A stretch of 64,000 nucleotides of DNA from Pseudovibrio exalbescens DSM 16456 (lineage in GTDB: Bacteria > Pseudomonadota > Alphaproteobacteria > Rhizobiales > Stappiaceae), in assembly GCF_000422785.1 (NCBI RefSeq), contig NZ_AUGS01000002.1, positions 186,001-250,000 on the forward strand, written 5' to 3'. This document shows, piece by piece, positions 1 to 64,000 of this stretch. The position numbers and the translations under genes are program-made. The notes under the pieces were generated by a model that was not told the DNA's origin, ran no database searches, and saw only the letters and a list, made by a program, of their open reading frames with translations. Each line of letters opens with the position of its first letter. Within the stretch, counting starts at the first letter, position 1.

Positions 1-1123
1 CATCGGCAAACGGGGACCGATTGCCGAGCAGATCAGGCATGACATGGACGCGCCCTGCGATATCCGGATCACTTGTCATGCGGTCAAGCAGTGTTTCGGC
101 CAACGCGCCATGACTGTTCTCTGGAGCCTTGGGATCGCCGGAAAACAGGCCGATCACATGATCCAGAAGAGCGCCGGTCAGGCTTTGTCCACCTTCATTG
201 GCCCACATGCCGGGTGTGACCGCACCAAAATATGGCCCCCACACGCCGGGGACCTCATTGCGGGCCGGACTGAGAGCAATGTGACAGTTGGATGTGCCAG
301 CAATAAGTGCCATTCGTTTTTCGGGTGCGTCTTCTGCGTGAAGGCCTAACGTTCCCAAAGCACCTGAGTGCGCGTCAATCAATCCAACGGCAACCTCGCA
401 GTCCGTCGTCAATCCCAAATCGGCCGCCGCTGCATCAGTAAGCGCACCTAGCGGGGTGCCCACAGGCCTTGCCGTGTCTGGCAATTGACCTTTCGCAAGC
501 AAATCCTCAAGCCCCATGTCCGCAAGAAAAGCGGTATTCCAAGCGTTGGCGTCTGGGTCAAAGGTCCACTTGCAGCCCAGAGTGCACACCGACCGCTCAA
601 TTGACCCGCTGCACTTGTACGTGAGGAAATCGGCAAGATCGCCCGCATAACCGAGCCGCTCCCAGAGATCGGGGCGATGGCGCTTCAACCACATGAGTTT
701 GGGTATCTGCATTTCCGGGGACATGCGTCCGCCCAGATTGTTCAAAACGGAGCTTTGGCTTTGAGTCACCTCATCCGCCTCAGCCGTTGCCCGATGATCC
801 ATCCAAACGATGATGTCCCACAAGTCTTCACCGTTGGACAAGCACAACGGAGCGCCCGCGTTGTCGAGCAGAACGAGCGAACAGGTCGCGCTGAAGGAAA
901 TGCCCTTCACCCGAGCCGGCTCTACCCCGGTTTCATGCATCACGGCCTTCACACTGGCACACACAGCTCGCCAGATGTCGGTGGAACTTTGTTCGGCCCA
1001 TTCACTTTGCGGATGGGCAATCTTGATTGCGTGTTGAGCGGTTCCGTGCATCACGCCCGTATGGTCGAACAAGCCTGCGCGGGCGCTTCCTGTCCCAACA
1101 TCTACACCAATGACGTAGGTCAT
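1..1123 (-). CDS. FGGY-family pentulose kinase (D-ribulokinase-like), 3' end beyond window
   Basis: I translated this from the minus strand; about 374 codons are visible and the C-terminus runs off the left edge. It would phosphorylate a sugar or sugar alcohol with ATP after uptake. The N-terminus has the FGGY nucleotide-binding signature GVDVGTGSARAG (residues 6-17), followed by WMDHR (107-111) and, near the cut end, GNRSPFAD, which is typical of the ribulokinase/YpCarbK-like branch of the family. The ATG at 1123 has an AGAGGTGAG ribosome site a few bases upstream and lies 16 bases after the second permease gene, so it is the last visible gene of the sugar operon read from about 5770. The family assignment is firm. 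The substrate (D-ribulose, ribitol or a related polyol) is inference. Confidence 0.85.
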   Translation of the reverse strand, partial: MTYVIGVDVGTGSARAGLFDHTGVMHGTAQHAIKIAHPQSEWAEQSSTDIWRAVCASVKAVMHETGVEPARVKGISFSATCSLVLLDNAGAPLCLSNGEDLWDIIVWMDHRATAEADEVTQSQSSVLNNLGGRMSPEMQIPKLMWLKRHRPDLWERLGYAGDLADFLTYKCSGSIERSVCTLGCKWTFDPDANAWNTAFLADMGLEDLLAKGQLPDTARPVGTPLGALTDAAAADLGLTTDCEVAVGLIDAHSGALGTLGLHAEDAPEKRMALIAGTSNCHIALSPARNEVPGVWGPYFGAVTPGMWANEGGQSLTGALLDHVIGLFSGDPKAPENSHGALAETLLDRMTSDPDIAGRVHVMPDLLGNRSPFAD

Positions 1124-1139
1124 ACTCACCTCTGGCTGT

Positions 1140-2123
1140 TTAGTTCTTGTTCAGGAAAGGAGATCTCAACACCATGACCAGCAGCAGAAACCCGCCCCAG
1201 ATTGCGGTGGAGAGATGCTGGCTTGCACCCAAAAGGTTCATGCCGGAGGCCACGACTTGCAAACTCATCAGCCCAACGACCAGCGGCAGAACCCGACCGA
1301 AGCCACCGAACGGGTTGGCGCCAGCCAGGAAGCAGGCCAATACGGTAATGAGCAGGTAGGAATCACCGTGTCCCACACGCACCGAGTTGAAACGCGCCAG
1401 CATGAGAATGCCTGCCAAGCCGGAAATTGCACCGGACAGACCGTAGACCAGCATCAGGGTCTTGTTGACATTGATGCCGGAGTACTTCGCGGCTTCCGGA
1501 TTGGAGCCGGACATGTAAATGCTGAAGCCCTCTTTGGTGTACTGCATGATGTACAACAAGATGCCGGCGGCCCCGAGAAAGATCAGCATGGGTACAGGGA
1601 TGCCAAGGATGGACCCGTGGCCGATGAAGTTGAAAGCTTCCGGCATGCCGGAGATGTCGCCGCCTCGTGTTAGCAGTTCACCCAGACCGCGCAAGAAAAT
1701 CATGGCGCCCAATGTCACAAGAATGGGGTGAGCGCCCACATAGGCAACCATCGCGCCGACGAGCACCCCTACACCGGCCCCGACGCCCAGCCCAACGACT
1801 AGAGCTGCGGGAACAGACGCCCAACCGGCAGACATAAGGAACCCCTTGACCAGAAAGGCAGCGGCCAATCCGCATATGTTGGCGGAGTATGTGACCGCAA
1901 GGTTGAGCCCGCCGGAAATGATCGGAACAAACATTGCCAGCGTTAAGAGCCCCAACTCCGGCAACTGGTAGGCCATGGAGCGGAAAATGCCGGGAGACAG
2001 AAAACGGGGCGCAACCACGCTGAAAAACGCCAGACAGAGGGCCAGAAAGCCGAGCATGGCCAGCAACTCCAGCCGATCACTGCTGCTCTTGCGGAAAAAC
2101 TGAAGGAACCGATTGTTGTTCAT
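1140..2123 (-). CDS. Sugar ABC transporter permease (RbsC/BPD_transp_2 family), second of two
   Basis: This is a 327-residue integral membrane protein with about eight to ten hydrophobic segments. It shows the BPD_transp_2 pattern: ISGGLNLAV near residue 70 (the usual SGGIDLS-like loop), GSNPEAAKYSGI near 205 (the coupling loop that contacts the ATPase) and ILACFLAGANPFGGFG near 260. In this class two permeases pair with one fused double ATPase. It starts 4 bases after the stop of the first permease and has an AAGGG ribosome site inside that gene, so the two are translationally coupled. The two permeases are related but not identical, which suggests a heterodimeric channel. Substrate unknown. 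Confidence 0.88.
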   Translation of the reverse strand: MNNNRFLQFFRKSSSDRLELLAMLGFLALCLAFFSVVAPRFLSPGIFRSMAYQLPELGLLTLAMFVPIISGGLNLAVTYSANICGLAAAFLVKGFLMSAGWASVPAALVVGLGVGAGVGVLVGAMVAYVGAHPILVTLGAMIFLRGLGELLTRGGDISGMPEAFNFIGHGSILGIPVPMLIFLGAAGILLYIMQYTKEGFSIYMSGSNPEAAKYSGINVNKTLMLVYGLSGAISGLAGILMLARFNSVRVGHGDSYLLITVLACFLAGANPFGGFGRVLPLVVGLMSLQVVASGMNLLGASQHLSTAIWGGFLLLVMVLRSPFLNKN

Positions 2124-2127
2124 GGCC

Positions 2128-3099
2128 CTACCCTTCCACTTTGGTGCTGCGCTTGGGCAGCAAGCGGTCGATGTTTGTTGCGGTGATTGCCATCAGGATA
2201 ATGATGCCCACGATGGCCTTGAAGGCGAAGGGGGTTATGCCCAGCAGGTTCAGGCCGTTCTGGACGACGGCGAGTAGCATGACACCCAAGATGGCGCCAA
2301 TGACCGTGCCCCGTCCGCCGCCAAGGACAGCACCGCCCAGAACGACAGCAGCCAGAATTTCAAGTTCACGTCCATAAAGCGCATTGGGCACTACTTCCTG
2401 AACGATGTGCGCTTGCATCAGCCCGCCAATACCTGCGCACAGGCCGAGCCAGCCGTAGGCAAAGGCTTGAATGAAGGCGATGTTGATGCCGGATCTGCGC
2501 GCTGCTTCAGGATCGGAACCAAACCCAATGATCATGCGGCCAAACCCCATCCGGGTCATGAAAAACCACGTTACGAACGCCAGAAGCACCGCCACCACGA
2601 TGGGTAGATACAAACTGGCATCAGATAGTTCCAGAACCGGAATGCGGTAATAGAGCCAATCGGGAATGTTGTAGATCGACCGGCCCCGCGTGAAGTACAT
2701 CAAGAGGCCGAAAAACAGATTAAATGTGCCGATGGTGACGATGATTGAAACGATTCTGAATCGGTGAATGAGAAACGCGTTCACCAAGCCCAGCATCAAG
2801 CCGCAACCCGCCGCCAAAACCAATCCAATCGCCCAGTTTCCGCCTCCCATGGACAGAACCAGAGTGACCACAACGTATTGCACTACGGAGGCGGAGATCG
2901 AAAACGAGATGTCAATCCCACCGGAAACCAGCACGACGACCAGACCCACTGCAAAAATAATGTTCACGGCCTGATTGTTCAGAAGGTCAAACATGTTTTG
3001 AACTGTAAGGAAGCTGTCGGTCGTCAGGCTGAGTAGCAGACCCAGCACCACGATAACGGCGAGCAGGGATCCTTCGACGCTTTTTAGGCGGTTAAGCAT
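2128..3099 (-). CDS. Sugar ABC transporter permease (RbsC/BPD_transp_2 family), first of two
   Basis: This is a 323-residue membrane permease. VSGGIDISFSISASVVQ (about residues 58-74) is the family hallmark, and GFGSDPEAARRSGIN near 195 is the ATPase-coupling loop. I chose the ATG at 3099 rather than an upstream in-frame start at 3132: it begins MLNRLKSVEG, has GGAGGG eight bases upstream, and overlaps the ATPase stop codon by 8 bases, which is a usual coupled junction. It lies third in the operon after the binding protein and ATPase. It acts in the cytoplasmic membrane with the second permease. Family firm, substrate unknown. Confidence 0.9.
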   Translation of the reverse strand: MLNRLKSVEGSLLAVIVVLGLLLSLTTDSFLTVQNMFDLLNNQAVNIIFAVGLVVVLVSGGIDISFSISASVVQYVVVTLVLSMGGGNWAIGLVLAAGCGLMLGLVNAFLIHRFRIVSIIVTIGTFNLFFGLLMYFTRGRSIYNIPDWLYYRIPVLELSDASLYLPIVVAVLLAFVTWFFMTRMGFGRMIIGFGSDPEAARRSGINIAFIQAFAYGWLGLCAGIGGLMQAHIVQEVVPNALYGRELEILAAVVLGGAVLGGGRGTVIGAILGVMLLAVVQNGLNLLGITPFAFKAIVGIIILMAITATNIDRLLPKRSTKVEG

Positions 3100-4582
3100 T
3101 GATGATGCCCTCCAGCTCTTCTTCGCTGACATCCGTTGTCTTGAACGACCGGGAAATACGGCCTTCTTTCAAAACAAGCGTACGGTCCGTGTTGTGGTAG
3201 ATTTCGCTGGCTTCATCAGAGATGAGGATGATGGCCATGCCTTGATCTGCGAGCTGCCGGATAATCTCGAAAATCCCAGCCTTGGCGCCCACGTCCACGC
3301 CAACGGTCGGAGAGTCCAGCACAAGCACTTTCGGTTCGGTTGCCAACCATTTGGCAAGAACGATCCTTTGCTGGTTGCCGCCGGAAAGCGATGAAACCGG
3401 CAGAAGCGGATCGCTGACCTTGGTCTTGAGCTTGTCAATCCAGGTGTCGCAGAGCGCGCGAATGCTCTTGGGGCTGAGGAAAAAGCTTGGGTTTGATAGC
3501 TGTTTGAGAACAGGCGCTGCCGTGTTGTCCGCAATGGATTGCTTCTGGTCGAGGCCAAGGTTCAATCGGTCCTCGGAAACATAGGCGATGCCGGCGTCAA
3601 TCGCGTCGCGATTGCTTTTGAACTGCATTTCCTGCCCATCGAGCCGGATTTCTCCGCTATCAGGTTTGGTCATGCCGAAAATGGACAAGGCGATCTCGGT
3701 CCGTCCCGAGCCCATAAGACCCGTCAAACCAAGGATTTCTCCCTTGCGAAGGTCAAAACTGATGTCCTCGTATTCACCGCGCCGTGTCAGGTGCTTCAGG
3801 ACCAGAATGCGGTCCCCGTTGACCTCACCCGCACGCGGTGTCTGATCCAGCTCTTTGCCCGTCATCAGGGTCGAGAGCTTTTTTTGCGTCATTCCCTCCG
3901 TTGGAAAGGTCCCGACAAGTTTGCCGTCTCGCAGCACGGTGACGCGTTCGCACACATCCAACACCTCAGCAAGGCGGTGGCTGACGAAAACAATCGAAAT
4001 CCCCTGTGCGGACAAACGACGCACGATGGAAAGCAGCGTCTCTGTTTCTTTTTGTGTCAGCGATGCGGTCGGTTCATCCATGAAGATGATCCGCGCTTCT
4101 GCTTGAATTACACGACAGATGGCAACCAGTTGGCGTTTGGCGATGCTCAGATCACCAACGCGCGCGGTCGGATCCAGTTGGACGCCCAACTCGCCAATGG
4201 TTTTGCTGGCCTGCTCGATCTTTGCCTGACTGTCGATGCCCTTCAGGGGATGCGCAACGAAGCTATCGAAACAAATGTTTTCGGCAACCGTGAGATCTGG
4301 AAACAGTGCCAGATCCTGCCAAATCACGTGAATCCCAAGGCGTTTGGCGCTTGAGGGCGAGATTTGCCCAACGGACTGCTGGCCCGAAAACTCGAAGTGC
4401 GCGCCGGGCTCTGGCTGGTACACTCCATTGATGATCTTGATGAGGGTACTCTTGCCGCACCCGTTTTCGCCTGCAAGGCAATGGATCTCGCCCGGCTGCA
4501 GTTCAAATTCGACATTGTCGAGTGCGGTAAAACCACCGAACTTTTTGGTGATCGAAGTCGCACGAATTGCAAGTTCTGTCAT
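3092..4582 (-). CDS. Sugar ABC transporter ATP-binding protein, RbsA-like fused double NBD
   Basis: A 496-residue tandem ATPase of the ribose/autoinducer-2 importer class. NBD1 has Walker A GENGCGKST (38-46) and Walker B with FMDEPTAS, but its signature is the degenerate LSIAKRQ. NBD2 has a GLMGSGRT P-loop lacking the usual Lys, a canonical signature LSGGNQQ (from 399), and LVLDSPT at Walker B, where the catalytic Glu is replaced by Ser. The changed residues all fall on the same composite site, so one site is predicted to hydrolyse ATP and the other mainly to bind it. The ATG at 4582 (MTELAIRAT) is preferred over an earlier in-frame start because a GAGAAGG site precedes it and the longer N-terminus is not family-like. 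Confidence 0.92.
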   Translation of the reverse strand: MTELAIRATSITKKFGGFTALDNVEFELQPGEIHCLAGENGCGKSTLIKIINGVYQPEPGAHFEFSGQQSVGQISPSSAKRLGIHVIWQDLALFPDLTVAENICFDSFVAHPLKGIDSQAKIEQASKTIGELGVQLDPTARVGDLSIAKRQLVAICRVIQAEARIIFMDEPTASLTQKETETLLSIVRRLSAQGISIVFVSHRLAEVLDVCERVTVLRDGKLVGTFPTEGMTQKKLSTLMTGKELDQTPRAGEVNGDRILVLKHLTRRGEYEDISFDLRKGEILGLTGLMGSGRTEIALSIFGMTKPDSGEIRLDGQEMQFKSNRDAIDAGIAYVSEDRLNLGLDQKQSIADNTAAPVLKQLSNPSFFLSPKSIRALCDTWIDKLKTKVSDPLLPVSSLSGGNQQRIVLAKWLATEPKVLVLDSPTVGVDVGAKAGIFEIIRQLADQGMAIILISDEASEIYHNTDRTLVLKEGRISRSFKTTDVSEEELEGIINA

Positions 4583-4668
4583 GGTCGCCTTCTCGGCTGC
4601 GCACAACTGTCCCGTTGGCCGGGCTTTTACCCGTCCTGCAGTTGATCGTGAGAAGTGGATGGAAGCGC

Positions 4669-4707
4669 GTTCGGAGCCATCTGTCTTGGACAATGACGGC
4701 TCCGAAC
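4669..4707 (-). repeat. 10-bp perfect inverted repeat between binding-protein and ATPase genes
   Basis: GTTCGGAGCC at 4669-4678 and its exact complement at 4698-4707 are separated by 19 bases, in the gap between the binding-protein stop and the ATPase start. There is no T-run after it on the minus strand, so it is not a classical terminator. In sugar ABC operons such intercistronic hairpins commonly protect the upstream binding-protein mRNA, which is needed in excess over the membrane parts. That role is inferred here. Confidence 0.6.
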
Positions 4708-4734
4708 AACAGGGTCTTGGCCCTCGGGAGTGTT

Positions 4735-5721
4735 TTAGAGGCCTAGCTCAGACAGACCGTCAACGGAGTCCTTGCCCAGTTCAAGAGGCTTGTTGGCGTA
4801 GATGTTCTTGCCATCCACTTCAACAGTACCCAGCACCGGCACATCATCGCCGTCCTGCACCGTGTCGCCCATAACGAGCATGGTGCCCAGCTCGACAAAC
4901 GCCTTGCCCGCTTCAATTGGGCTCCACACGAAGCCGCCTGTCAGCGCATCTGAATGAACCAGACGACGGCCCTGGCCAGCGGAGAACAATCCGACAACGG
5001 CAACTTCGCCCTCAAGACCACGTTCCTGAACAGCGCGTGCTGCACCGATCGGCCCCTGGCTACCAAATGCCATTACGCCGGCAAAGTCTTCATTGGCGCG
5101 TAGCAGGTCAAGCGTCGTGGTACGGCTATCATCAACACTTTCAGCAACGCCAAAGCGGTCCGCTGCCTGCTTCATGTCCGGACACTTTTCTTCGAGCCGT
5201 GTCACGGCTGCATCTGCCCAGGCATTGTGTGCTGGAACCGTCAAACCACCAACGTAAACCGCATAACTGCCTTCACAACCGGTAGCCTTGGCGAACATGT
5301 CCGCGTGGGCTTTGCCGAAGTTTTCAGCAGACACGAGTTCAAAGTTGAAGTCCTTGTTCTGGCTTGCCTCGGATTCGTGGGTAATAACTTTAATGCCCGC
5401 ATCCATGGCACGCTTCAGAACGGGTTCCAGGACCTGTGCGTCGTTTGGTACAACGCCGATAACATCAACACCGCGCGCGATCAGATCTTCAATGGCGCGA
5501 ACCTGCAGGGCAGGATCTGCGCTGGTCGGACCAACCATGAAAGCGTCGACGCCGAGTTTGTCACCTGCTTCCTCGATACCTTGTTCCATGGCATTGAACC
5601 ACGGAATGCCACCGACCTTAACAACAACACCGATTGTTGGTGTGTCGTCGGCCAATGCTGGCGCGGCCAACATCGACACGGAAACAGCAGCGGCACCAAG
5701 TAGCTTAGAGATAGTCTTCAT
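4735..5721 (-). CDS. Sugar ABC transporter substrate-binding protein (LsrB/RbsB type)
   Basis: A 328-residue periplasmic binding protein. The first ~24 residues form a Sec signal peptide ending APALA. The mature part follows the Peripla_BP_4 pattern, with GIPWFNAMEQGIEEA near residue 38, VGPTSADPALQVRAIEDL and GVDVIGVVPND in the first lobe, and ITHESE near 113. This arrangement resembles the LsrB/rhamnose-type branch more than classic RbsB. It is the first gene of the minus-strand operon, separated from the ATPase by a 10-bp inverted repeat. The ATG at 5721 follows TGGGAGGA. The ligand cannot be read from sequence; the kinase downstream suggests a five-carbon sugar or polyol. Confidence 0.9.
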   Translation of the reverse strand: MKTISKLLGAAAVSVSMLAAPALADDTPTIGVVVKVGGIPWFNAMEQGIEEAGDKLGVDAFMVGPTSADPALQVRAIEDLIARGVDVIGVVPNDAQVLEPVLKRAMDAGIKVITHESEASQNKDFNFELVSAENFGKAHADMFAKATGCEGSYAVYVGGLTVPAHNAWADAAVTRLEEKCPDMKQAADRFGVAESVDDSRTTTLDLLRANEDFAGVMAFGSQGPIGAARAVQERGLEGEVAVVGLFSAGQGRRLVHSDALTGGFVWSPIEAGKAFVELGTMLVMGDTVQDGDDVPVLGTVEVDGKNIYANKPLELGKDSVDGLSELGL

Positions 5722-5759
5722 TGGGTCCTCCCAAACCGTTCAAAATCAGTACTTTACAC

Positions 5760-5779
5760 ATGCACCATCGAAGGTGCAT
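5760..5779. promoter_or_regulatory. Probable LacI-family operator
   Basis: A 20-bp near-perfect palindrome, ATGCACC-ATCGAA-GGTGCAT, with a central CG as in most LacI-family operators. It starts immediately downstream of the predicted -10 element of the minus-strand sugar operon and would cover the transcription start, a classic repression position. The divergent LacI-type gene at 5842 is the obvious candidate to bind it. Confidence 0.75.
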
Positions 5780-5806
5780 ATTGCGCTTGGCCGCATTTCT
5801 TGTCAA
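5778..5806 (-). promoter_or_regulatory. Sigma-70-type promoter of the sugar transport operon
   Basis: On the minus strand, TTGACA (5806-5801) and CAATAT (5783-5778) are separated by exactly 17 bases. The -35 is a full consensus match and the -10 differs at two positions. Transcription would begin near 5770, inside the palindromic operator, and run into the binding-protein gene starting at 5721. Confidence 0.7.
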
Positions 5807-5841
5807 GCATCAATCCAGAGAAATCGCGGAAGGGAGGTGAT

Positions 5842-6867
5842 ATGACTGACAGTCGAAGTGATAAACGTCCGACGATTTATGATTTGGCGAAGTTAACCAA
5901 CACCTCCGCCAGTACTGTTGGCGCTGTCCTCAACGGAACCTGGAAGAAGCGCCGCATAAGCCAGAAATTGGCAGACCAGATTCGCAAGGTTGCCCGCGAA
6001 CAAGGCTATTCACCCAACATGCAGGCCCGTGCTCTGCGCACCGAACGCTCCGGCATCATCGGCATGATTGTGCCCATGTATGACAACCGATACTTTGGCG
6101 CGCTAGCGCAGACCTTTGAACAGCGCGCCCGCGAGCGCGGTCTGTTTCCGATTGTTACCTGTACACGTCGTGACCCGGAACTGGAGATCGAAGCGGCACA
6201 GTCCATGCTGGCGTATCGTGTTGACCACATTGTCTGTACCGGCGCCACCAATCCGGACAAGATTGCCGAGATCTGCGGCGCACAGGGAGTAAGCACGATC
6301 AATGTGGATCTGCCGGGAACGAGCTCGCCTTCAATCATCTCCGACAATTACAGTGCGGCGCTGGAACTGACAGCGGACATTCTTGGTCGTCTCGGCTTTC
6401 CCTGTGCCGGGCGGGACAGTGATGTCGTGTTCATTGGTGGGCGAGCCCATGATCACAACACCTCGGAGCGTATTCGTGGTTTTCGCATGGCGCACGCGAA
6501 TGCAGGAGCGACCATAGCGCCGGAGTTCGTGCGACCGTGTGGCTACGCAGCTCATAAAGCGGAGCGAAGCTTTGATGCGTTTGTTGAAAAGGTAGGGCGC
6601 CTGCCCAGCGGGATTTTTGTCAACTCAACCATTTCTCTCGAGGGCATCGTCAATTGGTTCAAGCGCGCGGGTTTGGAAAAGCTGGAACAGGTTACGCTTG
6701 GCTGTTTCGACTGGGACCCCTATGCCGCGCTGTTGGGGCGCAACACCACAATGGTGCGCCAGAACGTACCAGCGATGATGGACATGCTTTTTGAAGTTCT
6801 GGAAGATCCGGACAAGCGCGGCTCGGGTGTGACACAGATAATGCCGGACATTATTCGTATGCCCTGA
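5842..6867 (+). CDS. LacI-family transcriptional regulator
   Basis: A 341-residue regulator with an N-terminal LacI helix-turn-helix (TIYDLAKLTNTSASTVGAVL, about residues 10-29), the hinge YSPNMQARALRTERSG near 60-75, and a periplasmic-binding-protein-like sensor domain (IIGMIVPMYDNRYFGAL onwards). The start at 5842 is preferred over an in-frame ATG at 5800 because GGGAGGTGAT lies just upstream and the earlier start would fall on the -35 element of the divergent promoter. It faces away from the sugar operon and probably represses it through the palindrome at 5760-5779 until a sugar or sugar phosphate binds. The effector is unknown. Confidence 0.92.
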   Translation: MTDSRSDKRPTIYDLAKLTNTSASTVGAVLNGTWKKRRISQKLADQIRKVAREQGYSPNMQARALRTERSGIIGMIVPMYDNRYFGALAQTFEQRARERGLFPIVTCTRRDPELEIEAAQSMLAYRVDHIVCTGATNPDKIAEICGAQGVSTINVDLPGTSSPSIISDNYSAALELTADILGRLGFPCAGRDSDVVFIGGRAHDHNTSERIRGFRMAHANAGATIAPEFVRPCGYAAHKAERSFDAFVEKVGRLPSGIFVNSTISLEGIVNWFKRAGLEKLEQVTLGCFDWDPYAALLGRNTTMVRQNVPAMMDMLFEVLEDPDKRGSGVTQIMPDIIRMP

Positions 6868-6880
6868 AGGCTGCTTCAAC

Positions 6881-6919
6881 AAAAAGCCCTTGTCGAAACG
6901 GGCGGTTTCGACAAGGGCT
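6881..6919 (-). terminator. Strong intrinsic terminator after the thiolase gene
   Basis: A perfect 15-bp stem (6885-6899 with 6905-6919) has a 5-base loop. Read on the minus strand it is followed by a short T-run (complement of 6881-6885). It ends the thiolase transcript and, lying just after the LacI-type gene on the other strand, probably stops convergent transcription too. Confidence 0.88.
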
Positions 6920-6970
6920 GGCTGGGCAGCAGCACTTGCTGCTGGGCTGGAAGAGCCGGCGATGTGGAGA

Positions 6971-8176
6971 CTAGACTTTCTTCAAGACCACAGCAGTGCC
7001 CATGCCACCACCAATGCACAAAGAGGCGAGGCCATATGTGAGTTGGTTACGCATCATGCCGTAAAGCAGCGTTGTCACGATTCGTCCGCCAGAGGCGCCC
7101 AGTGGATGCCCGAGCGCAATGGCACCACCAGTTACGTTGGTCTTGTCCTCGAACCAGTCGAGGGTCACATCGTGCTCCTGAGTCAGGCCGTGCATGACAG
7201 CCAGCGCTTGCGCTGCAAACGCCTCGTTCAGTTCAAGGCGCTCCATGTCCGCAAGACGCATGTTGGCCCGCTGAAGAGCCTGAGCAATGGCTGGCACTGG
7301 GCCGTAGCCCATAATGGCCGGATCCACACCGCCTTGGCCATAGCTGACCAGTTCGGCGAGCGGGGTCAGACCATGTTTTTCGACGGCCGCCTCTGAAGCA
7401 AGAACAAGTGCTACGCCGCCATCGTTGATCCCGGAGGCGTTGCCCGCGGTCACGCTGCCATCCTTTTTAAAGGCAGGCTTCAACTTGGCCAAGCCTTCCA
7501 TGGATGCATCAGCGCGAGGATATTCGTCCCGATCGAATACAGAAATGGCCTTGCGAGTTTTGACCTCGATCGGCGCGATTTCATCAGCGAAGACACCAGC
7601 TTCAACTGCGCTACTGGCTCGTTTCTGGCTTTGCAGCGCAAATTCGTCCTGATCATCGCGGGTCAAGCCGAACTTGTCTACCAGGTTCTCCGCGGTCATG
7701 CCCATGTGGTAGTTGTTGAACACATCTGTCAGGCCATCCTTGATCATGGTGTCTGAAAGACCCTGATTGCCCATCTTGTGGCCCATGCGGCTCTTACCCG
7801 GCAAAGCAAAGGGGGCCTGAGACATGTTCTCCATACCCGCCGCAACGACGACGTCCGCATCTCCTGCTTTGATATGGGCGGCAGCATCCATCATGGTTTT
7901 CATGCCACTGCCGCAAATCATGTTAACCGTATAAGCGGGTACATGATCCGGGATTCCGGCGTAGATTGCCGCCTGTCGACCAGGGCCCATACCCTGATCC
8001 GCACCCAAAACGTTGCCGACAATGACCTCGTCCACCTTGTCGGCTGACAGGTTGCTTTGGGAAAGAGCAGCTGCAATCGCTGTAGCGCCCAGCTTGGGTG
8101 CTGGCACTGATGCCAGCGATCCCATGAAGCTGCCAATTGCGGTGCGCTTGGCTCCTACAATGAAAATCTTTGTCAT
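6971..8176 (-). CDS. phaA: Acetyl-CoA acetyltransferase (thiolase)
   Basis: A 401-residue thiolase that would condense two acetyl-CoA to acetoacetyl-CoA, or the reverse. The nucleophilic cysteine is in NMICGSGMK (near residue 88), the active-site histidine in GHPLGASGGR, and the second catalytic cysteine in the C-terminal CIGGGMGTA. Length is normal. The ATG at 8176 is preferred over a GTG three bases upstream because AAGGGG is then 6 bases away. It lies 10 bases after the reductase gene at 8187-8921 and is co-transcribed with it. With the reductase, CoA-transferase, hydratase and enoyl reductase of the same locus it supplies the first step of a butyryl-CoA route. Symbol by analogy with PHB-type operons; no PHA synthase is visible. 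Confidence 0.93.
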   Translation of the reverse strand: MTKIFIVGAKRTAIGSFMGSLASVPAPKLGATAIAAALSQSNLSADKVDEVIVGNVLGADQGMGPGRQAAIYAGIPDHVPAYTVNMICGSGMKTMMDAAAHIKAGDADVVVAAGMENMSQAPFALPGKSRMGHKMGNQGLSDTMIKDGLTDVFNNYHMGMTAENLVDKFGLTRDDQDEFALQSQKRASSAVEAGVFADEIAPIEVKTRKAISVFDRDEYPRADASMEGLAKLKPAFKKDGSVTAGNASGINDGGVALVLASEAAVEKHGLTPLAELVSYGQGGVDPAIMGYGPVPAIAQALQRANMRLADMERLELNEAFAAQALAVMHGLTQEHDVTLDWFEDKTNVTGGAIALGHPLGASGGRIVTTLLYGMMRNQLTYGLASLCIGGGMGTAVVLKKV

Positions 8177-8186
8177 CACGATCCCC

Positions 8187-8921
8187 TTAAATCACCAGGC
8201 CGCCGTCAATTTTCAATGTCTGCCCGGTAATGAAGCGGGAGCGATCACTTGCCAGAAACAGAACGCCTTCGGCAATGTCCTCTGCCTCGCCCATGCGACC
8301 AAGCGGGGTTTTGCTTTTCATGTGGTCGATGACCTTTTCCGGAAGGTCTTTTGTCATTGGGGTCTTGATGAAACCGGGTGCCACGCAGTTGGCGCGGACC
8401 TGCGCACCTTTGCGAGAAAACTCTTTGGCCCAACCTTTGGTCATGGCAATCACACCGCCCTTGGTGGCAGCATAGTTGCTCTGACCAATATTGCCGTCGG
8501 TACCGACAACGGATGACATGGTGATCACGGAGCCGGCCCCGCTTTCCATCATCAGCGGTGCAATGGCTTGCGTCATGTTGAACACGCCCTTCAGGTTCAC
8601 GTCCACCACGATATCCCAATCGGATTCACTCATCCGGTCGAGCAGATTGTCGCGGGTAACGCCGGCATTGTTCACCAATACGTCGACGCGACCATGATCG
8701 GCTTTCACCTGCTCCACAAAAGCGACAACGGCATCACGGTCGCAAACGTTCAGCGCGACAGGTTGCACGTTCTGGAACCGGTCACGATAGTCCTGCATGG
8801 CGTCTTCGTTCATGTCGCAGGCATACACCTGCGCTGCATGCTGATCGGCAAAGGTTTCGACAATGCAGCGACCAATGCCCTGAGCGCCGCCGGTTACGAT
8901 ACAAATCTTGTCCTGGAGCAT
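8187..8921 (-). CDS. phaB: SDR-family 3-ketoacyl-CoA reductase (acetoacetyl-CoA reductase/FabG-like)
   Basis: A 244-residue short-chain dehydrogenase. It has the Rossmann motif TGGAQGIGR (residues 9-17), NNAG, and the catalytic Ser-Tyr-Lys set in SSVVGTDGNIGQSNYAATKGG. GVTRDNLL is shared by FabG and PhaB proteins, so sequence alone does not separate ACP from CoA substrates. Pairing with a thiolase favours acetoacetyl-CoA to (R)-3-hydroxybutyryl-CoA. The ATG at 8921 has AGAGGTGA upstream; an in-frame start at 9113 would add 64 residues unlike the family and invade the shared promoter region. It is the first gene of the minus-strand arm, divergent from the LysR gene. Confidence 0.9.
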   Translation of the reverse strand: MLQDKICIVTGGAQGIGRCIVETFADQHAAQVYACDMNEDAMQDYRDRFQNVQPVALNVCDRDAVVAFVEQVKADHGRVDVLVNNAGVTRDNLLDRMSESDWDIVVDVNLKGVFNMTQAIAPLMMESGAGSVITMSSVVGTDGNIGQSNYAATKGGVIAMTKGWAKEFSRKGAQVRANCVAPGFIKTPMTKDLPEKVIDHMKSKTPLGRMGEAEDIAEGVLFLASDRSRFITGQTLKIDGGLVI

Positions 8922-9219
8922 AGTGATATCACCTCTTCTGAATTCCCGAGCAATTCCTGATCGCTCTGAAGTTGTTGGTGATATTCTTGACATGAGCGGC
9001 CGCGAATGATTACAGGCACCTTCGCAAAACAAAAATGAAGAAATGGGATGGCCGAGATGACCCATGAAATTCCACGTTTTAGTCTCTTTGAAAAACGATA
9101 TGCCCTGCGACAATTCCCGAACTGTACGAAGCTGCTAATTCCACTAATCTTTCCAAAGGGGTGAGTGTACCCGTAAAGGATGCAAAAGAGCCAAAAAAAC
9201 TAAAGGATTGCGAGGTCCC
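8922..9219. promoter_or_regulatory. Divergent regulatory region between reductase and LysR genes, with five AATTCC boxes
   Basis: This 298-base intergenic region has no convincing gene. The hexamer AATTCC occurs five times in the same orientation, at 8941, 8952, 9068, 9112 and 9137, where about 0.1 copy is expected by chance. Two copies are 11 bases apart. AATTCCCGA is repeated exactly at 8941-8949 and 9112-9120. These are candidate binding sites for the adjacent LysR-type regulator. No near-consensus promoter stands out. Confidence 0.5.
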
Positions 9220-10155
9220 ATGCTCGATAAGATCGTCTATTTTCTGCACGTCGTGCGCACTGGATCTTTTTCCGATGCCGCCCGCCTCTACGGCATTTCG
9301 GCCAGCGCCGGCAGTCGCTGGATTATCGAGCTTGAGGAGAAAATGGGTGTGAGCTTGCTCAAGCGCTCAACGCGGAAGGTTGTTGCAACCGAAGCCGGGC
9401 AACGCCTCTATGAGCGTTTCAGTGATGTCAACGCCGAGATTGAAGATATCTTCACCGAGATCACAAACTTTGGCAAGGAAGAGCGCGGCACGATCTGTGT
9501 CGCTGCCACGCCTTTGTTTGCGCGCTACTTCCTGGCCCAAATCGTGGGGGAGTATCTGCTGGATCATCCCCACGTGGATTTTCGCGTGCTCCAAACTGCG
9601 TATGAAGTGGATATGGTTGAAGAGGTAGATTTCTTCATTCGCGCCAATGCGACCTATCAAGGCTTTCAGGAGAAGGACAGCTTGCTCGTCAAGCGTTCGC
9701 TTCTGAAGTATCCGCTGGTTGCATGTTGTTCCCCAGAGTATGCCGAGCGGTACGGGGTACCCACGACGCCTGAGGATTTGCGAAAGCATAACTGCCTGTT
9801 TGCCCGTACCTTGGTCGGCGGCAACAAGTGGGTATTCGAATACCACGGTGATTGCACGGCGGTGGAAATTGCGCGGACTGTCGAGGTGGATGACAGCGAG
9901 ATCATCAAGTCGATTGCCCTGACCGGTGGGGGTATAGCCTATCTGCCGATTACGTTGCTGCGCGAAGAGTTGGCTGATGGCCGTCTGATCTCGATCCTCA
10001 GCGATTACATCGATGCCGAGTTCGAGTTCAACTTGTTCTTTCGCCGTCGACGGCAGATGCCACTCATGTGCACCAACTTCAAGAATTACCTTATCCGGCG
10101 TACCCGTGAACTGGGCCACAACGAGGCAGGCGAGCAGATACTGCTCACGTGCTGA
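9220..10155 (+). CDS. LysR-family transcriptional regulator
   Basis: A 311-residue regulator with a winged helix-turn-helix in the first 60 residues (FLHVVRTGSFSDAARLYGISASAGSR split over two helices) and a LysR substrate-binding domain with VVATEAG at the linker and GGGIAYLP near residue 240. The ATG at 9220 (MLDKIVYF) is preferred to a TTG at 9208 because it gives the normal LysR N-terminus and has GAGG upstream. It sits between the two arms of the CoA cluster and is the likely controller of both, responding to a small acid or CoA metabolite. The effector is unknown. Confidence 0.92.
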   Translation: MLDKIVYFLHVVRTGSFSDAARLYGISASAGSRWIIELEEKMGVSLLKRSTRKVVATEAGQRLYERFSDVNAEIEDIFTEITNFGKEERGTICVAATPLFARYFLAQIVGEYLLDHPHVDFRVLQTAYEVDMVEEVDFFIRANATYQGFQEKDSLLVKRSLLKYPLVACCSPEYAERYGVPTTPEDLRKHNCLFARTLVGGNKWVFEYHGDCTAVEIARTVEVDDSEIIKSIALTGGGIAYLPITLLREELADGRLISILSDYIDAEFEFNLFFRRRRQMPLMCTNFKNYLIRRTRELGHNEAGEQILLTC

Positions 10156-10291
10156 TTGTCCCGTTTGTGCAATTGTCTTTTAGGTGATTGCCTGTTTTTC
10201 TTGGTTCTGAACCCTTCTATCCTTCATGCAGGAAGCAAAAAGATGGTGCGAGTTTATTGTGACTTGCATCTACATAATGAAGGGTCACGGG

Positions 10292-11878
10292 ATGCAAGTA
10301 AAAATCTTGACTCCAGAGGGAGCGGCTGCGCTTATTGAAGATGGCGACAAGGTAATACTTGGCGGTTTTATTGGTGCGGTTGTGCCAGAAGCAATTGAGC
10401 GCGCCATTAAGGACCGGTTCTTTGAAACCGGTCACCCCAGAAATCTGGAGCTTTATTTCACGGCAGGGCAGGGCGATGGTCAGGATCGTGCCAATAATCA
10501 CCTCTCCCACAAGGGGTTGGTGAAGATGGCGCTGGGCGGGCATTGGGGATTGATCCCCCGCCTTCAGGATCTGGCCAATCAGAATGAAATTGAAGCCTAT
10601 AACTTCCCGCAAGGGGTTATCGCGCAGTTGATCCGTGACAGCGCGGCAGGCAAGCCCGGTACGCTTACTCACGTCGGTCTAGGCACTTTTGTGGATCCGC
10701 GCATCGATGGCGGCAAAATCAATGAGGCCACCAAGGACGACCGAGTGAAGGTCGTCGAGATGGAAGGACGGGAATACCTGTTCTACAAGCGCATTGATGC
10801 CAATGTGGCGTTGCTGCGCGGTACTACTGCCGATCGCAACGGCAACGTCACCATGGAAGATGAGTGTCTGTTTCTTGAAAATCTTGCTGCTGCGCAGCTG
10901 GTTTCCAATATGGGCGGCAAGGTTATCGTTCAGGTGAAGAGGATCGTTGACGCTGGCGAGTTGGATCCGCAACAGGTCCGTATCCCAGGCATTCACGTGG
11001 ATGCTGTCGTTCTCGCCGACGATGACGCACATATGCAGACATTCGCCGAAGCCATGAACCCGGCTTATTGTGGTCGGGGTACGCGGCTGAGGCGCAACTC
11101 CGGACCGCGGCCTCTGGATGCCAAAAAAATTATCGCACGCCGCGCTGCGATAGAGTTGCGGGAAGGATCCGTGCTCAACTACGGCATCGGCGTTCCGGAA
11201 GTCATTGCCGAAGTCACGGATGAAGAAGGTGTAACGGACAAGATGATTGCAACGGTTGAGCCCGGAGCAATCGGTGGTACCCCGGCAGGTGGGTTGAGTT
11301 TCGGCGCATCCGCTTTCCCGGAGGCCATCATCACGCAGGATCAGATGTTTGACTTCTATGATGGCGGCGGCGTGGATCAGGCTTTCCTCGGGTTGGCGGA
11401 GTGCGACCGGAATGGTGACCTGAATGTCTCTCGTTTCGGAACGAAAATCGCCGGGTGTGGCGGCTTTATCAACATCACGCAGAATGCCAAGGAAGTGTAT
11501 TTCTGCGGCACGTTCACGGCGGGCGGTTTGAAAGTCGATGCAGGTGAGGGGCGCTTGTCCATCGTACAGGAAGGACGCATCAAGAAGTTCCTCGCCAAGG
11601 TGCAGCAAGTGACTTTTTCTGCCGATCAGGCCCGTTTGAACCGCAAGCCGGTACTCTACATCACGGAGCGTGCGGTTTTCCGGTTGATTGATGAGACACT
11701 TGAATTGATCGAGATCGCGCCGGGCGTTGATCTGGAGCGGGATGTTTTAAGCCAGATGGCGTTCCAGCCCCGTGTCAGTGCAGATCTGAAGTTGATGGAT
11801 CCACGGCTGTTTGTCGATAAGCCGCTTGGTCTGACCCTCAAACCGTTGACCGAGGAAAAGGAAGTGGCTCTGGCGTAA
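10292..11878 (+). CDS. Family I acyl-CoA transferase (propionate/acetate CoA-transferase-like)
   Basis: A 528-residue fused alpha-beta CoA-transferase of the YdiF/propionate CoA-transferase type. The N-terminal half has KVILGGFIGAVVPEAIE (the GG-F oxyanion region). The C-terminal half has NYGIGVPE and ATVEPGAIGG, where the Glu before PG is the expected covalent catalytic residue. It would move CoA between acetate and another short acyl group such as butyryl-, propionyl- or acetoacetyl-CoA. The ATG at 10292 follows GAAGGG by 7 bases; an earlier in-frame ATG at 10226 lacks a ribosome site. It heads the plus-strand arm, followed closely by the hydratase and enoyl reductase genes. In a butyrate pathway it would be the terminal, acid-releasing step; acyl activation is the alternative. 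Confidence 0.88.
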   Translation: MQVKILTPEGAAALIEDGDKVILGGFIGAVVPEAIERAIKDRFFETGHPRNLELYFTAGQGDGQDRANNHLSHKGLVKMALGGHWGLIPRLQDLANQNEIEAYNFPQGVIAQLIRDSAAGKPGTLTHVGLGTFVDPRIDGGKINEATKDDRVKVVEMEGREYLFYKRIDANVALLRGTTADRNGNVTMEDECLFLENLAAAQLVSNMGGKVIVQVKRIVDAGELDPQQVRIPGIHVDAVVLADDDAHMQTFAEAMNPAYCGRGTRLRRNSGPRPLDAKKIIARRAAIELREGSVLNYGIGVPEVIAEVTDEEGVTDKMIATVEPGAIGGTPAGGLSFGASAFPEAIITQDQMFDFYDGGGVDQAFLGLAECDRNGDLNVSRFGTKIAGCGGFINITQNAKEVYFCGTFTAGGLKVDAGEGRLSIVQEGRIKKFLAKVQQVTFSADQARLNRKPVLYITERAVFRLIDETLELIEIAPGVDLERDVLSQMAFQPRVSADLKLMDPRLFVDKPLGLTLKPLTEEKEVALA

Positions 11879-11921
11879 ACCAGAGCCCCACGGTCATTGC
11901 TCTCTTACATGGAGGTCCGTC

Positions 11922-12341
11922 ATGAGCTACACGCTGGATCAGCTCCACATCGGGCAGAAAGCCTGTTTTGAAAAGACCATTTGCGAAGCCGATATTCAGG
12001 CATTCTGCGGTATCAGCGGTGATGTCAATCCGGTACACGTCAGTGATACGGCCGCCAAGGCCAGCGTTTTTGGCAAGCGAGTGGCCCACGGCATTCTGGT
12101 GTCTGGTTTGACATCCACGGTGCTGGGCATGCAACTGCCGGGACCGGGAACCATTTATCTTGGCCAGGAAATGCGCTTCAAAGCGCCGGTTTACATCGGC
12201 GACACCATTCGGGCGGAAGTTGAGGTTATTGAAATCAATAGAGAAAAAAAGATAGCCAAGCTGCGCACCACCAGTTTCAACCAAAATGACAAGGCAGTCA
12301 TTGAGGGCATCGCGACTGTTCGCCCTCCTGAACAGGCCTGA
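11922..12341 (+). CDS. phaJ: (R)-specific enoyl-CoA hydratase, MaoC/PhaJ type
   Basis: A 139-residue single hot-dog domain protein. FCGISGDVNPVHVSDTAA (about residues 28-45) carries the catalytic Asp and His of the MaoC/PhaJ hydratase motif, followed by VAHGILVSGL. It interconverts (R)-3-hydroxyacyl-CoA and trans-2-enoyl-CoA. GGAGG lies upstream of the ATG. It is 43 bases after the CoA-transferase and 47 bases before the enoyl reductase. Its R-stereospecificity matches the product expected of a PhaB-type reductase, so the cluster forms a consistent R-route to crotonyl-CoA. Phosphate acetyltransferase-linked MaoC proteins share this fold, but length and context favour PhaJ. Confidence 0.9.
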   Translation: MSYTLDQLHIGQKACFEKTICEADIQAFCGISGDVNPVHVSDTAAKASVFGKRVAHGILVSGLTSTVLGMQLPGPGTIYLGQEMRFKAPVYIGDTIRAEVEVIEINREKKIAKLRTTSFNQNDKAVIEGIATVRPPEQA

Positions 12342-12388
12342 CGGCCTGTTCATCGTCACATGCACAAAGCCCCAACAAAGAGTTTCTC

Positions 12389-13591
12389 ATGATTATCAAA
12401 CCTGTAATCAAAGGGCAGGTGGCAAAGACCTGCCATCCAATCGGCTGTAAAAAGGCGGTTGAAGAACAAATCGACTATGTTCGCCAAGCTGATCCGATAA
12501 AGAATGGACCAAAGAAGGTGCTCGTTTTGGGTGCATCTTCTGGGTTTGGTCTGGCCTCACGTATTTCATTGGCGTTTGGTGGTGCCAAGGCCGACACTAT
12601 TGGCGTTGCTTTCGAGCGTGGGCCGTCCGAGGCCAGCGTGGGGAGCGCCGGGTGGTACAACGCCTTGTACTTCCGCGAAGCGGCTGAGCAAGAGGGTTTG
12701 ATCGCCAAGAATTTTATCGGCGATGCATTTTCCGCGGAAATGCGCCAGCAGATTATCGACTACATCAAGACTGAGTTTGGCGGCACCGTGGACTTGGTGG
12801 TCTATTCACTCGCCACGGGCGTGCGTCCGGATCCGGAAACGGGGCAGAAAATCCGCTCCTCACTCAAGACCGTTGGCGAGCCGCTTACCGGATATACTGT
12901 CAATTTGGAAAAGGACTGCTTCGATGAGGGCGTTCTTGAAGCAGCCGATCCGCAGGAAATCGAAGATACTGTCCGCGTAATGGGCGGTGAAGACTGGGCC
13001 GAGTGGATCAAGGTGCTTTCGGATGCCGGAGTGCTCGCCGAAGGCTGCCAGACGGTTGCTTACTCCTATATCGGGTCGCAAATCACCCGCCGGATCTATC
13101 ACGAAGGCACGCTTGGGCATGCCAAGGAGCACCTGCACAAAACCGCTGATGTGCTTGATGAACAATTGCGCAAGATAGGCGGGCAGGCTCATGTGGCCGT
13201 ATGCAAGGCATTGGTGACCAAGGCCAGTGTTTTCATCCCGGCGTTCTCACCCTACATCCTCGCCCTTTTCAAGGTCATGAAGGAATTGGGTTTGCATGAA
13301 GGCTGCATTGAACAGATGCAGCGATTGTTTGCGCAGCGTCTCTATACCGAAACAGGTGAGGTGCCAGTGGACGACCAGCGCCTGGTGCGGGTTGACGACT
13401 GGGAGTTGCGCCCGGATGTACAAGAGAAAGTGCAAGTCATTCTCAACGAGATGGGGCCGGACAATTTCCCGGAATTGGGGGATTATGAGGGCTACAAGAA
13501 TGACTTCCTGAAATTAAATGGTTTTGGCTTTACTGACGTCAACTATGACGAAGAAGTCTCTATTGAAAACTTCGCGTCGCGTCAGCCTTAA
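12389..13591 (+). CDS. fabV: trans-2-enoyl-CoA/ACP reductase, FabV/Ter family
   Basis: A 400-residue flavin-independent enoyl reductase. It has the extended N-terminal segment MIIKPVIKGQVAKTCHP of the family, the Rossmann motif VLGASSGFGLASR (about residues 45-57), and the FabV/Ter catalytic stretch with Tyr of AYSYIG and Lys of GTLGHAK. It reduces crotonyl-CoA or enoyl-ACP with NAD(P)H. FabV (fatty acid synthesis) and Ter (butyryl-CoA formation) cannot be told apart here by motif. Position directly after a PhaJ-type hydratase and with thiolase, reductase and CoA-transferase nearby supports Ter. The reaction is essentially one-way, so it argues for synthesis rather than breakdown. Confidence 0.93.
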   Translation: MIIKPVIKGQVAKTCHPIGCKKAVEEQIDYVRQADPIKNGPKKVLVLGASSGFGLASRISLAFGGAKADTIGVAFERGPSEASVGSAGWYNALYFREAAEQEGLIAKNFIGDAFSAEMRQQIIDYIKTEFGGTVDLVVYSLATGVRPDPETGQKIRSSLKTVGEPLTGYTVNLEKDCFDEGVLEAADPQEIEDTVRVMGGEDWAEWIKVLSDAGVLAEGCQTVAYSYIGSQITRRIYHEGTLGHAKEHLHKTADVLDEQLRKIGGQAHVAVCKALVTKASVFIPAFSPYILALFKVMKELGLHEGCIEQMQRLFAQRLYTETGEVPVDDQRLVRVDDWELRPDVQEKVQVILNEMGPDNFPELGDYEGYKNDFLKLNGFGFTDVNYDEEVSIENFASRQP

Positions 13592-13795
13592 TCCAAGTTA
13601 CCATACGTAACAATTTGGCTCGGGCGCAGTTTTCCGGGCCATTTTTATTTGTTTAAGCATAAATACCTATATCTGGATTACTGTACTGTACTCAATACAC
13701 CTTTCCATAATCGGGAAAATGACTTCAGAAAAAACGGTATATGCTTCGTCTTACTCCTTCGATTTAACTCAAAAGGGACAAGGGAGGTTCCCGTC

Positions 13796-14998
13796 ATGAT
13801 CCGAAAGCACATAATCGAGTTTGTGATCTTTATGACTTACGCGCTCTTTGCGATGTCATGGGTTGCAGGCAACATGATGACCACGGATATTATGGCTTAC
13901 TTTCAGGTGGAGGGCGTGACCGCAGCTACCTGGATGACCAACGCCATTACCATCGCCAAGATCATTGGCAACCTGATTGCGGCTTGGTTCCTGGTCAAAC
14001 TCGGCCCCAAGAAGGCCTTTGCGTTTTCCTCGCTGCTGATTGTAGCAGGTGCGCTCGGCGCCTTCGCCACCAACTATCCGCTCTACGTGTTCTCTCGCCT
14101 CATCATGGGCTTCGGCGGTGCATTTGTTATTGTCTACTTTAACCCAATTGTAGTTAATTACTTTACTCCCGAAGAACGCCCGATTGTGAATGGCTTGAAT
14201 GCTGCTGCATTTAATGCAGGTAACCTTTTGGCGTTGCTGCTTACGGGAACCTTGATGGCGCATCTCGGAACCTGGCAGAACGTTGTTCTGGGAATTTCCT
14301 TGGCCAGCGGTGCGTTGTTGGTGATCTGGTGGCTTATTTCAGAAGACTTTGAACTATCCGGCCCGAAAAATGCCGCTGGTGAAGTCCAGAAGGCCTACAC
14401 CATGAAAGACGGCATCAAGGACCCGGTAAACTGGCTGTTGCCATTTGCCTACTCCGGACTGCTGTTCTGCTACATCGCGGTGTTCTCCTTGTTCCCGCTG
14501 GTGCCTAACTTCGCCGTCGCTTCTCAGTACCTGGCTTCAATCATGATTGCCGCTGGCATGGTTGGCACGCTCGTTGGCATCATCGTGGCCAAGCGGTATC
14601 CACTGCGCCTGCCTGTCATGCGTTGGTGCGGTCTGGCGATGACCTGTTTTGCAGCACTGATGATCGTTACCTCCAGCCCGATCATCGCCACCGCTTCAGC
14701 ATTCCTTGCAGGTTTCTTCCTGTTCGTTCCGATGACCTGTCTGGTCACGCTGCCTCAGGAACTGCCAGGCATGACACCAGGCCGTATCACAGTGATCTTC
14801 GCGATGTTCTGGTCCATTTCCTACGTCGTCGAAACCGTTCTGATGTATGTGGCAGGCGTTATGGCTGATACCACTGGTAATGTGTACTACGCCGCGGCGT
14901 TCGCAGTGGCTTGCTCCATCACCATGTTCGTTGCAACGTTCTTGCTGCCTGAAACGGGCAAGAAGGAACCGGAAGCAGCCGCGCCGGCAAAAGCATAA
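13796..14998 (+). CDS. Major facilitator superfamily transporter
   Basis: A 400-residue protein with about 12 hydrophobic segments and a central hydrophilic loop (about residues 185-210), as in MFS carriers. LVKLGPKKAF near residue 65 resembles the loop 2-3 motif. The ATG at 13796 has GGGAGG eight bases upstream; the in-frame region before it is not transporter-like. It is 204 bases after the enoyl reductase and 11 bases before the esterase, so it probably belongs to the same locus. Substrate cannot be assigned. Export of a short-chain acid or uptake of an ester or acid substrate are both reasonable. Confidence 0.85.
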   Translation: MIRKHIIEFVIFMTYALFAMSWVAGNMMTTDIMAYFQVEGVTAATWMTNAITIAKIIGNLIAAWFLVKLGPKKAFAFSSLLIVAGALGAFATNYPLYVFSRLIMGFGGAFVIVYFNPIVVNYFTPEERPIVNGLNAAAFNAGNLLALLLTGTLMAHLGTWQNVVLGISLASGALLVIWWLISEDFELSGPKNAAGEVQKAYTMKDGIKDPVNWLLPFAYSGLLFCYIAVFSLFPLVPNFAVASQYLASIMIAAGMVGTLVGIIVAKRYPLRLPVMRWCGLAMTCFAALMIVTSSPIIATASAFLAGFFLFVPMTCLVTLPQELPGMTPGRITVIFAMFWSISYVVETVLMYVAGVMADTTGNVYYAAAFAVACSITMFVATFLLPETGKKEPEAAAPAKA

Positions 14999-15009
14999 GG
15001 GGTGAAAAA

Positions 15010-15945
15010 ATGCGTGAAGTCAGTCCAAAACTCGTTCCGTTTCTCGAGCAGTTCAATGAAACCGTTGCCAAGCTGGTTGCCAGTGGTTTCAAGCCCAACG
15101 CAACAAACGCACGTGAAGGTCTTGCCAATCTGACAAAGACCTACACCACCGAAAGCCCAGCGGTTGCTCTGATTCAGGACGACCTGATCTATGCCGAAGG
15201 CTACAATGTGCCTGTGCGCATCTTCAATCCGGCGCCAGATGAAGAGCTACCGGTTCTGATTTACTATCACGGCGGTGGTCACATGGCAGGTAGTGTCACG
15301 GTGTATGATCCGATCTATCGAAAGATGGCGGTGAATACAAAACACATCGTGGTGGCCCCTGAATATCGGTTGGCTCCGGAAAATCCATATCCCGCTGGCG
15401 AGGAAGACGCTTATGCCACCTTGCGTGGGGTTTGGGAAACGCTGGACCGACGAGGTATGAAGTACAAGCGCGAATTGTCTATTGCTGGTGATTCCGGTGG
15501 CGGCGCGCTGTGTACCGCAGTGGCTGCGCGGGCGCAGTTTGATGCCGGTGTTACGATCAAAAAACAGGCGCTGGTATATCCATCCGTGGACTACACCATG
15601 AGCACAAAGGCCATTGAGGAAAATGCTGTTGGCTACCTTTTGCACTCTGCGAAGTGCGCTTGGTATTTCGACAATTACTTCAAGAAGAGCGAGTGTCGTA
15701 AGGCGGCGTCGCCGCTATTTAAGGACTTTACAGCTCATCTGCCTGAAACCTTTGTGGTAACTGCTGAATTTTGCCCGCTGCGCGATGAGGGCAAGCTGTA
15801 CTACGAAAAGGTCAAGGAGGCTGGCGTGCGAGCCGAGTTGTTGAACATGGATGACATGATCCACACGTTCATGAACCTTGAAGACCTCGTCAAAGAAGAA
15901 TGTCAGCAAGTTTATGCGCGTGTGAACGAGTTTCTGAATAGCTGA
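15010..15945 (+). CDS. Alpha/beta hydrolase, HSL-family esterase with altered triad position
   Basis: A 311-residue esterase of the hormone-sensitive-lipase (family IV) type. HGGGH at 87-91 is the oxyanion motif, GDSGGG holds the nucleophile Ser162, and the histidine is H285 in DMIHTF. The family's catalytic Asp normally sits in a DPLRDEG motif; here the sequence reads FCPLRDEG, so residue 255 is Cys (codon TGC at 15772-15774). The Glu two before or the Asp four after might substitute, or activity may be weak. It starts 11 bases after the MFS gene with AAGGGG upstream and ends the plus-strand arm before a clear terminator. A role in hydrolysing an imported ester is inference. Confidence 0.87.
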   Translation: MREVSPKLVPFLEQFNETVAKLVASGFKPNATNAREGLANLTKTYTTESPAVALIQDDLIYAEGYNVPVRIFNPAPDEELPVLIYYHGGGHMAGSVTVYDPIYRKMAVNTKHIVVAPEYRLAPENPYPAGEEDAYATLRGVWETLDRRGMKYKRELSIAGDSGGGALCTAVAARAQFDAGVTIKKQALVYPSVDYTMSTKAIEENAVGYLLHSAKCAWYFDNYFKKSECRKAASPLFKDFTAHLPETFVVTAEFCPLRDEGKLYYEKVKEAGVRAELLNMDDMIHTFMNLEDLVKEECQQVYARVNEFLNS

Positions 15946-15987
15946 TCCTCCCAGGACAGGCCGTAGGTCTCGCGCCTGCTCCAGCCC

Positions 15988-16025
15988 GGCCTTTCCGCGC
16001 TTTCGAGTGCGGGAAGGCCTTTTTT
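15988..16025 (+). terminator. Intrinsic terminator after the esterase gene
   Basis: An 11-bp stem with one G-T wobble (15988-15998 with 16009-16019) is followed directly by six T (16020-16025). It closes the plus-strand arm of the CoA cluster. The rest of 15946-16204 shows no gene; a GGTTCGA string near 16088 is not part of a complete tRNA. Confidence 0.88.
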
Positions 16026-16204
16026 GTATCAGCTCCCCGCCCTATTGCTGTGGCCATCTGGTTATGAAGGCAACCTTCCGCTTCACCGGTTCGAGGTGCC
16101 AAAGCCGCGTGCCACATTGGCAAGGCGCAATAACTCATTTCATGCGCTGCGATTGTCACGGAAACACCAGTGCGCGACTAGTCAATCAAGGCTTTTGGGG
16201 AGAA

Positions 16205-16281
16205 TGGCGCACCCGATAGGATTCGAACCTATGGCCTCTGCCTTCGGAGGGCAGCGCTCTATCCAACTGAGCTACGGGTGC
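16205..16281 (-). tRNA. tRNA-Arg (anticodon CCG)
   Basis: A complete 77-base cloverleaf read on the minus strand. The acceptor GCACCCG pairs with CGGGTGC, followed by discriminator G and an encoded CCA. The D arm contains AGCTCAGTTGGATAGAGC. The anticodon arm is CTGCC-CTCCGAA-GGCAG with anticodon CCG, and the T arm contains GGTTCGAATCC. It reads CGG arginine codons. It stands alone between the CoA cluster and the nucleotidase gene. No integrase or attachment-site duplication is visible next to it. Confidence 0.97.
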
Positions 16282-16627
16282 ATTCGTCGGTGCGGTTGAT
16301 ACGCGCCGGAAGCGTTCTCGTCTTTAACCGATCCGAACCGGTTGAGCAATGTCCGAATTTCAATGAAACACCAGAATGTGGATAGCAGCCTGCTTCACAG
16401 ATCCGGCATGGTCAAACAGGGGCCTTGCCAACTGCCGTAGCCCGGTTCCCAAAGCAGGGTCCATGCGCTGAGCAAACAGCACCTTTGGTGAGAGCACTTC
16501 ATGCCTTTGGGACAGGTGTGCCCTTTAAACGTGCAGCTTCATAAGTTTCACCAAATTGTTGTAAAAATTTCACGCAAGTGTTGTGTGCCCGCCGTATGGC
16601 CTTCCCTTTAACAAGGGGAGTTTGTTC
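16282..16627. other. Intergenic region without a recognised gene
   Basis: This 346-base stretch separates tRNA-Arg (minus) from the nucleotidase gene (plus). It should hold both promoters, but I see no near-consensus -35/-10 pair and no strong repeat. Open frames crossing it are extensions or antisense shadows of the nucleotidase gene. Confidence 0.5.
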
Positions 16628-18631
16628 ATGACTAAGACACTTACTCGGCGCGGGTTTCTCGCCACTTCCAGCAGTCTGGCGCTCGGCGCTGCGTTGATGC
16701 CGTCTTTCATCGTTCGGGCCAATGCCACGCCAAACCCAGGCGAACTGGCCATGGTTCCCGCAGCGCATAACCCGAATGGCGCCTTTGACCGTGTCTTCCT
16801 TCTGAAGGGGGATGCGTTGGGCGGCCCCATCAAGGCCATCGTCTCCGAAAATGGCGAACAGGTCCCGGAAGCCACGTTGTCCGAAGGCGAGCAGCGTGTT
16901 CTGCGCTTGTTGCACTTCAACGACATGCACAATCACCTGACCGAGTTTCACGGCAAGCGGGGCGATACGCATCGCTTCTCCCAAATCGTGAAAATGGTGA
17001 AAGACGCCAAGGCCAATGCGCAGGACAACGAAATCGTCCTGTTCCTGTCCGCAGGCGATGATCATACCGGATCCATCTTTGACGAATTGATGGGCTGGGC
17101 GCCAGACGAGTTCGTGGTGGATGCCGGCTATCGGGCCTACTCCGAGGCGGGTGTGGACATTTCCGTGCTCGGCAATCATGAGTTCGACCGCGGCGCGGAA
17201 CAGTTGCGCATCGGTCTTGAGAAGGATTGTACGTTCCCGGTTCTGTCTGCAAACGTGTTCGGCTCCGATCACATGAAGCCGAACGAGCACTATGCGCCGG
17301 CGGCCGTTGCTGAAGTCAAGGGACTGCGGATCGGCTTCATCGGCCTGACCACCGCAATCGACACCCGTGTCGGTCAGCCAAGTGACCCCAATCTGGCTGT
17401 TGCCAGCCCGGTTGAGGCGATCAAGAACCTTTACCCGGCCGTGGAAGCGGTTTCCGATGTCGTGGTCATTTTGAGCCACTGTGGCTATGGCAAGGGCCAG
17501 CACACCAGTGGCAAGGCCGCAACGGCCCGCACCATTGGTGATGGTGATTTTGCCATCGCAGAAGCTGTTGGCCCCATGATCAAGAAGCCTGCGGTTCTCG
17601 TGGGCGGCCATTCCCATACTCTGTTGAATGAGGAGGGCATGGATCAGGGCAATATGGTGGAAGGTTTGCTGCTGACGCAGGCTTTGGCCCATGGCAAATA
17701 TCTGGGTGACATTTCCATGTCCATCGCAGCCCACAAGGGGCAAGAGGGCTGGTTCAATTCCGTTGCTGTGCATCCAACGAAAAAGCGGGATCAGAGGGTT
17801 GCCTCCGATGACCCGAACTTTGCTAAGTTTGAGCAGCCGTCAGATTATGATGTGGCCTTCGAGCAGGCTGTGATCGCGCCAATGGTGGAAAAGCTGGATG
17901 AGAAACTGGCTGAAGTGATTGGCACGGTCTCGGATGATACTTTGGTGAACACAAAGCGCACGATCGCTGACCGCTATGTAGGCGAGAGCGCTCTTGCGAA
18001 CTTCATGAACGATACACTCATCAAACGTTCCGGAACATTCCCGGGCGGTGCGGTTGATTTTGCCCTCTTCAATGCAACTGGCCTGTCCACGGGTATCCAT
18101 CAGGGCGATCTGACTTTCCGTGAGTGGTTTGATGTCATGCCGTATGCAGACGCCGTTCATGTTGCAACAATGACTGGTGCTCAGCTTCGCGACTTCTTGA
18201 ACAACAACGCCAAGCGCCTGTTGCGGCCTGAAGAAGTCCAGGCGACAGACCTTACCGGCTTCGTGTCACGCGGCTTCCTGCACTTCTCCTCTGGCATTCG
18301 CTACGAGATCGCGTTGGGTGAAAGCGCAGAGGACGCGCAGGCGATCAATATCACGCTTCATGGCAAGCCCATTGAAGAGGTGTTGGATCACGAGTTCAAG
18401 ATGGCATTCAACACCTACATCTCGTTGGGCGGGTTCGGTGAAAGCTGGAACGGAAAGCCTATTGGCGGTGGTGTTGCAGGCAACATTCCAAGCATGGATG
18501 TGCGCAAGCTGTCTTTCGACCACACGGGCCTAGTCTACCGCAACGAGATTATCGCTGCGATCCGTGAGATGGAAGTGATCTCGCCGGAAACGGGCGTCGT
18601 TCTGGACGAGCGTCTGGTTGTAAAGGCCTGA
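16628..18631 (+). CDS. Tat-exported bifunctional UDP-sugar hydrolase/5'-nucleotidase family protein
   Basis: A 667-residue calcineurin-like metallophosphoesterase with a C-terminal 5'-nucleotidase domain. The N-terminus TRRGFLATSSSLALGAAL is a twin-arginine signal (residues 6-23). Metal-ligand motifs follow in order: LLHFNDMHNHL, SAGDDHTG, LGNHEFDRG, and GGHSHT. The C-terminal part has GESALANFMNDTL and a conserved NATG-like stretch. It would dephosphorylate nucleotides or related esters in the periplasm. The ATG at 16628 follows AAGGGG. A hairpin at 18644-18667 follows. Regulation by phosphate is possible, but no Pho box is evident. Confidence 0.9.
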   Translation: MTKTLTRRGFLATSSSLALGAALMPSFIVRANATPNPGELAMVPAAHNPNGAFDRVFLLKGDALGGPIKAIVSENGEQVPEATLSEGEQRVLRLLHFNDMHNHLTEFHGKRGDTHRFSQIVKMVKDAKANAQDNEIVLFLSAGDDHTGSIFDELMGWAPDEFVVDAGYRAYSEAGVDISVLGNHEFDRGAEQLRIGLEKDCTFPVLSANVFGSDHMKPNEHYAPAAVAEVKGLRIGFIGLTTAIDTRVGQPSDPNLAVASPVEAIKNLYPAVEAVSDVVVILSHCGYGKGQHTSGKAATARTIGDGDFAIAEAVGPMIKKPAVLVGGHSHTLLNEEGMDQGNMVEGLLLTQALAHGKYLGDISMSIAAHKGQEGWFNSVAVHPTKKRDQRVASDDPNFAKFEQPSDYDVAFEQAVIAPMVEKLDEKLAEVIGTVSDDTLVNTKRTIADRYVGESALANFMNDTLIKRSGTFPGGAVDFALFNATGLSTGIHQGDLTFREWFDVMPYADAVHVATMTGAQLRDFLNNNAKRLLRPEEVQATDLTGFVSRGFLHFSSGIRYEIALGESAEDAQAINITLHGKPIEEVLDHEFKMAFNTYISLGGFGESWNGKPIGGGVAGNIPSMDVRKLSFDHTGLVYRNEIIAAIREMEVISPETGVVLDERLVVKA

Positions 18632-18643
18632 CTGGTCCAGAAC

Positions 18644-18667
18644 CGGGGCGGCCTTCGAGTCGCCCCG
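18644..18667 (+). terminator. Stem-loop after the nucleotidase gene
   Basis: CGGGGCG at 18644-18650 pairs perfectly with 18661-18667 across a 10-base loop, 12 bases after the stop codon. There is no T-run, so it may be a weak or factor-dependent terminator. A second 8-bp perfect stem follows at 18691-18698/18715-18722, and a TGACAG/CTGTCA inverted pair lies at 18736-18741/18751-18756 upstream of the next gene. Confidence 0.55.
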
Positions 18668-18898
18668 ACTTGAATCAAATCAAAACTTGCCAAGGCGGCG
18701 CTTTCCCCATTGCCCCGCCTTGCGCACAAGAAATATGACAGAGCGACGACCTGTCAGGTACGATTTCTGCCTCAATGTGCGCTTATACGCCCCGCTTCGT
18801 TTGAAACAGGCGGTTTGCCTAGCCTCAACCTGCACCCTTTGTTAACCCTGAATATGGAATAACGCTGCGCCGTCCAGCCCTTGGAGGTGACCCGCGGC

Positions 18899-19372
18899 GT
18901 GGGTGTTTCTGAAAGCACGACAAAGAAGATGAAGCGCACAATGCATTTTAAAACGCTTTTATCCGCAGTGGTGGTGGCCATTGGCCTTGCCTTGCCCGCA
19001 GGCGGTACAGAGGTGCCTGTCATCTGGGGCGACAAGCAGGAAATCCTTCATGTTGTCGATGAGTTGAAGCTGGCGGACGACAAGCGCATGTTGGTCCATG
19101 CCATTTTGGAGGATGCGCGCGTAACGGCGCGGCGCATCTATCAAGACGTTGGAGCGGAGCTGGGCCAGCCGACCACTTTGTTGCAACGCGTTCAAACGGC
19201 CCCTCGCTTGGCGGATTTGGAACGCGATACAATGGATGATCTTGCTTCGGTTCTGACCGAAGAGGAAATGGGCGAAGTACGGCGCAGTGCCTTGCTGGTG
19301 CATTCACGGAACCAGCAGGAAAAAAGCCGCCGCGATCAAGAGACCACGGCGGCTGCGTATCACGCGCTTTGA
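18899..19372 (+). CDS. Small exported protein of unknown function
   Basis: About 157 residues and not recognised. After a charged start there is a hydrophobic signal-like segment (FKTLLSAVVVAIGLALPAGG), then a mostly helical, charged mature part with many Asp, Glu and Arg, ending in HSRNQQEKSRRDQETTAA. This is reminiscent of periplasmic Spy/LTXXQ-type helical proteins, but no such motif is actually seen. The GTG at 18899 has GGAGGTGA eight bases upstream; an ATG at 18929 is the alternative, with a weaker AAAGAAG site and the same signal segment. It is convergent with the ugp-like operon, with 25 bases between. Exported location is inference from the signal. Confidence 0.6.
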   Translation: MGVSESTTKKMKRTMHFKTLLSAVVVAIGLALPAGGTEVPVIWGDKQEILHVVDELKLADDKRMLVHAILEDARVTARRIYQDVGAELGQPTTLLQRVQTAPRLADLERDTMDDLASVLTEEEMGEVRRSALLVHSRNQQEKSRRDQETTAAAYHAL

Positions 19373-19397
19373 AAGTGGCGCCAACCGGCGCTCGAAC

Positions 19398-20255
19398 CTA
19401 TTTGATGCCCGCGCGCATGAAGCTTTGAACGAACTGTCGCTGGAACAGCAGGAAGGCGATGAGCAGCGGGCCAGACGTCATCAATGTTGCTGCGTTGATC
19501 ACTGACCATTCAACGCCGGAGTCAATCGCAGCGAAGATGGAAAGCCCCACTGTTACGGGTCGAGTTTCTACCGAGTTCGTGATGATCAACGGCCACAGGA
19601 AGTTGTTCCAGTGGTGGCTCACGGACACAAGGCCGTAGGCCAAATAGGTCGGTTTGGCCAGAGGTACGTAAACGCGCCACAAAACACCCAGCGGGCTGGC
19701 CCCTTCTACTCGGGCGGCTTCGTCCAGTTCCATGGGGATGGTCTTGAACGTCTGGCGCAGCAGAAAGATGCCAAATCCTGAGGCCATGTAGGGTAGGCCG
19801 ATGGCGGCAATGGTGTCGATCAGGCCCAACGTCCGGATCATCTTGTAATTCTCAACAATAAGAATATCCGGCATCACCAGAAGCTGAAGCAGCACCAGCG
19901 CGAACAGAAAGTTTGACCCCGGAAACGTGAACCGCGCAAATGCATAGGCGGCGAGCGTACACAGCACGAATTGGCCGATCAGGATCATGGTGACCAGAAG
20001 GGTGGTGTTGAGGAAATAGCGCGCAAACGGCGCTGCTGCCCACGCCTTTTCGAAGTTCTCCAGCGTGATGGGTGCAAACAGGTCAAAGTTCGCTTCATAG
20101 GCCGCCGGGTGAAAAGCCGTCCAGATGGCGTAAAGGAGCGGTGCCGCCCACAACAAGGCCAGTGTCCATGCGCCTATGGTATTGAGCAGGCGATCATAAT
20201 CTATCCTGACACGGGTACGGGAAAGCCCTTCAGGGGAGGTCAGTGTCTGGCTCAT
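19398..20255 (-). CDS. ugpE: ABC sugar/glycerol-3-phosphate permease, UgpE/MalG type
   Basis: A 285-residue permease with six hydrophobic segments. The EAA loop is ELDEAARVEGASPLGVLWRVYVPL split around residue 185, the contact site for the ATPase. It begins with a 4-base ATGA overlap with the preceding permease gene (20252-20255) and ends the operon. Its partner is the UgpA-like protein, and the ATPase and binding protein are encoded upstream. The UgpE family name rests mainly on the clearly UgpB-like binding protein of the same operon; other carbohydrate ligands are possible. Confidence 0.88.
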   Translation of the reverse strand: MSQTLTSPEGLSRTRVRIDYDRLLNTIGAWTLALLWAAPLLYAIWTAFHPAAYEANFDLFAPITLENFEKAWAAAPFARYFLNTTLLVTMILIGQFVLCTLAAYAFARFTFPGSNFLFALVLLQLLVMPDILIVENYKMIRTLGLIDTIAAIGLPYMASGFGIFLLRQTFKTIPMELDEAARVEGASPLGVLWRVYVPLAKPTYLAYGLVSVSHHWNNFLWPLIITNSVETRPVTVGLSIFAAIDSGVEWSVINAATLMTSGPLLIAFLLFQRQFVQSFMRAGIK

Positions 20256-21130
20256 CGGTAATGCACCTTCCGGTCCATGAAGAAAAACTGTCCAAGGGCG
20301 ATAAGGGAAAGCAGCGCCAGAAGCACAACGGTCAATGTGGCGGCATAGGCCGTATCCCAGAACTTGAAGGCCACCTCGTAGATGTAGAACAGCAGCAGCG
20401 AGGAGGCGTTGTCGGGTCCGCCGCCGGTCATGGTGAAGATATGGTCCACCATGCGGAACGAATTGATCACGGCATTGATGGACACGAAAAGGGTGGTCGG
20501 CATCAGCAGCGGGAAAGTCACGCGCCAGAAGAAGGTCGTACGGCTGGCACCTTCAATGGCCGCGGCCTCACGCAAGGAGGGCGGAATGGTCTGCAGCGCG
20601 GCCAGATAAAAAATCATGAAAAATCCGGCCTCTTTCCAAATGGTCACCACCATCATGCAGATCAGCACCGTATCCTGCGATCCCAGCCAGCTGTTTTGCG
20701 GCAGGCCAAAAAACCCCATGCGGATCTGGTCAATCAGGCCGAAGCCCGGCGTGTAAAAGAACAGCCAGATGTTCGCGACGGCGATCAGGGGCAGCACCGT
20801 TGGCGCGAAGAAAGACATGCGCACCAGACTGCGGCCTTTCAGGCGGTCATTGACCCACAGCGCCATCAGCAGTGACAAAAAGATGGATGCGGGAATGGTG
20901 GCCAGTGCATACCAAAGATTGTTGGTCAACACCTTCCAGAAGGTGGGATCGTTGATCAGTGTTTCATAATTGCGCAAGCCCACGAACTTGGCTTCGCGGC
21001 GCCCCCGCGGTGTTGAAAAGAAACTGTTGAACACCGTTGTCAGCGCCGGGTAGTGGGTGAATGCCATCAGCATCACCATAGCGGGAAACAACAGTAGCCA
21101 GCCATAAACCCATTGCAGGCGTTTGGTCAT
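20252..21130 (-). CDS. ugpA: ABC sugar/glycerol-3-phosphate permease, UgpA/MalF type
   Basis: A 292-residue membrane protein with six predicted segments and the EAA motif SLREAAAIEGASRTTFFWRV near residue 190. TMTGGGPDNASSLLLFYIYEVAFKFW in the last third is typical of UgpA/MalF-like permeases. It follows the binding-protein gene after a 68-base gap that contains a terminator-like hairpin, and overlaps the UgpE-like gene by 4 bases. It forms the channel with UgpE in the inner membrane. Confidence 0.88.
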   Translation of the reverse strand: MTKRLQWVYGWLLLFPAMVMLMAFTHYPALTTVFNSFFSTPRGRREAKFVGLRNYETLINDPTFWKVLTNNLWYALATIPASIFLSLLMALWVNDRLKGRSLVRMSFFAPTVLPLIAVANIWLFFYTPGFGLIDQIRMGFFGLPQNSWLGSQDTVLICMMVVTIWKEAGFFMIFYLAALQTIPPSLREAAAIEGASRTTFFWRVTFPLLMPTTLFVSINAVINSFRMVDHIFTMTGGGPDNASSLLLFYIYEVAFKFWDTAYAATLTVVLLALLSLIALGQFFFMDRKVHYR

Positions 21131-21160
21131 GGGGCTTTCCTTGCAGCAACGCGGTTGGAG

Positions 21161-21190
21161 AAAAAAGGGAGCCAGCGGCGGCCGGCCCCC
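21161..21190 (-). terminator. Terminator-like hairpin between ugpB-like and ugpA-like genes
   Basis: On the minus strand a 10-bp GC-rich stem with two G-U pairs (21190-21181 with 21176-21167) and a 4-base loop is followed by six T (21166-21161). It lies inside the operon, just after the binding-protein gene, so it probably terminates a fraction of transcripts and keeps binding-protein mRNA in excess of permease mRNA. Confidence 0.7.
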
Positions 21191-21198
21191 TTCAGGTG

Positions 21199-22488
21199 TT
21201 AGCGGTAGTCGGCCAGAATGCGATCCGCCTGCGCTTGAGCGTCCTTCAGCGCTTCTTCAGGGCTCTGCTCGCCGGTGATGGCTGCGTGCAGAGCGTCATT
21301 GAAGATGCGGGTAATGCGCTGGTTCTGATAGGTGGACAGTTCGGCAACGGCGTGTTCCAGCTGCTCACGAGCGACGAGAGCCTGCGGGAAGTCCGCCACA
21401 TAAGCCTTCATTTCGTCGGTTTCCCAAGCTGCGGGAGACGGAGCCACATAGCCCGTTGCCATGGACCACTTGGCGGCTTGCTTCGGCGCAGTGATCCACT
21501 TCACGAAATCGACGGAAGCTTCCTTCTGCTCGTCGGTGGAGTCCTTGAAGATGTAAAAGTTGCCACCGCCGGTTGGGGCGCCGCGACGCTCGTTGGCTGG
21601 CAGCATGGCAACGCCGAAGTCGAATGGCGCATTGTCGCGCACATTGGTCAGGTTGCCGGTGGAGGTCCACATCATGGCCGTATTGCCTTCAAAGAACGCT
21701 TTCGGCGTGGAGCCCCATTCGATGATGCCCGGTGCCATCACTTCATGCTTGGTGGACAGATCGACCAGGTATTGCAGGGCTTCGACCACTTTCGGATCGT
21801 CAAAGTTGGTCTGGTTGCCGTCGGAGTTGGCAAGAATAACGCCGTTCTGGGTGGTCAGGCCCTGAAACAGCCAGTATGGGAACCCGGAGGATGGGATACG
21901 CACGCCCCACTGGGTCACGTTGCCGTTCTCGTCTTTCTTCACCAGCTTTTGGCCGAATTCAACCATCTCGTCCCAGTTGGCTGGTGCCTTTTCCGGGTCA
22001 AGGCCAGCTTCGGCGAAAGCCTCCTTGTTCCAGTAAAGAACCGGCGTCGAACGCTGGAACGGGATGCCGTAGGTCTTGCCACCGGTCTGGGAGTTTTCCA
22101 TGAAGGCCGGGTAGAATGAGTTCAGCCATTCCTTGTCTTCAGCGGAATTCGCAATGTCGTCAAAAGCAACAATCACGTCTTCCTCGATCAGGGTAAACAT
22201 GTCCACGGACAGGATCACGGAAAGCTGTGGTGGGTTGCCCCCGCGTGCGGCCGTCAGGGCCTTGGACACCGTATCCTGATAGGAGCCGGCGTAGATCGCG
22301 TCGATCTCCACGTCCGGATGCTGCTCCATGTAGGTGTTGGTCAGTTCTTCAATGGTCTGGGCGGCCTTGCCGCCAACCGCTACGGGAAAATAGAATTCCA
22401 GTTCAACAGCCTGAGCGCTTGCCAGAGTGCCGAGAGAAAGTGCAGCGGCGGATGCTGCGAGGGTTACGGACTTGAAAATGGATTTCAT
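21199..22488 (-). CDS. ugpB: ABC transporter substrate-binding protein, UgpB-like
   Basis: A 429-residue extracytoplasmic binding protein. The signal peptide is MKSIFKSVTLAASAAALSLG onward, cleaved near ASAQA. Landmarks shared with UgpB are a YxGSYxDTVSKAL-like stretch near 60, FQRSTPVLYWNKEAFAEAGLDP near 145, and TSTGNLTNVRDNAPFDFGVAMLP near 270. UgpB binds sn-glycerol-3-phosphate or glycerophosphodiesters; whether this one does is not proven. The ATG at 22488 follows GAGGA and removes a non-signal extension. It lies between the ATPase gene and the terminator-like hairpin. Confidence 0.9.
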   Translation of the reverse strand: MKSIFKSVTLAASAAALSLGTLASAQAVELEFYFPVAVGGKAAQTIEELTNTYMEQHPDVEIDAIYAGSYQDTVSKALTAARGGNPPQLSVILSVDMFTLIEEDVIVAFDDIANSAEDKEWLNSFYPAFMENSQTGGKTYGIPFQRSTPVLYWNKEAFAEAGLDPEKAPANWDEMVEFGQKLVKKDENGNVTQWGVRIPSSGFPYWLFQGLTTQNGVILANSDGNQTNFDDPKVVEALQYLVDLSTKHEVMAPGIIEWGSTPKAFFEGNTAMMWTSTGNLTNVRDNAPFDFGVAMLPANERRGAPTGGGNFYIFKDSTDEQKEASVDFVKWITAPKQAAKWSMATGYVAPSPAAWETDEMKAYVADFPQALVAREQLEHAVAELSTYQNQRITRIFNDALHAAITGEQSPEEALKDAQAQADRILADYR

Positions 22489-22562
22489 GGATGTATATCC
22501 TCGATTTGCCTCTAGGGTTGGGGCATTCCTGTGCGTCGGCGGTGGCATCACCGTGCGCACGT

Positions 22563-23654
22563 TCAAGCCGGATCGAGTTGCAGCTCTTCCGGCTTGAAAC
22601 TACACCGGCGCTTGCCGGTATCCTTGTGAAAAGTCAGGGGTTTGGCCGGATCCCAGGTCAGTTTGAGATCCTCTCCCGGCTTTAGCGATGTTTGGCCCGG
22701 TACGCGCGCAACGAGCCGCTCACCGCTCACATCAAATGTTGCCAGCGTATCCGCGCCCAGATACTCCAGCGCCGCGACGCGGGCGTGAACGCCGTTTTCC
22801 TGTGACAAGTGAATGTCTTCCGGGCGCAGGCCTGCAAGGGCGGTGTCTGGGGCGTCCGGTAAAACGGCTCCCGTGTCACGGCTCGCTTCCACCAGCGCTG
22901 CCATGGAGATGATGTTCATGGGCGGCGTTCCAATGAACCGTGCCGCAAAGACCGTTTCGGGATAGGTATAAAGGTCGTGCGGGGTTGCGGCTTGCTCAAT
23001 TTGTCCGTTGTTCAGCAACACGACCTGATCCGCCATGGTAATGGCCTCGGTCTGATCGTGGGTTACATAAACCATGGTCAAACCGAGTTCCTGTTGCAGC
23101 CCGCGGATCTCCACCCGCATTTCATGGCGCAACTTGGCGTCCAGATTGGACAGCGGCTCGTCCATCAAGCAGATCGGCTTTTGTGACACGATGGCGCGCC
23201 CCAGCGCCATGCGCTGTTGCTGGCCCCCTGAAAGCTGCGAGGGCTTGCGATCCAGCAGCGCGCTAATTCCCAGAATGTCGGCGGCTTTCTTCAATCGCTC
23301 GTCCCGTTCGGCGCGTCCAACGCGGCGGACCTTCAAGCCAAACAGAATGTTTTCCGCAACACTCAAATGCGGAAACAGCGCGTAGTTTTGAAACACCATG
23401 GCCAGATTGCGTTCGGTGGGCGAGGCGAAGGTGACATCCTTGCCTCCGATCAGAATTTGGCCAGCGCTTGCCTGCTCGAGACCGGCGATCAGACGCAACG
23501 TGGTGGACTTGCCACACCCGCTGGGTCCAAGCAGCACGGTGAAAGATCCGCCCGGAATGGACAGCGAAATGGAATCGACCGCCTTCAGGCCACCCCAGCT
23601 TTTGGTCAGGTGAACCAGTTCCACGCTTTTCGGGTCTGCAGTAAATGCACTCAT
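22563..23654 (-). CDS. ugpC: ABC transporter ATP-binding protein, UgpC/MalK type
   Basis: A 363-residue importer ATPase. Walker A is GPSGCGKST (43-51), the Q-loop is VFQNYALFPHLSV (near 88-100), the signature is LSGGQQQ (141-147) with Walker B LMDEPLSNLD, and the switch His is in VTHDQTEA. A C-terminal TOBE/regulatory domain (LAGLRPEDIHL onward) follows. The ATG at 23654 overlaps the stop of the DeoR gene as ATGA, so the two are translationally coupled. It energises the UgpA/UgpE channel. Confidence 0.93.
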   Translation of the reverse strand: MSAFTADPKSVELVHLTKSWGGLKAVDSISLSIPGGSFTVLLGPSGCGKSTTLRLIAGLEQASAGQILIGGKDVTFASPTERNLAMVFQNYALFPHLSVAENILFGLKVRRVGRAERDERLKKAADILGISALLDRKPSQLSGGQQQRMALGRAIVSQKPICLMDEPLSNLDAKLRHEMRVEIRGLQQELGLTMVYVTHDQTEAITMADQVVLLNNGQIEQAATPHDLYTYPETVFAARFIGTPPMNIISMAALVEASRDTGAVLPDAPDTALAGLRPEDIHLSQENGVHARVAALEYLGADTLATFDVSGERLVARVPGQTSLKPGEDLKLTWDPAKPLTFHKDTGKRRCSFKPEELQLDPA

Positions 23655-24481
23655 GTTTTCCTGTCCCCGTTGCAAATCACCAGTTCTGCGGGTGAGCGGG
23701 CGATGATGGCGGCAATCTCTTCCGGCGGCTCCTGATCCACGAACACTTTCGTCACATCCGTAATCCAGCCACCACGCACATGGGCATGGCGTCCGAATTT
23801 GGAGTGGTCGAGCACCAGAAACGATTGCCGACAATTCGCAAGAATGGCTTGCCGGGCCGACACCTCGTCCTCATGGAAATCCAAAAGCGTTCCGTCCGGA
23901 TCGACGCCGGCGACACCGAAAACGCCAATGTCGAACTTGTAGCCCTTGAAGAACTTTTCAGCTTGCAGTCCAAGAACGTCCCGGTCTCCATGGCGCAGCC
24001 GTCCCCCGGCAATGGTGACGTCGGTAAGGGGGTTCTTGAGGGCGGCAATCGCCACGTTGATGTTGTTGGTGTAGACCTTCAAGCCCTCGTGGGTGTCCAG
24101 TGCCTGCGCCACCATTTCCGGCGTGGTACCGATGGAAAAACCCAGGCTGGCCCCGTCCGGTATTTCGGCTGCAACCACACTGGCAATTTTCGCCTTGGCA
24201 TCCAGATTGAGGATTTTGCGGGCGTTGTAGGCAATGTTGTTCGGTGTTGCCGGTTCATCAACGCCGCCATGAACGCGGCGCAAAAGGCCCAGTTCGCTCA
24301 GGCGGTTGATGTCGCGCCGGATCGTTTGCGTGGTAACTGCAAACTTTTCAGCAAGCAGTTCCACGCTGACAAACCCACGCGATTTTACCAGCTTCACGAT
24401 CTCGGACTGGCGCGGGGTCAGATGTTGGTTGGAATTCGTCAGGTCACTCAAACCAGTCACACCACGTTCTATGAATTTCAT
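23651..24481 (-). CDS. DeoR-family transcriptional regulator (GlpR-like) heading the ugp-like operon
   Basis: About 276 residues. The DeoR helix-turn-helix is VSVELLAEKFAVTTQTIRRD (about residues 38-57), followed by VHGGVDEP, and the C-terminal sugar-phosphate-sensing domain includes SLGFSIGTTPE and VYTNNINVA near 150. This class senses phosphorylated sugars or glycerol-3-phosphate. It is the first gene of the operon and overlaps the ATPase gene by 4 bases, so it probably autoregulates. The ATG at 24481 lies inside the double palindrome operator and has no clear ribosome site. GTG at 24460 or TTG at 24451 would also retain the whole DNA-binding domain, so the start is uncertain. Confidence 0.88.
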   Translation of the reverse strand: MKFIERGVTGLSDLTNSNQHLTPRQSEIVKLVKSRGFVSVELLAEKFAVTTQTIRRDINRLSELGLLRRVHGGVDEPATPNNIAYNARKILNLDAKAKIASVVAAEIPDGASLGFSIGTTPEMVAQALDTHEGLKVYTNNINVAIAALKNPLTDVTIAGGRLRHGDRDVLGLQAEKFFKGYKFDIGVFGVAGVDPDGTLLDFHEDEVSARQAILANCRQSFLVLDHSKFGRHAHVRGGWITDVTKVFVDQEPPEEIAAIIARSPAELVICNGDRKT

Positions 24482-24507
24482 ATGAACATTGGCATGTTCA
24501 TATGAAA
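24476..24507. promoter_or_regulatory. Double-palindrome operator of the deoR-ugp-like operon
   Basis: A perfect 14-bp inverted repeat (24476-24489 with 24494-24507, 4-base spacer). It contains two copies of the self-palindromic 10-mer TTCATATGAA at 24477-24486 and 24497-24506, 20 bases centre to centre, about two helical turns. It sits at the start of the DeoR gene and is AT-rich in a GC-rich neighbourhood. Paired sites on one face of DNA fit binding by a DeoR-family oligomer. Confidence 0.75.
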
Positions 24508-24565
24508 CTAATGTGATGGTTTGCTGAACTTTTGATTGCGCCAGAAGCGCGTTGCCACCCAGCCC

Positions 24566-25210
24566 TTAGGAAAGCTGGGTGAAAAACTTCAGGCGTGCCT
24601 TGTGGGCTTCGGCAATATGGTGCCGAGCTGCCTTTTCCGCTCGATCCAGATCCCGCTTTACGATTGCGTCTACAATCTCGCCATGTTCGTCAATGGCTTG
24701 TCGGCGGCGGTCATCATCTGTCAGCGTGGTTCCGGCCAGCAGCAGCAATGACAACCGCATGTGGTCAATCTGCTCCACCAGGTAGCGGTTGTGTGATGCC
24801 AGATAGAACCGGCGGTGAAACTCTCGGTTGGTCCGTATCAGACGCTCGGCATCTGCCAGATGCTCCTTGTCGGAAGCCACCATCTCCTCAAGAATTTCGA
24901 TTTCGGCAGTTGACGCATGCTGGGCGGCAAGGCGCCCTGCGGTGCCCTCCAGAACTTCTCTCAGGTAATAAAGCTCGCTCACCTGATTATGGTCGAGGGA
25001 AGGAATGACCATGCCCCGGTTCGGCTCATGTACCGCAAGCCCTTGTGCCTCCAGCCGCTTCAGGCCCTCACGAATGGGGGTCCGGCTCACGCCAAACGTT
25101 TCGGCAAGTTCAGCCTCACGCAACCGGCTGCCAGGCTTGAGCTCCCGAGCCTCAATGGCTTTGATCAGTCGGCGATAGATTTCTGCCCCATTCGGCGAGT
25201 TCGAGACCAC
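24566..25210 (-). CDS. GntR-family regulator, FadR/FCD subfamily
   Basis: A 214-residue regulator. The GntR winged helix is YRRLIKAIEARELKPGSRLR then ELAETFGVSRTPIREGLKRL (residues 13-52). The FCD effector domain has YYLREVLEGTAGRLAA near 82 and NREFHRRFYLASHNRYL near 127, carrying the usual Asp/His metal-ligand pattern only in part. It starts at a GTG (25210) with a weak ribosome site; no better start preserves the domain. It is transcribed away from the terminator behind gnd and toward the DeoR operon. Target unknown; nearby central-carbon genes are candidates. Confidence 0.88.
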   Translation of the reverse strand: MVSNSPNGAEIYRRLIKAIEARELKPGSRLREAELAETFGVSRTPIREGLKRLEAQGLAVHEPNRGMVIPSLDHNQVSELYYLREVLEGTAGRLAAQHASTAEIEILEEMVASDKEHLADAERLIRTNREFHRRFYLASHNRYLVEQIDHMRLSLLLLAGTTLTDDDRRRQAIDEHGEIVDAIVKRDLDRAEKAARHHIAEAHKARLKFFTQLS

Positions 25211-25285
25211 GGTCCAAGTTTCCCTTTATACCAACGACAGGCGCAAGCATCGCGTCCAGCACCCCAAAATACAACTGATTTTAGC

Positions 25286-25318
25286 AAAAAAGCAGGGTAC
25301 CTCATCGGCCCCTGCTTT
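25286..25318 (-). terminator. Intrinsic terminator after gnd
   Basis: A perfect 9-bp stem (25318-25310 with 25297-25289 on the minus strand), with a 12-base loop, runs into six T complementary to 25286-25291. It is 32 bases beyond the gnd stop codon. Confidence 0.85.
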
Positions 25319-25350
25319 AAAATATGCTGTGCCTTGTTTTGCCAGTGAAA

Positions 25351-26778
25351 TCAGGCGCCGCCTGCGGGCCAAGGGCCATGGAAATCGGTGCCCGGCTTGT
25401 CTGTGCGTTCAAAGCCATGCTGACCGAAGAAGTCACGCTGGCCCTGAATGACATAAGCGGCTGTCCGCTTTTGGCGCATCATGTCGAACGAGCCCATGGC
25501 GGCAGCAAGGCCGGGCATGGGTATGCCGGAGCCAATCGCCTTGGCCAGAGTTTTGCGCAGGCCGGGAGCGGCGTCCTTCATGCGCTCTGCAATGGTTGGT
25601 GCCAGATACAAAGACTGCAAATCGGGCTTCTCATCGTATGCAGATGCTATTTCATCCAAGAACCGAGACCGAATGATGCAGCCTTGGCGCCAGATCCGGG
25701 CAATGGTGCCCATTGGCAGGTTCCAGCCGTTTTCCGCCCCGCCTGCAGCCAACACGGCAAAGCCTTCCGCATACGCTGCGATCTTGCCGGCAATCAGGGC
25801 CCGTTCACAAGCGTCAATGCCCGCCTGTTTGTCGTCCCAGGTCAGCGGAGTTTCGTTGTTTGGATAGATCTCGGCGATTTCCTGGCGCAACACGCGGTTG
25901 GCCGAAATGCACCGCGAGGCAACCGCTGCGTCGATACCGGTTGCCGGTACACCAAGGGCATGGGCCTCAACTGCAGACCAACGGCCGGTGCCTTTCTGCC
26001 CAGCGGTGTCCAGAATGACGTCGAGGATCGGCTTGCCGCTTTCCTCATCAATCACATCCATCACATTGGCGGTAATCTCAATGAGATAGGAGGCCAGAGG
26101 GCCTTCATTCCACTTCTTGAACACGGCCGCCTGTTCTGCGATCGACAGGCCGAGGCATTTGGTCAACACCTCATGCACTTCAGCAATCATCTGCATATCG
26201 GCATATTCGATGCCGTTGTGCAAGGTTTTGACGAAATGGCCAGCGCCTTCCGGTCCCATCAACGCGCTGCACGGCTCGCCGTTGTGCTTGGCAGAAATGG
26301 CATCCAGAATGGGCTGGATCCGCGCATAGGCCGCATCAGAGGCGCCCACCATGATGGAAGGACCGTGGCGTGCGCCCTCAGCGCCACCGGACACACCCAT
26401 GCCAACAAAGGTAAAGGGCGTGTCAGCCAGTGCGCGATAGCGGCGATTGCTGTCATGATAGTCGCTGTTACCGGCGTCGATGAGAATGTCATTTTCCTCA
26501 AGGAACGGCTTCAATGCTTCAATCTGCTGATCGACGGCCTCTCCCGCCTTCACCATCATGATGATCGGGCGCGGTGCCTTGATGGCTGCCGCCAGCTCTT
26601 CAAGGCTGTAGCAGGCGATGAACTGATCTTTCAGGTGTGCAGCGTTCTCCATGAATGCCGTGGTCTTTTCCGCGGTTCGATTGAAGACGGCAACCTTGTA
26701 TCCGTTATCTGCAATGTTCAGGGCCAGATTGGCACCCATTACCCCTAGTCCGATGAGGCCGATATCCGCCTGTGTCAT
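25351..26778 (-). CDS. gnd: 6-phosphogluconate dehydrogenase, decarboxylating
   Basis: A 475-residue enzyme of the oxidative pentose phosphate pathway, converting 6-phosphogluconate to ribulose-5-phosphate and CO2 with NADP. It has the N-terminal dinucleotide motif GLIGLGVMGANLALN (residues 7-21) and FNRTAEKT (the Arg-Thr pair favouring NADP). VGMGVSGGAEGARHGPSIM is the substrate loop, followed by KTLHNGIEYADMQ with the catalytic Lys. Length is normal. The ATG at 26778 has GGAG seven bases upstream. A neighbouring terminator separates it from ldh, so the two genes are probably independent units. Confidence 0.95.
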   Translation of the reverse strand: MTQADIGLIGLGVMGANLALNIADNGYKVAVFNRTAEKTTAFMENAAHLKDQFIACYSLEELAAAIKAPRPIIMMVKAGEAVDQQIEALKPFLEENDILIDAGNSDYHDSNRRYRALADTPFTFVGMGVSGGAEGARHGPSIMVGASDAAYARIQPILDAISAKHNGEPCSALMGPEGAGHFVKTLHNGIEYADMQMIAEVHEVLTKCLGLSIAEQAAVFKKWNEGPLASYLIEITANVMDVIDEESGKPILDVILDTAGQKGTGRWSAVEAHALGVPATGIDAAVASRCISANRVLRQEIAEIYPNNETPLTWDDKQAGIDACERALIAGKIAAYAEGFAVLAAGGAENGWNLPMGTIARIWRQGCIIRSRFLDEIASAYDEKPDLQSLYLAPTIAERMKDAAPGLRKTLAKAIGSGIPMPGLAAAMGSFDMMRQKRTAAYVIQGQRDFFGQHGFERTDKPGTDFHGPWPAGGA

Positions 26779-26887
26779 GTCAGAACTCCTAGCCTTGTTC
26801 TTGTCGAGAACCGTCATAGTGTGCGGTTCGGCTTTCTAGCCTTCCTGCGGCTTGTGCGCACATTCTTTTCGTCGCTGTGGCATAGGC

Positions 26888-26919
26888 AAAAAAAGGGGCC
26901 TTGCCAAGAGCCAAGACCC
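26888..26919 (-). terminator. Intrinsic terminator after ldh
   Basis: On the minus strand an 8-bp stem with one G-U pair (26919-26912 with 26903-26896) and an 8-base loop is followed by a T-run complementary to 26888-26894. It lies 25 bases after the ldh stop codon and before the gnd start. Confidence 0.82.
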
Positions 26920-26944
26920 ACCTTTCGTCATCGATAAACCACCG

Positions 26945-27889
26945 TTACAGGTTCGAGGCGGACAAAACCGCATCCGCTGCGGCCTTGAGCGATTCCGCGC
27001 TCTCTTTCAAAAGGCTTTCCTCATCCTTGGTGATGGACGGGAACAGCGTGGCCTCAATGCCTTTTGCGCCCACAACACGGGGTACGGAGAGCGCGATGTT
27101 TTTCACCCCGACGATCTCCGGGTTCACCATGCTCAAGCTGATCACGGCATGCTCGTTGTTCAGGATCGCCTTCACAATTCGGCTGAGGCCGGCGCCAATG
27201 CCGAAGTTGGTTGAGCCCTTGCCTTCAATGATGGAATAGGCTGCCCGGCGCACCTTGGTGTCGATGGTTGCCTTGATTTCATCGTCAAGCGGGCGGCCAA
27301 TCTGTTCTGCAAACTTGTGAGCATTGGTGTTGCCAGCTTTGGCTCCGGACCAGATCAGGACCTCACTGTCACCATGTTCGCCCATCACTTCCGCATGAAC
27401 CGAAATCGGCGAGATGCCAAGATGTTGGCCAAGGAGTGTGCGGAAGCGGGCCGTGTCCAGGATCGTGCCCGAGCCAATGACGCGCTGGGCCGGGAGGCCA
27501 GAAATTTCCTTGGCGACGTTGGTCATGACGTCAACCGGATTGGCGGCGATGACCAGAATGGCGTCTGGGGCATATCTCAAAACATTGGGAATGATTGAGC
27601 CAAACACTTCTGCGTTGCGGGCCAGCAGTTCGATCCGGCTCTCGCCGGGTTTCTGCCCAACGCCGGCGGCGATGATGACAACCTTTGCCCCGGCCAGTTC
27701 CGTGTAATCACCCGATCGCACCTTTACGGCATGCGAAAACGGGGTCGCGTGCCAGATGTCTTCTGCTTGGGCTATCGCCAGTTTGGGATTGTAGTCGACC
27801 AGAACCAGTTCATTGCCCACGCCGTTTAGAACCATCGCGTAGGCGGCCGTGCTACCAACAGCCCCAACACCAACAATACCAACTTTCAT
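26945..27889 (-). CDS. ldh: L-lactate dehydrogenase
   Basis: A 314-residue NAD-dependent 2-hydroxyacid dehydrogenase. GVGAVGSTAAYAM (residues 6-18) is the NAD fold, and Asp in VLVDYN gives NAD preference. QKPGESR near residue 85 carries Gln at the discriminating position, as in lactate rather than malate dehydrogenases, plus the catalytic Arg. ILDTARFR binds the substrate carboxylate and GEHGDSE holds the catalytic His. The ATG at 27889 has GGAG six bases upstream. It lies alone between gnd and mutM. This fermentative pyruvate-reducing enzyme is not universal in alphaproteobacteria and fits an organism that can dispose of NADH without respiration. Confidence 0.93.
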   Translation of the reverse strand: MKVGIVGVGAVGSTAAYAMVLNGVGNELVLVDYNPKLAIAQAEDIWHATPFSHAVKVRSGDYTELAGAKVVIIAAGVGQKPGESRIELLARNAEVFGSIIPNVLRYAPDAILVIAANPVDVMTNVAKEISGLPAQRVIGSGTILDTARFRTLLGQHLGISPISVHAEVMGEHGDSEVLIWSGAKAGNTNAHKFAEQIGRPLDDEIKATIDTKVRRAAYSIIEGKGSTNFGIGAGLSRIVKAILNNEHAVISLSMVNPEIVGVKNIALSVPRVVGAKGIEATLFPSITKDEESLLKESAESLKAAADAVLSASNL

Positions 27890-27987
27890 CACAGTCTCCA
27901 GAGAGTTATCCAACCTTGCCGAGGCGCTCGGGTTGGTTGATGGGATTATTAAACCTTAGTCTAGGCAAAAGACGAAGGCGTGACAAA

Positions 27988-28884
27988 CTATCCCTGACAG
28001 GAACTGCAGAAAAACGTTGATCGACCGTTTTGAACTTCGCGCAAAATTGTACCGGAACAGTCGGATTTGCGGCACGGTGCGCCTTCCTGATCATAAACGG
28101 CAAACCGGTGTTGGAAGTAGCCCAGCGAGCCGTTGGTCTGGACATGATCGCGCAGGCTGGAGCCGCCCGCCTCGATGGCTTCCTGAAGCACATCGCGAAT
28201 GGCTGTGGCCAAAAGCACGCGTTTTTCCTTCTGTTTTGGGCCGCGTCCGCAAATGCTGCTTGCCGGGGCTTTGGGGTTCAGTCCAGCACGCCACAGGGCC
28301 TCGCATACATAAATGTTGCCAAGACCGGCAATGAACTTCTGGTTCAAGAGCGCCGCTTTCAAACTGGTTTTCTTGCCCTCGAACAGGGTGCGCAAATACT
28401 CCCCGTCCAGTTCGTTGCCGAGCGGCTCAATGCCCATGCCCGCAAACAGTTTGTGCGCGTGAAGGTCAACGCGAGGGATCAGATCCATGAAACCGAACCG
28501 GCGCGGGTCATTATAGATGATCCGGCTTTCCAGCGCAGCATCCGGATTGACCAGATGAAACACCACATGGTCGTGCTGGGGCAGCTTGCTCGCAGGATAG
28601 TAGGTGTCCACCAACGGCGTGCCGGATCCGGTCAGTTCGATCCGGAACGAGCCGGACATGCCCAGATGCATGACCAGCACATCGCCGCTCTCCAAATCTC
28701 CGGTAAGGTATTTGGCCCGCCGACCCAGGCTCGTCATGCGGATGCCGGTGAGCCGACCCACAAAGTCCTCCGGGAACGGAAAGCGCAGATCGGGGCGTCG
28801 TTGTTCAACCCTCGTTATGATTGATCCTTCAAAATAGGGTGCGAGACCACGGCGAACCGTTTCCACCTCTGGTAATTCAGGCAT
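27988..28884 (-). CDS. mutM: Formamidopyrimidine-DNA glycosylase
   Basis: A 298-residue base-excision enzyme removing 8-oxoguanine and ring-opened purines. The mature N-terminus PELPEVETV supplies the catalytic Pro and Glu, which fixes the start at 28884 rather than the upstream in-frame start. [17 protein letters not shown] is the helix-two-turn-helix, and a C-terminal zinc finger has cysteines in CRKSDC and CSSCQG. It is slightly longer than the usual 270-290 residues because of an insertion near residue 225 ([13 protein letters not shown]). It is divergent from ubiE, as in many rhizobial genomes. Confidence 0.97.
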
Positions 28885-28999
28885 GCTTGATCCAAGTAAT
28901 GAGAGGATTCGTGCTCCGGTTGATACCGGGGCATATCTGGGCCGCAACAATAGCGCTTCGGAACATCATGTACTATGGTCCGCAGCGAATTGGAGAATA

Positions 29000-29812
29000 A
29001 TGGGTAATATGGCGCGCGATACTTCCTCAACCACTCGCAGTTCTGTGAGTGATCCGGCAGAAATGGCCACCAGTTTCGGGTTTACAACCGTTCGGGACGG
29101 TGAAAAGCAGGCGTTGGTGGATGATGTTTTCCACAAGGTGGCTTCTCGATACGACCTGATGAACGACCTGATGTCTGGCGGCATGCACCGGCTGTGGAAG
29201 GACGCGATGGTCTCTGTTCTCAATCCGCCAACCCATGGCGCACGTCCTTGGCGCTTGCTTGACGTTGCCGGCGGTACGGGGGATATCGCCACCCGCATCG
29301 TCGAGCGATCAGACCGGACAGCCGGGGCAACCGTTTGCGATATCAACGGTTCCATGCTGGGCGTTGGCAAGGAACGGGCGCAAAAGGCGGGGCTGGGCGA
29401 TCACATCGAGTTTGTGCAGGGCAATGCGGAAGATCTGCCGTTTCCAGACAACCATTTTGACGCCTATACGATTGCATTCGGCATTCGCAACGTACCGCAT
29501 ATCGAAAAGGCGCTGGGCGAAGCGCATCGCGTCTTGAAACGCGGCGGCCGGTTCTTGTGTCTGGAGTTTTCTCAGGTCGATGTCCCGGCGCTGGACAAGG
29601 TTTATGACCTGTTTTCCTTCCATGCCATTCCAAAGATGGGCGAGTGGGTTACTGGTGATGGCGATCCGTATGCCTATCTCGTCGAGTCGATTCGCAAATT
29701 CCCCAATCAGGAGCGGTTCGCGGAGATGATCCGTCGTGCCGGTTTCCAGCGGGTGACCTATCGCAATTACACCGGTGGCATTGCCGCACTGCACTCTGGC
29801 TGGAAGCTTTAA
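29000..29812 (+). CDS. ubiE: Demethylmenaquinone/2-polyprenyl-6-methoxybenzoquinol methylase
   Basis: A 270-residue SAM-dependent C-methyltransferase of ubiquinone synthesis. [24 protein letters not shown] and the SAM motif [14 protein letters not shown] are diagnostic, and GFGIRNVP-like [14 protein letters not shown] follows. The start is uncertain: ATG at 29000 has GGAG close by, and ATG at 29009 is also possible. In-frame sequence back to 28883 overlaps mutM and is not family-like. Six bases separate it from ubiB, which acts in the same pathway. Confidence 0.94.
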
Positions 29813-29818
29813 CCCACC

Positions 29819-31402
29819 ATGCTGAAATCCATCTTGCCGTTTTTCCGCTTGATCATTGCCGGTTACGTCATGGCGCGCGAGGGGGTGTTCGGCCTTGCCT
29901 CGCTGCCCGACATGCCGCCGGCCGCTCGTGTGGGTTTGCGGATTGTACGGCTGGTCGAGCGCCGCGGCGTGGAAAAAAAGGCCGCGGCGGCGCGTTTGTC
30001 CGATGCGTTGAACCGGCTGGGGCCTTCCTACATCAAGCTGGGGCAGTTTCTGGCGACGCGGCCCGATGTGGTCGGTCGTGAGGCGGCAAATGAACTCTCG
30101 TCCCTGCAGGATAACGTCCCGCCTTTCGACACTCGTTTCTCCATCGAAACGATCAAGGATCAGTTCGGCGTTCCCCACTCCGAGCTGTTTGAAGAGTTCC
30201 ATGAGCCCATTGCGGCTGCGTCCATCGCGCAGGTGCATTCGGCCATTGTTCTTAACTCTGCCGGTGAACGTGAGAAGGTCGCGGTCAAGGTGCTGCGCCC
30301 GGCTGTGGAACGGCGGTTCCAGCGCGACCTGCAAAGCTTCTATCTGGCCGCCCGGTTCGCCGAGCGCTTCATAGCGGCCAGTCGCCGCCTGCGCCCGATT
30401 GCCGTGGTGGATACGCTGGCGCGCAGCGTGTCGTTGGAGATGGACTTCCGCATGGAAGCTGCCGGCCTGTCGGAGATGGGCGAAAACAGCCGGGAAGACA
30501 AAGACTTCCGCGTTCCGGAGGTGGATTGGAAGCGCACCTCTCGCTCCATCCTCACCATGCAGTGGGTGGACGGTATAAAGCTGACCAATCTCAAAGCCAT
30601 TGAAGAATCCGGCCACGACTTGCCCGAGCTGGGCAATCGCGTCATTCAGAGTTTCCTGCGTCATGCATTGCGGGATGGCTTTTTCCATGCGGACATGCAC
30701 CAGGGAAACCTGTTTGTGGAGCCCGACGGAACTCTTGTGGCCGTGGATCTTGGCATCACGGGGCGTCTGGATGTGGCCGAGCGCCGATTCTTGGCAGAGA
30801 TTCTCTACGGGTTCATCCTGCGTGATTACCGCCGCGTGGCCGAAGTGCATTTTGAGGCGGGATACGTACCTGGGCATCAAGACGTGGATGTTTTCGCGCA
30901 GGCCATTCGTGCTATTGGCGAGCCCATTCACGGCCATGATGCCAGCGAAATCTCCATGGCCCGCCTGCTGACACAGCTGTTTGAGGTTACCGAGCTGTTT
31001 GACATGCACACCCAACCCCAGCTCATCATGCTGCAGAAAAACATGGTGGTGGTGGAAGGGGTCGCCCGCACCTTGAACCCACATCTGGACATGTGGCGCA
31101 CGGCCGACCCTGTTGTGCGGTCATGGATACAAAGCAATCTCGGGCCCGGCGGCAAAATCTCCGATCTTGCCTCCAGCTTCGGTGTGCTCAGTCGCATGGC
31201 AACCAGCTTGCCGCTCCTTGCAGATCGCGCCAGCAAGCTCTCCGGCGAGTTGGAGACCATGGCACACAAGGGGCTGCGTTTTGATGAGGCCACCGCGCAA
31301 GCAATTGGGCGGGCTGAGGCACACCACAGCCGCTCCGGGCGCTGGGCGCTTTGGGTCATTGCCGTTTCCATGGCTGTTTTGGCCTACACTCAATTGGGCT
31401 GA
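29819..31402 (+). CDS. ubiB: Ubiquinone biosynthesis regulatory protein kinase UbiB
   Basis: A 527-residue ABC1/ADCK atypical kinase needed for ubiquinone synthesis. The family KxGQ motif is in SYIKLGQFLATRPD (about 64-77), the alanine-rich loop is AAASIAQVHSA, and the catalytic and metal motifs are HADMHQGNLFV and VAVDLGITGRL. A C-terminal hydrophobic segment (ALWVIAVSMAVLAYTQ) anchors it in the membrane. It follows ubiE by 6 bases in a two-gene operon ended by a hairpin at 31437-31474. Confidence 0.95.
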   Translation: MLKSILPFFRLIIAGYVMAREGVFGLASLPDMPPAARVGLRIVRLVERRGVEKKAAAARLSDALNRLGPSYIKLGQFLATRPDVVGREAANELSSLQDNVPPFDTRFSIETIKDQFGVPHSELFEEFHEPIAAASIAQVHSAIVLNSAGEREKVAVKVLRPAVERRFQRDLQSFYLAARFAERFIAASRRLRPIAVVDTLARSVSLEMDFRMEAAGLSEMGENSREDKDFRVPEVDWKRTSRSILTMQWVDGIKLTNLKAIEESGHDLPELGNRVIQSFLRHALRDGFFHADMHQGNLFVEPDGTLVAVDLGITGRLDVAERRFLAEILYGFILRDYRRVAEVHFEAGYVPGHQDVDVFAQAIRAIGEPIHGHDASEISMARLLTQLFEVTELFDMHTQPQLIMLQKNMVVVEGVARTLNPHLDMWRTADPVVRSWIQSNLGPGGKISDLASSFGVLSRMATSLPLLADRASKLSGELETMAHKGLRFDEATAQAIGRAEAHHSRSGRWALWVIAVSMAVLAYTQLG

Positions 31403-31436
31403 GTCGGGCTTTCCCATCAACAAAAGCGCTGTGAAA

Positions 31437-31486
31437 ACAGTTTGGCGATATGCTGCAGGCTATTGCCAAACTGTCTCTTGTTTTCC
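31437..31486 (+). terminator. Terminator after ubiE-ubiB
   Basis: A 14-bp stem with one G-T mismatch (31437-31450 with 31461-31474), a 10-base loop, and a T-rich tail. The remainder of 31403-31679 is AT-rich and presumably holds the TetR gene promoter; I see no gene in it. Confidence 0.8.
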
Positions 31487-31679
31487 TCGAATTCTCATAT
31501 AGTTACGTTGCGTTTTCAGCCTCGTTGGGGCCGGGCAGTAAGCTCCCTTACTATTTTAAGTATGAATTGTAGGCGGGTTTAAAATGCTCAAAACCTGCTA
31601 GAACGGAACTATTCAAAAGTTGCCTTAGCGGAAGCATTGTGAATAAACTGTTGGGATAAGCGCTGCGTGGAGAGAGATC

Positions 31680-32342
31680 GTGCCAGACCAGTCCGAATTG
31701 GGAACGCGAGCAAGACTGTTGGACAGTGCGGAACGCCTTCTGGCCGAGAAGGGGTTGGCGAACACATCAGTGCGCATGATCACGGAACAGGCAGACGCCA
31801 ACGTGGCCGCCGTCAACTACCATTTCGGCAGCAAGGAAGATCTGGTTCGCGCCGTTCTGAAACGTCGCCTGCGCGATATCGACGACATGCGCATGCAGCG
31901 GTTGGACGCGTTGGAAGTTGGCGGACGCAAACCCAATCAGGAAGAGGTCGTTCGGGCGTTTCTTGAGCCGTTGATCGTTCAAGGCATTTCTCGGGAAACG
32001 GGCGAACTGGTGCCGTTCGTTGTGTTGATCCGGCAAGTGCTGTCAGACCCGGAAGCCGGCCAGAAAATCATGCAGAGTTGGGAGCCGTCCACCGTCGTGG
32101 CGCGAACGGCCCAGGCATTGGCGCGGGCCATGGGTACACAGGTTCCGACCGGCGCGCGCGCGCAACTTCTCATGATGCTGATGCATAGTGCCGCGTTGGA
32201 AGCGCTCTACGTGATCACGGGGGCAACCAAATTGCCTTACGACCAGTCCATGGAAACGGATGAAGTGGTCGAGAGCACCATTCGCTATGTCACCAGTGGC
32301 GTTGAGGCCTTTTTCAAACACGATGTTCTGGAAGAGGCCTGA
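31680..32342 (+). CDS. TetR-family transcriptional regulator (CerR-like C-terminal domain)
   Basis: A 220-residue repressor-type protein. The N-terminal TetR helix-turn-helix is LLDSAERLLAEKGLANTSVR followed by ADANVAAVNYHFGSKEDLV (residues 13-52). The C-terminal ligand domain is helical and unassigned. It starts at GTG 31680 with GGAGAGAG upstream. It is convergent with alkB; a 7-bp inverted repeat at 32392-32398/32416-32422 lies in the gap. The upstream gene (ubiB) is separated by a terminator, so it is a single unit. Target unknown. Confidence 0.88.
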   Translation: MPDQSELGTRARLLDSAERLLAEKGLANTSVRMITEQADANVAAVNYHFGSKEDLVRAVLKRRLRDIDDMRMQRLDALEVGGRKPNQEEVVRAFLEPLIVQGISRETGELVPFVVLIRQVLSDPEAGQKIMQSWEPSTVVARTAQALARAMGTQVPTGARAQLLMMLMHSAALEALYVITGATKLPYDQSMETDEVVESTIRYVTSGVEAFFKHDVLEEA

Positions 32343-32504
32343 GGAGTGCGCCCTTCGCGGATGACCTGAAATCCGGCCACAAAGCGTTCTCACAGGCCCC
32401 CCCTCAGGCAGGGCAGGCCTGTCCAGTTGCTCAGGCAGAGCGCGCTTCGCGGTCTGGAAGGAATACAGCGTGTCAGAGCGGATTGCAGCGCGTTGGAGCC
32501 TGCC

Positions 32505-33128
32505 TCAAAACGGGGTGACACGGCGCAAGGTCAGGTTCAGCCGACCGCCCCCCTTCAGCAGGGTTGAGCTGTCTGGATACACTCTGCTGATACCGTGATA
32601 GCAAAGCCGTGCAGGGCCGCCAAAGACAATGACATCACCGGAATTCAGGGTAATCGGCAAGGTCTTGCCGCCGCGCTTTGTTCCTCCGATACGGAACACG
32701 GCTGTATCTCCGAGGCTGATAGAGACCACCGGCGCGTCAAAGGTTTGCTCGTCCCGGTCTTGATGCAACCCCATCTTTGCCGCTTCACCATAATGGTTGA
32801 TCAAACAGGCTTCCGGTTGTGCCGGGCAGTCAGCCACCTGCTGCCAGATATCCACCAACCGAGGCGGCATGGCCGGCCACGGGGTCCCGGTTACCGGATG
32901 CCTGTCCTGATATCGATATCCGTTGATGTCGGCAACCCAACCTAGCGGGCCGCAGTTGCTCATCTTGACCGAGAGCGGTTTGCCGCTGCGGGGCATGACG
33001 GGCTGAAACAGCGGCGCTTGTGCGACGACACCTCGTATGTCCTCCACGAGCGCGTTTTGAGCGGCTTGGTCCAGAAAGGATGGGAAGAAGTGAAAACCAT
33101 CCGGCAGGTGCGTTTGGGCTTCTTGCAT
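32505..33128 (-). CDS. alkB: Alpha-ketoglutarate-dependent DNA dioxygenase AlkB
   Basis: A 207-residue Fe(II)/2-oxoglutarate dioxygenase that repairs N1-methyladenine and N3-methylcytosine. The iron ligands are in LHQDRDE (HxD) and CYHGISRV, and RLNLTLRRV supplies the 2-oxoglutarate-binding Arg pair. CLINHYGEAAKMG precedes the HxD as in E. coli AlkB. The ATG at 33128 has GGAGGGG about 12 bases upstream, longer than ideal. It is divergent from the glutamate-synthase-like gene. No Ada-like regulator is adjacent. Confidence 0.95.
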   Translation of the reverse strand: MQEAQTHLPDGFHFFPSFLDQAAQNALVEDIRGVVAQAPLFQPVMPRSGKPLSVKMSNCGPLGWVADINGYRYQDRHPVTGTPWPAMPPRLVDIWQQVADCPAQPEACLINHYGEAAKMGLHQDRDEQTFDAPVVSISLGDTAVFRIGGTKRGGKTLPITLNSGDVIVFGGPARLCYHGISRVYPDSSTLLKGGGRLNLTLRRVTPF

Positions 33129-33263
33129 GCGCTCGCGTCCCCTCCTGTGTTCTAGGGCCTTATGGTGGTTGCTTCGTCCAGCATGCAGCAAGTGCCAGCG
33201 CTTGCATACCGAAGGTTGACAGGTCTTAATAGGACACGGCAGTCCGCAAACTTCAGAGGTCCC

Positions 33264-34763
33264 ATGGATATGCTTCCTCCTGTCATCATTACCATCTTGA
33301 ATTTATTTGCCGCTCTTTTTGCGCTGGCACTGGTGTTGGCTATTGGCACTCTCGTCACGCTTTACATCATAGACCGCCGCCAACATGCCGATGCCATTCG
33401 CCACAATTTTCCCGTGGTCGGCCGGTTTCGACGCCTGTTCATGACCCTCGGCGAGTTCTTCCGGCAGTATTTCTTCGCCATGGACCGGGAAGAAATGCCG
33501 TTCAATCGGGCAGATCGCAATTGGGTCGATCATGCCGCGGATGGCAGCGACAACACGCTGGCCTTTGGATCCACCAAAATTTTGACGGAGCCGGGCACTG
33601 CCATTTTCGTGAACACGCCCTTTGCGAAAATGGAAAAGGAATATGCCACACCCGAGCCGCTGCGTATTGGGCCCTACGTGCCCCAACCCTATGATCCGCC
33701 GAGTTTTTTCAATATTTCGGGCATGAGCTATGGCGCGCTGTCACGTCCCGCCGTGCAGGCTTTGTCCAAGGGGGCACACCTTGCAGGCTGCTGGATGAAC
33801 ACGGGTGAGGGCGGCCTGTCGCCTTACCATCTGGAAGGCGGCGCCGACATCGTTTTTCAAATAGGCACTGCAAAATACGGTGTGCGCACGCCCGACGGCG
33901 ATCTGGATGAGGAAAAGCTGCGCAAGATCACCGGCTATGACGCGGTCAAGATGGTGGAAGTCAAACTGTCTCAAGGGGCCAAGCCCGGCAAGGGCGGCAT
34001 GCTGCCAGCAGAAAAAGTTACGGCGGAAATTGCAGAAATCCGAGGTATTCCGGAAAACACCCCTTCGTATTCCCCCAATCGGCACAAGGAAATCGGCAGC
34101 GTTCCTGAGCTGTTGGAGTTCATTGCCCGGGTCCGGAATATCGCCGGCAAGCCGGTTGGCATAAAGGCGGTGATTGGCACATCTGACTGGTTGCATGACA
34201 TGTGCGAGGAAATCCATCGCCGCGGCATCGAGTCTGCACCAGACTTCATCACCATCGATTCTGCAGATGGGGGCACCGGAGCCGCCCCCATGCCCCTGAT
34301 GGATAACGTGGGCCTCACATTGCGCGAGTCCTTGCCCATGGTGGACGATATTCTCAAGGCGCATGGGCTGCGCGAGCGCATTCGGTTGATCGTGTCCGGC
34401 AAGCTGGTGGTGCCCTCAAAGGTTGCATTGGCCTTGTGTGCGGGCGCTGATTTCACGGTCTCGGCGCGAGGCTACATGTTCGCGCTCGGCTGCATTCAGG
34501 CACTCAAGTGCAATCGGAATACATGTCCCACCGGAATTACCACTCACGATCCGGCGTTGCAGGCCGGTCTGGACCCGGCGGACAAGAGTGTACGAGTGGC
34601 ACGTTATTGCGAAACTGTGCGCCGTGAGGTGGAAATGATTGCCCACTCTTGCGGCGTGGATGATGCGCGCAAGTTGTCCCGCGAACATGTGCGTGTGGTG
34701 CAGGCCAACGGGTTGTCCGTTCCCTTGAGCGCTCTTTTCCCTCCGACGAAGGTGCAGGTTTGA
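33264..34763 (+). CDS. Membrane-anchored FMN-binding glutamate-synthase-like protein
   Basis: A 499-residue protein. An N-terminal hydrophobic segment (IITILNLFAALFALALVLAI) is followed by a GltS-type FMN barrel: FNISGMSYGALS, MNTGEGGLSPYH, IGTAKYGVR, VKLSQGAKPGKGG, IDSADGGTGAAP and then LGCIQALKCNRNTCPTGI, whose three cysteines match the glutamate synthase iron-sulfur site. The glutamine amidotransferase domain is absent, so it cannot be a complete glutamate synthase by itself. Such stand-alone proteins are common in proteobacteria with unproven function. ATG at 33264 or 33270. It is monocistronic, divergent from alkB. Confidence 0.88.
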   Translation: MDMLPPVIITILNLFAALFALALVLAIGTLVTLYIIDRRQHADAIRHNFPVVGRFRRLFMTLGEFFRQYFFAMDREEMPFNRADRNWVDHAADGSDNTLAFGSTKILTEPGTAIFVNTPFAKMEKEYATPEPLRIGPYVPQPYDPPSFFNISGMSYGALSRPAVQALSKGAHLAGCWMNTGEGGLSPYHLEGGADIVFQIGTAKYGVRTPDGDLDEEKLRKITGYDAVKMVEVKLSQGAKPGKGGMLPAEKVTAEIAEIRGIPENTPSYSPNRHKEIGSVPELLEFIARVRNIAGKPVGIKAVIGTSDWLHDMCEEIHRRGIESAPDFITIDSADGGTGAAPMPLMDNVGLTLRESLPMVDDILKAHGLRERIRLIVSGKLVVPSKVALALCAGADFTVSARGYMFALGCIQALKCNRNTCPTGITTHDPALQAGLDPADKSVRVARYCETVRREVEMIAHSCGVDDARKLSREHVRVVQANGLSVPLSALFPPTKVQV

Positions 34764-34846
34764 GTTGTTTTCACAAGCGCATGTGAATTTTCCAGAAGGT
34801 GGTAACACACATATGGCAATTGACCACGTTATATGCCGGTCAGGCA

Positions 34847-34876
34847 CTTGCGAGCGAAAACGACCCCCCTTATATA
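34847..34876 (+). promoter_or_regulatory. Probable heat-shock (RpoH) promoter of dnaK
   Basis: CTTG at 34847-34850, 18 bases, then CTTATATACG from 34869. This matches the alphaproteobacterial heat-shock pattern of CTTG and CYTAT-T. Transcription would start near 34884, leaving a leader of about 120 bases that contains a CCCGC/GCGGG hairpin (34893-34908). Confidence 0.65.
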
Positions 34877-34958
34877 CGCTGTGACGTTTCGGCCCGCACA
34901 AGGGCGGGTCAAAAAATCTGTAAGTGGGGACCGGCTGTCGCATGCAATGCAGCTTTAT

Positions 34959-34997
34959 CCGAACGCCCTTTGGGTTCGGTCGGTCTGCCGAAAGGAG
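34959..34997 (+). promoter_or_regulatory. dnaK leader with switchable pairing over the ribosome site
   Basis: CCGAA occurs at 34959-34963 and 34988-34992, with its complement TTCGG between them at 34975-34979. The second CCGAA runs into the ribosome site AAAGGAG (34991-34997). Pairing with the first copy leaves the site free; pairing with the second, aided by CCTTT near 34967-34971 against AAAGG, would cover it. This could act as a temperature-responsive element. Confidence 0.4.
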
Positions 34998-35005
34998 AGT
35001 AGAAC

Positions 35006-36928
35006 ATGGCAAAGGTCATTGGTATCGACCTCGGCACGACAAATTCGTGCGTATCTGTAATGGACGGCAAATCCGCGAAGGTGATTGAAAACGCCGAAGG
35101 CGCGCGCACCACACCTTCCATGGTGGCATTTACCGACGACGGCGAGCGTCTCGTGGGTCAGCCGGCCAAGCGCCAGGCAGTCACCAACCCAACCGATACG
35201 CTCTTTGCCGTCAAGCGCTTGATCGGGCGGCGCTATGATGACCCGACCGTCGGTAAGGACAAGGATCTTGTTCCTTACAAGATCGTCAAGGCCGACAACG
35301 GCGACGCTTGGGTAGAAGCGGAAGGCGAAAAGTACTCGCCCTCTCAGGTGTCCGCATTCATTCTTCAGAAGATGAAGGAAACAGCCGAATCCTATCTTGG
35401 TGAGAAAGTGGAGCAGGCGGTCATCACCGTTCCGGCTTACTTCAATGACGCCCAGCGTCAGGCCACCAAGGACGCCGGCAAGATTGCTGGTCTGGAAGTT
35501 CTTCGCATCATCAACGAGCCGACTGCCGCCGCGCTGGCTTACGGCATGGACAAGGACGACGGCAAGACCATCGCAGTCTACGACCTCGGTGGTGGTACGT
35601 TCGACGTGTCCATTCTGGAAATTGGCGATGGCGTGTTTGAAGTGAAGTCCACCAACGGGGACACCTTCCTGGGTGGTGAAGACTTTGACATGCGTCTCGT
35701 TGACTATCTGGCTGAAGAGTTCAAGAAGGATCAGGGCATCGACCTGAAGCAGGACAAGCTCGCCCTGCAGCGTCTGAAGGAAGCTGCGGAAAAGGCAAAG
35801 ATCGAGCTGTCTTCTTCTTCTCAGACAGAAGTAAACCTGCCGTTCATCACCGCAGACCAGACAGGTCCGAAGCACCTGACGCTGAAGCTGACACGTGCCA
35901 AGTTCGAGCAACTGGTGGATGATCTCGTTCAGCGTACCGTTGAGCCCATGAAGGCGGCTCTCAAGGACGCTGGCATTGCCGCAGGTCAGATCGACGAGGT
36001 TGTTCTCGTTGGTGGTATGACCCGCATGCCTAAGGTTCAGGAAACCGTAAAGAACTTCTTCGGCAAGGATCCGCACAAGGGCGTGAACCCGGACGAAGTT
36101 GTGGCGATGGGCGCAGCGATTCAGGCTGGCGTTCTGCAGGGCGACGTCAAGGACGTTCTGCTTCTGGACGTAACGCCGCTGTCTCTCGGCATTGAGACAC
36201 TGGGCGGTGTGTTCACACGTCTGATCGACCGCAACACGACGATCCCGACCAAGAAGAGCCAGGTGTTCTCCACGGCTGAGGACAACCAGACTGCGGTAAC
36301 TATCCGTGTGTTCCAGGGTGAGCGCGAAATGGCCGCGGACAACAAGCTGCTTGGTCAGTTTGATCTGGTCGGTATTCCGCCAGCACCGCGCGGTGTGCCG
36401 CAGGTTGAAGTCACTTTCGATATCGACGCCAACGGCATCGTGAACGTGTCTGCCAAGGACAAGGGCACCGGCAAGGAACAGCAGATCCGCATTCAGGCAT
36501 CTGGTGGTCTGTCCGATGCCGACATTGAGCAGATGGTGAAGGATGCCGAGGCTCATGCGGATGAGGACAAGAAGCGCAAGGAACTGGTGGAAGCCAAGAA
36601 CCAGGGTGAAGCCCTGTACCACTCCACCGAAAAGTCCTTGAAGGAATACGGCGACAAGGTCAGCGCAGACGACAAGTCCGCGATTGAATCCGCTCTTGCC
36701 GCGCTCAAGACCTCCATGGAAGGCGACGACCTTGAAGACCTCAAGGCCAAGACGCAGAACCTTGCGGAAGTCTCCATGAAACTGGGTGAGGCCATGTATC
36801 AGGCTTCTCAGGAAGCTGAAGCTGGTGAAGGCGCCGACGGTGACGACGGCGATGTTCAAAAGCCGGTTGATGATGTGGTCGATGCGGACTTCGAAGAAGT
36901 GAAGGACGACGACAAGAAGTCGAACTGA
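35006..36928 (+). CDS. dnaK: Hsp70 chaperone DnaK
   Basis: A 640-residue ATP-dependent chaperone. The nucleotide-binding domain begins [15 protein letters not shown] and contains [15 protein letters not shown] and [10 protein letters not shown]. The substrate-binding domain follows ([18 protein letters not shown]), then a helical lid and an acidic tail ending [12 protein letters not shown]. It works with DnaJ, encoded next, and GrpE, not in this window. A strong GGAG precedes the ATG at 35006. The RpoH-like promoter at 34847-34876 drives it, and a 9-bp stem terminator follows. Confidence 0.98.
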
Positions 36929-36938
36929 TCGAGCATCA

Positions 36939-36967
36939 ACGCCCCGCGAGAGTTTCTGGCGGGGCGT
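36939..36967 (+). terminator. Terminator after dnaK
   Basis: A 9-bp perfect stem (36939-36947 with 36959-36967) has an 11-base loop and is followed by a T-rich tail. It reduces readthrough from dnaK to dnaJ and can account for the usual excess of DnaK. Confidence 0.8.
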
Positions 36968-37342
36968 CTTGCTTCAAGGTGGCTCTGGTCCGGCGCCAGA
37001 TTCGACGGATCGAGCCATTTTGAGGTCTACTGAGATTTCGGGGCTTCAGGCGTTGGCAAGGATGATACCTGTTGAGCCCCGTCTGCTCTCTTGGGCTTGT
37101 ACTTTCGGGAAGCGCTTGCCATATGCGGCATCAGATACTGAGCTGTGCATGTCCGGTCAGGCCAGTCACGATGAGCAGAGTTGATTGACGGGGACAGGTC
37201 CCCGAAACCACGAGCAGATGTCGGTGCGGGTGAACGCCTCACCTGTTATTGGACGCGGGCCCGGTTATCGGACCTCTTGTGAGGACGGGCAGCGCGCGGC
37301 TTCGTGCCGGACCTTTGCTGCAGTGTTGGAGCGAATTTAAGA
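36968..37342. other. dnaK-dnaJ spacer without a recognised gene
   Basis: Unusually long for this gene pair. It contains a perfect 7-bp palindrome with a 2-base centre, CGGGGAC-AG-GTCCCCG (37189-37204), and a short CCTC/GAGG hairpin near 37274. I find no near-consensus promoter and no protein-like open frame. It probably carries a separate dnaJ promoter. Confidence 0.5.
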
Positions 37343-38473
37343 ATGTCGAAACGGGACTATTACGAGGTGCTCGGCGTATCGCGGGAGGCGGACGATAAGG
37401 CCTTGAAGAGCGCCTATCGCAAGCTCGCGATGAAGTACCACCCTGACCGCAATCCAGGGGATGAAGAGGCTGAGGCCAAGTTCAAGGAAGCCAACGAGGC
37501 CTACGACACGCTGAAAGATCCGCAGCGCCGTGCCGCTTATGACCGCTATGGTCATGCCGCGTTCGAGAACGGCGGCTTTGGTGGCGGGGCCGGTGCCGGG
37601 CCGCATGGGGCTGATTTCGCCTCGGCCATGTCCGATATTTTTGATGAGTTTTTTGGCGGCGGTGCACGCCGTGGTCCCGGTCGCGGCCGCGGGGCGGACT
37701 TGCGTTACAATCTCGATATCACGCTGGAAGAGGCTTACACCGGCAAGGAAGTCGAGATCGAGGTTCCCACTTCCATCACCTGTGACAATTGTTCCGGGTC
37801 CGGCGCAAAACCGGGTACCCAGCCCACCACCTGTAACACTTGTGGCGGGGTGGGGCGCGTACGCGCGGCGCAGGGCTTCTTTACCATGGAGCGAACCTGT
37901 CCGACCTGTCAGGGGCGCGGCGAGATCATCACGGACCCCTGTGAGAAATGTGGCGGAACGGGACGCACGACGCAGAACCGCACCTTGTCCGTCAACATTC
38001 CGGCCGGCATTGAGGATGGCACGCGCATCCGTCTGGCAGGCGAAGGGGAAGCCGGTGTGCGCGGCGGGCCGGCAGGGGATCTCTACATCTTCCTGTCCAT
38101 CAAGCCCCATGAGTTCTTCCAGCGCGACGGTGCGGACATTTTCTGCCGGGTGCCGATTTCCATGACCACAGCGGCGCTGGGCGGTCAGTTCGAGGTGCCC
38201 AGCCTGGACACGGCCACCGCGCGGGTGAAGGTGCCTGAAAGCACTCAGACAGGAAAACAGTTCCGTCTGCGCGGCAAGGGCATGCCAATCATGCGCACCC
38301 ACCAGCATGGCGACATGTACATTCAGGTCGTAGTGGAAACGCCAACCAAGCTTACAAGGCGTCAGCGGGAACTGCTGCAGGAATTCGAAAGTGAGTCTTC
38401 GGGGGAGAACCATCCGGAATCGACCGGGTTCTTTGCCCGCGCCAAGGAGTTTCTTGAGAACCTGAAGGGTTGA
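37343..38473 (+). CDS. dnaJ: Hsp40 co-chaperone DnaJ
   Basis: A 376-residue type I DnaJ. The J domain has [10 protein letters not shown] at the start and the HPD triad in KYHPDRNPG (near 33-41). A Gly/Phe-rich linker ([15 protein letters not shown]) follows, then four CxxCxGxG zinc repeats, beginning [24 protein letters not shown] and CEKCGGTG. C-terminal substrate domains complete the protein. It delivers clients to DnaK and stimulates its ATPase. The ATG at 37343 gives the conserved MSKRDYYE start; its ribosome site is weak (GGAG 11 bases upstream). Confidence 0.97.
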
Positions 38474-38542
38474 TCTGAACCGCCGCGTCGTGTGTAACAC
38501 AATGGTGATGATCGCATAAGTAACGCGTTGAGGGAGAAGTGC

Positions 38543-39151
38543 ATGTCGAGCGAGATAAAGGGTCGAAAGCCGGACGCCTTGAAAAAGCTTCGAAAAGACA
38601 TGCAGTTCATCCTTGAATGGGCCGAGTCTCCGCTTACGGTTGGCGCGGTTGCCCCGTCGAGCCGCTATCTGGGTCAGCTGATGGCCAGCTACATACCCAA
38701 GGATACGGATGCCCCGGTTCTGGAACTGGGTCCGGGCACCGGCGCCGTCACGAAGGCGGTGCTGGCCAGCGGCCTGGCTCCGGAGCGTGTGATCGCTTTG
38801 GAGTACAGTGCGGACTTCTGCCGAACGCTGGAAGACAAGTTTCCGCAGATCTCGGTTGTGCGCGGCGATGCCTACGATATCGGTACGTCCCTGCCAGATG
38901 TACAGCCGGGTACGTTGAGCGCCATTGTTTCCAGTTTGCCGTTGCTCACCCGGCCCTCTGCACAGCGGGTGTCATTTTTGCGCCATGCTTTGTCATATCT
39001 GGCACCGGGCGCACCCTTCATCCAGTTTTCCTATTCTCTGGCGCCGCCCGTATCCGTGAAAGGCACGGACATGACCGTCGAGCGCTCGCAATGGATATTG
39101 CGCAATCTGCCGCCCGCCCGTGTTTGGGTTTATCGCCGCCCTTGCCATTGA
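38543..39151 (+). CDS. pmtA: Phosphatidylethanolamine N-methyltransferase, PmtA type
   Basis: A 202-residue SAM-dependent methyltransferase. ESPLTVGAVAPSSRYLGQLM followed by VLELGPGTGAVTKAVL (SAM motif I) is the hallmark of the rhizobial phospholipid methyltransferase/rRNA-dimethylase-like group, which makes phosphatidylcholine from phosphatidylethanolamine. PmtA next to dnaJ is a known rhizobial arrangement. The ATG at 38543 has GGGAG six bases upstream, better than a TTG at 38528. It is peripheral-membrane in known members. The assignment rests on motif and position. Confidence 0.82.
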   Translation: MSSEIKGRKPDALKKLRKDMQFILEWAESPLTVGAVAPSSRYLGQLMASYIPKDTDAPVLELGPGTGAVTKAVLASGLAPERVIALEYSADFCRTLEDKFPQISVVRGDAYDIGTSLPDVQPGTLSAIVSSLPLLTRPSAQRVSFLRHALSYLAPGAPFIQFSYSLAPPVSVKGTDMTVERSQWILRNLPPARVWVYRRPCH

Positions 39152-39216
39152 AGGCCTCATTGCCTGATGGTCTCATGCCAGTCAGACTCCGACGTTAACA
39201 GGAAGGAAGCCATATC

Positions 39217-39807
39217 ATGACCCCCAAGTTTCTCGTTGTCTCCGGCTCCACCCGTGCAAAATCCTTCAATAACCAACTCGCCGCGTTGGTCGGCAAGTAT
39301 CTGGCGCTGGAGAACGCGGAGGTGACGCGCCTCAATCTGGAGGACTATCCGCTGCCGCTCTATAACGGCGATCTGGAAGATGAAAAGGGTGTGCCTGAAA
39401 ACGCGGTGAAGTTGAAACGGTTGTTCGAGACCCATGACGGCATCTTCATTGCCTCGCCGGAATATAACAGCTCCATTACCCCCTTGTTGAAGAACACGCT
39501 CGACTGGATCAGCCGTGTACGCGACGAGGGAGAACAGCCGCTTTCGGTCTTCCGCAAAAGCATTTATGCCGTTGGCGGCGCCTCGCCGGGCCTGCATGGC
39601 ACCATGCGCGGCCTTATTCATCTGCGCACGGTGTTGGAAATCGGCCTTGGCTGCACGGTGCTGCCGGACATGATCACGGTAAACTATGCCGGCAAGGCTT
39701 TTGCCGAAAACGGAGATCTGGCCAACGAGCAGACCCAGCGCCGCCTGACCCTGCTTGTGGAGCGGCTGCACAAGGAAGCTCAAAGCCGGATGATCCGATC
39801 TGATTGA
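39217..39807 (+). CDS. NAD(P)H-dependent FMN reductase family protein
   Basis: A 196-residue flavodoxin-like protein. SGSTRAKSFNNQLAAL (residues 9-24) is the FMN phosphate-binding loop, and SPEYNSSITPLLKNTLDW (near 86) is the family signature. GGASPGLHGTMRG near 125 contacts the flavin. Members reduce FMN, quinones or chromate. GGAAGG precedes the ATG. It is 65 bases after pmtA and 112 before hslV. Physiological substrate unknown. Confidence 0.88.
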   Translation: MTPKFLVVSGSTRAKSFNNQLAALVGKYLALENAEVTRLNLEDYPLPLYNGDLEDEKGVPENAVKLKRLFETHDGIFIASPEYNSSITPLLKNTLDWISRVRDEGEQPLSVFRKSIYAVGGASPGLHGTMRGLIHLRTVLEIGLGCTVLPDMITVNYAGKAFAENGDLANEQTQRRLTLLVERLHKEAQSRMIRSD

Positions 39808-39918
39808 GAAATCTCGGCTCTGGCAATTGGCAGCGGCGTCTGCGCTGCATACATAAGACACCAGTGACTTGATAACGGATAGGTTTTAGAACTGCACAAC
39901 AGCAGTTGGAGTATTTTG

Positions 39919-40488
39919 ATGAGTGAACAACGTGAGCCGCAACAGTGGCATGGCACAACAATCCTCACAGTGCGCAAGGGCGGCAAGGTCGTCATCGCTG
40001 GTGATGGGCAGGTCTCGTTGGGCCAAACCGTGATCAAGGGCTCGGCCCGCAAGGTGCGCCCACTGGCCAAGGGTGAGGTCATTGCCGGCTTTGCTGGCGC
40101 AACGGCGGACGCCTTCACGTTGTTCGAGCGGCTGGAAGCCAAGCTGGAGCAGTACCCCGGCCAGTTGATGCGTGCCTGTGTTGAACTTGCCAAGGACTGG
40201 CGCACGGACCGCTACCTGCGCCGGCTCGAAGCGATGATGCTGGTGGCCGACACCAAGATCACGCTGGTGCTGACCGGGACGGGCGATGTGCTTGAGCCGG
40301 AACAGGGCGTCATGGGCATTGGCTCAGGCGGCAACTACGCGCTGTCCGCAGCGCGGGCGCTGGTCGATACAGATCTGGATGCAGAACACATTTGCCGCAA
40401 GGCCATGGGCATTGCCGCCGACATTTGTGTGTACACCAACAACAATCTTACCATTGAAACCCTGGAAGATACCTCTGGCGCTTCCTGA
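39919..40488 (+). CDS. hslV: ATP-dependent protease peptidase subunit HslV
   Basis: A 189-residue proteasome-like threonine peptidase. The catalytic Thr is in [12 protein letters not shown], so about a dozen N-terminal residues are expected to be removed, as usual in alphaproteobacteria. [15 protein letters not shown] and [13 protein letters not shown] are conserved. ATG at 39919 is preferred to a TTG three bases earlier because TTGGAG is properly spaced. It forms a dodecamer capped by HslU, encoded 79 bases downstream; a short hairpin near 40542-40557 lies between. Confidence 0.96.
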
Positions 40489-40567
40489 GAGCGCAAGGCG
40501 TGAAGGATTGTAGGAAACAGCAGGCTGGGTCGCACAGGCACCTGGCCGTGCCGGGAAAGATGATAGT

Positions 40568-41875
40568 ATGACGAATTATTCCCCACGCGAGATCGTATCT
40601 GAGTTGGACCGATACATCATTGGTCAGCACGACGCAAAACGCGCTGTTGCCATTGCGCTGCGCAACCGGTGGCGTCGTCAGCAGCTCGAAGAAGGCCTGC
40701 GCGAAGAAGTTCTGCCCAAGAACATCTTGATGATCGGGCCAACCGGTGTCGGCAAGACCGAAATCTCGCGCCGTCTCGCCAGACTGGCCAATGCCCCGTT
40801 TACCAAGGTGGAAGCAACCAAGTTTACTGAGGTTGGCTACGTGGGCCGGGACGTGGAACAGATTGTCCGTGATCTCGTAGAATCCGGAATCACGTTGGTG
40901 CGCGAGCGCAGCCGCAAGGAAGTGGAAGCCAAAGCGCATCTGCTGGCGGAAGAACGGGTTCTGGATGCCCTCGTAGGTCAGGGGGCAAGTCCTGCAACCC
41001 GTGACAGTTTCCGCAAGAAACTGCGTGAAGGGGAACTGGACGAAAAGGAAATCGAAGTGGAAGTGCGCGCCCAGCCGCAAATGCCCAGCTTCGATATTCC
41101 CGGCATGCCGGGTGGCGGCAGCATTGGCGTCATGAATCTTTCCGATATGCTCGGTAAGGCCTTTGGCGGGCAAACCAAGACCAAGCGCACAACGGTGCGG
41201 GACAGTCACCAGCTTCTGGTCACGGAAGAATCCGACAAGCTGCTGGACGAGGAAAAGATCGTGCAGGAGGCCATCAGCCTCGTGGAGAACTCGGGCATCG
41301 TCTTCCTCGATGAAATCGACAAGATCTGTGCCAAGGATACCCGCGGCGGCGGGGATGTGTCCCGAGAAGGTGTTCAGCGTGATCTGTTGCCGCTCATTGA
41401 AGGCACTGTGGTTTCAACCAAGCACGGACCTGTAAAAACGGACCACATCCTGTTCATCGCTTCTGGCGCGTTCCATGTGTCCAAACCGTCAGATCTTCTA
41501 CCGGAACTGCAAGGCCGCCTGCCCATTCGCGTCGAACTCAAGGCGCTCACCCGGGATGATTTCCGCTGCATTCTCACGGATACGGAGGCCAGCCTCATCA
41601 AGCAGTACGTGGCTCTGATGGGGACTGAAGAGCTCACGGTAGAGTTCACTGAGGACGCCATTGACGAGATTGCGACCCTTGCCGTGGATCTGAACGCCAA
41701 TATCGAAAACATTGGCGCGCGCCGCTTGCAAACGGTCATGGAACGTATTCTGGATGATATCTCTTTCACTGCGCCTGATCGGGCGGGGGAAACCGTGGTC
41801 ATCGACGCAGAATATGTCCAGCGCAATATTGGTGATCTGGCAAAGAATATTGATCTGTCGCAGTTCATCCTTTGA
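40568..41875 (+). CDS. hslU: ATP-dependent protease ATPase subunit HslU
   Basis: A 435-residue AAA+ unfoldase. It begins [20 protein letters not shown], with Walker [10 protein letters not shown] (near 58-66), the pore motif GYVGRD, the inserted I-domain (about 110-240), Walker B VFLDEIDK, and sensor region. The C-terminus LSQFIL is the tail that docks into HslV. It unfolds heat-damaged and regulatory proteins for HslV. Start is clear from conservation. The next gene is on the same strand after a GGTGGGCT/AGCCCGCC hairpin at 41920-41940. Confidence 0.97.
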
Positions 41876-41965
41876 TCATCGCGCCGTACTGACGTAAAAA
41901 TGAGCGGGCGAGGGAGACCGGTGGGCTAATCCAGCCCGCCTGTCTGAAGGGATTGGAGCGGAACA

Positions 41966-42460
41966 ATGGTAGCCATTCGAAAAGCCAATGAAGAGGGGCA
42001 TCGACGCAAATTCCTTGTCGTTGTCGACGAAACCCCGGAGTGCGGCCGCGCCATAGTTTATGCAGCGCGCCGAGCCGCAAGCACCGGTGGGGTCGTCGTA
42101 TTGCTCTATGTGATTGCGCCAGGTAATTTTCAGCATTGGCTCGGGGTGGAAGACATCATGCGCGCCGAAGCTCAGGAGACCGCGGAAACAACACTGGCCA
42201 AGGCCGCTGAACGCGTCCGGGCAGCAGCTCGCACCGAACCGGAAATGGTCATTCGTGAAGGGCAGCGGTCCGACGAGATCATGAGTTTGATTGATGCCGA
42301 CGCGGATATTGCCACTCTGGTGTTGGCAGCTGGAACTTCCAAGGAGGGTCCGGGACCGCTTGTTTCGTCGATTGCCGGCAAAACCGCCGGGTCTTTTCCA
42401 ATTCCGATCACCATCGTGCCCGGAAATCTGGACGATGATGCACTGGCAGCACTGGCGTAG
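41966..42460 (+). CDS. Universal stress protein (UspA family)
   Basis: A 164-residue single-domain Usp. It begins with a charged extension, then FLVVVDETPECGRAIVYAARRA (first strand and helix), VVLLYVIAP, and a C-terminal VLAAGTSKEGPGPLVSSIAG segment in place of the usual G-2x-G-9x-G(S/T) ATP motif. The match to that ATP motif is loose, so ATP binding is uncertain. GGAGCGG precedes the ATG. It lies between hslU and the Nfu gene. General stress role inferred from family. Confidence 0.87.
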   Translation: MVAIRKANEEGHRRKFLVVVDETPECGRAIVYAARRAASTGGVVVLLYVIAPGNFQHWLGVEDIMRAEAQETAETTLAKAAERVRAAARTEPEMVIREGQRSDEIMSLIDADADIATLVLAAGTSKEGPGPLVSSIAGKTAGSFPIPITIVPGNLDDDALAALA

Positions 42461-42626
42461 GCGGGCATTCTCCCCATATTATGGGTAGAACTACGCAGCA
42501 GACGGAAAGTTGATTGGAAAACCGTTCTTGAAGCTGGCAGTAGCAATAGTAATTATCTAAGAGAACACGATCTGCGAGGACAGCTTTGTCATTAGAGGCT
42601 GTCTCCAACCCCTTTTGGAAGGCGCT

Positions 42627-43187
42627 ATGTTTATCCAGACCGAAGTGACGCCAAATCCTGCGACCCTGAAGTTCTTGCCGGGACGGGTGGTCATGTCCGA
42701 AGGAACCCTGGACTTCCGAAGTGCAGAGGAGGCCGCGGTATCCCCGCTGGCGGAAAACCTGTTTTCCATCCCGGGTGTGGTTGGAATCTTTTTCGGCCAT
42801 GATTTCATCACCGTAACCAAGGATGACGCCGATTGGCAGCATTTGCGGCCGGCGATCCTCGGCATGATCATGGAACATTTCATGTCCGGTGCGCCGCTTT
42901 TGCGCAACGATGCCGCTGGTGACGATGATACCGGTGACGAGTTCTTTGACGAGGGTGACGAAGACACCGTTACCATGATCAAGGACCTTCTGGAAACGCG
43001 TGTGCGCCCTGCCGTGGCTCAGGATGGCGGTGATATTACCTTCCGGGGCTACAAGGAAGGCATCGTCTATTTGAGCATGCGCGGAGCTTGTGCTGGCTGC
43101 CCGTCATCGACAGCTACGTTGAGCCACGGTATTCAGAATCTGATGCGTCATTTCATTCCGGAAGTGCAGGAAGTTAGACAAATTTAG
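42627..43187 (+). CDS. nfuA: NfuA-type iron-sulfur cluster carrier
   Basis: A 186-residue scaffold/carrier. The N-terminal Nfu domain begins MFIQTEVTPNPATLKFLPG, and the C-terminal NifU-like domain has DGGDITFRGYKEGIVYLSM and the cluster-binding cysteines in GACAGCPSS. An acidic linker (about 100-115) joins them. It passes Fe-S clusters to client proteins such as MiaB, encoded 3 kb downstream. The ATG at 42627 has GGAAGG five bases upstream. The order usp, nfu, tsaB, rimI, fur is typical of Rhizobiales. Confidence 0.93.
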   Translation: MFIQTEVTPNPATLKFLPGRVVMSEGTLDFRSAEEAAVSPLAENLFSIPGVVGIFFGHDFITVTKDDADWQHLRPAILGMIMEHFMSGAPLLRNDAAGDDDTGDEFFDEGDEDTVTMIKDLLETRVRPAVAQDGGDITFRGYKEGIVYLSMRGACAGCPSSTATLSHGIQNLMRHFIPEVQEVRQI

Positions 43188-43316
43188 ATTTACTCTAAGG
43201 TAACTTTGGGTAAAGCCCTACCCATTAAAACTGTCGGGGATAATACGATCAAGACTTATGGGCTAGAACTTAATGGTTGCTCGACAAAAACTGCGGCGGA
43301 CGGTAAGCCGAATTCT

Positions 43317-43997
43317 ATGAAACTGCTTGCGATTGATACAGCACTGAGTTCCTGCGCTGCCGCCGTTTTAAACTTTGAAAACGGGGAGGAAACTCTTGTC
43401 GCCCAGAGCGAGGATCTGGGCCGAGGGCATGCCGAACGTATCATGAGCATGGTCTCGGGGGTGATGGCAGAGTCCTCGACAACCTTCAATGGTCTTGACC
43501 GTATTGTGGTCAATGTTGGTCCGGGCAGTTTTACCGGTTTGCGTATAGGACTATCGATTGCGCGCGGCTTTGGTCTGGTGCTTGGCAAGCCTGTCGTTCC
43601 GGTGACAACGCTCACCGCCATTGCGGCAGAAGTGCTTGTTCATCCTGCCAACGATCGGCCGTTGCTGGTGGCACTGGATGCGCGTCGCGACGAGGTCTAT
43701 TGCCAGTCCTTTACTCCGCAAGCCACCCCTCTGGGGGAGGCCAAGGTGTCAACCGTCAAGGATCTGGCGCACGACTTGCCAGACAATACGTTGCTTGCCG
43801 GATCTGCGGCTTTGGCCATTGCCAAGACCTCAGGCATTGATACCGAAGCCGTTCGGAGCGAGGCAGCTCATGCAAACATTGAGTTTGTTGCTCGCCTTGG
43901 ATTGAATGCGCCCGTGCCGCAGAAGGCCCCCATGCCGCTCTATCTGCGGCCGCCCGACGCCAAGCCCCAGGAAAAGGGAAGGGTCATTCGGCAATGA
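43317..43997 (+). CDS. tsaB: tRNA threonylcarbamoyladenosine biosynthesis protein TsaB
   Basis: A 226-residue ASKHA-fold partner of TsaD for t6A modification of ANN-decoding tRNAs. MKLLAIDTALSSCAAAVL opens the protein, and VNVGPGSFTGLRIGLSIARG (near 61-80) is diagnostic. The ATG at 43317 is preferred; an earlier in-frame ATG at 43206 adds 37 non-conserved residues. The ribosome site is weak. The last 4 bases (ATGA, 43994-43997) overlap the rimI start, so translation is coupled. Confidence 0.93.
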   Translation: MKLLAIDTALSSCAAAVLNFENGEETLVAQSEDLGRGHAERIMSMVSGVMAESSTTFNGLDRIVVNVGPGSFTGLRIGLSIARGFGLVLGKPVVPVTTLTAIAAEVLVHPANDRPLLVALDARRDEVYCQSFTPQATPLGEAKVSTVKDLAHDLPDNTLLAGSAALAIAKTSGIDTEAVRSEAAHANIEFVARLGLNAPVPQKAPMPLYLRPPDAKPQEKGRVIRQ

Positions 43998-44482
43998 GCC
44001 TAAGCTGGTTCAAAACCCAGCTCCCGGTCATAGAGGAAGCCCAGCAACACGATCTGCCCGAACTTGCCAACATCCATTCTGCATGTTTCACACATGGATG
44101 GGGAACGGCGGAGCTTGCTTCGCTGTATGGCCAGATCGGTGTATTCTTCTTGGCAGCCTGGGTCGGGTCCACGCCGCAACGGCGCGAGCTTGTGGGTTTT
44201 CTCGCTATCAGATCGGTTGCAGGAGAGGCCGAAGTGCTGACGATTGCCGTTCATCCTCGTCATCGAGGGCGTGGCATCGCGCGCAAGCTGATGCATGACG
44301 GGATATTCCGCCTTTATTCCGAGCGCGCCGAAGTGCTATTTCTGGAGGTGGATGAAGCGAACACGGCGGCCGTCACGCTCTACAAAAAACTGGGGTTCAA
44401 GCAGGTCGGTGTGCGCAAAGGCTACTATTCTGCGAGCGAAGGCAGTGGGACAGCGCTTGTCATGCGCTGCGAACTCCGGTAA
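43994..44482 (+). CDS. rimI: Ribosomal-protein alanine N-acetyltransferase family protein RimI
   Basis: A 162-residue GNAT acetyltransferase. The acetyl-CoA loop is VHPRHRGRGIARKLM (near 93-107), and FLEVDEANTAAVTLYKKLGFKQVGVRKGYY is the C-terminal GNAT signature split here into two stretches around residues 118-147. RimI acetylates the N-terminus of ribosomal protein S18. It is translationally coupled to tsaB, the usual partner. Confidence 0.92.
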   Translation: MSLSWFKTQLPVIEEAQQHDLPELANIHSACFTHGWGTAELASLYGQIGVFFLAAWVGSTPQRRELVGFLAIRSVAGEAEVLTIAVHPRHRGRGIARKLMHDGIFRLYSERAEVLFLEVDEANTAAVTLYKKLGFKQVGVRKGYYSASEGSGTALVMRCELR

Positions 44483-44541
44483 TCGCAGGGCAGTCACATT
44501 GAACTTCGCCACGTACAACCGGCATTGAGGTACGGAATTCC

Positions 44542-44976
44542 ATGGTTGCTGAGAACGAAATGACACTTATTGAGCTCTGCGCCCACAAGGGTATGCGCAT
44601 GACCGATCAGCGCCGCGTCATCGCCGATGTCATTCAGGCAGCCGAAGACCATCCCGATGTGGAAGAGCTGTACCGGCGTGCCGTTGAGATCGATCCCAAG
44701 ATCTCCATTTCCACTGTTTATCGCACGGTCAAGCTGTTTGAGGATGCAGGCATCATCGAGCGCCATGATTTCCGGGATGGACGGTCGCGCTATGAACCAG
44801 TGTCAGAAGAACATCATGATCACCTGATAGATCTGAGAACCGGCAACGTGATTGAATTCCGCAGCGAGGAAATCGAGCGCATTCAGGAAGAAGTGGCGCG
44901 CAAGCTCGGATTCAAGCTCATTGATCATCGGTTGGAATTGTACGGCGTCCCCCTGTCTGACGATAAAGAGGCCTGA
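44542..44976 (+). CDS. fur: Fur-family metalloregulator (Fur/Mur-like)
   Basis: A 144-residue winged-helix regulator. LCAHKGMRMTDQRRVIADVI is the first helix region, and ISISTVYRTVKLFEDAGII the recognition helix (near 53-71). EEHHDHLIDL carries the central metal ligands. The C-terminal CxxC zinc pairs of E. coli Fur are absent. In rhizobia the orthologue at this position is usually the manganese-responsive Mur, so metal specificity is open. ATG at 44542 or 44560. It precedes plsC by 5 bases. Confidence 0.9.
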   Translation: MVAENEMTLIELCAHKGMRMTDQRRVIADVIQAAEDHPDVEELYRRAVEIDPKISISTVYRTVKLFEDAGIIERHDFRDGRSRYEPVSEEHHDHLIDLRTGNVIEFRSEEIERIQEEVARKLGFKLIDHRLELYGVPLSDDKEA

Positions 44977-44981
44977 TCTAC

Positions 44982-45872
44982 ATGCATTCAGCCAAAGCAG
45001 TTGTCATTATTCTTGCTCTGACAATTGCAACGCTGGTCCTGATCCCCCTGCAATGGATCGCAATGCGCCTGAACCTTCGACTGCAGCGGTTTCTTCCCTT
45101 GCTATGGCATCGCATTGCGCGACGGTTGATGGGATTGCGGGTCCGCCAGCGTGGGCACATGGTGACCCATCGTCCGCTTCTGGTGGCCGCCAACCATGTG
45201 TCGTGGCTGGACATTGTCGTTTTGGGACAGACCGCACCTCTCAGCTTCATTGCGAAATCTGAAGTGGCCTCTTGGCCTGTTTTTGGCCTTTTTGCCAAGT
45301 TACAACGCTCGGTCTTCGTCAACCGCAATCGCCGCAGCCATACGGGCAAGGTAACGCGGGAAGTTGCGGATCGAATGGCCCAGGGCGACGCCATGGTGCT
45401 GTTTGCAGAAGGGACATCGAGTAATGGCAATGAGGTGCTCCCGTTTCGCTCAGCCTTGATTGGTGCTGTCCATCATGCCATGGACCAAGGGGACGGGGAT
45501 AAAGCGTGGGTGCAACCACTGGCCATCAGCTATACCCACTTGCAGGGCATGCCGATGGGGCGCTTCTGGCGACCGCATGTCGCCTGGTATGGCGACATGG
45601 AATTGCCGGGGCATCTGTGGGCGCTGCTAAAGGAAGGCGGCCTTGATGTGCAGCTTACATGGGGCGAGCCCATTCCGCTGGACGGGGCGTTCAATCGCAA
45701 GCAGCTCACCCAGGCTTTGGAGCGCGATGTGCGCACCATGGCTACGGCTGCGCTGACGGGCGCAGAAAATACGCATTTCGTTCAAACGAACGCAAATGAA
45801 CGCACCGCCTTCTCAAGCGGGCAAAAAACGATTAAAGCTGACGCAAACGAAGACGCGGAGGTCGCCAGTTAG
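44982..45872 (+). CDS. plsC: 1-acyl-sn-glycerol-3-phosphate acyltransferase
   Basis: A 296-residue membrane acyltransferase making phosphatidic acid. An N-terminal hydrophobic segment (AVVIILALTIATLVLIPLQ) is followed by the catalytic HX4D box in AANHVSWLDIVVLG (near 63-76) and FAEGTSSNGNEVLPFRSAL, the glycerophosphate-binding motif. The hydrophilic C-terminal tail (last ~35 residues) is not conserved. It is tightly linked to fur upstream and miaB downstream, as in other Rhizobiales. Confidence 0.93.
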   Translation: MHSAKAVVIILALTIATLVLIPLQWIAMRLNLRLQRFLPLLWHRIARRLMGLRVRQRGHMVTHRPLLVAANHVSWLDIVVLGQTAPLSFIAKSEVASWPVFGLFAKLQRSVFVNRNRRSHTGKVTREVADRMAQGDAMVLFAEGTSSNGNEVLPFRSALIGAVHHAMDQGDGDKAWVQPLAISYTHLQGMPMGRFWRPHVAWYGDMELPGHLWALLKEGGLDVQLTWGEPIPLDGAFNRKQLTQALERDVRTMATAALTGAENTHFVQTNANERTAFSSGQKTIKADANEDAEVAS

Positions 45873-45929
45873 GGCGGCTGTCCAAGACACCAGTTTCAGT
45901 GCCGAACTGCCGGGCACCCTGAGGACTAA

Positions 45930-47342
45930 ATGGAACATCTGAACCAAGAAAAATCTGCCGAAGCCGACGTTCAAGCCACTCCGGAGGCCAGCGCCACGAA
46001 GGCGTCACGCAAGGTTTTCGTGAAAACCTATGGCTGTCAGATGAATGTGTATGATTCAGACCGGATGACCGACGCGCTGACCAATGACGGATATGAAGCG
46101 ACCGACGCCATGGAAGAGGCGGATCTGGTCATTCTCAATACCTGTCACATTCGGGAGAAGGCCGCGGAAAAGGTGTATTCCGAGCTTGGTCGCATTCGCA
46201 AGCTCAAGGAAGAAAAAGCCAAGGATGGCAAGCAGATGATGGTCTCCGTCGCGGGTTGTGTCGCGCAGGCTGAAGGGGCAGAAATCTCGCGCCGCGCACC
46301 GGTCGTGGACCTTGTGGTTGGCCCGCAGAGCTACCACCGATTGCCCGAACTGCTGAATCGCGCCTCCAACGGATCCAAGGTTGTTGAAACAGAGTTTGAT
46401 ATCGAGGAAAAATTCGAACACCTCGCCAAGCCGACAAAGGAAGCGGTTCGCAAGCGGGGTGTCACCTCGTTCCTAACCGTTCAGGAAGGCTGCGACAAGT
46501 TCTGTACTTTCTGTGTGGTGCCTTATACCCGCGGCGCGGAAGTCTCCCGCAGTGTGGAGCAAATTGTCGGTGAGGCCCGCCGCTTGGCCGGCGCTGGCGT
46601 CCGGGAAGTGACGCTTCTTGGCCAAAACGTGAACGCCTGGCACGGTGAAGGTCCGGACGGACGCGAGTGGGGCCTTGGGGAATTACTGTTCGAATTGGCC
46701 AAGGTCGATGGCATCACCCGCCTGCGTTATACCACATCGCATCCACGAGACATGGATGATGCGCTGATCGCTGCACACCGTGATCTGGACATTCTGATGC
46801 CGTACCTGCATCTGCCGGTGCAGTCCGGTTCTGACGCCATCTTGAAAGCCATGAACCGCAAACACACCCGCGATGAATATTTCCGTCTCATCGACAGAAT
46901 TCGTGAGGCACGTGAAGACATCGCCATGTCAGGTGATTTTATTGTCGGTTTCCCCGGTGAGACGGACCAGGACTTCCGCGATACGATGGATCTGGTGGAG
47001 CGGGTTGGCTATGCCTCCGCCTTTTCTTTCAAGTACAGCCCGCGTCCGGGAACGCCTGGGGCACTGTTGGAAGAGCAAGTTGAGGAAAGCGTTAAAAGTG
47101 AACGGCTTAGCGAGCTTCAGGCGCTTCTGGCTCAGCAGCAACAGGCATTCAATGCGTCTCTTGTCGGCCAGAACATTGAGGTTCTGTTCGAGAAAATGGG
47201 CCGCCGGGAAGGCCAGTTGGCGGGTCGGTCTCCTTGGTTGCAACCCGTTCACGTAAATGCGCCCGCCGAGCTTTACGGTGAAATGGCCACGGTAGAAATT
47301 GTCAGCAGTACAGCAAATAGTCTGGAAGCCAGACTGATTTAA
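45930..47342 (+). CDS. miaB: tRNA-2-methylthio-N6-isopentenyladenosine synthase MiaB
   Basis: A 470-residue radical-SAM methylthiotransferase acting on A37 of tRNA. The UPF0004 domain has cysteines in TYGCQMN, NTCHIRE and [10 protein letters not shown] for the auxiliary 4Fe-4S cluster. The radical-SAM motif is [21 protein letters not shown] domain follows (about 400-465). Length is normal. Fe-S clusters could be supplied by the nearby NfuA. It sits between plsC and phoH in the conserved block. Confidence 0.97.
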
Positions 47343-47390
47343 GGGCATGATGAAACGGCGCGATGAGCGCAGGTTATACGGAGGCATTGA

Positions 47391-48494
47391 TTGAAGGGCA
47401 CAGCCCAAGCCAAACCTGCTTCGCAGGCGAACATGCGACCCGCAGCCGCGTCAGATATGATGCATGTGGTTCTGGCATTCGAGGACAACCGACTGGTCGG
47501 CGACCTGTTCGGTCAGTTTGATCAAAATCTGGCGCTCATTGAACAGCGTATCGGCGTTGATGCCGTGGCACGTGGCAATCAGGTCACGATCCGCGGCAGC
47601 AAGTCTGGCTGTGAGCAGGCAAAGCTGACGCTGGAGGCCCTTTATGCCCGTTTGCAAAAGGGCCACGAAGTGCATCCAGGCGATGTTGACGGCGCGATCC
47701 GAATGGCGGAAGCGGCGGAAGCGCAGTTGGAATTGCCGACCATCGAGCAGCCCAAATCGCGCTTGGCCTTCGCGCAGATATCCACGCGCCGCAAGACGCT
47801 GATCGCCCGCACACCCACGCAGGATGCCTATATCCGTGCCATGGATCGCTGTGATCTGACGTTCGGTGTGGGACCAGCCGGAACAGGCAAGACCTATCTG
47901 GCCGTAGCCTATGCGGCGGCGCTTTTGGAGCGCGGCGAGATTGACCGCATGATCCTGTCTCGCCCGGCTGTGGAAGCGGGCGAGCGCCTGGGCTTCCTGC
48001 CCGGCGACATGAAGGAGAAGGTGGATCCATACCTGCGCCCGCTTTATGATGGCCTGAGCGACATGATGTCTCCGGAAAAGTTGGAGCGCGGTTTGGAGAG
48101 CGGCATGATCGAAGTCGCGCCGCTGGCATTCATGCGCGGTCGTACGCTTTCCAACGCGGTTGTTGTGCTTGATGAAGCACAAAACACCACGTCCATGCAG
48201 ATGAAGATGTTCCTCACCCGTCTTGGTGAGAATTCCAAGATGATTGTGACCGGAGATCCGTCGCAGGTGGACTTGCCACCGGGCCAGATGTCGGGGCTTC
48301 GCGAGGCCTTGAAGATCCTGAATGGCGTGGAAGGCGTCTCCACCGTACGTTTTTCCGAAACGGACGTGGTACGCCACGAACTGGTTGCCCGCATCGTTCA
48401 TGCCTATGATGAAGAAGGGCGCCGTCGTTCCGAGGCACGAGAAGCCGCCAAACAGGAAGAAAAGCAGGAAGAAACCGTCAATGAGCGCAAGTGA
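47391..48494 (+). CDS. phoH: PhoH-family ATPase (YbeZ)
   Basis: A 367-residue ATPase. Walker A is GPAGTGKTYLA (near 158-168), Walker B VVVLDEAQN, and the N-terminal KH-like part spans about 25-95. The C-terminal tail is charged (EAAKQEEKQEETVNERK). YbeZ works with YbeY in rRNA maturation. The start is a TTG at 47391: GGAGG lies six bases upstream and no ATG is as well placed. The gene end overlaps ybeY by 14 bases. Confidence 0.94.
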   Translation: MKGTAQAKPASQANMRPAAASDMMHVVLAFEDNRLVGDLFGQFDQNLALIEQRIGVDAVARGNQVTIRGSKSGCEQAKLTLEALYARLQKGHEVHPGDVDGAIRMAEAAEAQLELPTIEQPKSRLAFAQISTRRKTLIARTPTQDAYIRAMDRCDLTFGVGPAGTGKTYLAVAYAAALLERGEIDRMILSRPAVEAGERLGFLPGDMKEKVDPYLRPLYDGLSDMMSPEKLERGLESGMIEVAPLAFMRGRTLSNAVVVLDEAQNTTSMQMKMFLTRLGENSKMIVTGDPSQVDLPPGQMSGLREALKILNGVEGVSTVRFSETDVVRHELVARIVHAYDEEGRRRSEAREAAKQEEKQEETVNERK

Positions 48495-48990
48495 GTTGCC
48501 GGTTGAGCTTGATCTGCTCATCGAAACCGATGGCTGGGCCGACGAGGACAAACTGCGTGGTTTGTGTGATCGGGCAATCGCGGCAGCGTTCCGCGGCGCC
48601 GCGCTTGAAGTGGTCCCGCACTCTGAGATTTCACTTGTATTCACCTGCGATGAGGCAATACAACAGCTGAACAGGGAATGGCGCGGTAAAGACAAGCCGA
48701 CCAACGTGCTTTCGTTTCCCGGCGGAGATGAAGATGAACCGCCGTTTGGACCGTTGCTGGGCGACATCGTTATCGCTCGGCAAACTGTGGAGCGGGAAGC
48801 CGCAGAGATGGGTATCCCATTTGATGACCATTTAACCCATCTTCTGGTGCATGGAACACTTCACCTTTTCGGTTTCGATCACCAAATAGACGAGGAAGCC
48901 GAGGAGATGGAGCAGTTCGAGCGAGAGATCCTCGCCTCGATTGGCGTTCCGGATCCATATGCAGATGCGCCATTGAGCGCTGACACGTAA
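48481..48990 (+). CDS. ybeY: Endoribonuclease YbeY
   Basis: A 169-residue zinc metalloprotein for 16S rRNA 3' processing and ribosome quality control. The metal motif HGTLHLFGFDH (near 121-131) matches the family. LNREWRGKDKPTNVLSFP is also conserved. The ATG at 48481 lies inside the phoH end (14-base overlap) with AGGAAG upstream, so it is coupled to phoH translation. corC follows by 39 bases. Confidence 0.96.
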   Translation: MSASELPVELDLLIETDGWADEDKLRGLCDRAIAAAFRGAALEVVPHSEISLVFTCDEAIQQLNREWRGKDKPTNVLSFPGGDEDEPPFGPLLGDIVIARQTVEREAAEMGIPFDDHLTHLLVHGTLHLFGFDHQIDEEAEEMEQFEREILASIGVPDPYADAPLSADT

Positions 48991-49029
48991 CCCCGTCGGA
49001 CACACGTCCACGGTACCTATGAGAAAGAG

Positions 49030-50181
49030 ATGACAGGTTCTGAACCGCGAAGTACCGACGGAGGGGAGACCTCCTACGGAAATGATAATAACCCGGAGGA
49101 CTCGAGTTCGTCCGCGCAGATAGCCGCTGACGATCAGGCCGAACCACCAGAGATCAAGCCCGGTTTTTGGGCCGGGCTGACAAATCTCTTCACGTCGTTT
49201 CGACGGCATCGCCGGAACAAGGCGGGGTCTTTGCGGGAAAACCTTGAAGACGAGCTGTCGCGCGAAACGCATGGCGATGACACGGCCTTTACGGCTGACG
49301 AGCGCGAGCTTCTTGCCAATATCCTGCAATTGCGCGGCTCTCGCGTCGAAGACGTGATGATCCCGCGGGCCGACATTCAGGCCGTGGAAGACACGGTGGC
49401 CATTGCCGATTTGATGGAATACTTCAGAGAATCCGGGCATTCCCGCATGCCGGTTTATCATGAAAACCTGGATGACCCACGCGGCATGGTGCACATCAAG
49501 GACTTGATGGCCTACATTGCCGAGCAAGCCGGGGCACCCAAACGCAATGGCCGTAGAAAGAACGGCGAGCGTCTGGAAAACGGCAGCAACGGCAAGGACA
49601 CCGCAGCAGAGGTTATGAATCTGGCCACTGTGGATCTGTCCCGTCCCCTGTGCGAGACCGGGCTGGTGCGTCCTTTGCATTTCGTTCCGCCCTCCATGTC
49701 CTCTTCAGACCTGATGAAGCAGATGCAGGTAACACGCGTGCAGATGGCTTTGGTTATTGATGAGTACGGTGGCACCGATGGCCTTGTTTCGTTGGAAGAT
49801 ATTGTCGAGACGGTTGTTGGCGACATTGAAGACGAGCACGACGAAGCCGAAGAAGCGATGATCACTTCTTTGCGCGACGGAGTGTGGGCCGTTGATCCGC
49901 GGATCGATCTGGATGACCTGGAAGAGGAAATCAAGACTGGCTGGGACCTTGAGGAACTGGCCGAAGATGTCGACACGCTGGGCGGGCTGCTGTTTACTCT
50001 GCTGGGACGGGTGCCGGTACGCGGCGAGTTGATTTCAGATCGGCATTTGCCGGGATATGAATTTGAAGTGATGGACGCGGATCCGCGTCGTATCAAACGC
50101 TTGAAAGTTTACAAGCGCCGCCATGACCAGCGAGCGGCGGCTGTACGGACGCGAAGCAAACGTGCAGAGGCCGCCGAGTAG
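49030..50181 (+). CDS. corC: CBS-domain CorC/HlyC-family protein
   Basis: A 383-residue cytosolic protein with no membrane domain. An acidic N-terminus is followed by paired CBS domains beginning RVEDVMIPRADIQAV (near 112) and continuing through MVHIKDLM and a second repeat with LVIDEYGGTDGLVSLEDI. The C-terminal CorC_HlyC domain starts near 290. It is commonly placed between ybeY and lnt and is linked to magnesium efflux or, historically, hemolysin. The stop codon lies in the loop of a terminator hairpin (50166-50190). Confidence 0.9.
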   Translation: MTGSEPRSTDGGETSYGNDNNPEDSSSSAQIAADDQAEPPEIKPGFWAGLTNLFTSFRRHRRNKAGSLRENLEDELSRETHGDDTAFTADERELLANILQLRGSRVEDVMIPRADIQAVEDTVAIADLMEYFRESGHSRMPVYHENLDDPRGMVHIKDLMAYIAEQAGAPKRNGRRKNGERLENGSNGKDTAAEVMNLATVDLSRPLCETGLVRPLHFVPPSMSSSDLMKQMQVTRVQMALVIDEYGGTDGLVSLEDIVETVVGDIEDEHDEAEEAMITSLRDGVWAVDPRIDLDDLEEEIKTGWDLEELAEDVDTLGGLLFTLLGRVPVRGELISDRHLPGYEFEVMDADPRRIKRLKVYKRRHDQRAAAVRTRSKRAEAAE

Positions 50182-50197
50182 GCGGCCTCTTTATTTG
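50166..50197 (+). terminator. Terminator hairpin containing the corC stop codon
   Basis: A perfect 10-bp stem (50166-50175 with 50181-50190) has a 5-base loop and is followed by TTATTT. The corC TAG starts in the loop (50179-50181). lnt begins 28 bases beyond the stem. Confidence 0.8.
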
Positions 50198-50217
50198 TTG
50201 GGGCAAGTAAGAGACAG

Positions 50218-51837
50218 ATGACAACCTTGACGCTTTTTGCCGAGCGGCTGGCGCAGCCGTTTCTGTTGTCTTGGGGGCTGAGGCGCGCCGGGCTCTGCTT
50301 TTTGCTGGGAGTCATCGCAGCTTTTTCCATGCCTCCGTTCGGTTTGTTCCCTCTGCTGATGCTGGTGTTTCCGGCGCTGGTGTGGGTGCTGGACGGTACG
50401 CGAGTGGCTGCACAGGGCGATACTCGAAAAAAGGCGCTCGGCTTCTTTGCGGTCGGCTGGTGGTTTTCCTTCGGTTTTTTCCTCGTGGGGTTGAGCTGGA
50501 TTGGTGAAGCCTTTCTCGTAGAGGCCGACGTTTATGCGTGGATGATGCCGTTCGCGGTGGTCATTTTGCCAGCCGGGCTAGCGCTGTTTTCTGCGTTCTC
50601 GCTCAGTCTGGCCAGTTTTGTCTGGGGAGCAGGTCCCAACCGCGTCGTGGCGCTGGCCGTCGCGCTCACACTCTCAGATTTTGTTCGGGCGCACGCATTT
50701 ACGGGCTTTCCATGGAACTCCTGGGGCTATGCTGTTGCTCAAAACGACAGTCTCATACAGCTGGCGGCCTATCTCGGCTTGTTTGGACTGTCGTTTCTCG
50801 TGGTTTTGGTGGCATCTGCCCCTGCTGCACTGTTGAATGGCAAAAAAGAAGGGCGTTCCTTGCCGCTGCTGACGGTGTGCCTACTACTTGTGATAGGGGC
50901 AACAAGTCTCGGGTTTTGGCGTTTGAACACCACCGAACTTGAACTTGATTCAGTAGATATTGTGATCATTCAACCCAACATACCGCAAAGTGAGAAATGG
51001 AAACCAGAAAACCGGAACCGGCTGTTGCCTGCGTATCTTTCCCAGACACGGGACGCATTGGCCGATAGAGAAGCGGGGGCAAACCCAACCCTGGTTTTCT
51101 GGCCCGAATCCGCATTTCCATTTCTACTGACACAGGAGCCTGGAGCGCTTGCTGCGATTGCAGACATCATTCCACAGAATACTTACCTTGTGACCGGAGG
51201 TATTCGGTCAGGCTATCAAGGCGAGGGAAACCCTGTTTTTTATAATAGTGTTTACCTCATTGATAACGAGGGAATCATAAGTGATGTTTATGATAAGGTT
51301 CGCTTGGTCCCCTTCGGTGAATACTTGCCATTGCGCACGGTTTTGCAATCTATTGGTGTGGATCGCTTGGTGCCCGCTCCCAGCGATTTCACACCAGGCT
51401 TTCGCTACAGATCGATGGACATACCCGGCATTGGCCTATTCCAACCATTGGTCTGTTATGAGGCAATTTTTCCTCAAACTCGCCTTGAGATCGCTGAAAG
51501 GCCTCAATTCATAGCAAATATAACCAATGACGGCTGGTTTGGGGAAAGTTTTGGTCCCTACCAACATCTCATACAGGCGCGTATGCGCGCCGTTGAGCAG
51601 GGAATCCCGGTGATACGTGCAGCGAACACAGGTATATCCGCAGTGATAAGTCCGCTTGGAGATATACTATCGCAAGTTGCTTTGAATTCGACAGGATCTA
51701 TTAAAGATCGCCTGCCAAAACTACTGAGGCCTACACTCTATGCGAAGTGGGGTGACTGGATTTCTGTACTATTTATTCTAGGTTGTGTTTGTCTCCTATT
51801 GGTATTTGGAGCGCTTTTACCTGCTCGTAGAGATTGA
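50218..51837 (+). CDS. lnt: Apolipoprotein N-acyltransferase
   Basis: A 539-residue inner-membrane enzyme that adds the third acyl chain to lipoproteins. Six or so N-terminal membrane segments are followed by a nitrilase-like periplasmic domain. The catalytic Glu is in FWPESAFPF, the Lys in YDKVRLVPFGEYLPLR and the Cys in VCYEAIFP. A last membrane segment closes the C-terminus. The second half of the gene is visibly more AT-rich than its neighbours. In Sinorhizobium this gene (actA) is associated with acid tolerance and followed by a PhrR-type regulator, as here. Confidence 0.95.
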   Translation: MTTLTLFAERLAQPFLLSWGLRRAGLCFLLGVIAAFSMPPFGLFPLLMLVFPALVWVLDGTRVAAQGDTRKKALGFFAVGWWFSFGFFLVGLSWIGEAFLVEADVYAWMMPFAVVILPAGLALFSAFSLSLASFVWGAGPNRVVALAVALTLSDFVRAHAFTGFPWNSWGYAVAQNDSLIQLAAYLGLFGLSFLVVLVASAPAALLNGKKEGRSLPLLTVCLLLVIGATSLGFWRLNTTELELDSVDIVIIQPNIPQSEKWKPENRNRLLPAYLSQTRDALADREAGANPTLVFWPESAFPFLLTQEPGALAAIADIIPQNTYLVTGGIRSGYQGEGNPVFYNSVYLIDNEGIISDVYDKVRLVPFGEYLPLRTVLQSIGVDRLVPAPSDFTPGFRYRSMDIPGIGLFQPLVCYEAIFPQTRLEIAERPQFIANITNDGWFGESFGPYQHLIQARMRAVEQGIPVIRAANTGISAVISPLGDILSQVALNSTGSIKDRLPKLLRPTLYAKWGDWISVLFILGCVCLLLVFGALLPARRD

Positions 51838-52019
51838 CGCGAGGCGGTAAATGTCGTCAACATAGGCTTGCGTGAAAGTCACCGACCAGTTCGCGAAATA
51901 GGCGAAGTGTGTTGCTGACAAAATGCACTGCCAAATAACAACGAAAGCCTCACAAGAAGGTTTTTTCAAAAAACACTGACGGTAATCGACCACAACCATG
52001 ACAGAAGAGGGCCGTAGCA

Positions 52020-52427
52020 ATGGCCAGTAAGAAGGCACCAAATCCCATCGATGTTCACGTCGGCAGTCGTGTTCGGCTGCGGCGTATGATGCTTGGCATG
52101 AGCCAGGAAAAGCTCGGTGAGAGCTTGGGCATCACTTTCCAGCAGATCCAGAAGTATGAAAAAGGCACCAATCGCATTGGCGCCAGTCGGTTGCAGCACA
52201 TAGCGACGATTTTGAAAGTGCCTGTAGCATTTTTCTTTGAAGACGCGCCGGGCTCTCCTGAGGAAGCGCAAGGGGTAGGGGATAATCCGCAAACCACCTA
52301 TGTCGTTGATTTTCTTTCGTCTTCCGACGGCTTGGCGCTGAACAAGGCTTTTGTGCGCATTGAAGACCCGAAGGTACGCAGGAAGCTGGTGGAGCTTGTC
52401 AAGAGCTTGGCCGGTGAGGATGCGTAG
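52020..52427 (+). CDS. XRE-family helix-turn-helix regulator (PraR/PhrR-like)
   Basis: A 135-residue regulator. The Cro/C1-type helix-turn-helix spans RVRLRRMMLGMSQEKLGESL and ITFQQIQKYEKGTNRI (about 18-57), followed by LQHIATILKVPVAFFFED. The C-terminal part is a short helical dimerisation region. Its position between lnt and metK matches the rhizobial phrR/praR locus, whose product affects acid response and quorum or biofilm traits; orthology is likely but not proven. The 182-base upstream gap contains GTTTTTT-C-AAAAAAC near 51959-51973 and may hold its operator. Confidence 0.85.
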   Translation: MASKKAPNPIDVHVGSRVRLRRMMLGMSQEKLGESLGITFQQIQKYEKGTNRIGASRLQHIATILKVPVAFFFEDAPGSPEEAQGVGDNPQTTYVVDFLSSSDGLALNKAFVRIEDPKVRRKLVELVKSLAGEDA

Positions 52428-52462
52428 TTTTCACGATATGTGGCGACTGTGGAAACTTAGGC

Positions 52463-52526
52463 TTGACCTTCGGTAGGCCCTTGGTTCATTAAAGACGAGG
52501 CGACGGGGTTCCGTCGCTTCTTTTTT
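52463..52526 (+). promoter_or_regulatory. metK leader: possible promoter plus terminator-shaped hairpin
   Basis: A strong hairpin (52497-52506 with 52511-52520, 10 bp with one G-U, loop GGTT) followed by six T ends only about 30 bases before the metK start. A preceding hairpin (52461-52478) overlaps a TTGACC element (52463-52468) with a weak TCATTA 17 bases on. It may simply end the xre transcript or may attenuate metK. I do not see a known SAM-riboswitch consensus. Confidence 0.5.
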
Positions 52527-52554
52527 GTTTATCTTCCCAGAAGGACGTTTGCCA

Positions 52555-53739
52555 ATGGCTCGTCAAAGCTATTACTTCACCTCGGAGTCCGTCTCCGAGG
52601 GACACCCTGATAAAGTATGCGACCGTATCTCGGACGCAATTGTGGATGCCTTCCTGCGCGAAATGCCGGAAGCGCGTGTTGCCGCTGAAACCATGGCAAC
52701 CACAAACAAGTTGATCATCGCAGGGGAAACCCGCGGTCCCGCTTCCATTACAAAAGAATATCTGGCGCATCTGGCCCGATTGGCTGTTCGCGACATCGGC
52801 TACGAGCAAGACGGTTTCCATTGGGAAAACGTTGATATCGAAGTGCTGTTGCATGACCAGTCCGTCGATATTGCTCAGGGCGTGGATGCAGCCGGCGAAA
52901 AGGATGAAGGTGCCGGGGACCAGGGCATCATGTTCGGTTACGCATGCCGCGAGACCCCGGAACTGATGCCTGCTCCGATCCTGTATTCCCACAAGATCTT
53001 GAAGCTGCTGGCCGAGGCCCGCAAATCCGGCAATGAGCCAACGCTTGGCCCGGATGCGAAGAGCCAGGTCACTGTGCGTTATGAAGACGGCAAGCCTGTT
53101 GCTGTTTCTTCCATCGTGCTGTCGACCCAGCACATTGATCCAACAATGACGTCGGCTGATGTGCGCGACGTGGTTGAGCCATACATTCGCGCGGCGTTGC
53201 CTGCTGAATGGATCAAGCCGGAAACGGTTTGGCACATCAATCCGACGGGCAAGTTCGTGATTGGTGGTCCCGATGGTGATTGTGGCCTGACGGGTCGCAA
53301 GATCATCGTGGATACTTATGGTGGCGCAGCTCCGCATGGCGGCGGCGCATTTTCCGGTAAGGATCCGACCAAGGTTGACCGTTCTGCGGCGTATGCGGCC
53401 CGCTATCTGGCCAAGAACGTGGTTGCGGCTGATCTGGCGGACCGGTGTACCATTCAGTTGTCCTACGCGATCGGTATTGCAGAGCCGCAGTCCGTTTTTG
53501 TAGACACTCACGGTACCGGTAAAGCCTCCAATGAGGCGATCGAACGTGCTCTGCGTCAGGTCATGAGCCTTACGCCGCGGGGTATTCGTCAGCATTTGAG
53601 CTTGAACAAGCCGATCTACGAGCGTACAGCAGCCTACGGCCACTTTGGTCGTGAGGCAGAGCAGGACGGCGGCTTCTCTTGGGAGCGTGTCGATCTGGTG
53701 CATACGCTGCACCAACTGCTGGAAAAAGAATACGCTTAA
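52555..53739 (+). CDS. metK: S-adenosylmethionine synthetase
   Basis: A 394-residue enzyme making SAM from methionine and [22 protein letters not shown] near the N-terminus holds the ATP/Mg site, and [12 protein letters not shown] and [19 protein letters not shown] are the two methionine-adenosyltransferase signatures. The ATG at 52555 has AAGGA nine bases upstream and gives the conserved [11 protein letters not shown] start. SAM from this enzyme feeds the many methyltransferases in the window (pmtA, ubiE, miaB, trmB). Confidence 0.97.
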
Positions 53740-53754
53740 CTGCGAAGGAAATTC

Positions 53755-53779
53755 CCCGGTCGGTCTCAGGCCGACCGGG
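53755..53779 (+). repeat. 9-bp perfect hairpin between metK and trmB
   Basis: CCCGGTCGG at 53755-53763 pairs exactly with 53771-53779 across a 7-base loop; the tail is ACAAAAATG rather than T-rich. The only GGGA that could serve as trmB ribosome site lies in the 3' arm, so pairing would reduce trmB translation. Confidence 0.6.
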
Positions 53780-53790
53780 ACAAAAATGCA

Positions 53791-54489
53791 ATGACAGATC
53801 ATTACTCAGGCTCTTTCTTTGGCCGCCGGGTCGGCAAGCCGTTACGGGATCGACAGGCCCGATTGCTGACCGATTTTCTACCCACCATCGCAGTTGATTT
53901 GGAACAACCGGCTCCGTCAAATCTCGCGGAGCTTTTTGATGTTCCCGTCAAAGAAGTCTGGCTTGAGATCGGCTTTGGCGGATCTGAGCACCTGCTGCAT
54001 CGAGCGCGCGAAAATCCTGAGATCGGGTATATCGGTTGTGAGCCATTTCAGAGCGGCATGGCCAAGGCGTTGACGGGCATTGCCGATGATGATCTCAAGA
54101 ACGTACGGTTGTTTTACGATGATGCAGTAAAACTGTTGGACTGGATGCCGGCGGGTGCGGTCGATGGCGTCTATCAGCTTTATCCAGATCCGTGGCCCAA
54201 GAAAAAACACTGGAAGCGGCGTTTTGTTAATCCGGTAAATCTGACCCGTATTGCTCGCGTTTTGAAGCCCGGTTGCCACTATCGATTTGCCAGCGACATT
54301 GATACCTATGTGGACTGGACTCTGGCTCATTGCCGGGACCATCCGGCTTTCGAGTGGACCGCAGAGCGGCCTGCAGATTGGCGCACCCCGTGGGCGAATT
54401 GGCCGGGAACGCGGTATGAGCGCAAGGCCATACGCGAAGGGCGCATCGGTCGGTATTTGACTTTCTTGCGGGTGCCGGATCGTCCTTGA
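53791..54489 (+). CDS. trmB: tRNA (guanine-N7)-methyltransferase
   Basis: A 232-residue SAM-dependent enzyme forming m7G46 in t[19 protein letters not shown] (near 53-68) is the SAM motif, and [18 protein letters not shown] (near 130-147) is the family signature. The ATG at 53791 has no good ribosome site because the upstream bases fall in a hairpin; translation may be coupled to metK or weak. A perfect terminator follows at 54503-54531. Confidence 0.94.
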
Positions 54490-54502
54490 ACAGGAAGGAC
54501 GA

Positions 54503-54531
54503 ACACCGATGTCTGGATCGGTGTCTTTTTT
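54503..54531 (+). terminator. Intrinsic terminator after trmB
   Basis: A perfect 8-bp stem (54503-54510 with 54517-54524) has a 6-base loop, then C and six T. It ends the metK-trmB unit just before the rimP promoter. Confidence 0.92.
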
Positions 54532-54532
54532 G

Positions 54533-54560
54533 TTGCATCCCTCAGGTAAATGACTATATT
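54533..54560 (+). promoter_or_regulatory. Promoter of the rimP-nusA-infB operon
   Basis: TTGCAT (54533-54538) and TATATT (54555-54560) are 16 bases apart, directly after the trmB terminator. Transcription would begin near 54567 and give a leader of about 145 bases. Confidence 0.6.
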
Positions 54561-54600
54561 GCGCTCAAGAGTTCTCATCCGGCTCGTAAAGAGCGATAGG

Positions 54601-54660
54601 AGAGTGGGCCCGGACGGACCCGCTCTTTTTTATTACCTGAGCCGGTCAGAAGGCTCAGGT
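54601..54660 (+). terminator. Leader terminator/attenuator and second hairpin upstream of rimP
   Basis: AGAGTGGG (54601-54608) pairs with CCCGCTCT (54619-54626) with one wobble, followed by a T-run: a complete intrinsic terminator between the promoter and rimP. A second perfect 9-bp stem, ACCTGAGCC (54635-54643) with 54652-54660, follows immediately. Since the operon encodes NusA, which acts at pauses and terminators, this could be feedback attenuation. Confidence 0.7.
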
Positions 54661-54710
54661 TGATACTCAGGGGGCGTCAAGGCCACGGCCCAAAAGCAAA
54701 AAGGTGAGAA

Positions 54711-55298
54711 GTGGAAGATCACGATCCGAGAATTGTAAAGGAACAGGGGCTTGAAGCCCGTGTTGCCGCAATTGTTGAGCCCGTCATTGTGGATCTCGGC
54801 TATCGGCTCGTGCGTATCCGGGTGAACGGGAATAACGGATGCACGCTGCAAATCATGGCGGAGCGTTCCGACGGCACCATGAATGTGGATGGGTGCGAAG
54901 AAATCAGCAAAGCTGTGTCCCCGGCACTGGATGTGGATGACCCTATCAGCGGGGCTTATCATCTTGAGGTTTCCTCACCTGGCATTGATCGGCCGCTTGT
55001 GCGCGCCGGTGACTTCGAACGTTGGTCGGGGCATCTTGCGAAAATCGAAATGGCGGTTCCGCAAAAGGGGCGCAAGCGGTATCGCGGGGTCCTTGCCGGC
55101 GTTGAAGATGGCTGCGCATTGGTCAATTTGCCGGATGCGCCGGACACGGAAGAAAACCCGGCCCGGTTGCCTCTCGACGAGATTGGTGAAGCGCGTCTGG
55201 TTCTGACTGACGAACTGATCGAAGCGGCCCTGAGTGCCGACAAGGCGGCGAAAGCTGCGCGTGGTGAAGACGTCGACGACGACAGCTATTACCACTGA
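54711..55298 (+). CDS. rimP: Ribosome maturation factor RimP
   Basis: A 195-residue factor for 30S assembly. It has [17 protein letters not shown] near the start, [18 protein letters not shown] in the middle and [21 protein letters not shown], the family signature, near 85-105. It starts at GTG 54711 with AAGGTGA upstream. The C-terminal tail is acidic. It heads the rimP-nusA-ylxR-infB-rbfA-truB block. Confidence 0.95.
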
Positions 55299-55388
55299 GG
55301 TGAACCGCCCTTAACGGGCAGGCTCAGTGAGCCGGAAGATTATGGACGAAGGCCTGCGGCACGCAGGCGTGGAAGGAGTTGATGAGAC

Positions 55389-57080
55389 ATGGCCATCAGC
55401 GCAAACCGACTGGAGCTGCTGCAGATTGCAGATGCGGTTGCCCGTGAAAAGTCGATTGACCGCACGATTGTGATCGATGCTCTGGAAGATGCCATCCAGA
55501 AAGCTGCGCGGTCTCGCTACGGTACCGAAACGGAGATCCGGGCCGAGATCAATCCGAAGACCGGTGAGATCCGTCTCCAGCGTTTGCTTCTGGTCGTGGA
55601 GCACGTTGAAAATGTCTCAACGGAGATCGCTCTGGAAGATGCCAAGGCGCGCAATCCGGAAATCGGGGTTGGCGACTACATCGCCGAGCCGCTTCCGCCG
55701 CTGGACTTTGGCCGCATCGCTGCTCAATCCGCCAAGCAGGTCATCGTGCAAAAGGTGCGCGAAGCCGAGCGGGATCGTCAGTACGAAGAGTTCAAGGACC
55801 GCGTTGGTGAGATCATCAACGGCGTAGTCAAGCGCGTCGAATACGGCAACGTTATCGTAGACATGGGTAAGGGCGAAGCGATCGTCCGTCGTGATGAGTT
55901 GATCCCGCGCGAGATCTTCCGCAATGGCGACCGCATCCGCGCCTATGTTCACGACGTTCGCCGCGAGCAACGTGGCCCGCAGATTTTCCTGTCCCGCACG
56001 CATCCGCAGTTCATGGCCAAGTTGTTCATGCAGGAAGTGCCGGAAATTTATGATGGTGTCATCACCATCAAGGCGGTTGCCCGTGATCCGGGATCTCGCG
56101 CCAAGATCGCGGTCCTGTCCAATGACAGTTCCATCGATCCGGTCGGCGCCTGTGTGGGTATGCGCGGTTCTCGCGTTCAGGCTGTCGTGGGCGAGCTGCA
56201 GGGTGAGAAGATCGACATCATCCCGTGGAATGAAGATGCGGCAACGTTTATCGTGAATGCGCTGCAACCGGCTGAAGTGTCGAAAGTGGTTCTGGATGAC
56301 GAATCCGAACGGATCGAAGTTGTCGTGCCTAACGATCAGCTGTCTTTGGCGATTGGTCGTCGCGGTCAAAACGTGCGTCTTGCCTCTCAGCTGACAGGCT
56401 GGGGCATTGACATTATGACCGAGACGGAGGAGTCTGAGCGCCGTCAGAAAGAATTCCAGGTTCGTTCTGATCTGTTCCAGGCAAGCCTTAACGTTGACGA
56501 GATGGTCAGTCAGTTGCTGGCATCTGAAGGCTTCACCTCCATTGAGGAGGTGGCTTACGTCGACAGCGACGAAATTTCTTCCATTGAAGGGTTTGATGAA
56601 GAAACCGCGGAAGAAATTCAGGAACGCGCACGCGAGTTCTTGGAAGAGCAGGAAGCCGAGCTGCGCAAGCAGCGCGAAGAGCTGGGCGTCTCCGAGGTTC
56701 TGACCAATGTGCCGGGCCTGACGTCTGCCATGCTTGTTGCGCTTGGCAAGGACGACATCAAGACAATCGACGATCTGGCTGGATGCGCTGCGGATGACCT
56801 GATTGGCTGGACCGAGAAGCGTGATGGCGAAACGGTTCGTGTCGACGGCACCCTCTCAGGCTTCGAGCTCTCGCGGGCCGACGCTGAGTCGATTGTGATG
56901 GCAGCGCGTGTTGCAGCCGGCTGGATCGAACCGGAAGAACTCATCGAAATGAACGCGGAAGAGGACTATGACGGGTCTGACGACGCTGCGGCTGATGAGG
57001 TCGAAAGTGACGTGGGTGTTGACGCGGGCGATGTTTTCGAGCAAGAGAGCGTTGCAGAACAGGACAACACGGATAAATAA
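55389..57080 (+). CDS. nusA: Transcription elongation/termination factor NusA
   Basis: A 563-residue RNA polymerase-associated protein. The N-terminal RNAP-binding domain (1-125) is followed by S1 (near 130-200, NGVVKRVEYGNVIVDMGKGEA) and two KH domains including IAVLSNDSSIDPVGACVGMRGSR and LSLAIGRRGQNVRLAS. C-terminal helix-hairpin-helix repeats (about 370-510) and a strongly acidic tail complete it. It modulates pausing, termination and antitermination, possibly at its own leader. AGGAG precedes the ATG. Confidence 0.97.
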   Translation: MAISANRLELLQIADAVAREKSIDRTIVIDALEDAIQKAARSRYGTETEIRAEINPKTGEIRLQRLLLVVEHVENVSTEIALEDAKARNPEIGVGDYIAEPLPPLDFGRIAAQSAKQVIVQKVREAERDRQYEEFKDRVGEIINGVVKRVEYGNVIVDMGKGEAIVRRDELIPREIFRNGDRIRAYVHDVRREQRGPQIFLSRTHPQFMAKLFMQEVPEIYDGVITIKAVARDPGSRAKIAVLSNDSSIDPVGACVGMRGSRVQAVVGELQGEKIDIIPWNEDAATFIVNALQPAEVSKVVLDDESERIEVVVPNDQLSLAIGRRGQNVRLASQLTGWGIDIMTETEESERRQKEFQVRSDLFQASLNVDEMVSQLLASEGFTSIEEVAYVDSDEISSIEGFDEETAEEIQERAREFLEEQEAELRKQREELGVSEVLTNVPGLTSAMLVALGKDDIKTIDDLAGCAADDLIGWTEKRDGETVRVDGTLSGFELSRADAESIVMAARVAAGWIEPEELIEMNAEEDYDGSDDAAADEVESDVGVDAGDVFEQESVAEQDNTDK

Positions 57081-57202
57081 ACGAGCTGATTGTGCGCGGC
57101 GGGATGGAAATCCGCGCTGCGCACCGGCACAGGAAGGCCACTCCAGCCCGCAAGGCACGGCGTTGCTGGGCAGGCACACAAACGGAATTGGGTAAGGCGT
57201 AC

Positions 57203-57850
57203 GTGGCGAAGAAAAATGAACCGACCGAACGGAGCTGTGCGGTCACCCGCGAGGTGCTCCCGGTAACTGATCTTCTTCGGTTCGTACTGGCGCCCGATAA
57301 TACCGTGGTTGTTGACGTTAAAGGCACACTTCCCGGAAGAGGTGTGTGGGTTACGGCGACGCGGCAGATGGTGGAAGAAGCGATCAAGAAACGCGTCTTC
57401 GCCCGTGGCTTTAAGGAGCAGGTAAAAGCCGAAGAAGGTTTGGCCGACCAAGTCGAGAAGGTACTGGAACAGAAGGCGTTGAGCGCGCTGTCGATCAGTC
57501 GTAAGGCCGGTGAGTTGATCACGGGCTTTTCAAAGACTGAAGGGGCTTTGAGAACCGGACGGGTGCTTGCTCTGCTCCATGCCACGGATGCTTCGGAGGA
57601 TGGCATTAAGAAACTGGCGGCCATCGCCGCTTCGATGAATAGCAACGGCGGAACACATGCGGTGCTCCGTCTGTTTACCTCGGCGCAAATGGATTTGGCA
57701 TTGGGCCGGGACAACGTGATACATGCTGCATTGCTGGCCGGTCAGGCTGGTCGGAATTGCCTAAACCAGGCGCAGAAGCTTGCGCGGTATAGAGGGCCTT
57801 CCGATCACTCCGGGTTAGCCGGTACAAAGGGTGCAGTAGCGCAGGACTGA
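57203..57850 (+). CDS. ylxR: YlxR-family RNA-binding protein with L7Ae-like domain
   Basis: A 215-residue protein between nusA and infB. The YlxR (DUF448) domain has [19 protein letters not shown] and [11 protein letters not shown], and the C-terminal half (about 95-180) resembles the L7Ae/YlxQ RNA-binding fold with [14 protein letters not shown]. This fused arrangement is usual in alphaproteobacteria. I chose GTG at 57203 (AAGG upstream); an in-frame GTG at 57092 would add 37 arginine-rich, non-family residues. infB starts 7 bases after it. Confidence 0.85.
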
Positions 57851-57857
57851 AGGCAAT

Positions 57858-60677
57858 ATGAGCGATACCAAAAACACTGACGACAAACAGGGCACCGGCG
57901 AGCGCAAGACGCTTGGCCTCAAGCGAGGCGGCGTTGAGAAAGGCACTGTAAAGCAGAGCTTTTCACATGGCCGCTCGAAAGCCGTCGTCGTGGAAAAGAA
58001 GAAGCGCCGAGTCGTCGTGCCGGGCAGCGAAGGCTCAGCAGCATCTGGCGCCGCTTCAACCTCCGCGCCGTCTGCCCCGAAGCAGCAGGAAAGCCGGTCT
58101 CAGGACCAGCGCCGGGGTGGCGAGGGCCAGAAACGCGGCGAAGGCCGTGTCGGTAACCGAAATAATAACCAACGTGGCGGGCAACGCCGCGGCAATGGCG
58201 GTGGAGCCGCGCCAGGCGGTCAGCGCACGTTGACCAAAGGCGAAGCTGATGCACGTCTTGCCGCGCTGCGCGAAGCTCAGCAGCGTGAGGTGGAAGACAA
58301 GAAGCGCCGCGCTGAAGAAGAACGCCAGCGTGTAATCGCGGCTGAAAAGGCTCGCCAGGAAGCTGAAGAGAAGGCCAAGCGCGACGCTGAAGAAGCGGCT
58401 GCAAAGGCAAAGGCGGAAGCTGAGGCCAAGGCCGCTGCTGCCGCGCGCGGCGAAGAGGAAGCCGCTGCGCCGAAGGCGGAGGCCGCGCCGAAATCTGCCA
58501 AGGCGGAAGCTGGAACACCAGCCGCACCAAAGCCTTCACGTCCCATCAGGGATGGTAAGCCGCCGCGTCTGGACGGACCTCGGGGTGGTGCGCGCAAGAG
58601 TGATGCTTCCAAGCCAAGTGGTGACAACAAGCGCCAAGGACCGCGTCCTGCAGCAGCTGCTGTCGCGTCTCCGGCGGATCTTGAAAGCGCCAAGGAAAAC
58701 ACGGCTAAGAAGACACTCAAGCCGGTCAAGAGCCCGAAAAAGCCGCAGCCAGCTGCCAAGCCTAACCGTGGCGGGGATGATCGCCGGCGCTCCAAGCTGA
58801 CAATTACAAGTGCGACGGGAGATGATGAGGGTCGGAGCCGTTCATTGGCCTCCATGCGTCGCCGCCGTGAAAAGGAAAAGCGTCAGGGGGCTCAGCAACA
58901 GGTTGTTCGCGAGAAGGTGAGCCGCGAGGTAATCCTGCCCGAAGCAATTACCATTCAGGAACTGGCGAACCGTATGTCGGAGCGCGCCGTTGACGTCATC
59001 AAGATGCTCATGAAGCAGGGCCAGATGATGAAGATCAACGATGTGATCGATGCAGATACGGCTGAGCTGATTGCTGAAGAACTCGGGCACACCGTAAAGC
59101 GGGTCTCTGAAGCAGACGTTGAAGAAGGCTTGTTCACCTCGGATGACAAGCCGGAAGACATGAAGCCGCGTCCACCGGTAGTGACCATCATGGGTCACGT
59201 CGATCACGGTAAGACCTCGTTGCTTGATGCGTTGCGAAAGACCAATGTGGTCTCGGGTGAAGCGGGTGGTATTACCCAGCATATCGGTGCCTATCAGGTT
59301 GAGCAAAACGGCCAGAAAGTGACGTTCATCGATACTCCGGGGCACGCCGCGTTTACGGCGATGCGTGCCCGCGGTGCAAAGTCGACCGACGTCGTTATCC
59401 TGGTCGTGGCCGCGGATGACGGTGTGATGCCTCAGACGAAGGAAGCGATCCAGCACGCGAAGGCGGCGGAAGTGCCGATTATCGTGGCGATCAACAAGAT
59501 CGACAAGCCGGATGCAGATCCAAGCCGGGTACGTAACGACCTTCTGCGCGAAGACATTGTCGTCGAATCCATGGGCGGTGACGTGATCGATGTTGAAGTT
59601 TCTGCCAAGCAGGGCTTGAACCTCGAGAGACTGATCGAGATGATCCTGTTGCAGTCGGAAGTGCTTGAACTCAAGGCCAACCCGGATCGCTCTGCGGAAG
59701 GTACCGTGATTGAAGCCAAGCTCGACAAGGGGCGGGGTCCGGTTGCTACCGTACTGGTACAGAAGGGTACCCTGCGCGTTGGCGATATCCTGATTGCCGG
59801 CACCGAATGGGGCCGCGTCCGCGCAATGCTCGATGAAAACGGCAAGCAGGTCGAAATCGCAGGTCCATCCAAGCCGGTCGAGATCCTTGGCTTCCAGGCA
59901 ACGCCCGCAGCTGGTGATATGGTGGCCGTGGTCGAGAACGAAGCCCGAGCTCGCGAAATCTCTGATTATCGCCAGCGTCAGAAGCGCGAAAAGCAAGCTG
60001 CACGCATTGCTGGTTCTCGCGGTTCTCTGGAAGCCATGATGAAGGGCCTTCAGGAAGACGGGAAGAAAGAATTCGCGATCGTGGTCAAGGCCGACGTTCA
60101 GGGGTCTGCGGAAGCAATCCAAGCCTCACTTGAAGAGTTGGGCAACGACGAAGTTGGCTGCCGCGTGATTGCGGCAGGTGTCGGTGGGATCACCGAGAGC
60201 GACATCACGCTGGCGATGGCTTCCAAGGCGCCTATCATGGCCTTTAACGTACGTGCCAACAAACAGGCTCAGGAAGCTGCCCGTCGTGAGGGTATCGAAA
60301 TCCGCTATTACAGCGTGATTTACGACCTGATTGACGATGTGAAGGCCACCATGTCCGGCATGTTGGCGCCAGAGCGTCGGGAGACCTTCCTCGGGTATGC
60401 GGAGATCAGAGAGATCTTCAACATTACCAAGGTTGGTCGTGTTGCTGGCTGTTTGGTTACGGAAGGTGTGGTTCAGCGTGGGGCACAGGTTCGTTTGCTG
60501 CGTGACAACGTCGTGGTGCACGAAGGCGAATTGGGTACGCTGAAACGCTTCAAGGACGAAGTGAAAGAAGTGGAATCCGGCGTCGAGTGCGGCATGAACT
60601 TCACCAACTACAAGGATATGCGTGTTGGCGATGTGATCGAGTGCTTCCAGGTGGAAGAAGTCGCCCGCTCTCTGTAA
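57858..60677 (+). CDS. infB: Translation initiation factor IF-2
   Basis: A 939-residue GTPase that brings initiator tRNA to the 30S subunit. The first ~350 residues are low-complexity, rich in Ala, Lys, Glu and Arg, with a long charged helix (about 130-210). IF2 N-domain near 360-420 precedes the G domain: G1 [10 protein letters not shown]3 DTPGHAAF, G4 NKIDKPD, G5 SAK. Domains II, III and IV follow with [13 protein letters not shown] and [16 protein letters not shown]-like weak ribosome site; translation is probably coupled to ylxR, 7 bases upstream. Confidence 0.98.
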
Positions 60678-60704
60678 TCCGGAGCCTTGTCAACTGACAC
60701 TATA

Positions 60705-60733
60705 CGCCGGCGGGACGCCTGTCCCTGCCGGCG
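60705..60733 (+). repeat. Strong hairpin between infB and rbfA
   Basis: CGCCGGC-GGGAC (60705-60716) pairs with GTCCC-T-GCCGGCG (60721-60733): 12 pairs with one bulged T and a GCCT loop. No T-run follows. It may be an mRNA processing or stability element within the operon. Confidence 0.6.
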
Positions 60734-60756
60734 CATTACACTGAGAAGTAATAAGA

Positions 60757-61176
60757 ATGGCAAAAGCACGCGATGAGTTTGCAGGTCAGCCTTCACAGCG
60801 CCAGCTGCGTGTCGGCGAGCTTGTTCGCAAGGAACTCAGTGACATTTTTTCCCGTGGGCAACTAAGTGATCCGGATCTTGATGGGGTCATTCTGACCGTG
60901 CCTGAAGTTCGCATGACGCCAGACCTGCGTTGGGCAACGGCACTTGTCATGCCGCTTGGCGGGGCAAATACCGACAACGTGGTCAAGGCCCTCAATCGCA
61001 GCGCGAAATATTTTCGGGGTCAGATTTCCCGTCGCTTGACGTTGAAATACATGCCGGATCTGCGTTTTGTTGCCGATACGCGGTTTGATGACGACGACCG
61101 CATCTCCCGTCTGCTACAGGATCCGCTGGTCAAGCGCGATCTGGACAACGAAGACGGCTCCGACACCGACGACTGA
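60757..61176 (+). CDS. rbfA: Ribosome-binding factor A
   Basis: A 139-residue KH-like factor that binds the 30S subunit near helix 1 of 16S rRNA during late assembly and cold adaptation. RQLRVGELVRKELSDIF at the N-terminus and LRWATALVMPLG and LTLKYMPDLRFVAD in the core are family hallmarks. The C-terminal tail is acidic. It is followed by truB after 27 bases. Confidence 0.96.
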   Translation: MAKARDEFAGQPSQRQLRVGELVRKELSDIFSRGQLSDPDLDGVILTVPEVRMTPDLRWATALVMPLGGANTDNVVKALNRSAKYFRGQISRRLTLKYMPDLRFVADTRFDDDDRISRLLQDPLVKRDLDNEDGSDTDD

Positions 61177-61203
61177 TACAACAAACAACAGAGCACCCGA
61201 AGT

Positions 61204-62148
61204 ATGGCGCGGCAGCAGCGACGTAAACAACGCTATCCGGTGAATGGGTGGCTTGTGCTTGATAAGCCCCTTAATCTCACGAGTAACGAAGCACTTGGAA
61301 AGCTCAAGCGCATCTTTCATCCCGAAAAAGTCGGCCATGCCGGTACGTTGGATCCTCTGGCCTCCGGCTGTTTGCCCATCGCCTTTGGTGAGGCGACCAA
61401 GACCGTTCCGTATGTCATGGAGGGACGCAAGGTTTATCGGTTCGAAGTGACCTGGGGCACCCAAACGACCACCGACGATTCGGAGGGAGAGGTTATGGCA
61501 ACGTCGGATGTGCGCCCGGATCCGTCGGCTATTGGTGCCATTCTGCCTGACTTTACCGGCACAATCCAACAGGTCCCCCCCAAGTTCTCCGCGATCAAAG
61601 TGAATGGGAACCGGGCGTATGATTTGGCCCGCGATGGCGAAGAGGTGGAGCTTCAGGCTCGTCCCATCGAAGTGCATCGTCTGGATTTGATCGAGTGCAA
61701 GGACGAAAACCGGGCTGTGTTCGAAGCCGAGTGTGGCAAGGGCACATACGTGCGCGCGCTGGCACGCGACATGGGCGAGCGTCTCGGTACTTGCGGGCAT
61801 GTCACTGACCTGCGTCGCCTTTTGGTTGGACCGTTCGGTGAACAGGAGATGGTGGACTTTGACGAGCTGACAGCAATTGCGGCTGATGGTACCTCGGAGA
61901 ACCCTCTTGAAAACCCGGAGCTGATGGACTGCTTGTTGCCTGTCGAGGCCGGACTTTCCCAATTGACCAACGTGGTTGTGAGTTCTGACGCAGCGGCTCG
62001 TTTGAAGCGCGGTATGTCTATCATCCTGCGCGGTGCCAATGCGCCCCTTGGACCCGAAGAGATCTACGTGACCTCTGGTGGTACCCTGATCGCTTTCGGA
62101 GAAGTGGCACGAGGCGAGTTCAAGCCAAAACGGGTGTTTAATCTCTAG
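61204..62148 (+). CDS. truB: tRNA pseudouridine-55 synthase TruB
   Basis: A 314-residue enzyme modifying U55 of tRNA. NGWLVLDKPLNLTSNEAL opens the catalytic domain, and VGHAGTLDPLASGCLPIAFGEATK splits around the catalytic Asp in GTLDPLA (near 48). GTYVRALARDMGERLG is the second conserved block. The C-terminal PUA-like part spans about 250-314. GAAGT lies upstream of the ATG at 61204; the MARQQRRK start is typical of alphaproteobacteria. Confidence 0.97.
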   Translation: MARQQRRKQRYPVNGWLVLDKPLNLTSNEALGKLKRIFHPEKVGHAGTLDPLASGCLPIAFGEATKTVPYVMEGRKVYRFEVTWGTQTTTDDSEGEVMATSDVRPDPSAIGAILPDFTGTIQQVPPKFSAIKVNGNRAYDLARDGEEVELQARPIEVHRLDLIECKDENRAVFEAECGKGTYVRALARDMGERLGTCGHVTDLRRLLVGPFGEQEMVDFDELTAIAADGTSENPLENPELMDCLLPVEAGLSQLTNVVVSSDAAARLKRGMSIILRGANAPLGPEEIYVTSGGTLIAFGEVARGEFKPKRVFNL

Positions 62149-62307
62149 AGGGATCCAAAACAGAATTCGCTGGCAATTCGACGTGTTTTCCTCCATAGTC
62201 CCGCCGCTGGGTGAGGAGCACTTGCCCGGGCGATTTGTGCCAACCTGACCATGCTGGACGACATCTCGGCATGGCCAATGGCAGCACAAGGCTTCGATAG
62301 GAAGCAG

Positions 62308-62350
62308 GCCACTCCGGTGGCAAACAAGACCAAAGTCTGCTTGGCAGACT
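62308..62350 (+). promoter_or_regulatory. Paired hairpins in the rpsO leader
   Basis: GCCAC-TCCG-GTGGC (62308-62321) and AGTCTGC-TTG-GCAGACT (62334-62350) lie just upstream of the rpsO start at 62373. The second is a perfect 7-bp stem about 22 bases before the ATG. S15 binds structured leaders of its own mRNA in several bacteria, so these are candidates for feedback control. The rest of the 224-base truB-rpsO gap shows no gene. Confidence 0.5.
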
Positions 62351-62372
62351 GATAACGAAAAAGGACAAAGCG

Positions 62373-62642
62373 ATGTCGATTACTCCTGAACTCAAGGCTG
62401 AGTTGATCAAGGAATACGCCACTAAAGAAGGCGACACCGGTTCTCCAGAAGTACAGGTAGCGATCCTGACGCACCGCATCACGGCGCTGACCGAGCACTT
62501 CAAGGACCACAAGAAGGATAACCACTCCCGTCGTGGTCTGCTCAAGATGGTAAGCCAGCGCCGCAAGCTGCTGGACTACGTCAAGGGCAAGGACGTAGAG
62601 CGCTACCGCTCTTTGATCCAGCGTCTGGGTATCCGCCGCTAA
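62373..62642 (+). CDS. rpsO: 30S ribosomal protein S15
   Basis: An 89-residue primary 16S rRNA-binding protein. The expected motifs are present in order: [15 protein letters not shown] near 23-37, [16 protein letters not shown] near 46-61, and [15 protein letters not shown]. It is full length. AAAGGAC precedes the ATG. A GC-rich terminator at 62658-62681 follows, as expected for the partial separation of rpsO from pnp. Confidence 0.98.
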
Positions 62643-62657
62643 GGTGGCAAAGGAAAG

Positions 62658-62691
62658 CGCGGCGGCTGCAAGCCCGCCGCGTTTTCGTTTC
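62658..62691 (+). terminator. Terminator after rpsO
   Basis: A perfect 8-bp stem CGCGGCGG (62658-62665) with 62674-62681, an 8-base loop, then TTTTCGTTT. Confidence 0.87.
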
Positions 62692-62849
62692 ATGGGGTTG
62701 GTGGCACAGGGCAGGATTGCCAGTTCCTTCGCATCGTCGAAGAAACTCGTCGTCTTGCCTGAGAATGACCGCCCTCTCCCGACGAGAACGGCGTATGCGG
62801 GGTGTCATCATTGAGGAGCACACTGCGCACGTCAGGCAATAATATGACG

Positions 62850-62890
62850 GTTCCGCATCAAGGGCCCCGAGGGGGCTGGCCGCGCGGAAC
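62850..62890 (+). promoter_or_regulatory. Nested hairpin in the pnp leader
   Basis: GTTCCGC (62850-62856) pairs perfectly with 62884-62890, enclosing an inner stem GCCCC-GAG-GGGGC (62864-62876). It ends 8 bases before the ribosome site AGGAA (62898-62902). In other bacteria a leader stem before pnp is cleaved by RNase III and lets PNPase repress its own translation; the same is suspected here. Confidence 0.55.
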
Positions 62891-62908
62891 GAATGTTAGG
62901 AAATGAAT

Positions 62909-64000
62909 ATGTTTGATATACATCGCGTGGAAGTAGATTGGGGCGGACGGCCCCTCGTTCTGGAAACAGGTAAGGTTGCCCGTCAGGCCGATGGCGCTGT
63001 CATGGCCTCTTATGGTGAAACCAAGGTGCTCGCGACTGTTGTCGCCGCCAAGGAACCAAAGCCTGGTCAGGATTTCTTCCCGCTGACCGTGAATTATCAG
63101 GAAAAGGCCTATGCAGCTGGCCGCATTCCAGGTGGCTACTTCAAGCGTGAAGGCCGTCCGTCAGAGCACGAAACCCTGACGTCCCGTTTGATCGACCGCC
63201 CGATCCGTCCGCTGTTCGCCGATGGTTTCAAATGCGATACGCAGGTTATCATCACCGTTCTCAGCCACGATCTGGAAAACCAGCCGGACATTCTGGCGAT
63301 GGTGGCCGCATCTGCAGCCCTCACCATTTCGGGTGTGCCGTTCATGGGCCCGATTGGCGGCGCGCGCGTTGGCTACATTGACGGTGAGTATGTCTTGAAC
63401 CCAACCGTTGATCAGATGGAAGAAACGGAACTTGATCTGATCGTTGCGGGTACGGGCGATGCGGTTCTGATGGTTGAATCGGAAGCTCAGGAACTGTCTG
63501 AAGACATCATGCTTGGCGCAGTCATGTACGGCCATCGTGAGTTCCAGCCGGTAATTGATGCGGTCATCAAGCTGGCCGAGCAAGCTGCAAAAGAACCCCG
63601 TGAACTGAACCTGCCGGATCATTCCGAGCTCTTCGCAAAGATCAAGGAAATGGCAGGGGAAGAGCTGGGCGCAGCTTATTCCATTACCCAGAAGACCGAG
63701 CGCAAGAACGCCGTGGATGCCGTGAAGGCGAAGGTCGTTGAAGCTCTGGTTACCGACGAAGAAGGTGCACCGGAAGGCACCGTCGTGTCTGACCTGTTCA
63801 AGAAGCTGGAAGCGGAAATCGTCCGTGGCCGCATTCTGGATACGGGTAGCCGGATTGATGGTCGTGATCTGTCGACCGTCCGCCCGATCATGTCGGAAGT
63901 TGGTATCCTGCCACGCGCCCACGGTTCTGCCCTGTTCACCCGTGGTGAAACGCAGGGTCTGGTCGTTGCGACCTTGGGTACCGGTGAAGACGAACAGTAT
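62909..64000 (+). CDS. pnp: Polyribonucleotide nucleotidyltransferase (PNPase), N-terminal part
   Basis: The first ~364 codons of a protein normally about 700 residues; the 3' end is beyond the window. It opens [16 protein letters not shown] and has the first RNase PH domain ([47 protein letters not shown] split over two stretches near 75-105), the helical linker (about 215-310), and the start of the second PH domain with [21 protein letters not shown] 62909 is preferred to 62903 because AGGAA is then spaced by 6-7 bases. PNPase degrades RNA phosphorolytically and forms the degradosome. Confidence 0.97.

Follow-up and report, generated by a model that had tools for sequence, protein, structure and literature searches.

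The window analysed here, a 64,000-nucleotide stretch of the Pseudovibrio exalbescens DSM 16456 genome, contains a divergent cluster of eight genes. On the minus strand lie genes for a thiolase (6971-8176) and a FabG/PhaB-like SDR (8187-8921). The plus strand carries genes for a LysR-type regulator (9220-10155; HTH_1 and LysR_substrate domains), a YdiF/FadX-type CoA-transferase (10292-11878), a MaoC-like (R)-specific enoyl-CoA hydratase (11922-12341; PF01575, 85.6 bits), a FabV/Ter-type NADH enoyl reductase (12389-13591), an MFS transporter (13796-14998; PF07690, 111 bits; start set from homologues) and an HSL-type (family IV) esterase (15010-15945; PF07859, 178 bits), which has carboxylesterase relatives in the PDB. 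Terminator-like hairpins are found at the left end of the unit (6885-6919, minus strand; 15 pairs followed by T4) and at its right end (15988-16019, plus strand; 14 pairs followed by T6). Start codons in the cluster were adjusted by eye against homologues. Profile searches confirmed the coordinates and families of all eight gene calls in the initial annotation. No PHA synthase or phasin was found among these eight genes, nor was AckA or Pta.

The CoA-transferase matched YdiF (PDB 2ahu) with an E-value of 1.2e-143, and its glutamate motif EPGAIGG was invariant in 28 aligned rows. Full-length homology and the catalytic Glu thus assign it to the YdiF-type family I CoA-transferases. It resembles Staphylococcus FadX and E. 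coli YdiF in the near full-length homology and in the catalytic Glu motif, but it scored 389.5 bits against the FadX model, below the cut-off of 750, and its context points to 3-hydroxybutyrate (3HB) rather than long fatty acids. The thiolase, which has the Thiolase_N/C domains, scored 469 bits against TIGR01930 (cut-off 240.6) and belongs to the enzymes interconverting acetoacetyl-CoA plus CoA and 2 acetyl-CoA. The SDR passed the FabG subfamily model NF009466 (240 bits, cut-off 222) and fell below the cut-off of TIGR01830 (287 bits against 298). It also fell below that of the acetoacetyl-CoA reductase model TIGR01829 (231 bits against 302), which counts against the function that we propose for it, an NAD-dependent (R)-3-hydroxybutyryl-CoA dehydrogenase. 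The Asp in its ACDxN motif was invariant in 19 rows, and we take this residue as a sign of NAD use. The reactions of the thiolase and the SDR are bidirectional, which counts against a fixed direction of 3HB oxidation. None of the MFS family models indicated a substrate; we propose that the transporter is an importer of 3HB or its oligomers, or an acid exchanger, and that the esterase is a 3HB-oligomer hydrolase.

The enoyl reductase scored 514 bits against the FabV model NF043048 (cut-off 400). Its NCBIfam label is FabV, which counts against reading it as an enoyl-CoA reductase; structures of Ter (4eue, 392 bits) and FabV (5xi0, 419 bits) scored it alike, and a comparison of folds would not tell the two apart. 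In the tree, the cluster-type FabV proteins formed a clade of 32 rows with a support of 100/100, separate from the housekeeping FabV. Because FabI adjoins FabB in the own genome of this strain and a separate FabV (48-53% identity) is present in 21 of the 24 gammaproteobacterial genomes searched, it is unlikely that this distinct FabV serves as the essential or housekeeping enoyl-ACP reductase of the cell. The family assignments also bear out the earlier view that R-route enzyme families and a flavin-independent enoyl reductase are combined in one unit.

The genome search suggested by the initial annotation recovered the same eight genes in a second family of the same order, in Vibrionaceae and in Shewanella. 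Related loci were tabulated from 19 of the 24 named loci, seven of the eight Vibrionaceae stretches, three genomes of the second family and three further Shewanella genomes, giving 32 rows. Five Photobacterium loci with the CoA-transferase, LysR and GntP genes alone and one lone CoA-transferase locus were omitted, and short 4-kb loci and FabV loci lacking the cluster also lie outside this table. The complete set was present in 13 of the 32 loci, the thiolase gene in 22 and the LysR gene in 28, whereas eight rows lacked MaoC/FabV; a gene was scored as absent on the basis of an E-value limit of 1e-20 combined with identity thresholds, and some absences reflect contig ends. Several vibrios kept the CoA-transferase, SDR and thiolase alone, and a GntP-type permease was found near the CoA-transferase in Photobacterium. 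Since all eight genes recur in these 13 loci and are 66-80% identical to their counterparts in the three genomes of the other family, the cluster is a real module and not a chance association.

A 22-bp operator-like element precedes both arms and points the same way in each. The copy upstream of the CoA-transferase (10159-10180, plus strand) matched TCCCNTTNNTGCAATTNTNTTT with 0 mismatches and ranked first in the window at 37.8 bits, and the copy upstream of the SDR and thiolase (9027-9048, minus strand) had 2 mismatches. The element was first spotted by eye in six loci and was then tested with matrices built from one side only. The SDR-side copy ranked second in the window with a matrix of CoA-transferase-side sites from other loci, and fifth with a matrix of gammaproteobacterial SDR-side sites. 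When the 4.16-Mb draft genome was searched at up to 2 mismatches, only two matches to TCCCNTTNNTGCAATTNTNTTT were obtained, one before each arm. At the same threshold the elements of both arms were matched in seven of 14 genomes, but that of a single arm in the remaining seven, which counts against a shared operator. When the two gaps were searched for inverted repeats that could form a LysR box, they had no dyad in common. A weak third site lies before the MFS gene (13695-13720, minus strand), ranking fourth in the window at 7.2 bits. Upstream of the MFS or esterase gene, 12 of 16 gammaproteobacterial loci have a site scoring 12-23 bits; in the six alphaproteobacterial loci no such site exceeds 9 bits. 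Because the element stands before both arms and has no further match in the genome, the two arms are probably co-regulated, with the elements as putative operators to which the LysR protein may bind. Co-regulation of the arms had been set beforehand as a test that could refute the initial annotation, and the shared element supports it.

The gene neighbourhood in Shewanella points to the substrate. PhaZ7, an extracellular PHB depolymerase, and the cluster CoA-transferase co-occurred in the same six of 117 Shewanella genomes, within about 10 kb of each other and in three arrangements. The Shewanella PhaZ7 scored 553 bits (cut-off 450), and 355.7 bits against PDB 2vtv. MaoC and FabV stood alongside PhaZ7 in all six genomes, a porin accompanied the cluster in all six, and AckA/Pta lay within the cluster in four. 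In one of them (G387) a hydrolase of the scl-PHA-depolymerase type (313.8 bits, cut-off 300) adjoins PhaZ7. Matrix scans found no clear copy of the shared element at PhaZ7. In the genomes searched the linkage was seen in this genus alone, which counts against the 3HB reading for Pseudovibrio: PhaZ7 was present in three of 43 genomes searched, in which three Pseudovibrio genomes were counted twice, and all three were Shewanella, with none in the other hosts. PF10503 depolymerases exceeded the cut-off in two of 46 genomes (the three Pseudovibrio genomes again counted twice), one a Shewanella and one a Photobacterium at 26 bits. With this one weak match among the non-Shewanella hosts searched, a depolymerase of the PF10503 type was rejected as the general partner of the cluster.

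PHA storage was also rejected as the role of the cluster, given the lack of PhaC and phasin among its genes. The earlier statement that no PHA synthase is present holds for the cluster in the window but not for the genome, in which two PhaC_N matches above the cut-off were found on other contigs. A tblastn search with the cluster in the stretches around these two PhaC gave only one LysR-type match at 30%.

The initial annotation had proposed de novo butyrate synthesis from 2 acetyl-CoA, which would serve as an NADH sink while other substrates are fermented. All steps of such a pathway are encoded, FabV-type reduction is almost irreversible, and the FabV is a dedicated paralogue. Pseudovibrio strains ferment, but in the available excerpts on the glucose fermentation of FO-BEG1 and JE062, strains that are not known to hold the cluster, butyrate is not named. 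Moreover, de novo synthesis leaves the PhaZ7, porin and esterase neighbours and the versions devoid of MaoC/FabV unexplained. Since these neighbours and the versions with the oxidative genes alone point to 3HB as the input, we regard de novo synthesis as an improbable main role. The alternative raised at the same time, the use of imported esters through the esterase and CoA-transferase, appears to be nearer, and NADH disposal is retained as a likely role.

We therefore favour, with a probability of roughly 0.6, the reading that the cluster is a LysR-controlled module that uses external (R)-3HB, its oligomers or PHB fragments by dismutation. The esterase and the MFS transporter would provide 3HB, which the CoA-transferase would activate with acetyl-CoA or butyryl-CoA as the CoA donor. 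The NAD-dependent SDR would oxidize 3HB-CoA to acetoacetyl-CoA, and the thiolase would cleave this to 2 acetyl-CoA. At low oxygen, MaoC would dehydrate further 3HB-CoA to crotonyl-CoA, which FabV would reduce to butyryl-CoA with the NADH derived from the SDR. The CoA-transferase would then release butyrate for excretion and in the same turn activate the next 3HB. The predicted net reaction is 2 3HB to 2 acetate and butyrate, with one ATP gained per two 3HB wherever Pta/AckA act. By family, one organism encodes all the enzymes for activating and oxidizing the substrate, for thiolysis, and for dehydration and enoyl reduction.

The same genes might instead support aerobic catabolism of 3HB or PHB fragments, with MaoC and FabV merely salvaging crotonate or enoyl by-products or supplying butyryl-CoA to lipid or PHA precursors. 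The oxidative core that stands alone in several vibrios and the two PhaC in the genome are consistent with this explanation. We nevertheless consider it unlikely, as MaoC and FabV invariably accompany PhaZ7 in Shewanella, Pta/AckA in four of those six genomes suggest acid excretion, and no acyl-CoA dehydrogenase is found among the eight genes. Turnover of 3HB as an osmolyte or piezolyte, in which the cluster would make or clear intracellular 3HB and its oligomers, is highly improbable. The hosts are marine, and Photobacterium profundum is described as accumulating 3HB and its oligomers under pressure and salt; this species has a relative of the CoA-transferase (61%) and, elsewhere in its genome, a cluster-type FabV (67%). 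However, its transferase locus contains neither MaoC nor FabV, these two enzymes have no evident place in an osmolyte cycle, and the porin and the depolymerase, which belongs to an extracellular family, work outside the cytoplasm.

Janssen and Schink reportedly showed in 1993 that the Ilyobacter pathway proceeds on CoA esters through an oxidative and a reductive branch. The net reaction proposed for 3HB dismutation by the cluster is the same as the stoichiometry given for 3HB (PHB) fermentation by Ilyobacter polytropus and I. delafieldii, 2 3HB to 2 acetate and butyrate (PMC10096456; products also in PMC3035301). The cluster itself is R-type throughout as judged by family (SDR and MaoC), has a flavin-independent FabV and forms a single LysR unit in marine Proteobacteria, which may set it apart from Ilyobacter. 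Classical PHB utilisation is described as involving PhaZ, an oligomer hydrolase, Bdh, AACS or ScoAB, and thiolase (PMC7830162). PhaZ7 and other hydrolases in Shewanella and the thiolase as the end step are common to both, whereas the cluster would add CoA before oxidation, through the CoA-transferase and SDR, and has the reductive MaoC/FabV branch built in. The clostridial butyrate pathway (Thl, Hbd, Crt, Bcd-Etf) has the same C4 acyl-CoA carbon skeletons. The cluster differs from it in the hydroxyacyl stereochemistry, as judged by family, in the absence of Bcd-Etf and in its likely 3HB-inward direction. We found no description of this gene set in the open PMC literature.

A wider extension, to which we would give slightly less than an even chance, is that the module moved between Alpha- and Gammaproteobacteria and allows facultatively anaerobic marine hosts to convert PHB or 3HB from outside the cell into acetate and butyrate by fermentation. 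Such a dismutation would be R-only, flavin-free and closed in NADH, with one CoA-transferase both activating the substrate and releasing the products and one LysR regulator with operators before each arm. These results also caution that gene content alone is a poor ground for calling such clusters butyrate synthesis or storage. The use of PHB monomers under anaerobic or microaerobic conditions is physiologically known mainly from strict anaerobes; if the proposed role is true, the cluster would provide a genetic basis for it in marine Proteobacteria. PHB serves bacteria as a storage polymer and is also a biodegradable plastic. With a defined gene set, it would become possible to test what happens to PHB where oxygen is scarce, in sediments, on particles and in animal hosts, and whether butyrate is released from it.

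All eight genes named in the initial annotation were found in the window (bases 186001–250000 of contig 2 of the 36-contig, 4.16-Mb draft genome), and family models placed each in the family assigned to it. With starts chosen by eye against homologues, the thiolase (6971–8176) and SDR (8187–8921) genes form the minus-strand arm, and the genes for LysR (9220–10155), CoA-transferase (10292–11878), MaoC (11922–12341), FabV (12389–13591), the MFS carrier (13796–14998) and the esterase (15010–15945) lie on the plus strand. A terminator-like hairpin with a long stem stands at either border of the unit (6919–6885, minus strand; 15988–16019, plus strand). Since 17 terminator-like sites were found around the cluster versus 10.8 expected from shuffles, these two are distinguished by stem length and place alone. 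The FabV–MFS gap holds a shorter hairpin. A sugar-type ABC transporter with a RhaS-like binding protein and a LacI regulator adjoin the cluster (3092–6867); the same set, 79–91% identical, occurs at P. exalbescens locus L036 (844–5585) and is absent from the P. flavus locus compared with the window.

The CoA-transferase alignment and the loci read revealed all eight genes in P. exalbescens and P. flavus. Their records share contigs and coordinates with two genomes from the genus of the window, which is therefore Pseudovibrio in the GTDB sense; the two species were renamed Nesiotobacter exalbescens and Astericibacter flavus in 2025 (PMC12080928). The cluster CoA-transferase was present at at least 73% identity in 4 of 16 genomes of the genus, including that of the window. 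In one of these four (G308, the same as G333), the CoA-transferase and its neighbours look broken; the cluster appears decayed into frameshifted pieces (L056, L062), and SDR and LysR matches are missing from its contig. In three genomes from a second family of the order, the full set of eight recurs at 66–80% identity with its arrangement unchanged, and Vibrio, Photobacterium, Enterovibrio and Shewanella carry complete or partial clusters. FabV of any type is rare in the order of the host (13/297 genomes, 4/123 genera). Among 296 Vibrionaceae genomes, 54 had a CoA-transferase match at E ≤ 1e-150, the best match being 70–77% identical in 12 and 60–67% in the remainder. The 32 tabulated loci contained all eight genes in 13 cases, FabV in 24, MaoC in 21, the esterase in 25 and the thiolase in 22, where part of the absences are contig ends; the table leaves out L051–L055 (Photobacterium loci with CoA-transferase, LysR and GntP only) and L167 (CoA-transferase alone). 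Because the module is patchy yet so similar across two classes, it most likely moved between them. In one Vibrionaceae cluster (L165:13251–14401), ORFs that resemble transposases by eye separate the MFS and esterase genes.

Key evidence on the purpose of the cluster came from Shewanella. In S. canadensis the cluster is adjoined by PhaZ7 (553 bits against a family-model cut-off of 450; 355.7 bits against PDB 2vtv), a member of a family of extracellular depolymerases of native short-chain PHA. PhaZ7 and the cluster CoA-transferase each occurred in 6 of 117 Shewanella genomes, and the six were identical. The chance of this coincidence is 3.2e-10 for independent genomes, which these are not, and one event plus linkage may account for several of the six co-occurrences. 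PhaZ7 lies ~2 to 10 kb from the CoA-transferase and is accompanied by a porin in all six, in three arrangements: at the thiolase side (G319, G345), at the esterase side (G321, G327), or between LysR and the CoA-transferase and in line with the latter (G387, G445). AckA and Pta are within the cluster in four of the six. G327 has a CoA-transferase read as two fragments and a PhaZ7 without its start. Next to PhaZ7 in G387 is a hydrolase gene that scores 313.8 bits with the model for intracellular scl-PHA depolymerases (cut-off 300), and after it comes one for an alpha/beta hydrolase with the appearance, by eye, of an exported protein; judged from first residues, G345, G445 and G321 have similar pairs. 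The vibrionaceous genome G671 also combines the cluster with a porin and such a pair, its first hydrolase scoring slightly below the cut-off (297.3 bits), and PhaZ7 was not found within the 19.9 kb read.

Several vibrios retain only LysR, CoA-transferase, SDR and thiolase. In two such loci read at 20 kb (L160:2508–7781; L161:11505–16848), a TRAP transporter, of which one binding protein was scored, and an apparent pair of sensor kinase and LuxR-type response regulator stand alongside. MaoC and FabV were both missing from 8 of the 32 tabulated loci, of which seven kept the SDR and three the thiolase. In Photobacterium, a GntP-type permease (31–32 bits against PF02447, cut-off 22.5) is near the CoA-transferase and LysR (L037:6039–7487; L049:7317–8690). 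Since the reduced versions keep the genes for acid activation and 3-hydroxyacyl-CoA oxidation and drop MaoC and FabV, gene content indicates that the former are the constant part, and the reductive MaoC–FabV pair looks like an added branch. A CoA-transferase relative (66% identical) lies in what appears by eye to be a branched-chain acyl-CoA degradation operon (L163:803–11226); the family may therefore not be confined to a single pathway.

The cluster had been read as a route from two acetyl-CoA to butyrate. The gene cluster itself holds as a conserved module, but the proposed input is probably wrong: the PhaZ7 linkage and the oxidative-only versions point to 3-hydroxybutyrate (3HB). The cluster is better explained by dismutation of 3HB or PHB fragments, with butyrate as one product. 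The esterase would free 3HB and the CoA-transferase would activate it. 3HB-CoA would then divide, one part being oxidised by SDR and thiolase and the other reduced by MaoC and FabV, with NADH from the oxidation paying for the reduction. The SDR has an aspartate past the second strand (ACDMN), identical in 19/19 aligned rows; an aspartate there is the usual mark of NAD use. By our own bookkeeping, butyryl-CoA and one acetyl-CoA would serve the transferase to activate two 3HB, and the remaining acetyl-CoA would yield one ATP via Pta/AckA, giving a net conversion of 2 3HB to 2 acetate + butyrate. The identical net reaction, inferred here from genes, is reported for Ilyobacter polytropus at −59 kJ/mol (PMC10096456; acetate and butyrate as products also in PMC3035301). 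Photobacterium profundum uses 3HB as an osmolyte (PMC1224877), and handling of 3HB for that purpose is a low-ranking alternative to dismutation. For Pseudovibrio FO-BEG1 and JE062, which may or may not carry the cluster, formate, lactate, acetate and ethanol are given as the main products of glucose fermentation, and butyrate is not named in the main text of that report (PMC3806328). Searches of open-access PMC papers on the gene set and its metabolism found no description of the gene set.

It is unlikely that the cluster FabV is the enoyl-ACP reductase of the cell, because FabI (509 bits, cut-off 446) adjoins FabB in the same genome and FabVs of this type form separate copies and a separate clade. 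FabVs 48–53% identical to that of the window were found in 21 of 24 gammaproteobacterial genomes searched, mostly alongside a closer FabV. In a tree of 44 rows, cluster FabVs and other paralogues formed one clade of 32 (support 100/100), outside which were ten gammaproteobacterial housekeeping FabVs and two that belong to further families within the host's order. Ter and FabV structures scored similarly against the window FabV, hence its CoA/ACP preference is unreadable from sequence. A second paralogue, 63% identical, lies on contig 3 of the same genome (L021:907–10339). Judged from sequence starts only, genes near it resemble those for cytochrome bd oxidase and the ABC exporter that belongs to it, another hint that these FabVs may act when oxygen is low.

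The element TCCCNTTNNTGCAATTNTNTTT precedes the CoA-transferase (10159–10180, plus strand) and, reversed, the SDR (9027–9048, minus strand), so that both copies are oriented alike relative to their own arm. Since it had been spotted by eye in six loci, it was tested with a matrix built from the CoA-transferase-side sites of other loci only. The SDR-side site ranked second in 17 of 19 loci and, in the two remaining, third and fourth; on both strands of the 64-kb window it was second narrowly (10.1 versus 8.4 bits). With a matrix from gammaproteobacterial SDR-side sites only, the SDR site of the window ranked fifth. At two mismatches or fewer, the whole genome gave exactly two matches, the two arm sites, and the backward control none. 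Fourteen genomes gave 1 to 6 matches each versus 0 to 2 for the control, with both arms matched in seven and a single arm in the other seven. A third site precedes the MFS or esterase gene in 12 of 16 gammaproteobacterial loci (12–23 bits); it is weak in the window (7.2 bits) and exceeded 9 bits in none of six alphaproteobacterial loci. Matrix scans of the loci found no clear copy at PhaZ7. The two arms are therefore probably co-regulated, and from its position the element is predicted to be bound by LysR. In two genomes of the second family, a methyl-accepting chemotaxis gene adjoins the cluster (L024:15009–17082; L026:959–3031) and is preceded by a copy of the element (20 and 14 bits, respectively), which makes chemotaxis toward the substrate of the cluster possible.

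PhaZ7 was searched for in 43 genome handles, three Pseudovibrio being counted twice, and was found in three, all Shewanella. PF10503 depolymerases exceeded the cut-off in 2 of 46 (three Pseudovibrio again counted twice), one Shewanella and one Photobacterium, the latter at 26 bits. Because PhaZ7 was thus confined to Shewanella in the genomes searched and PF10503 is scarce, Pseudovibrio and the vibrios would depend on other organisms to release the 3HB or oligomers that they consume, or the substrate would differ there.
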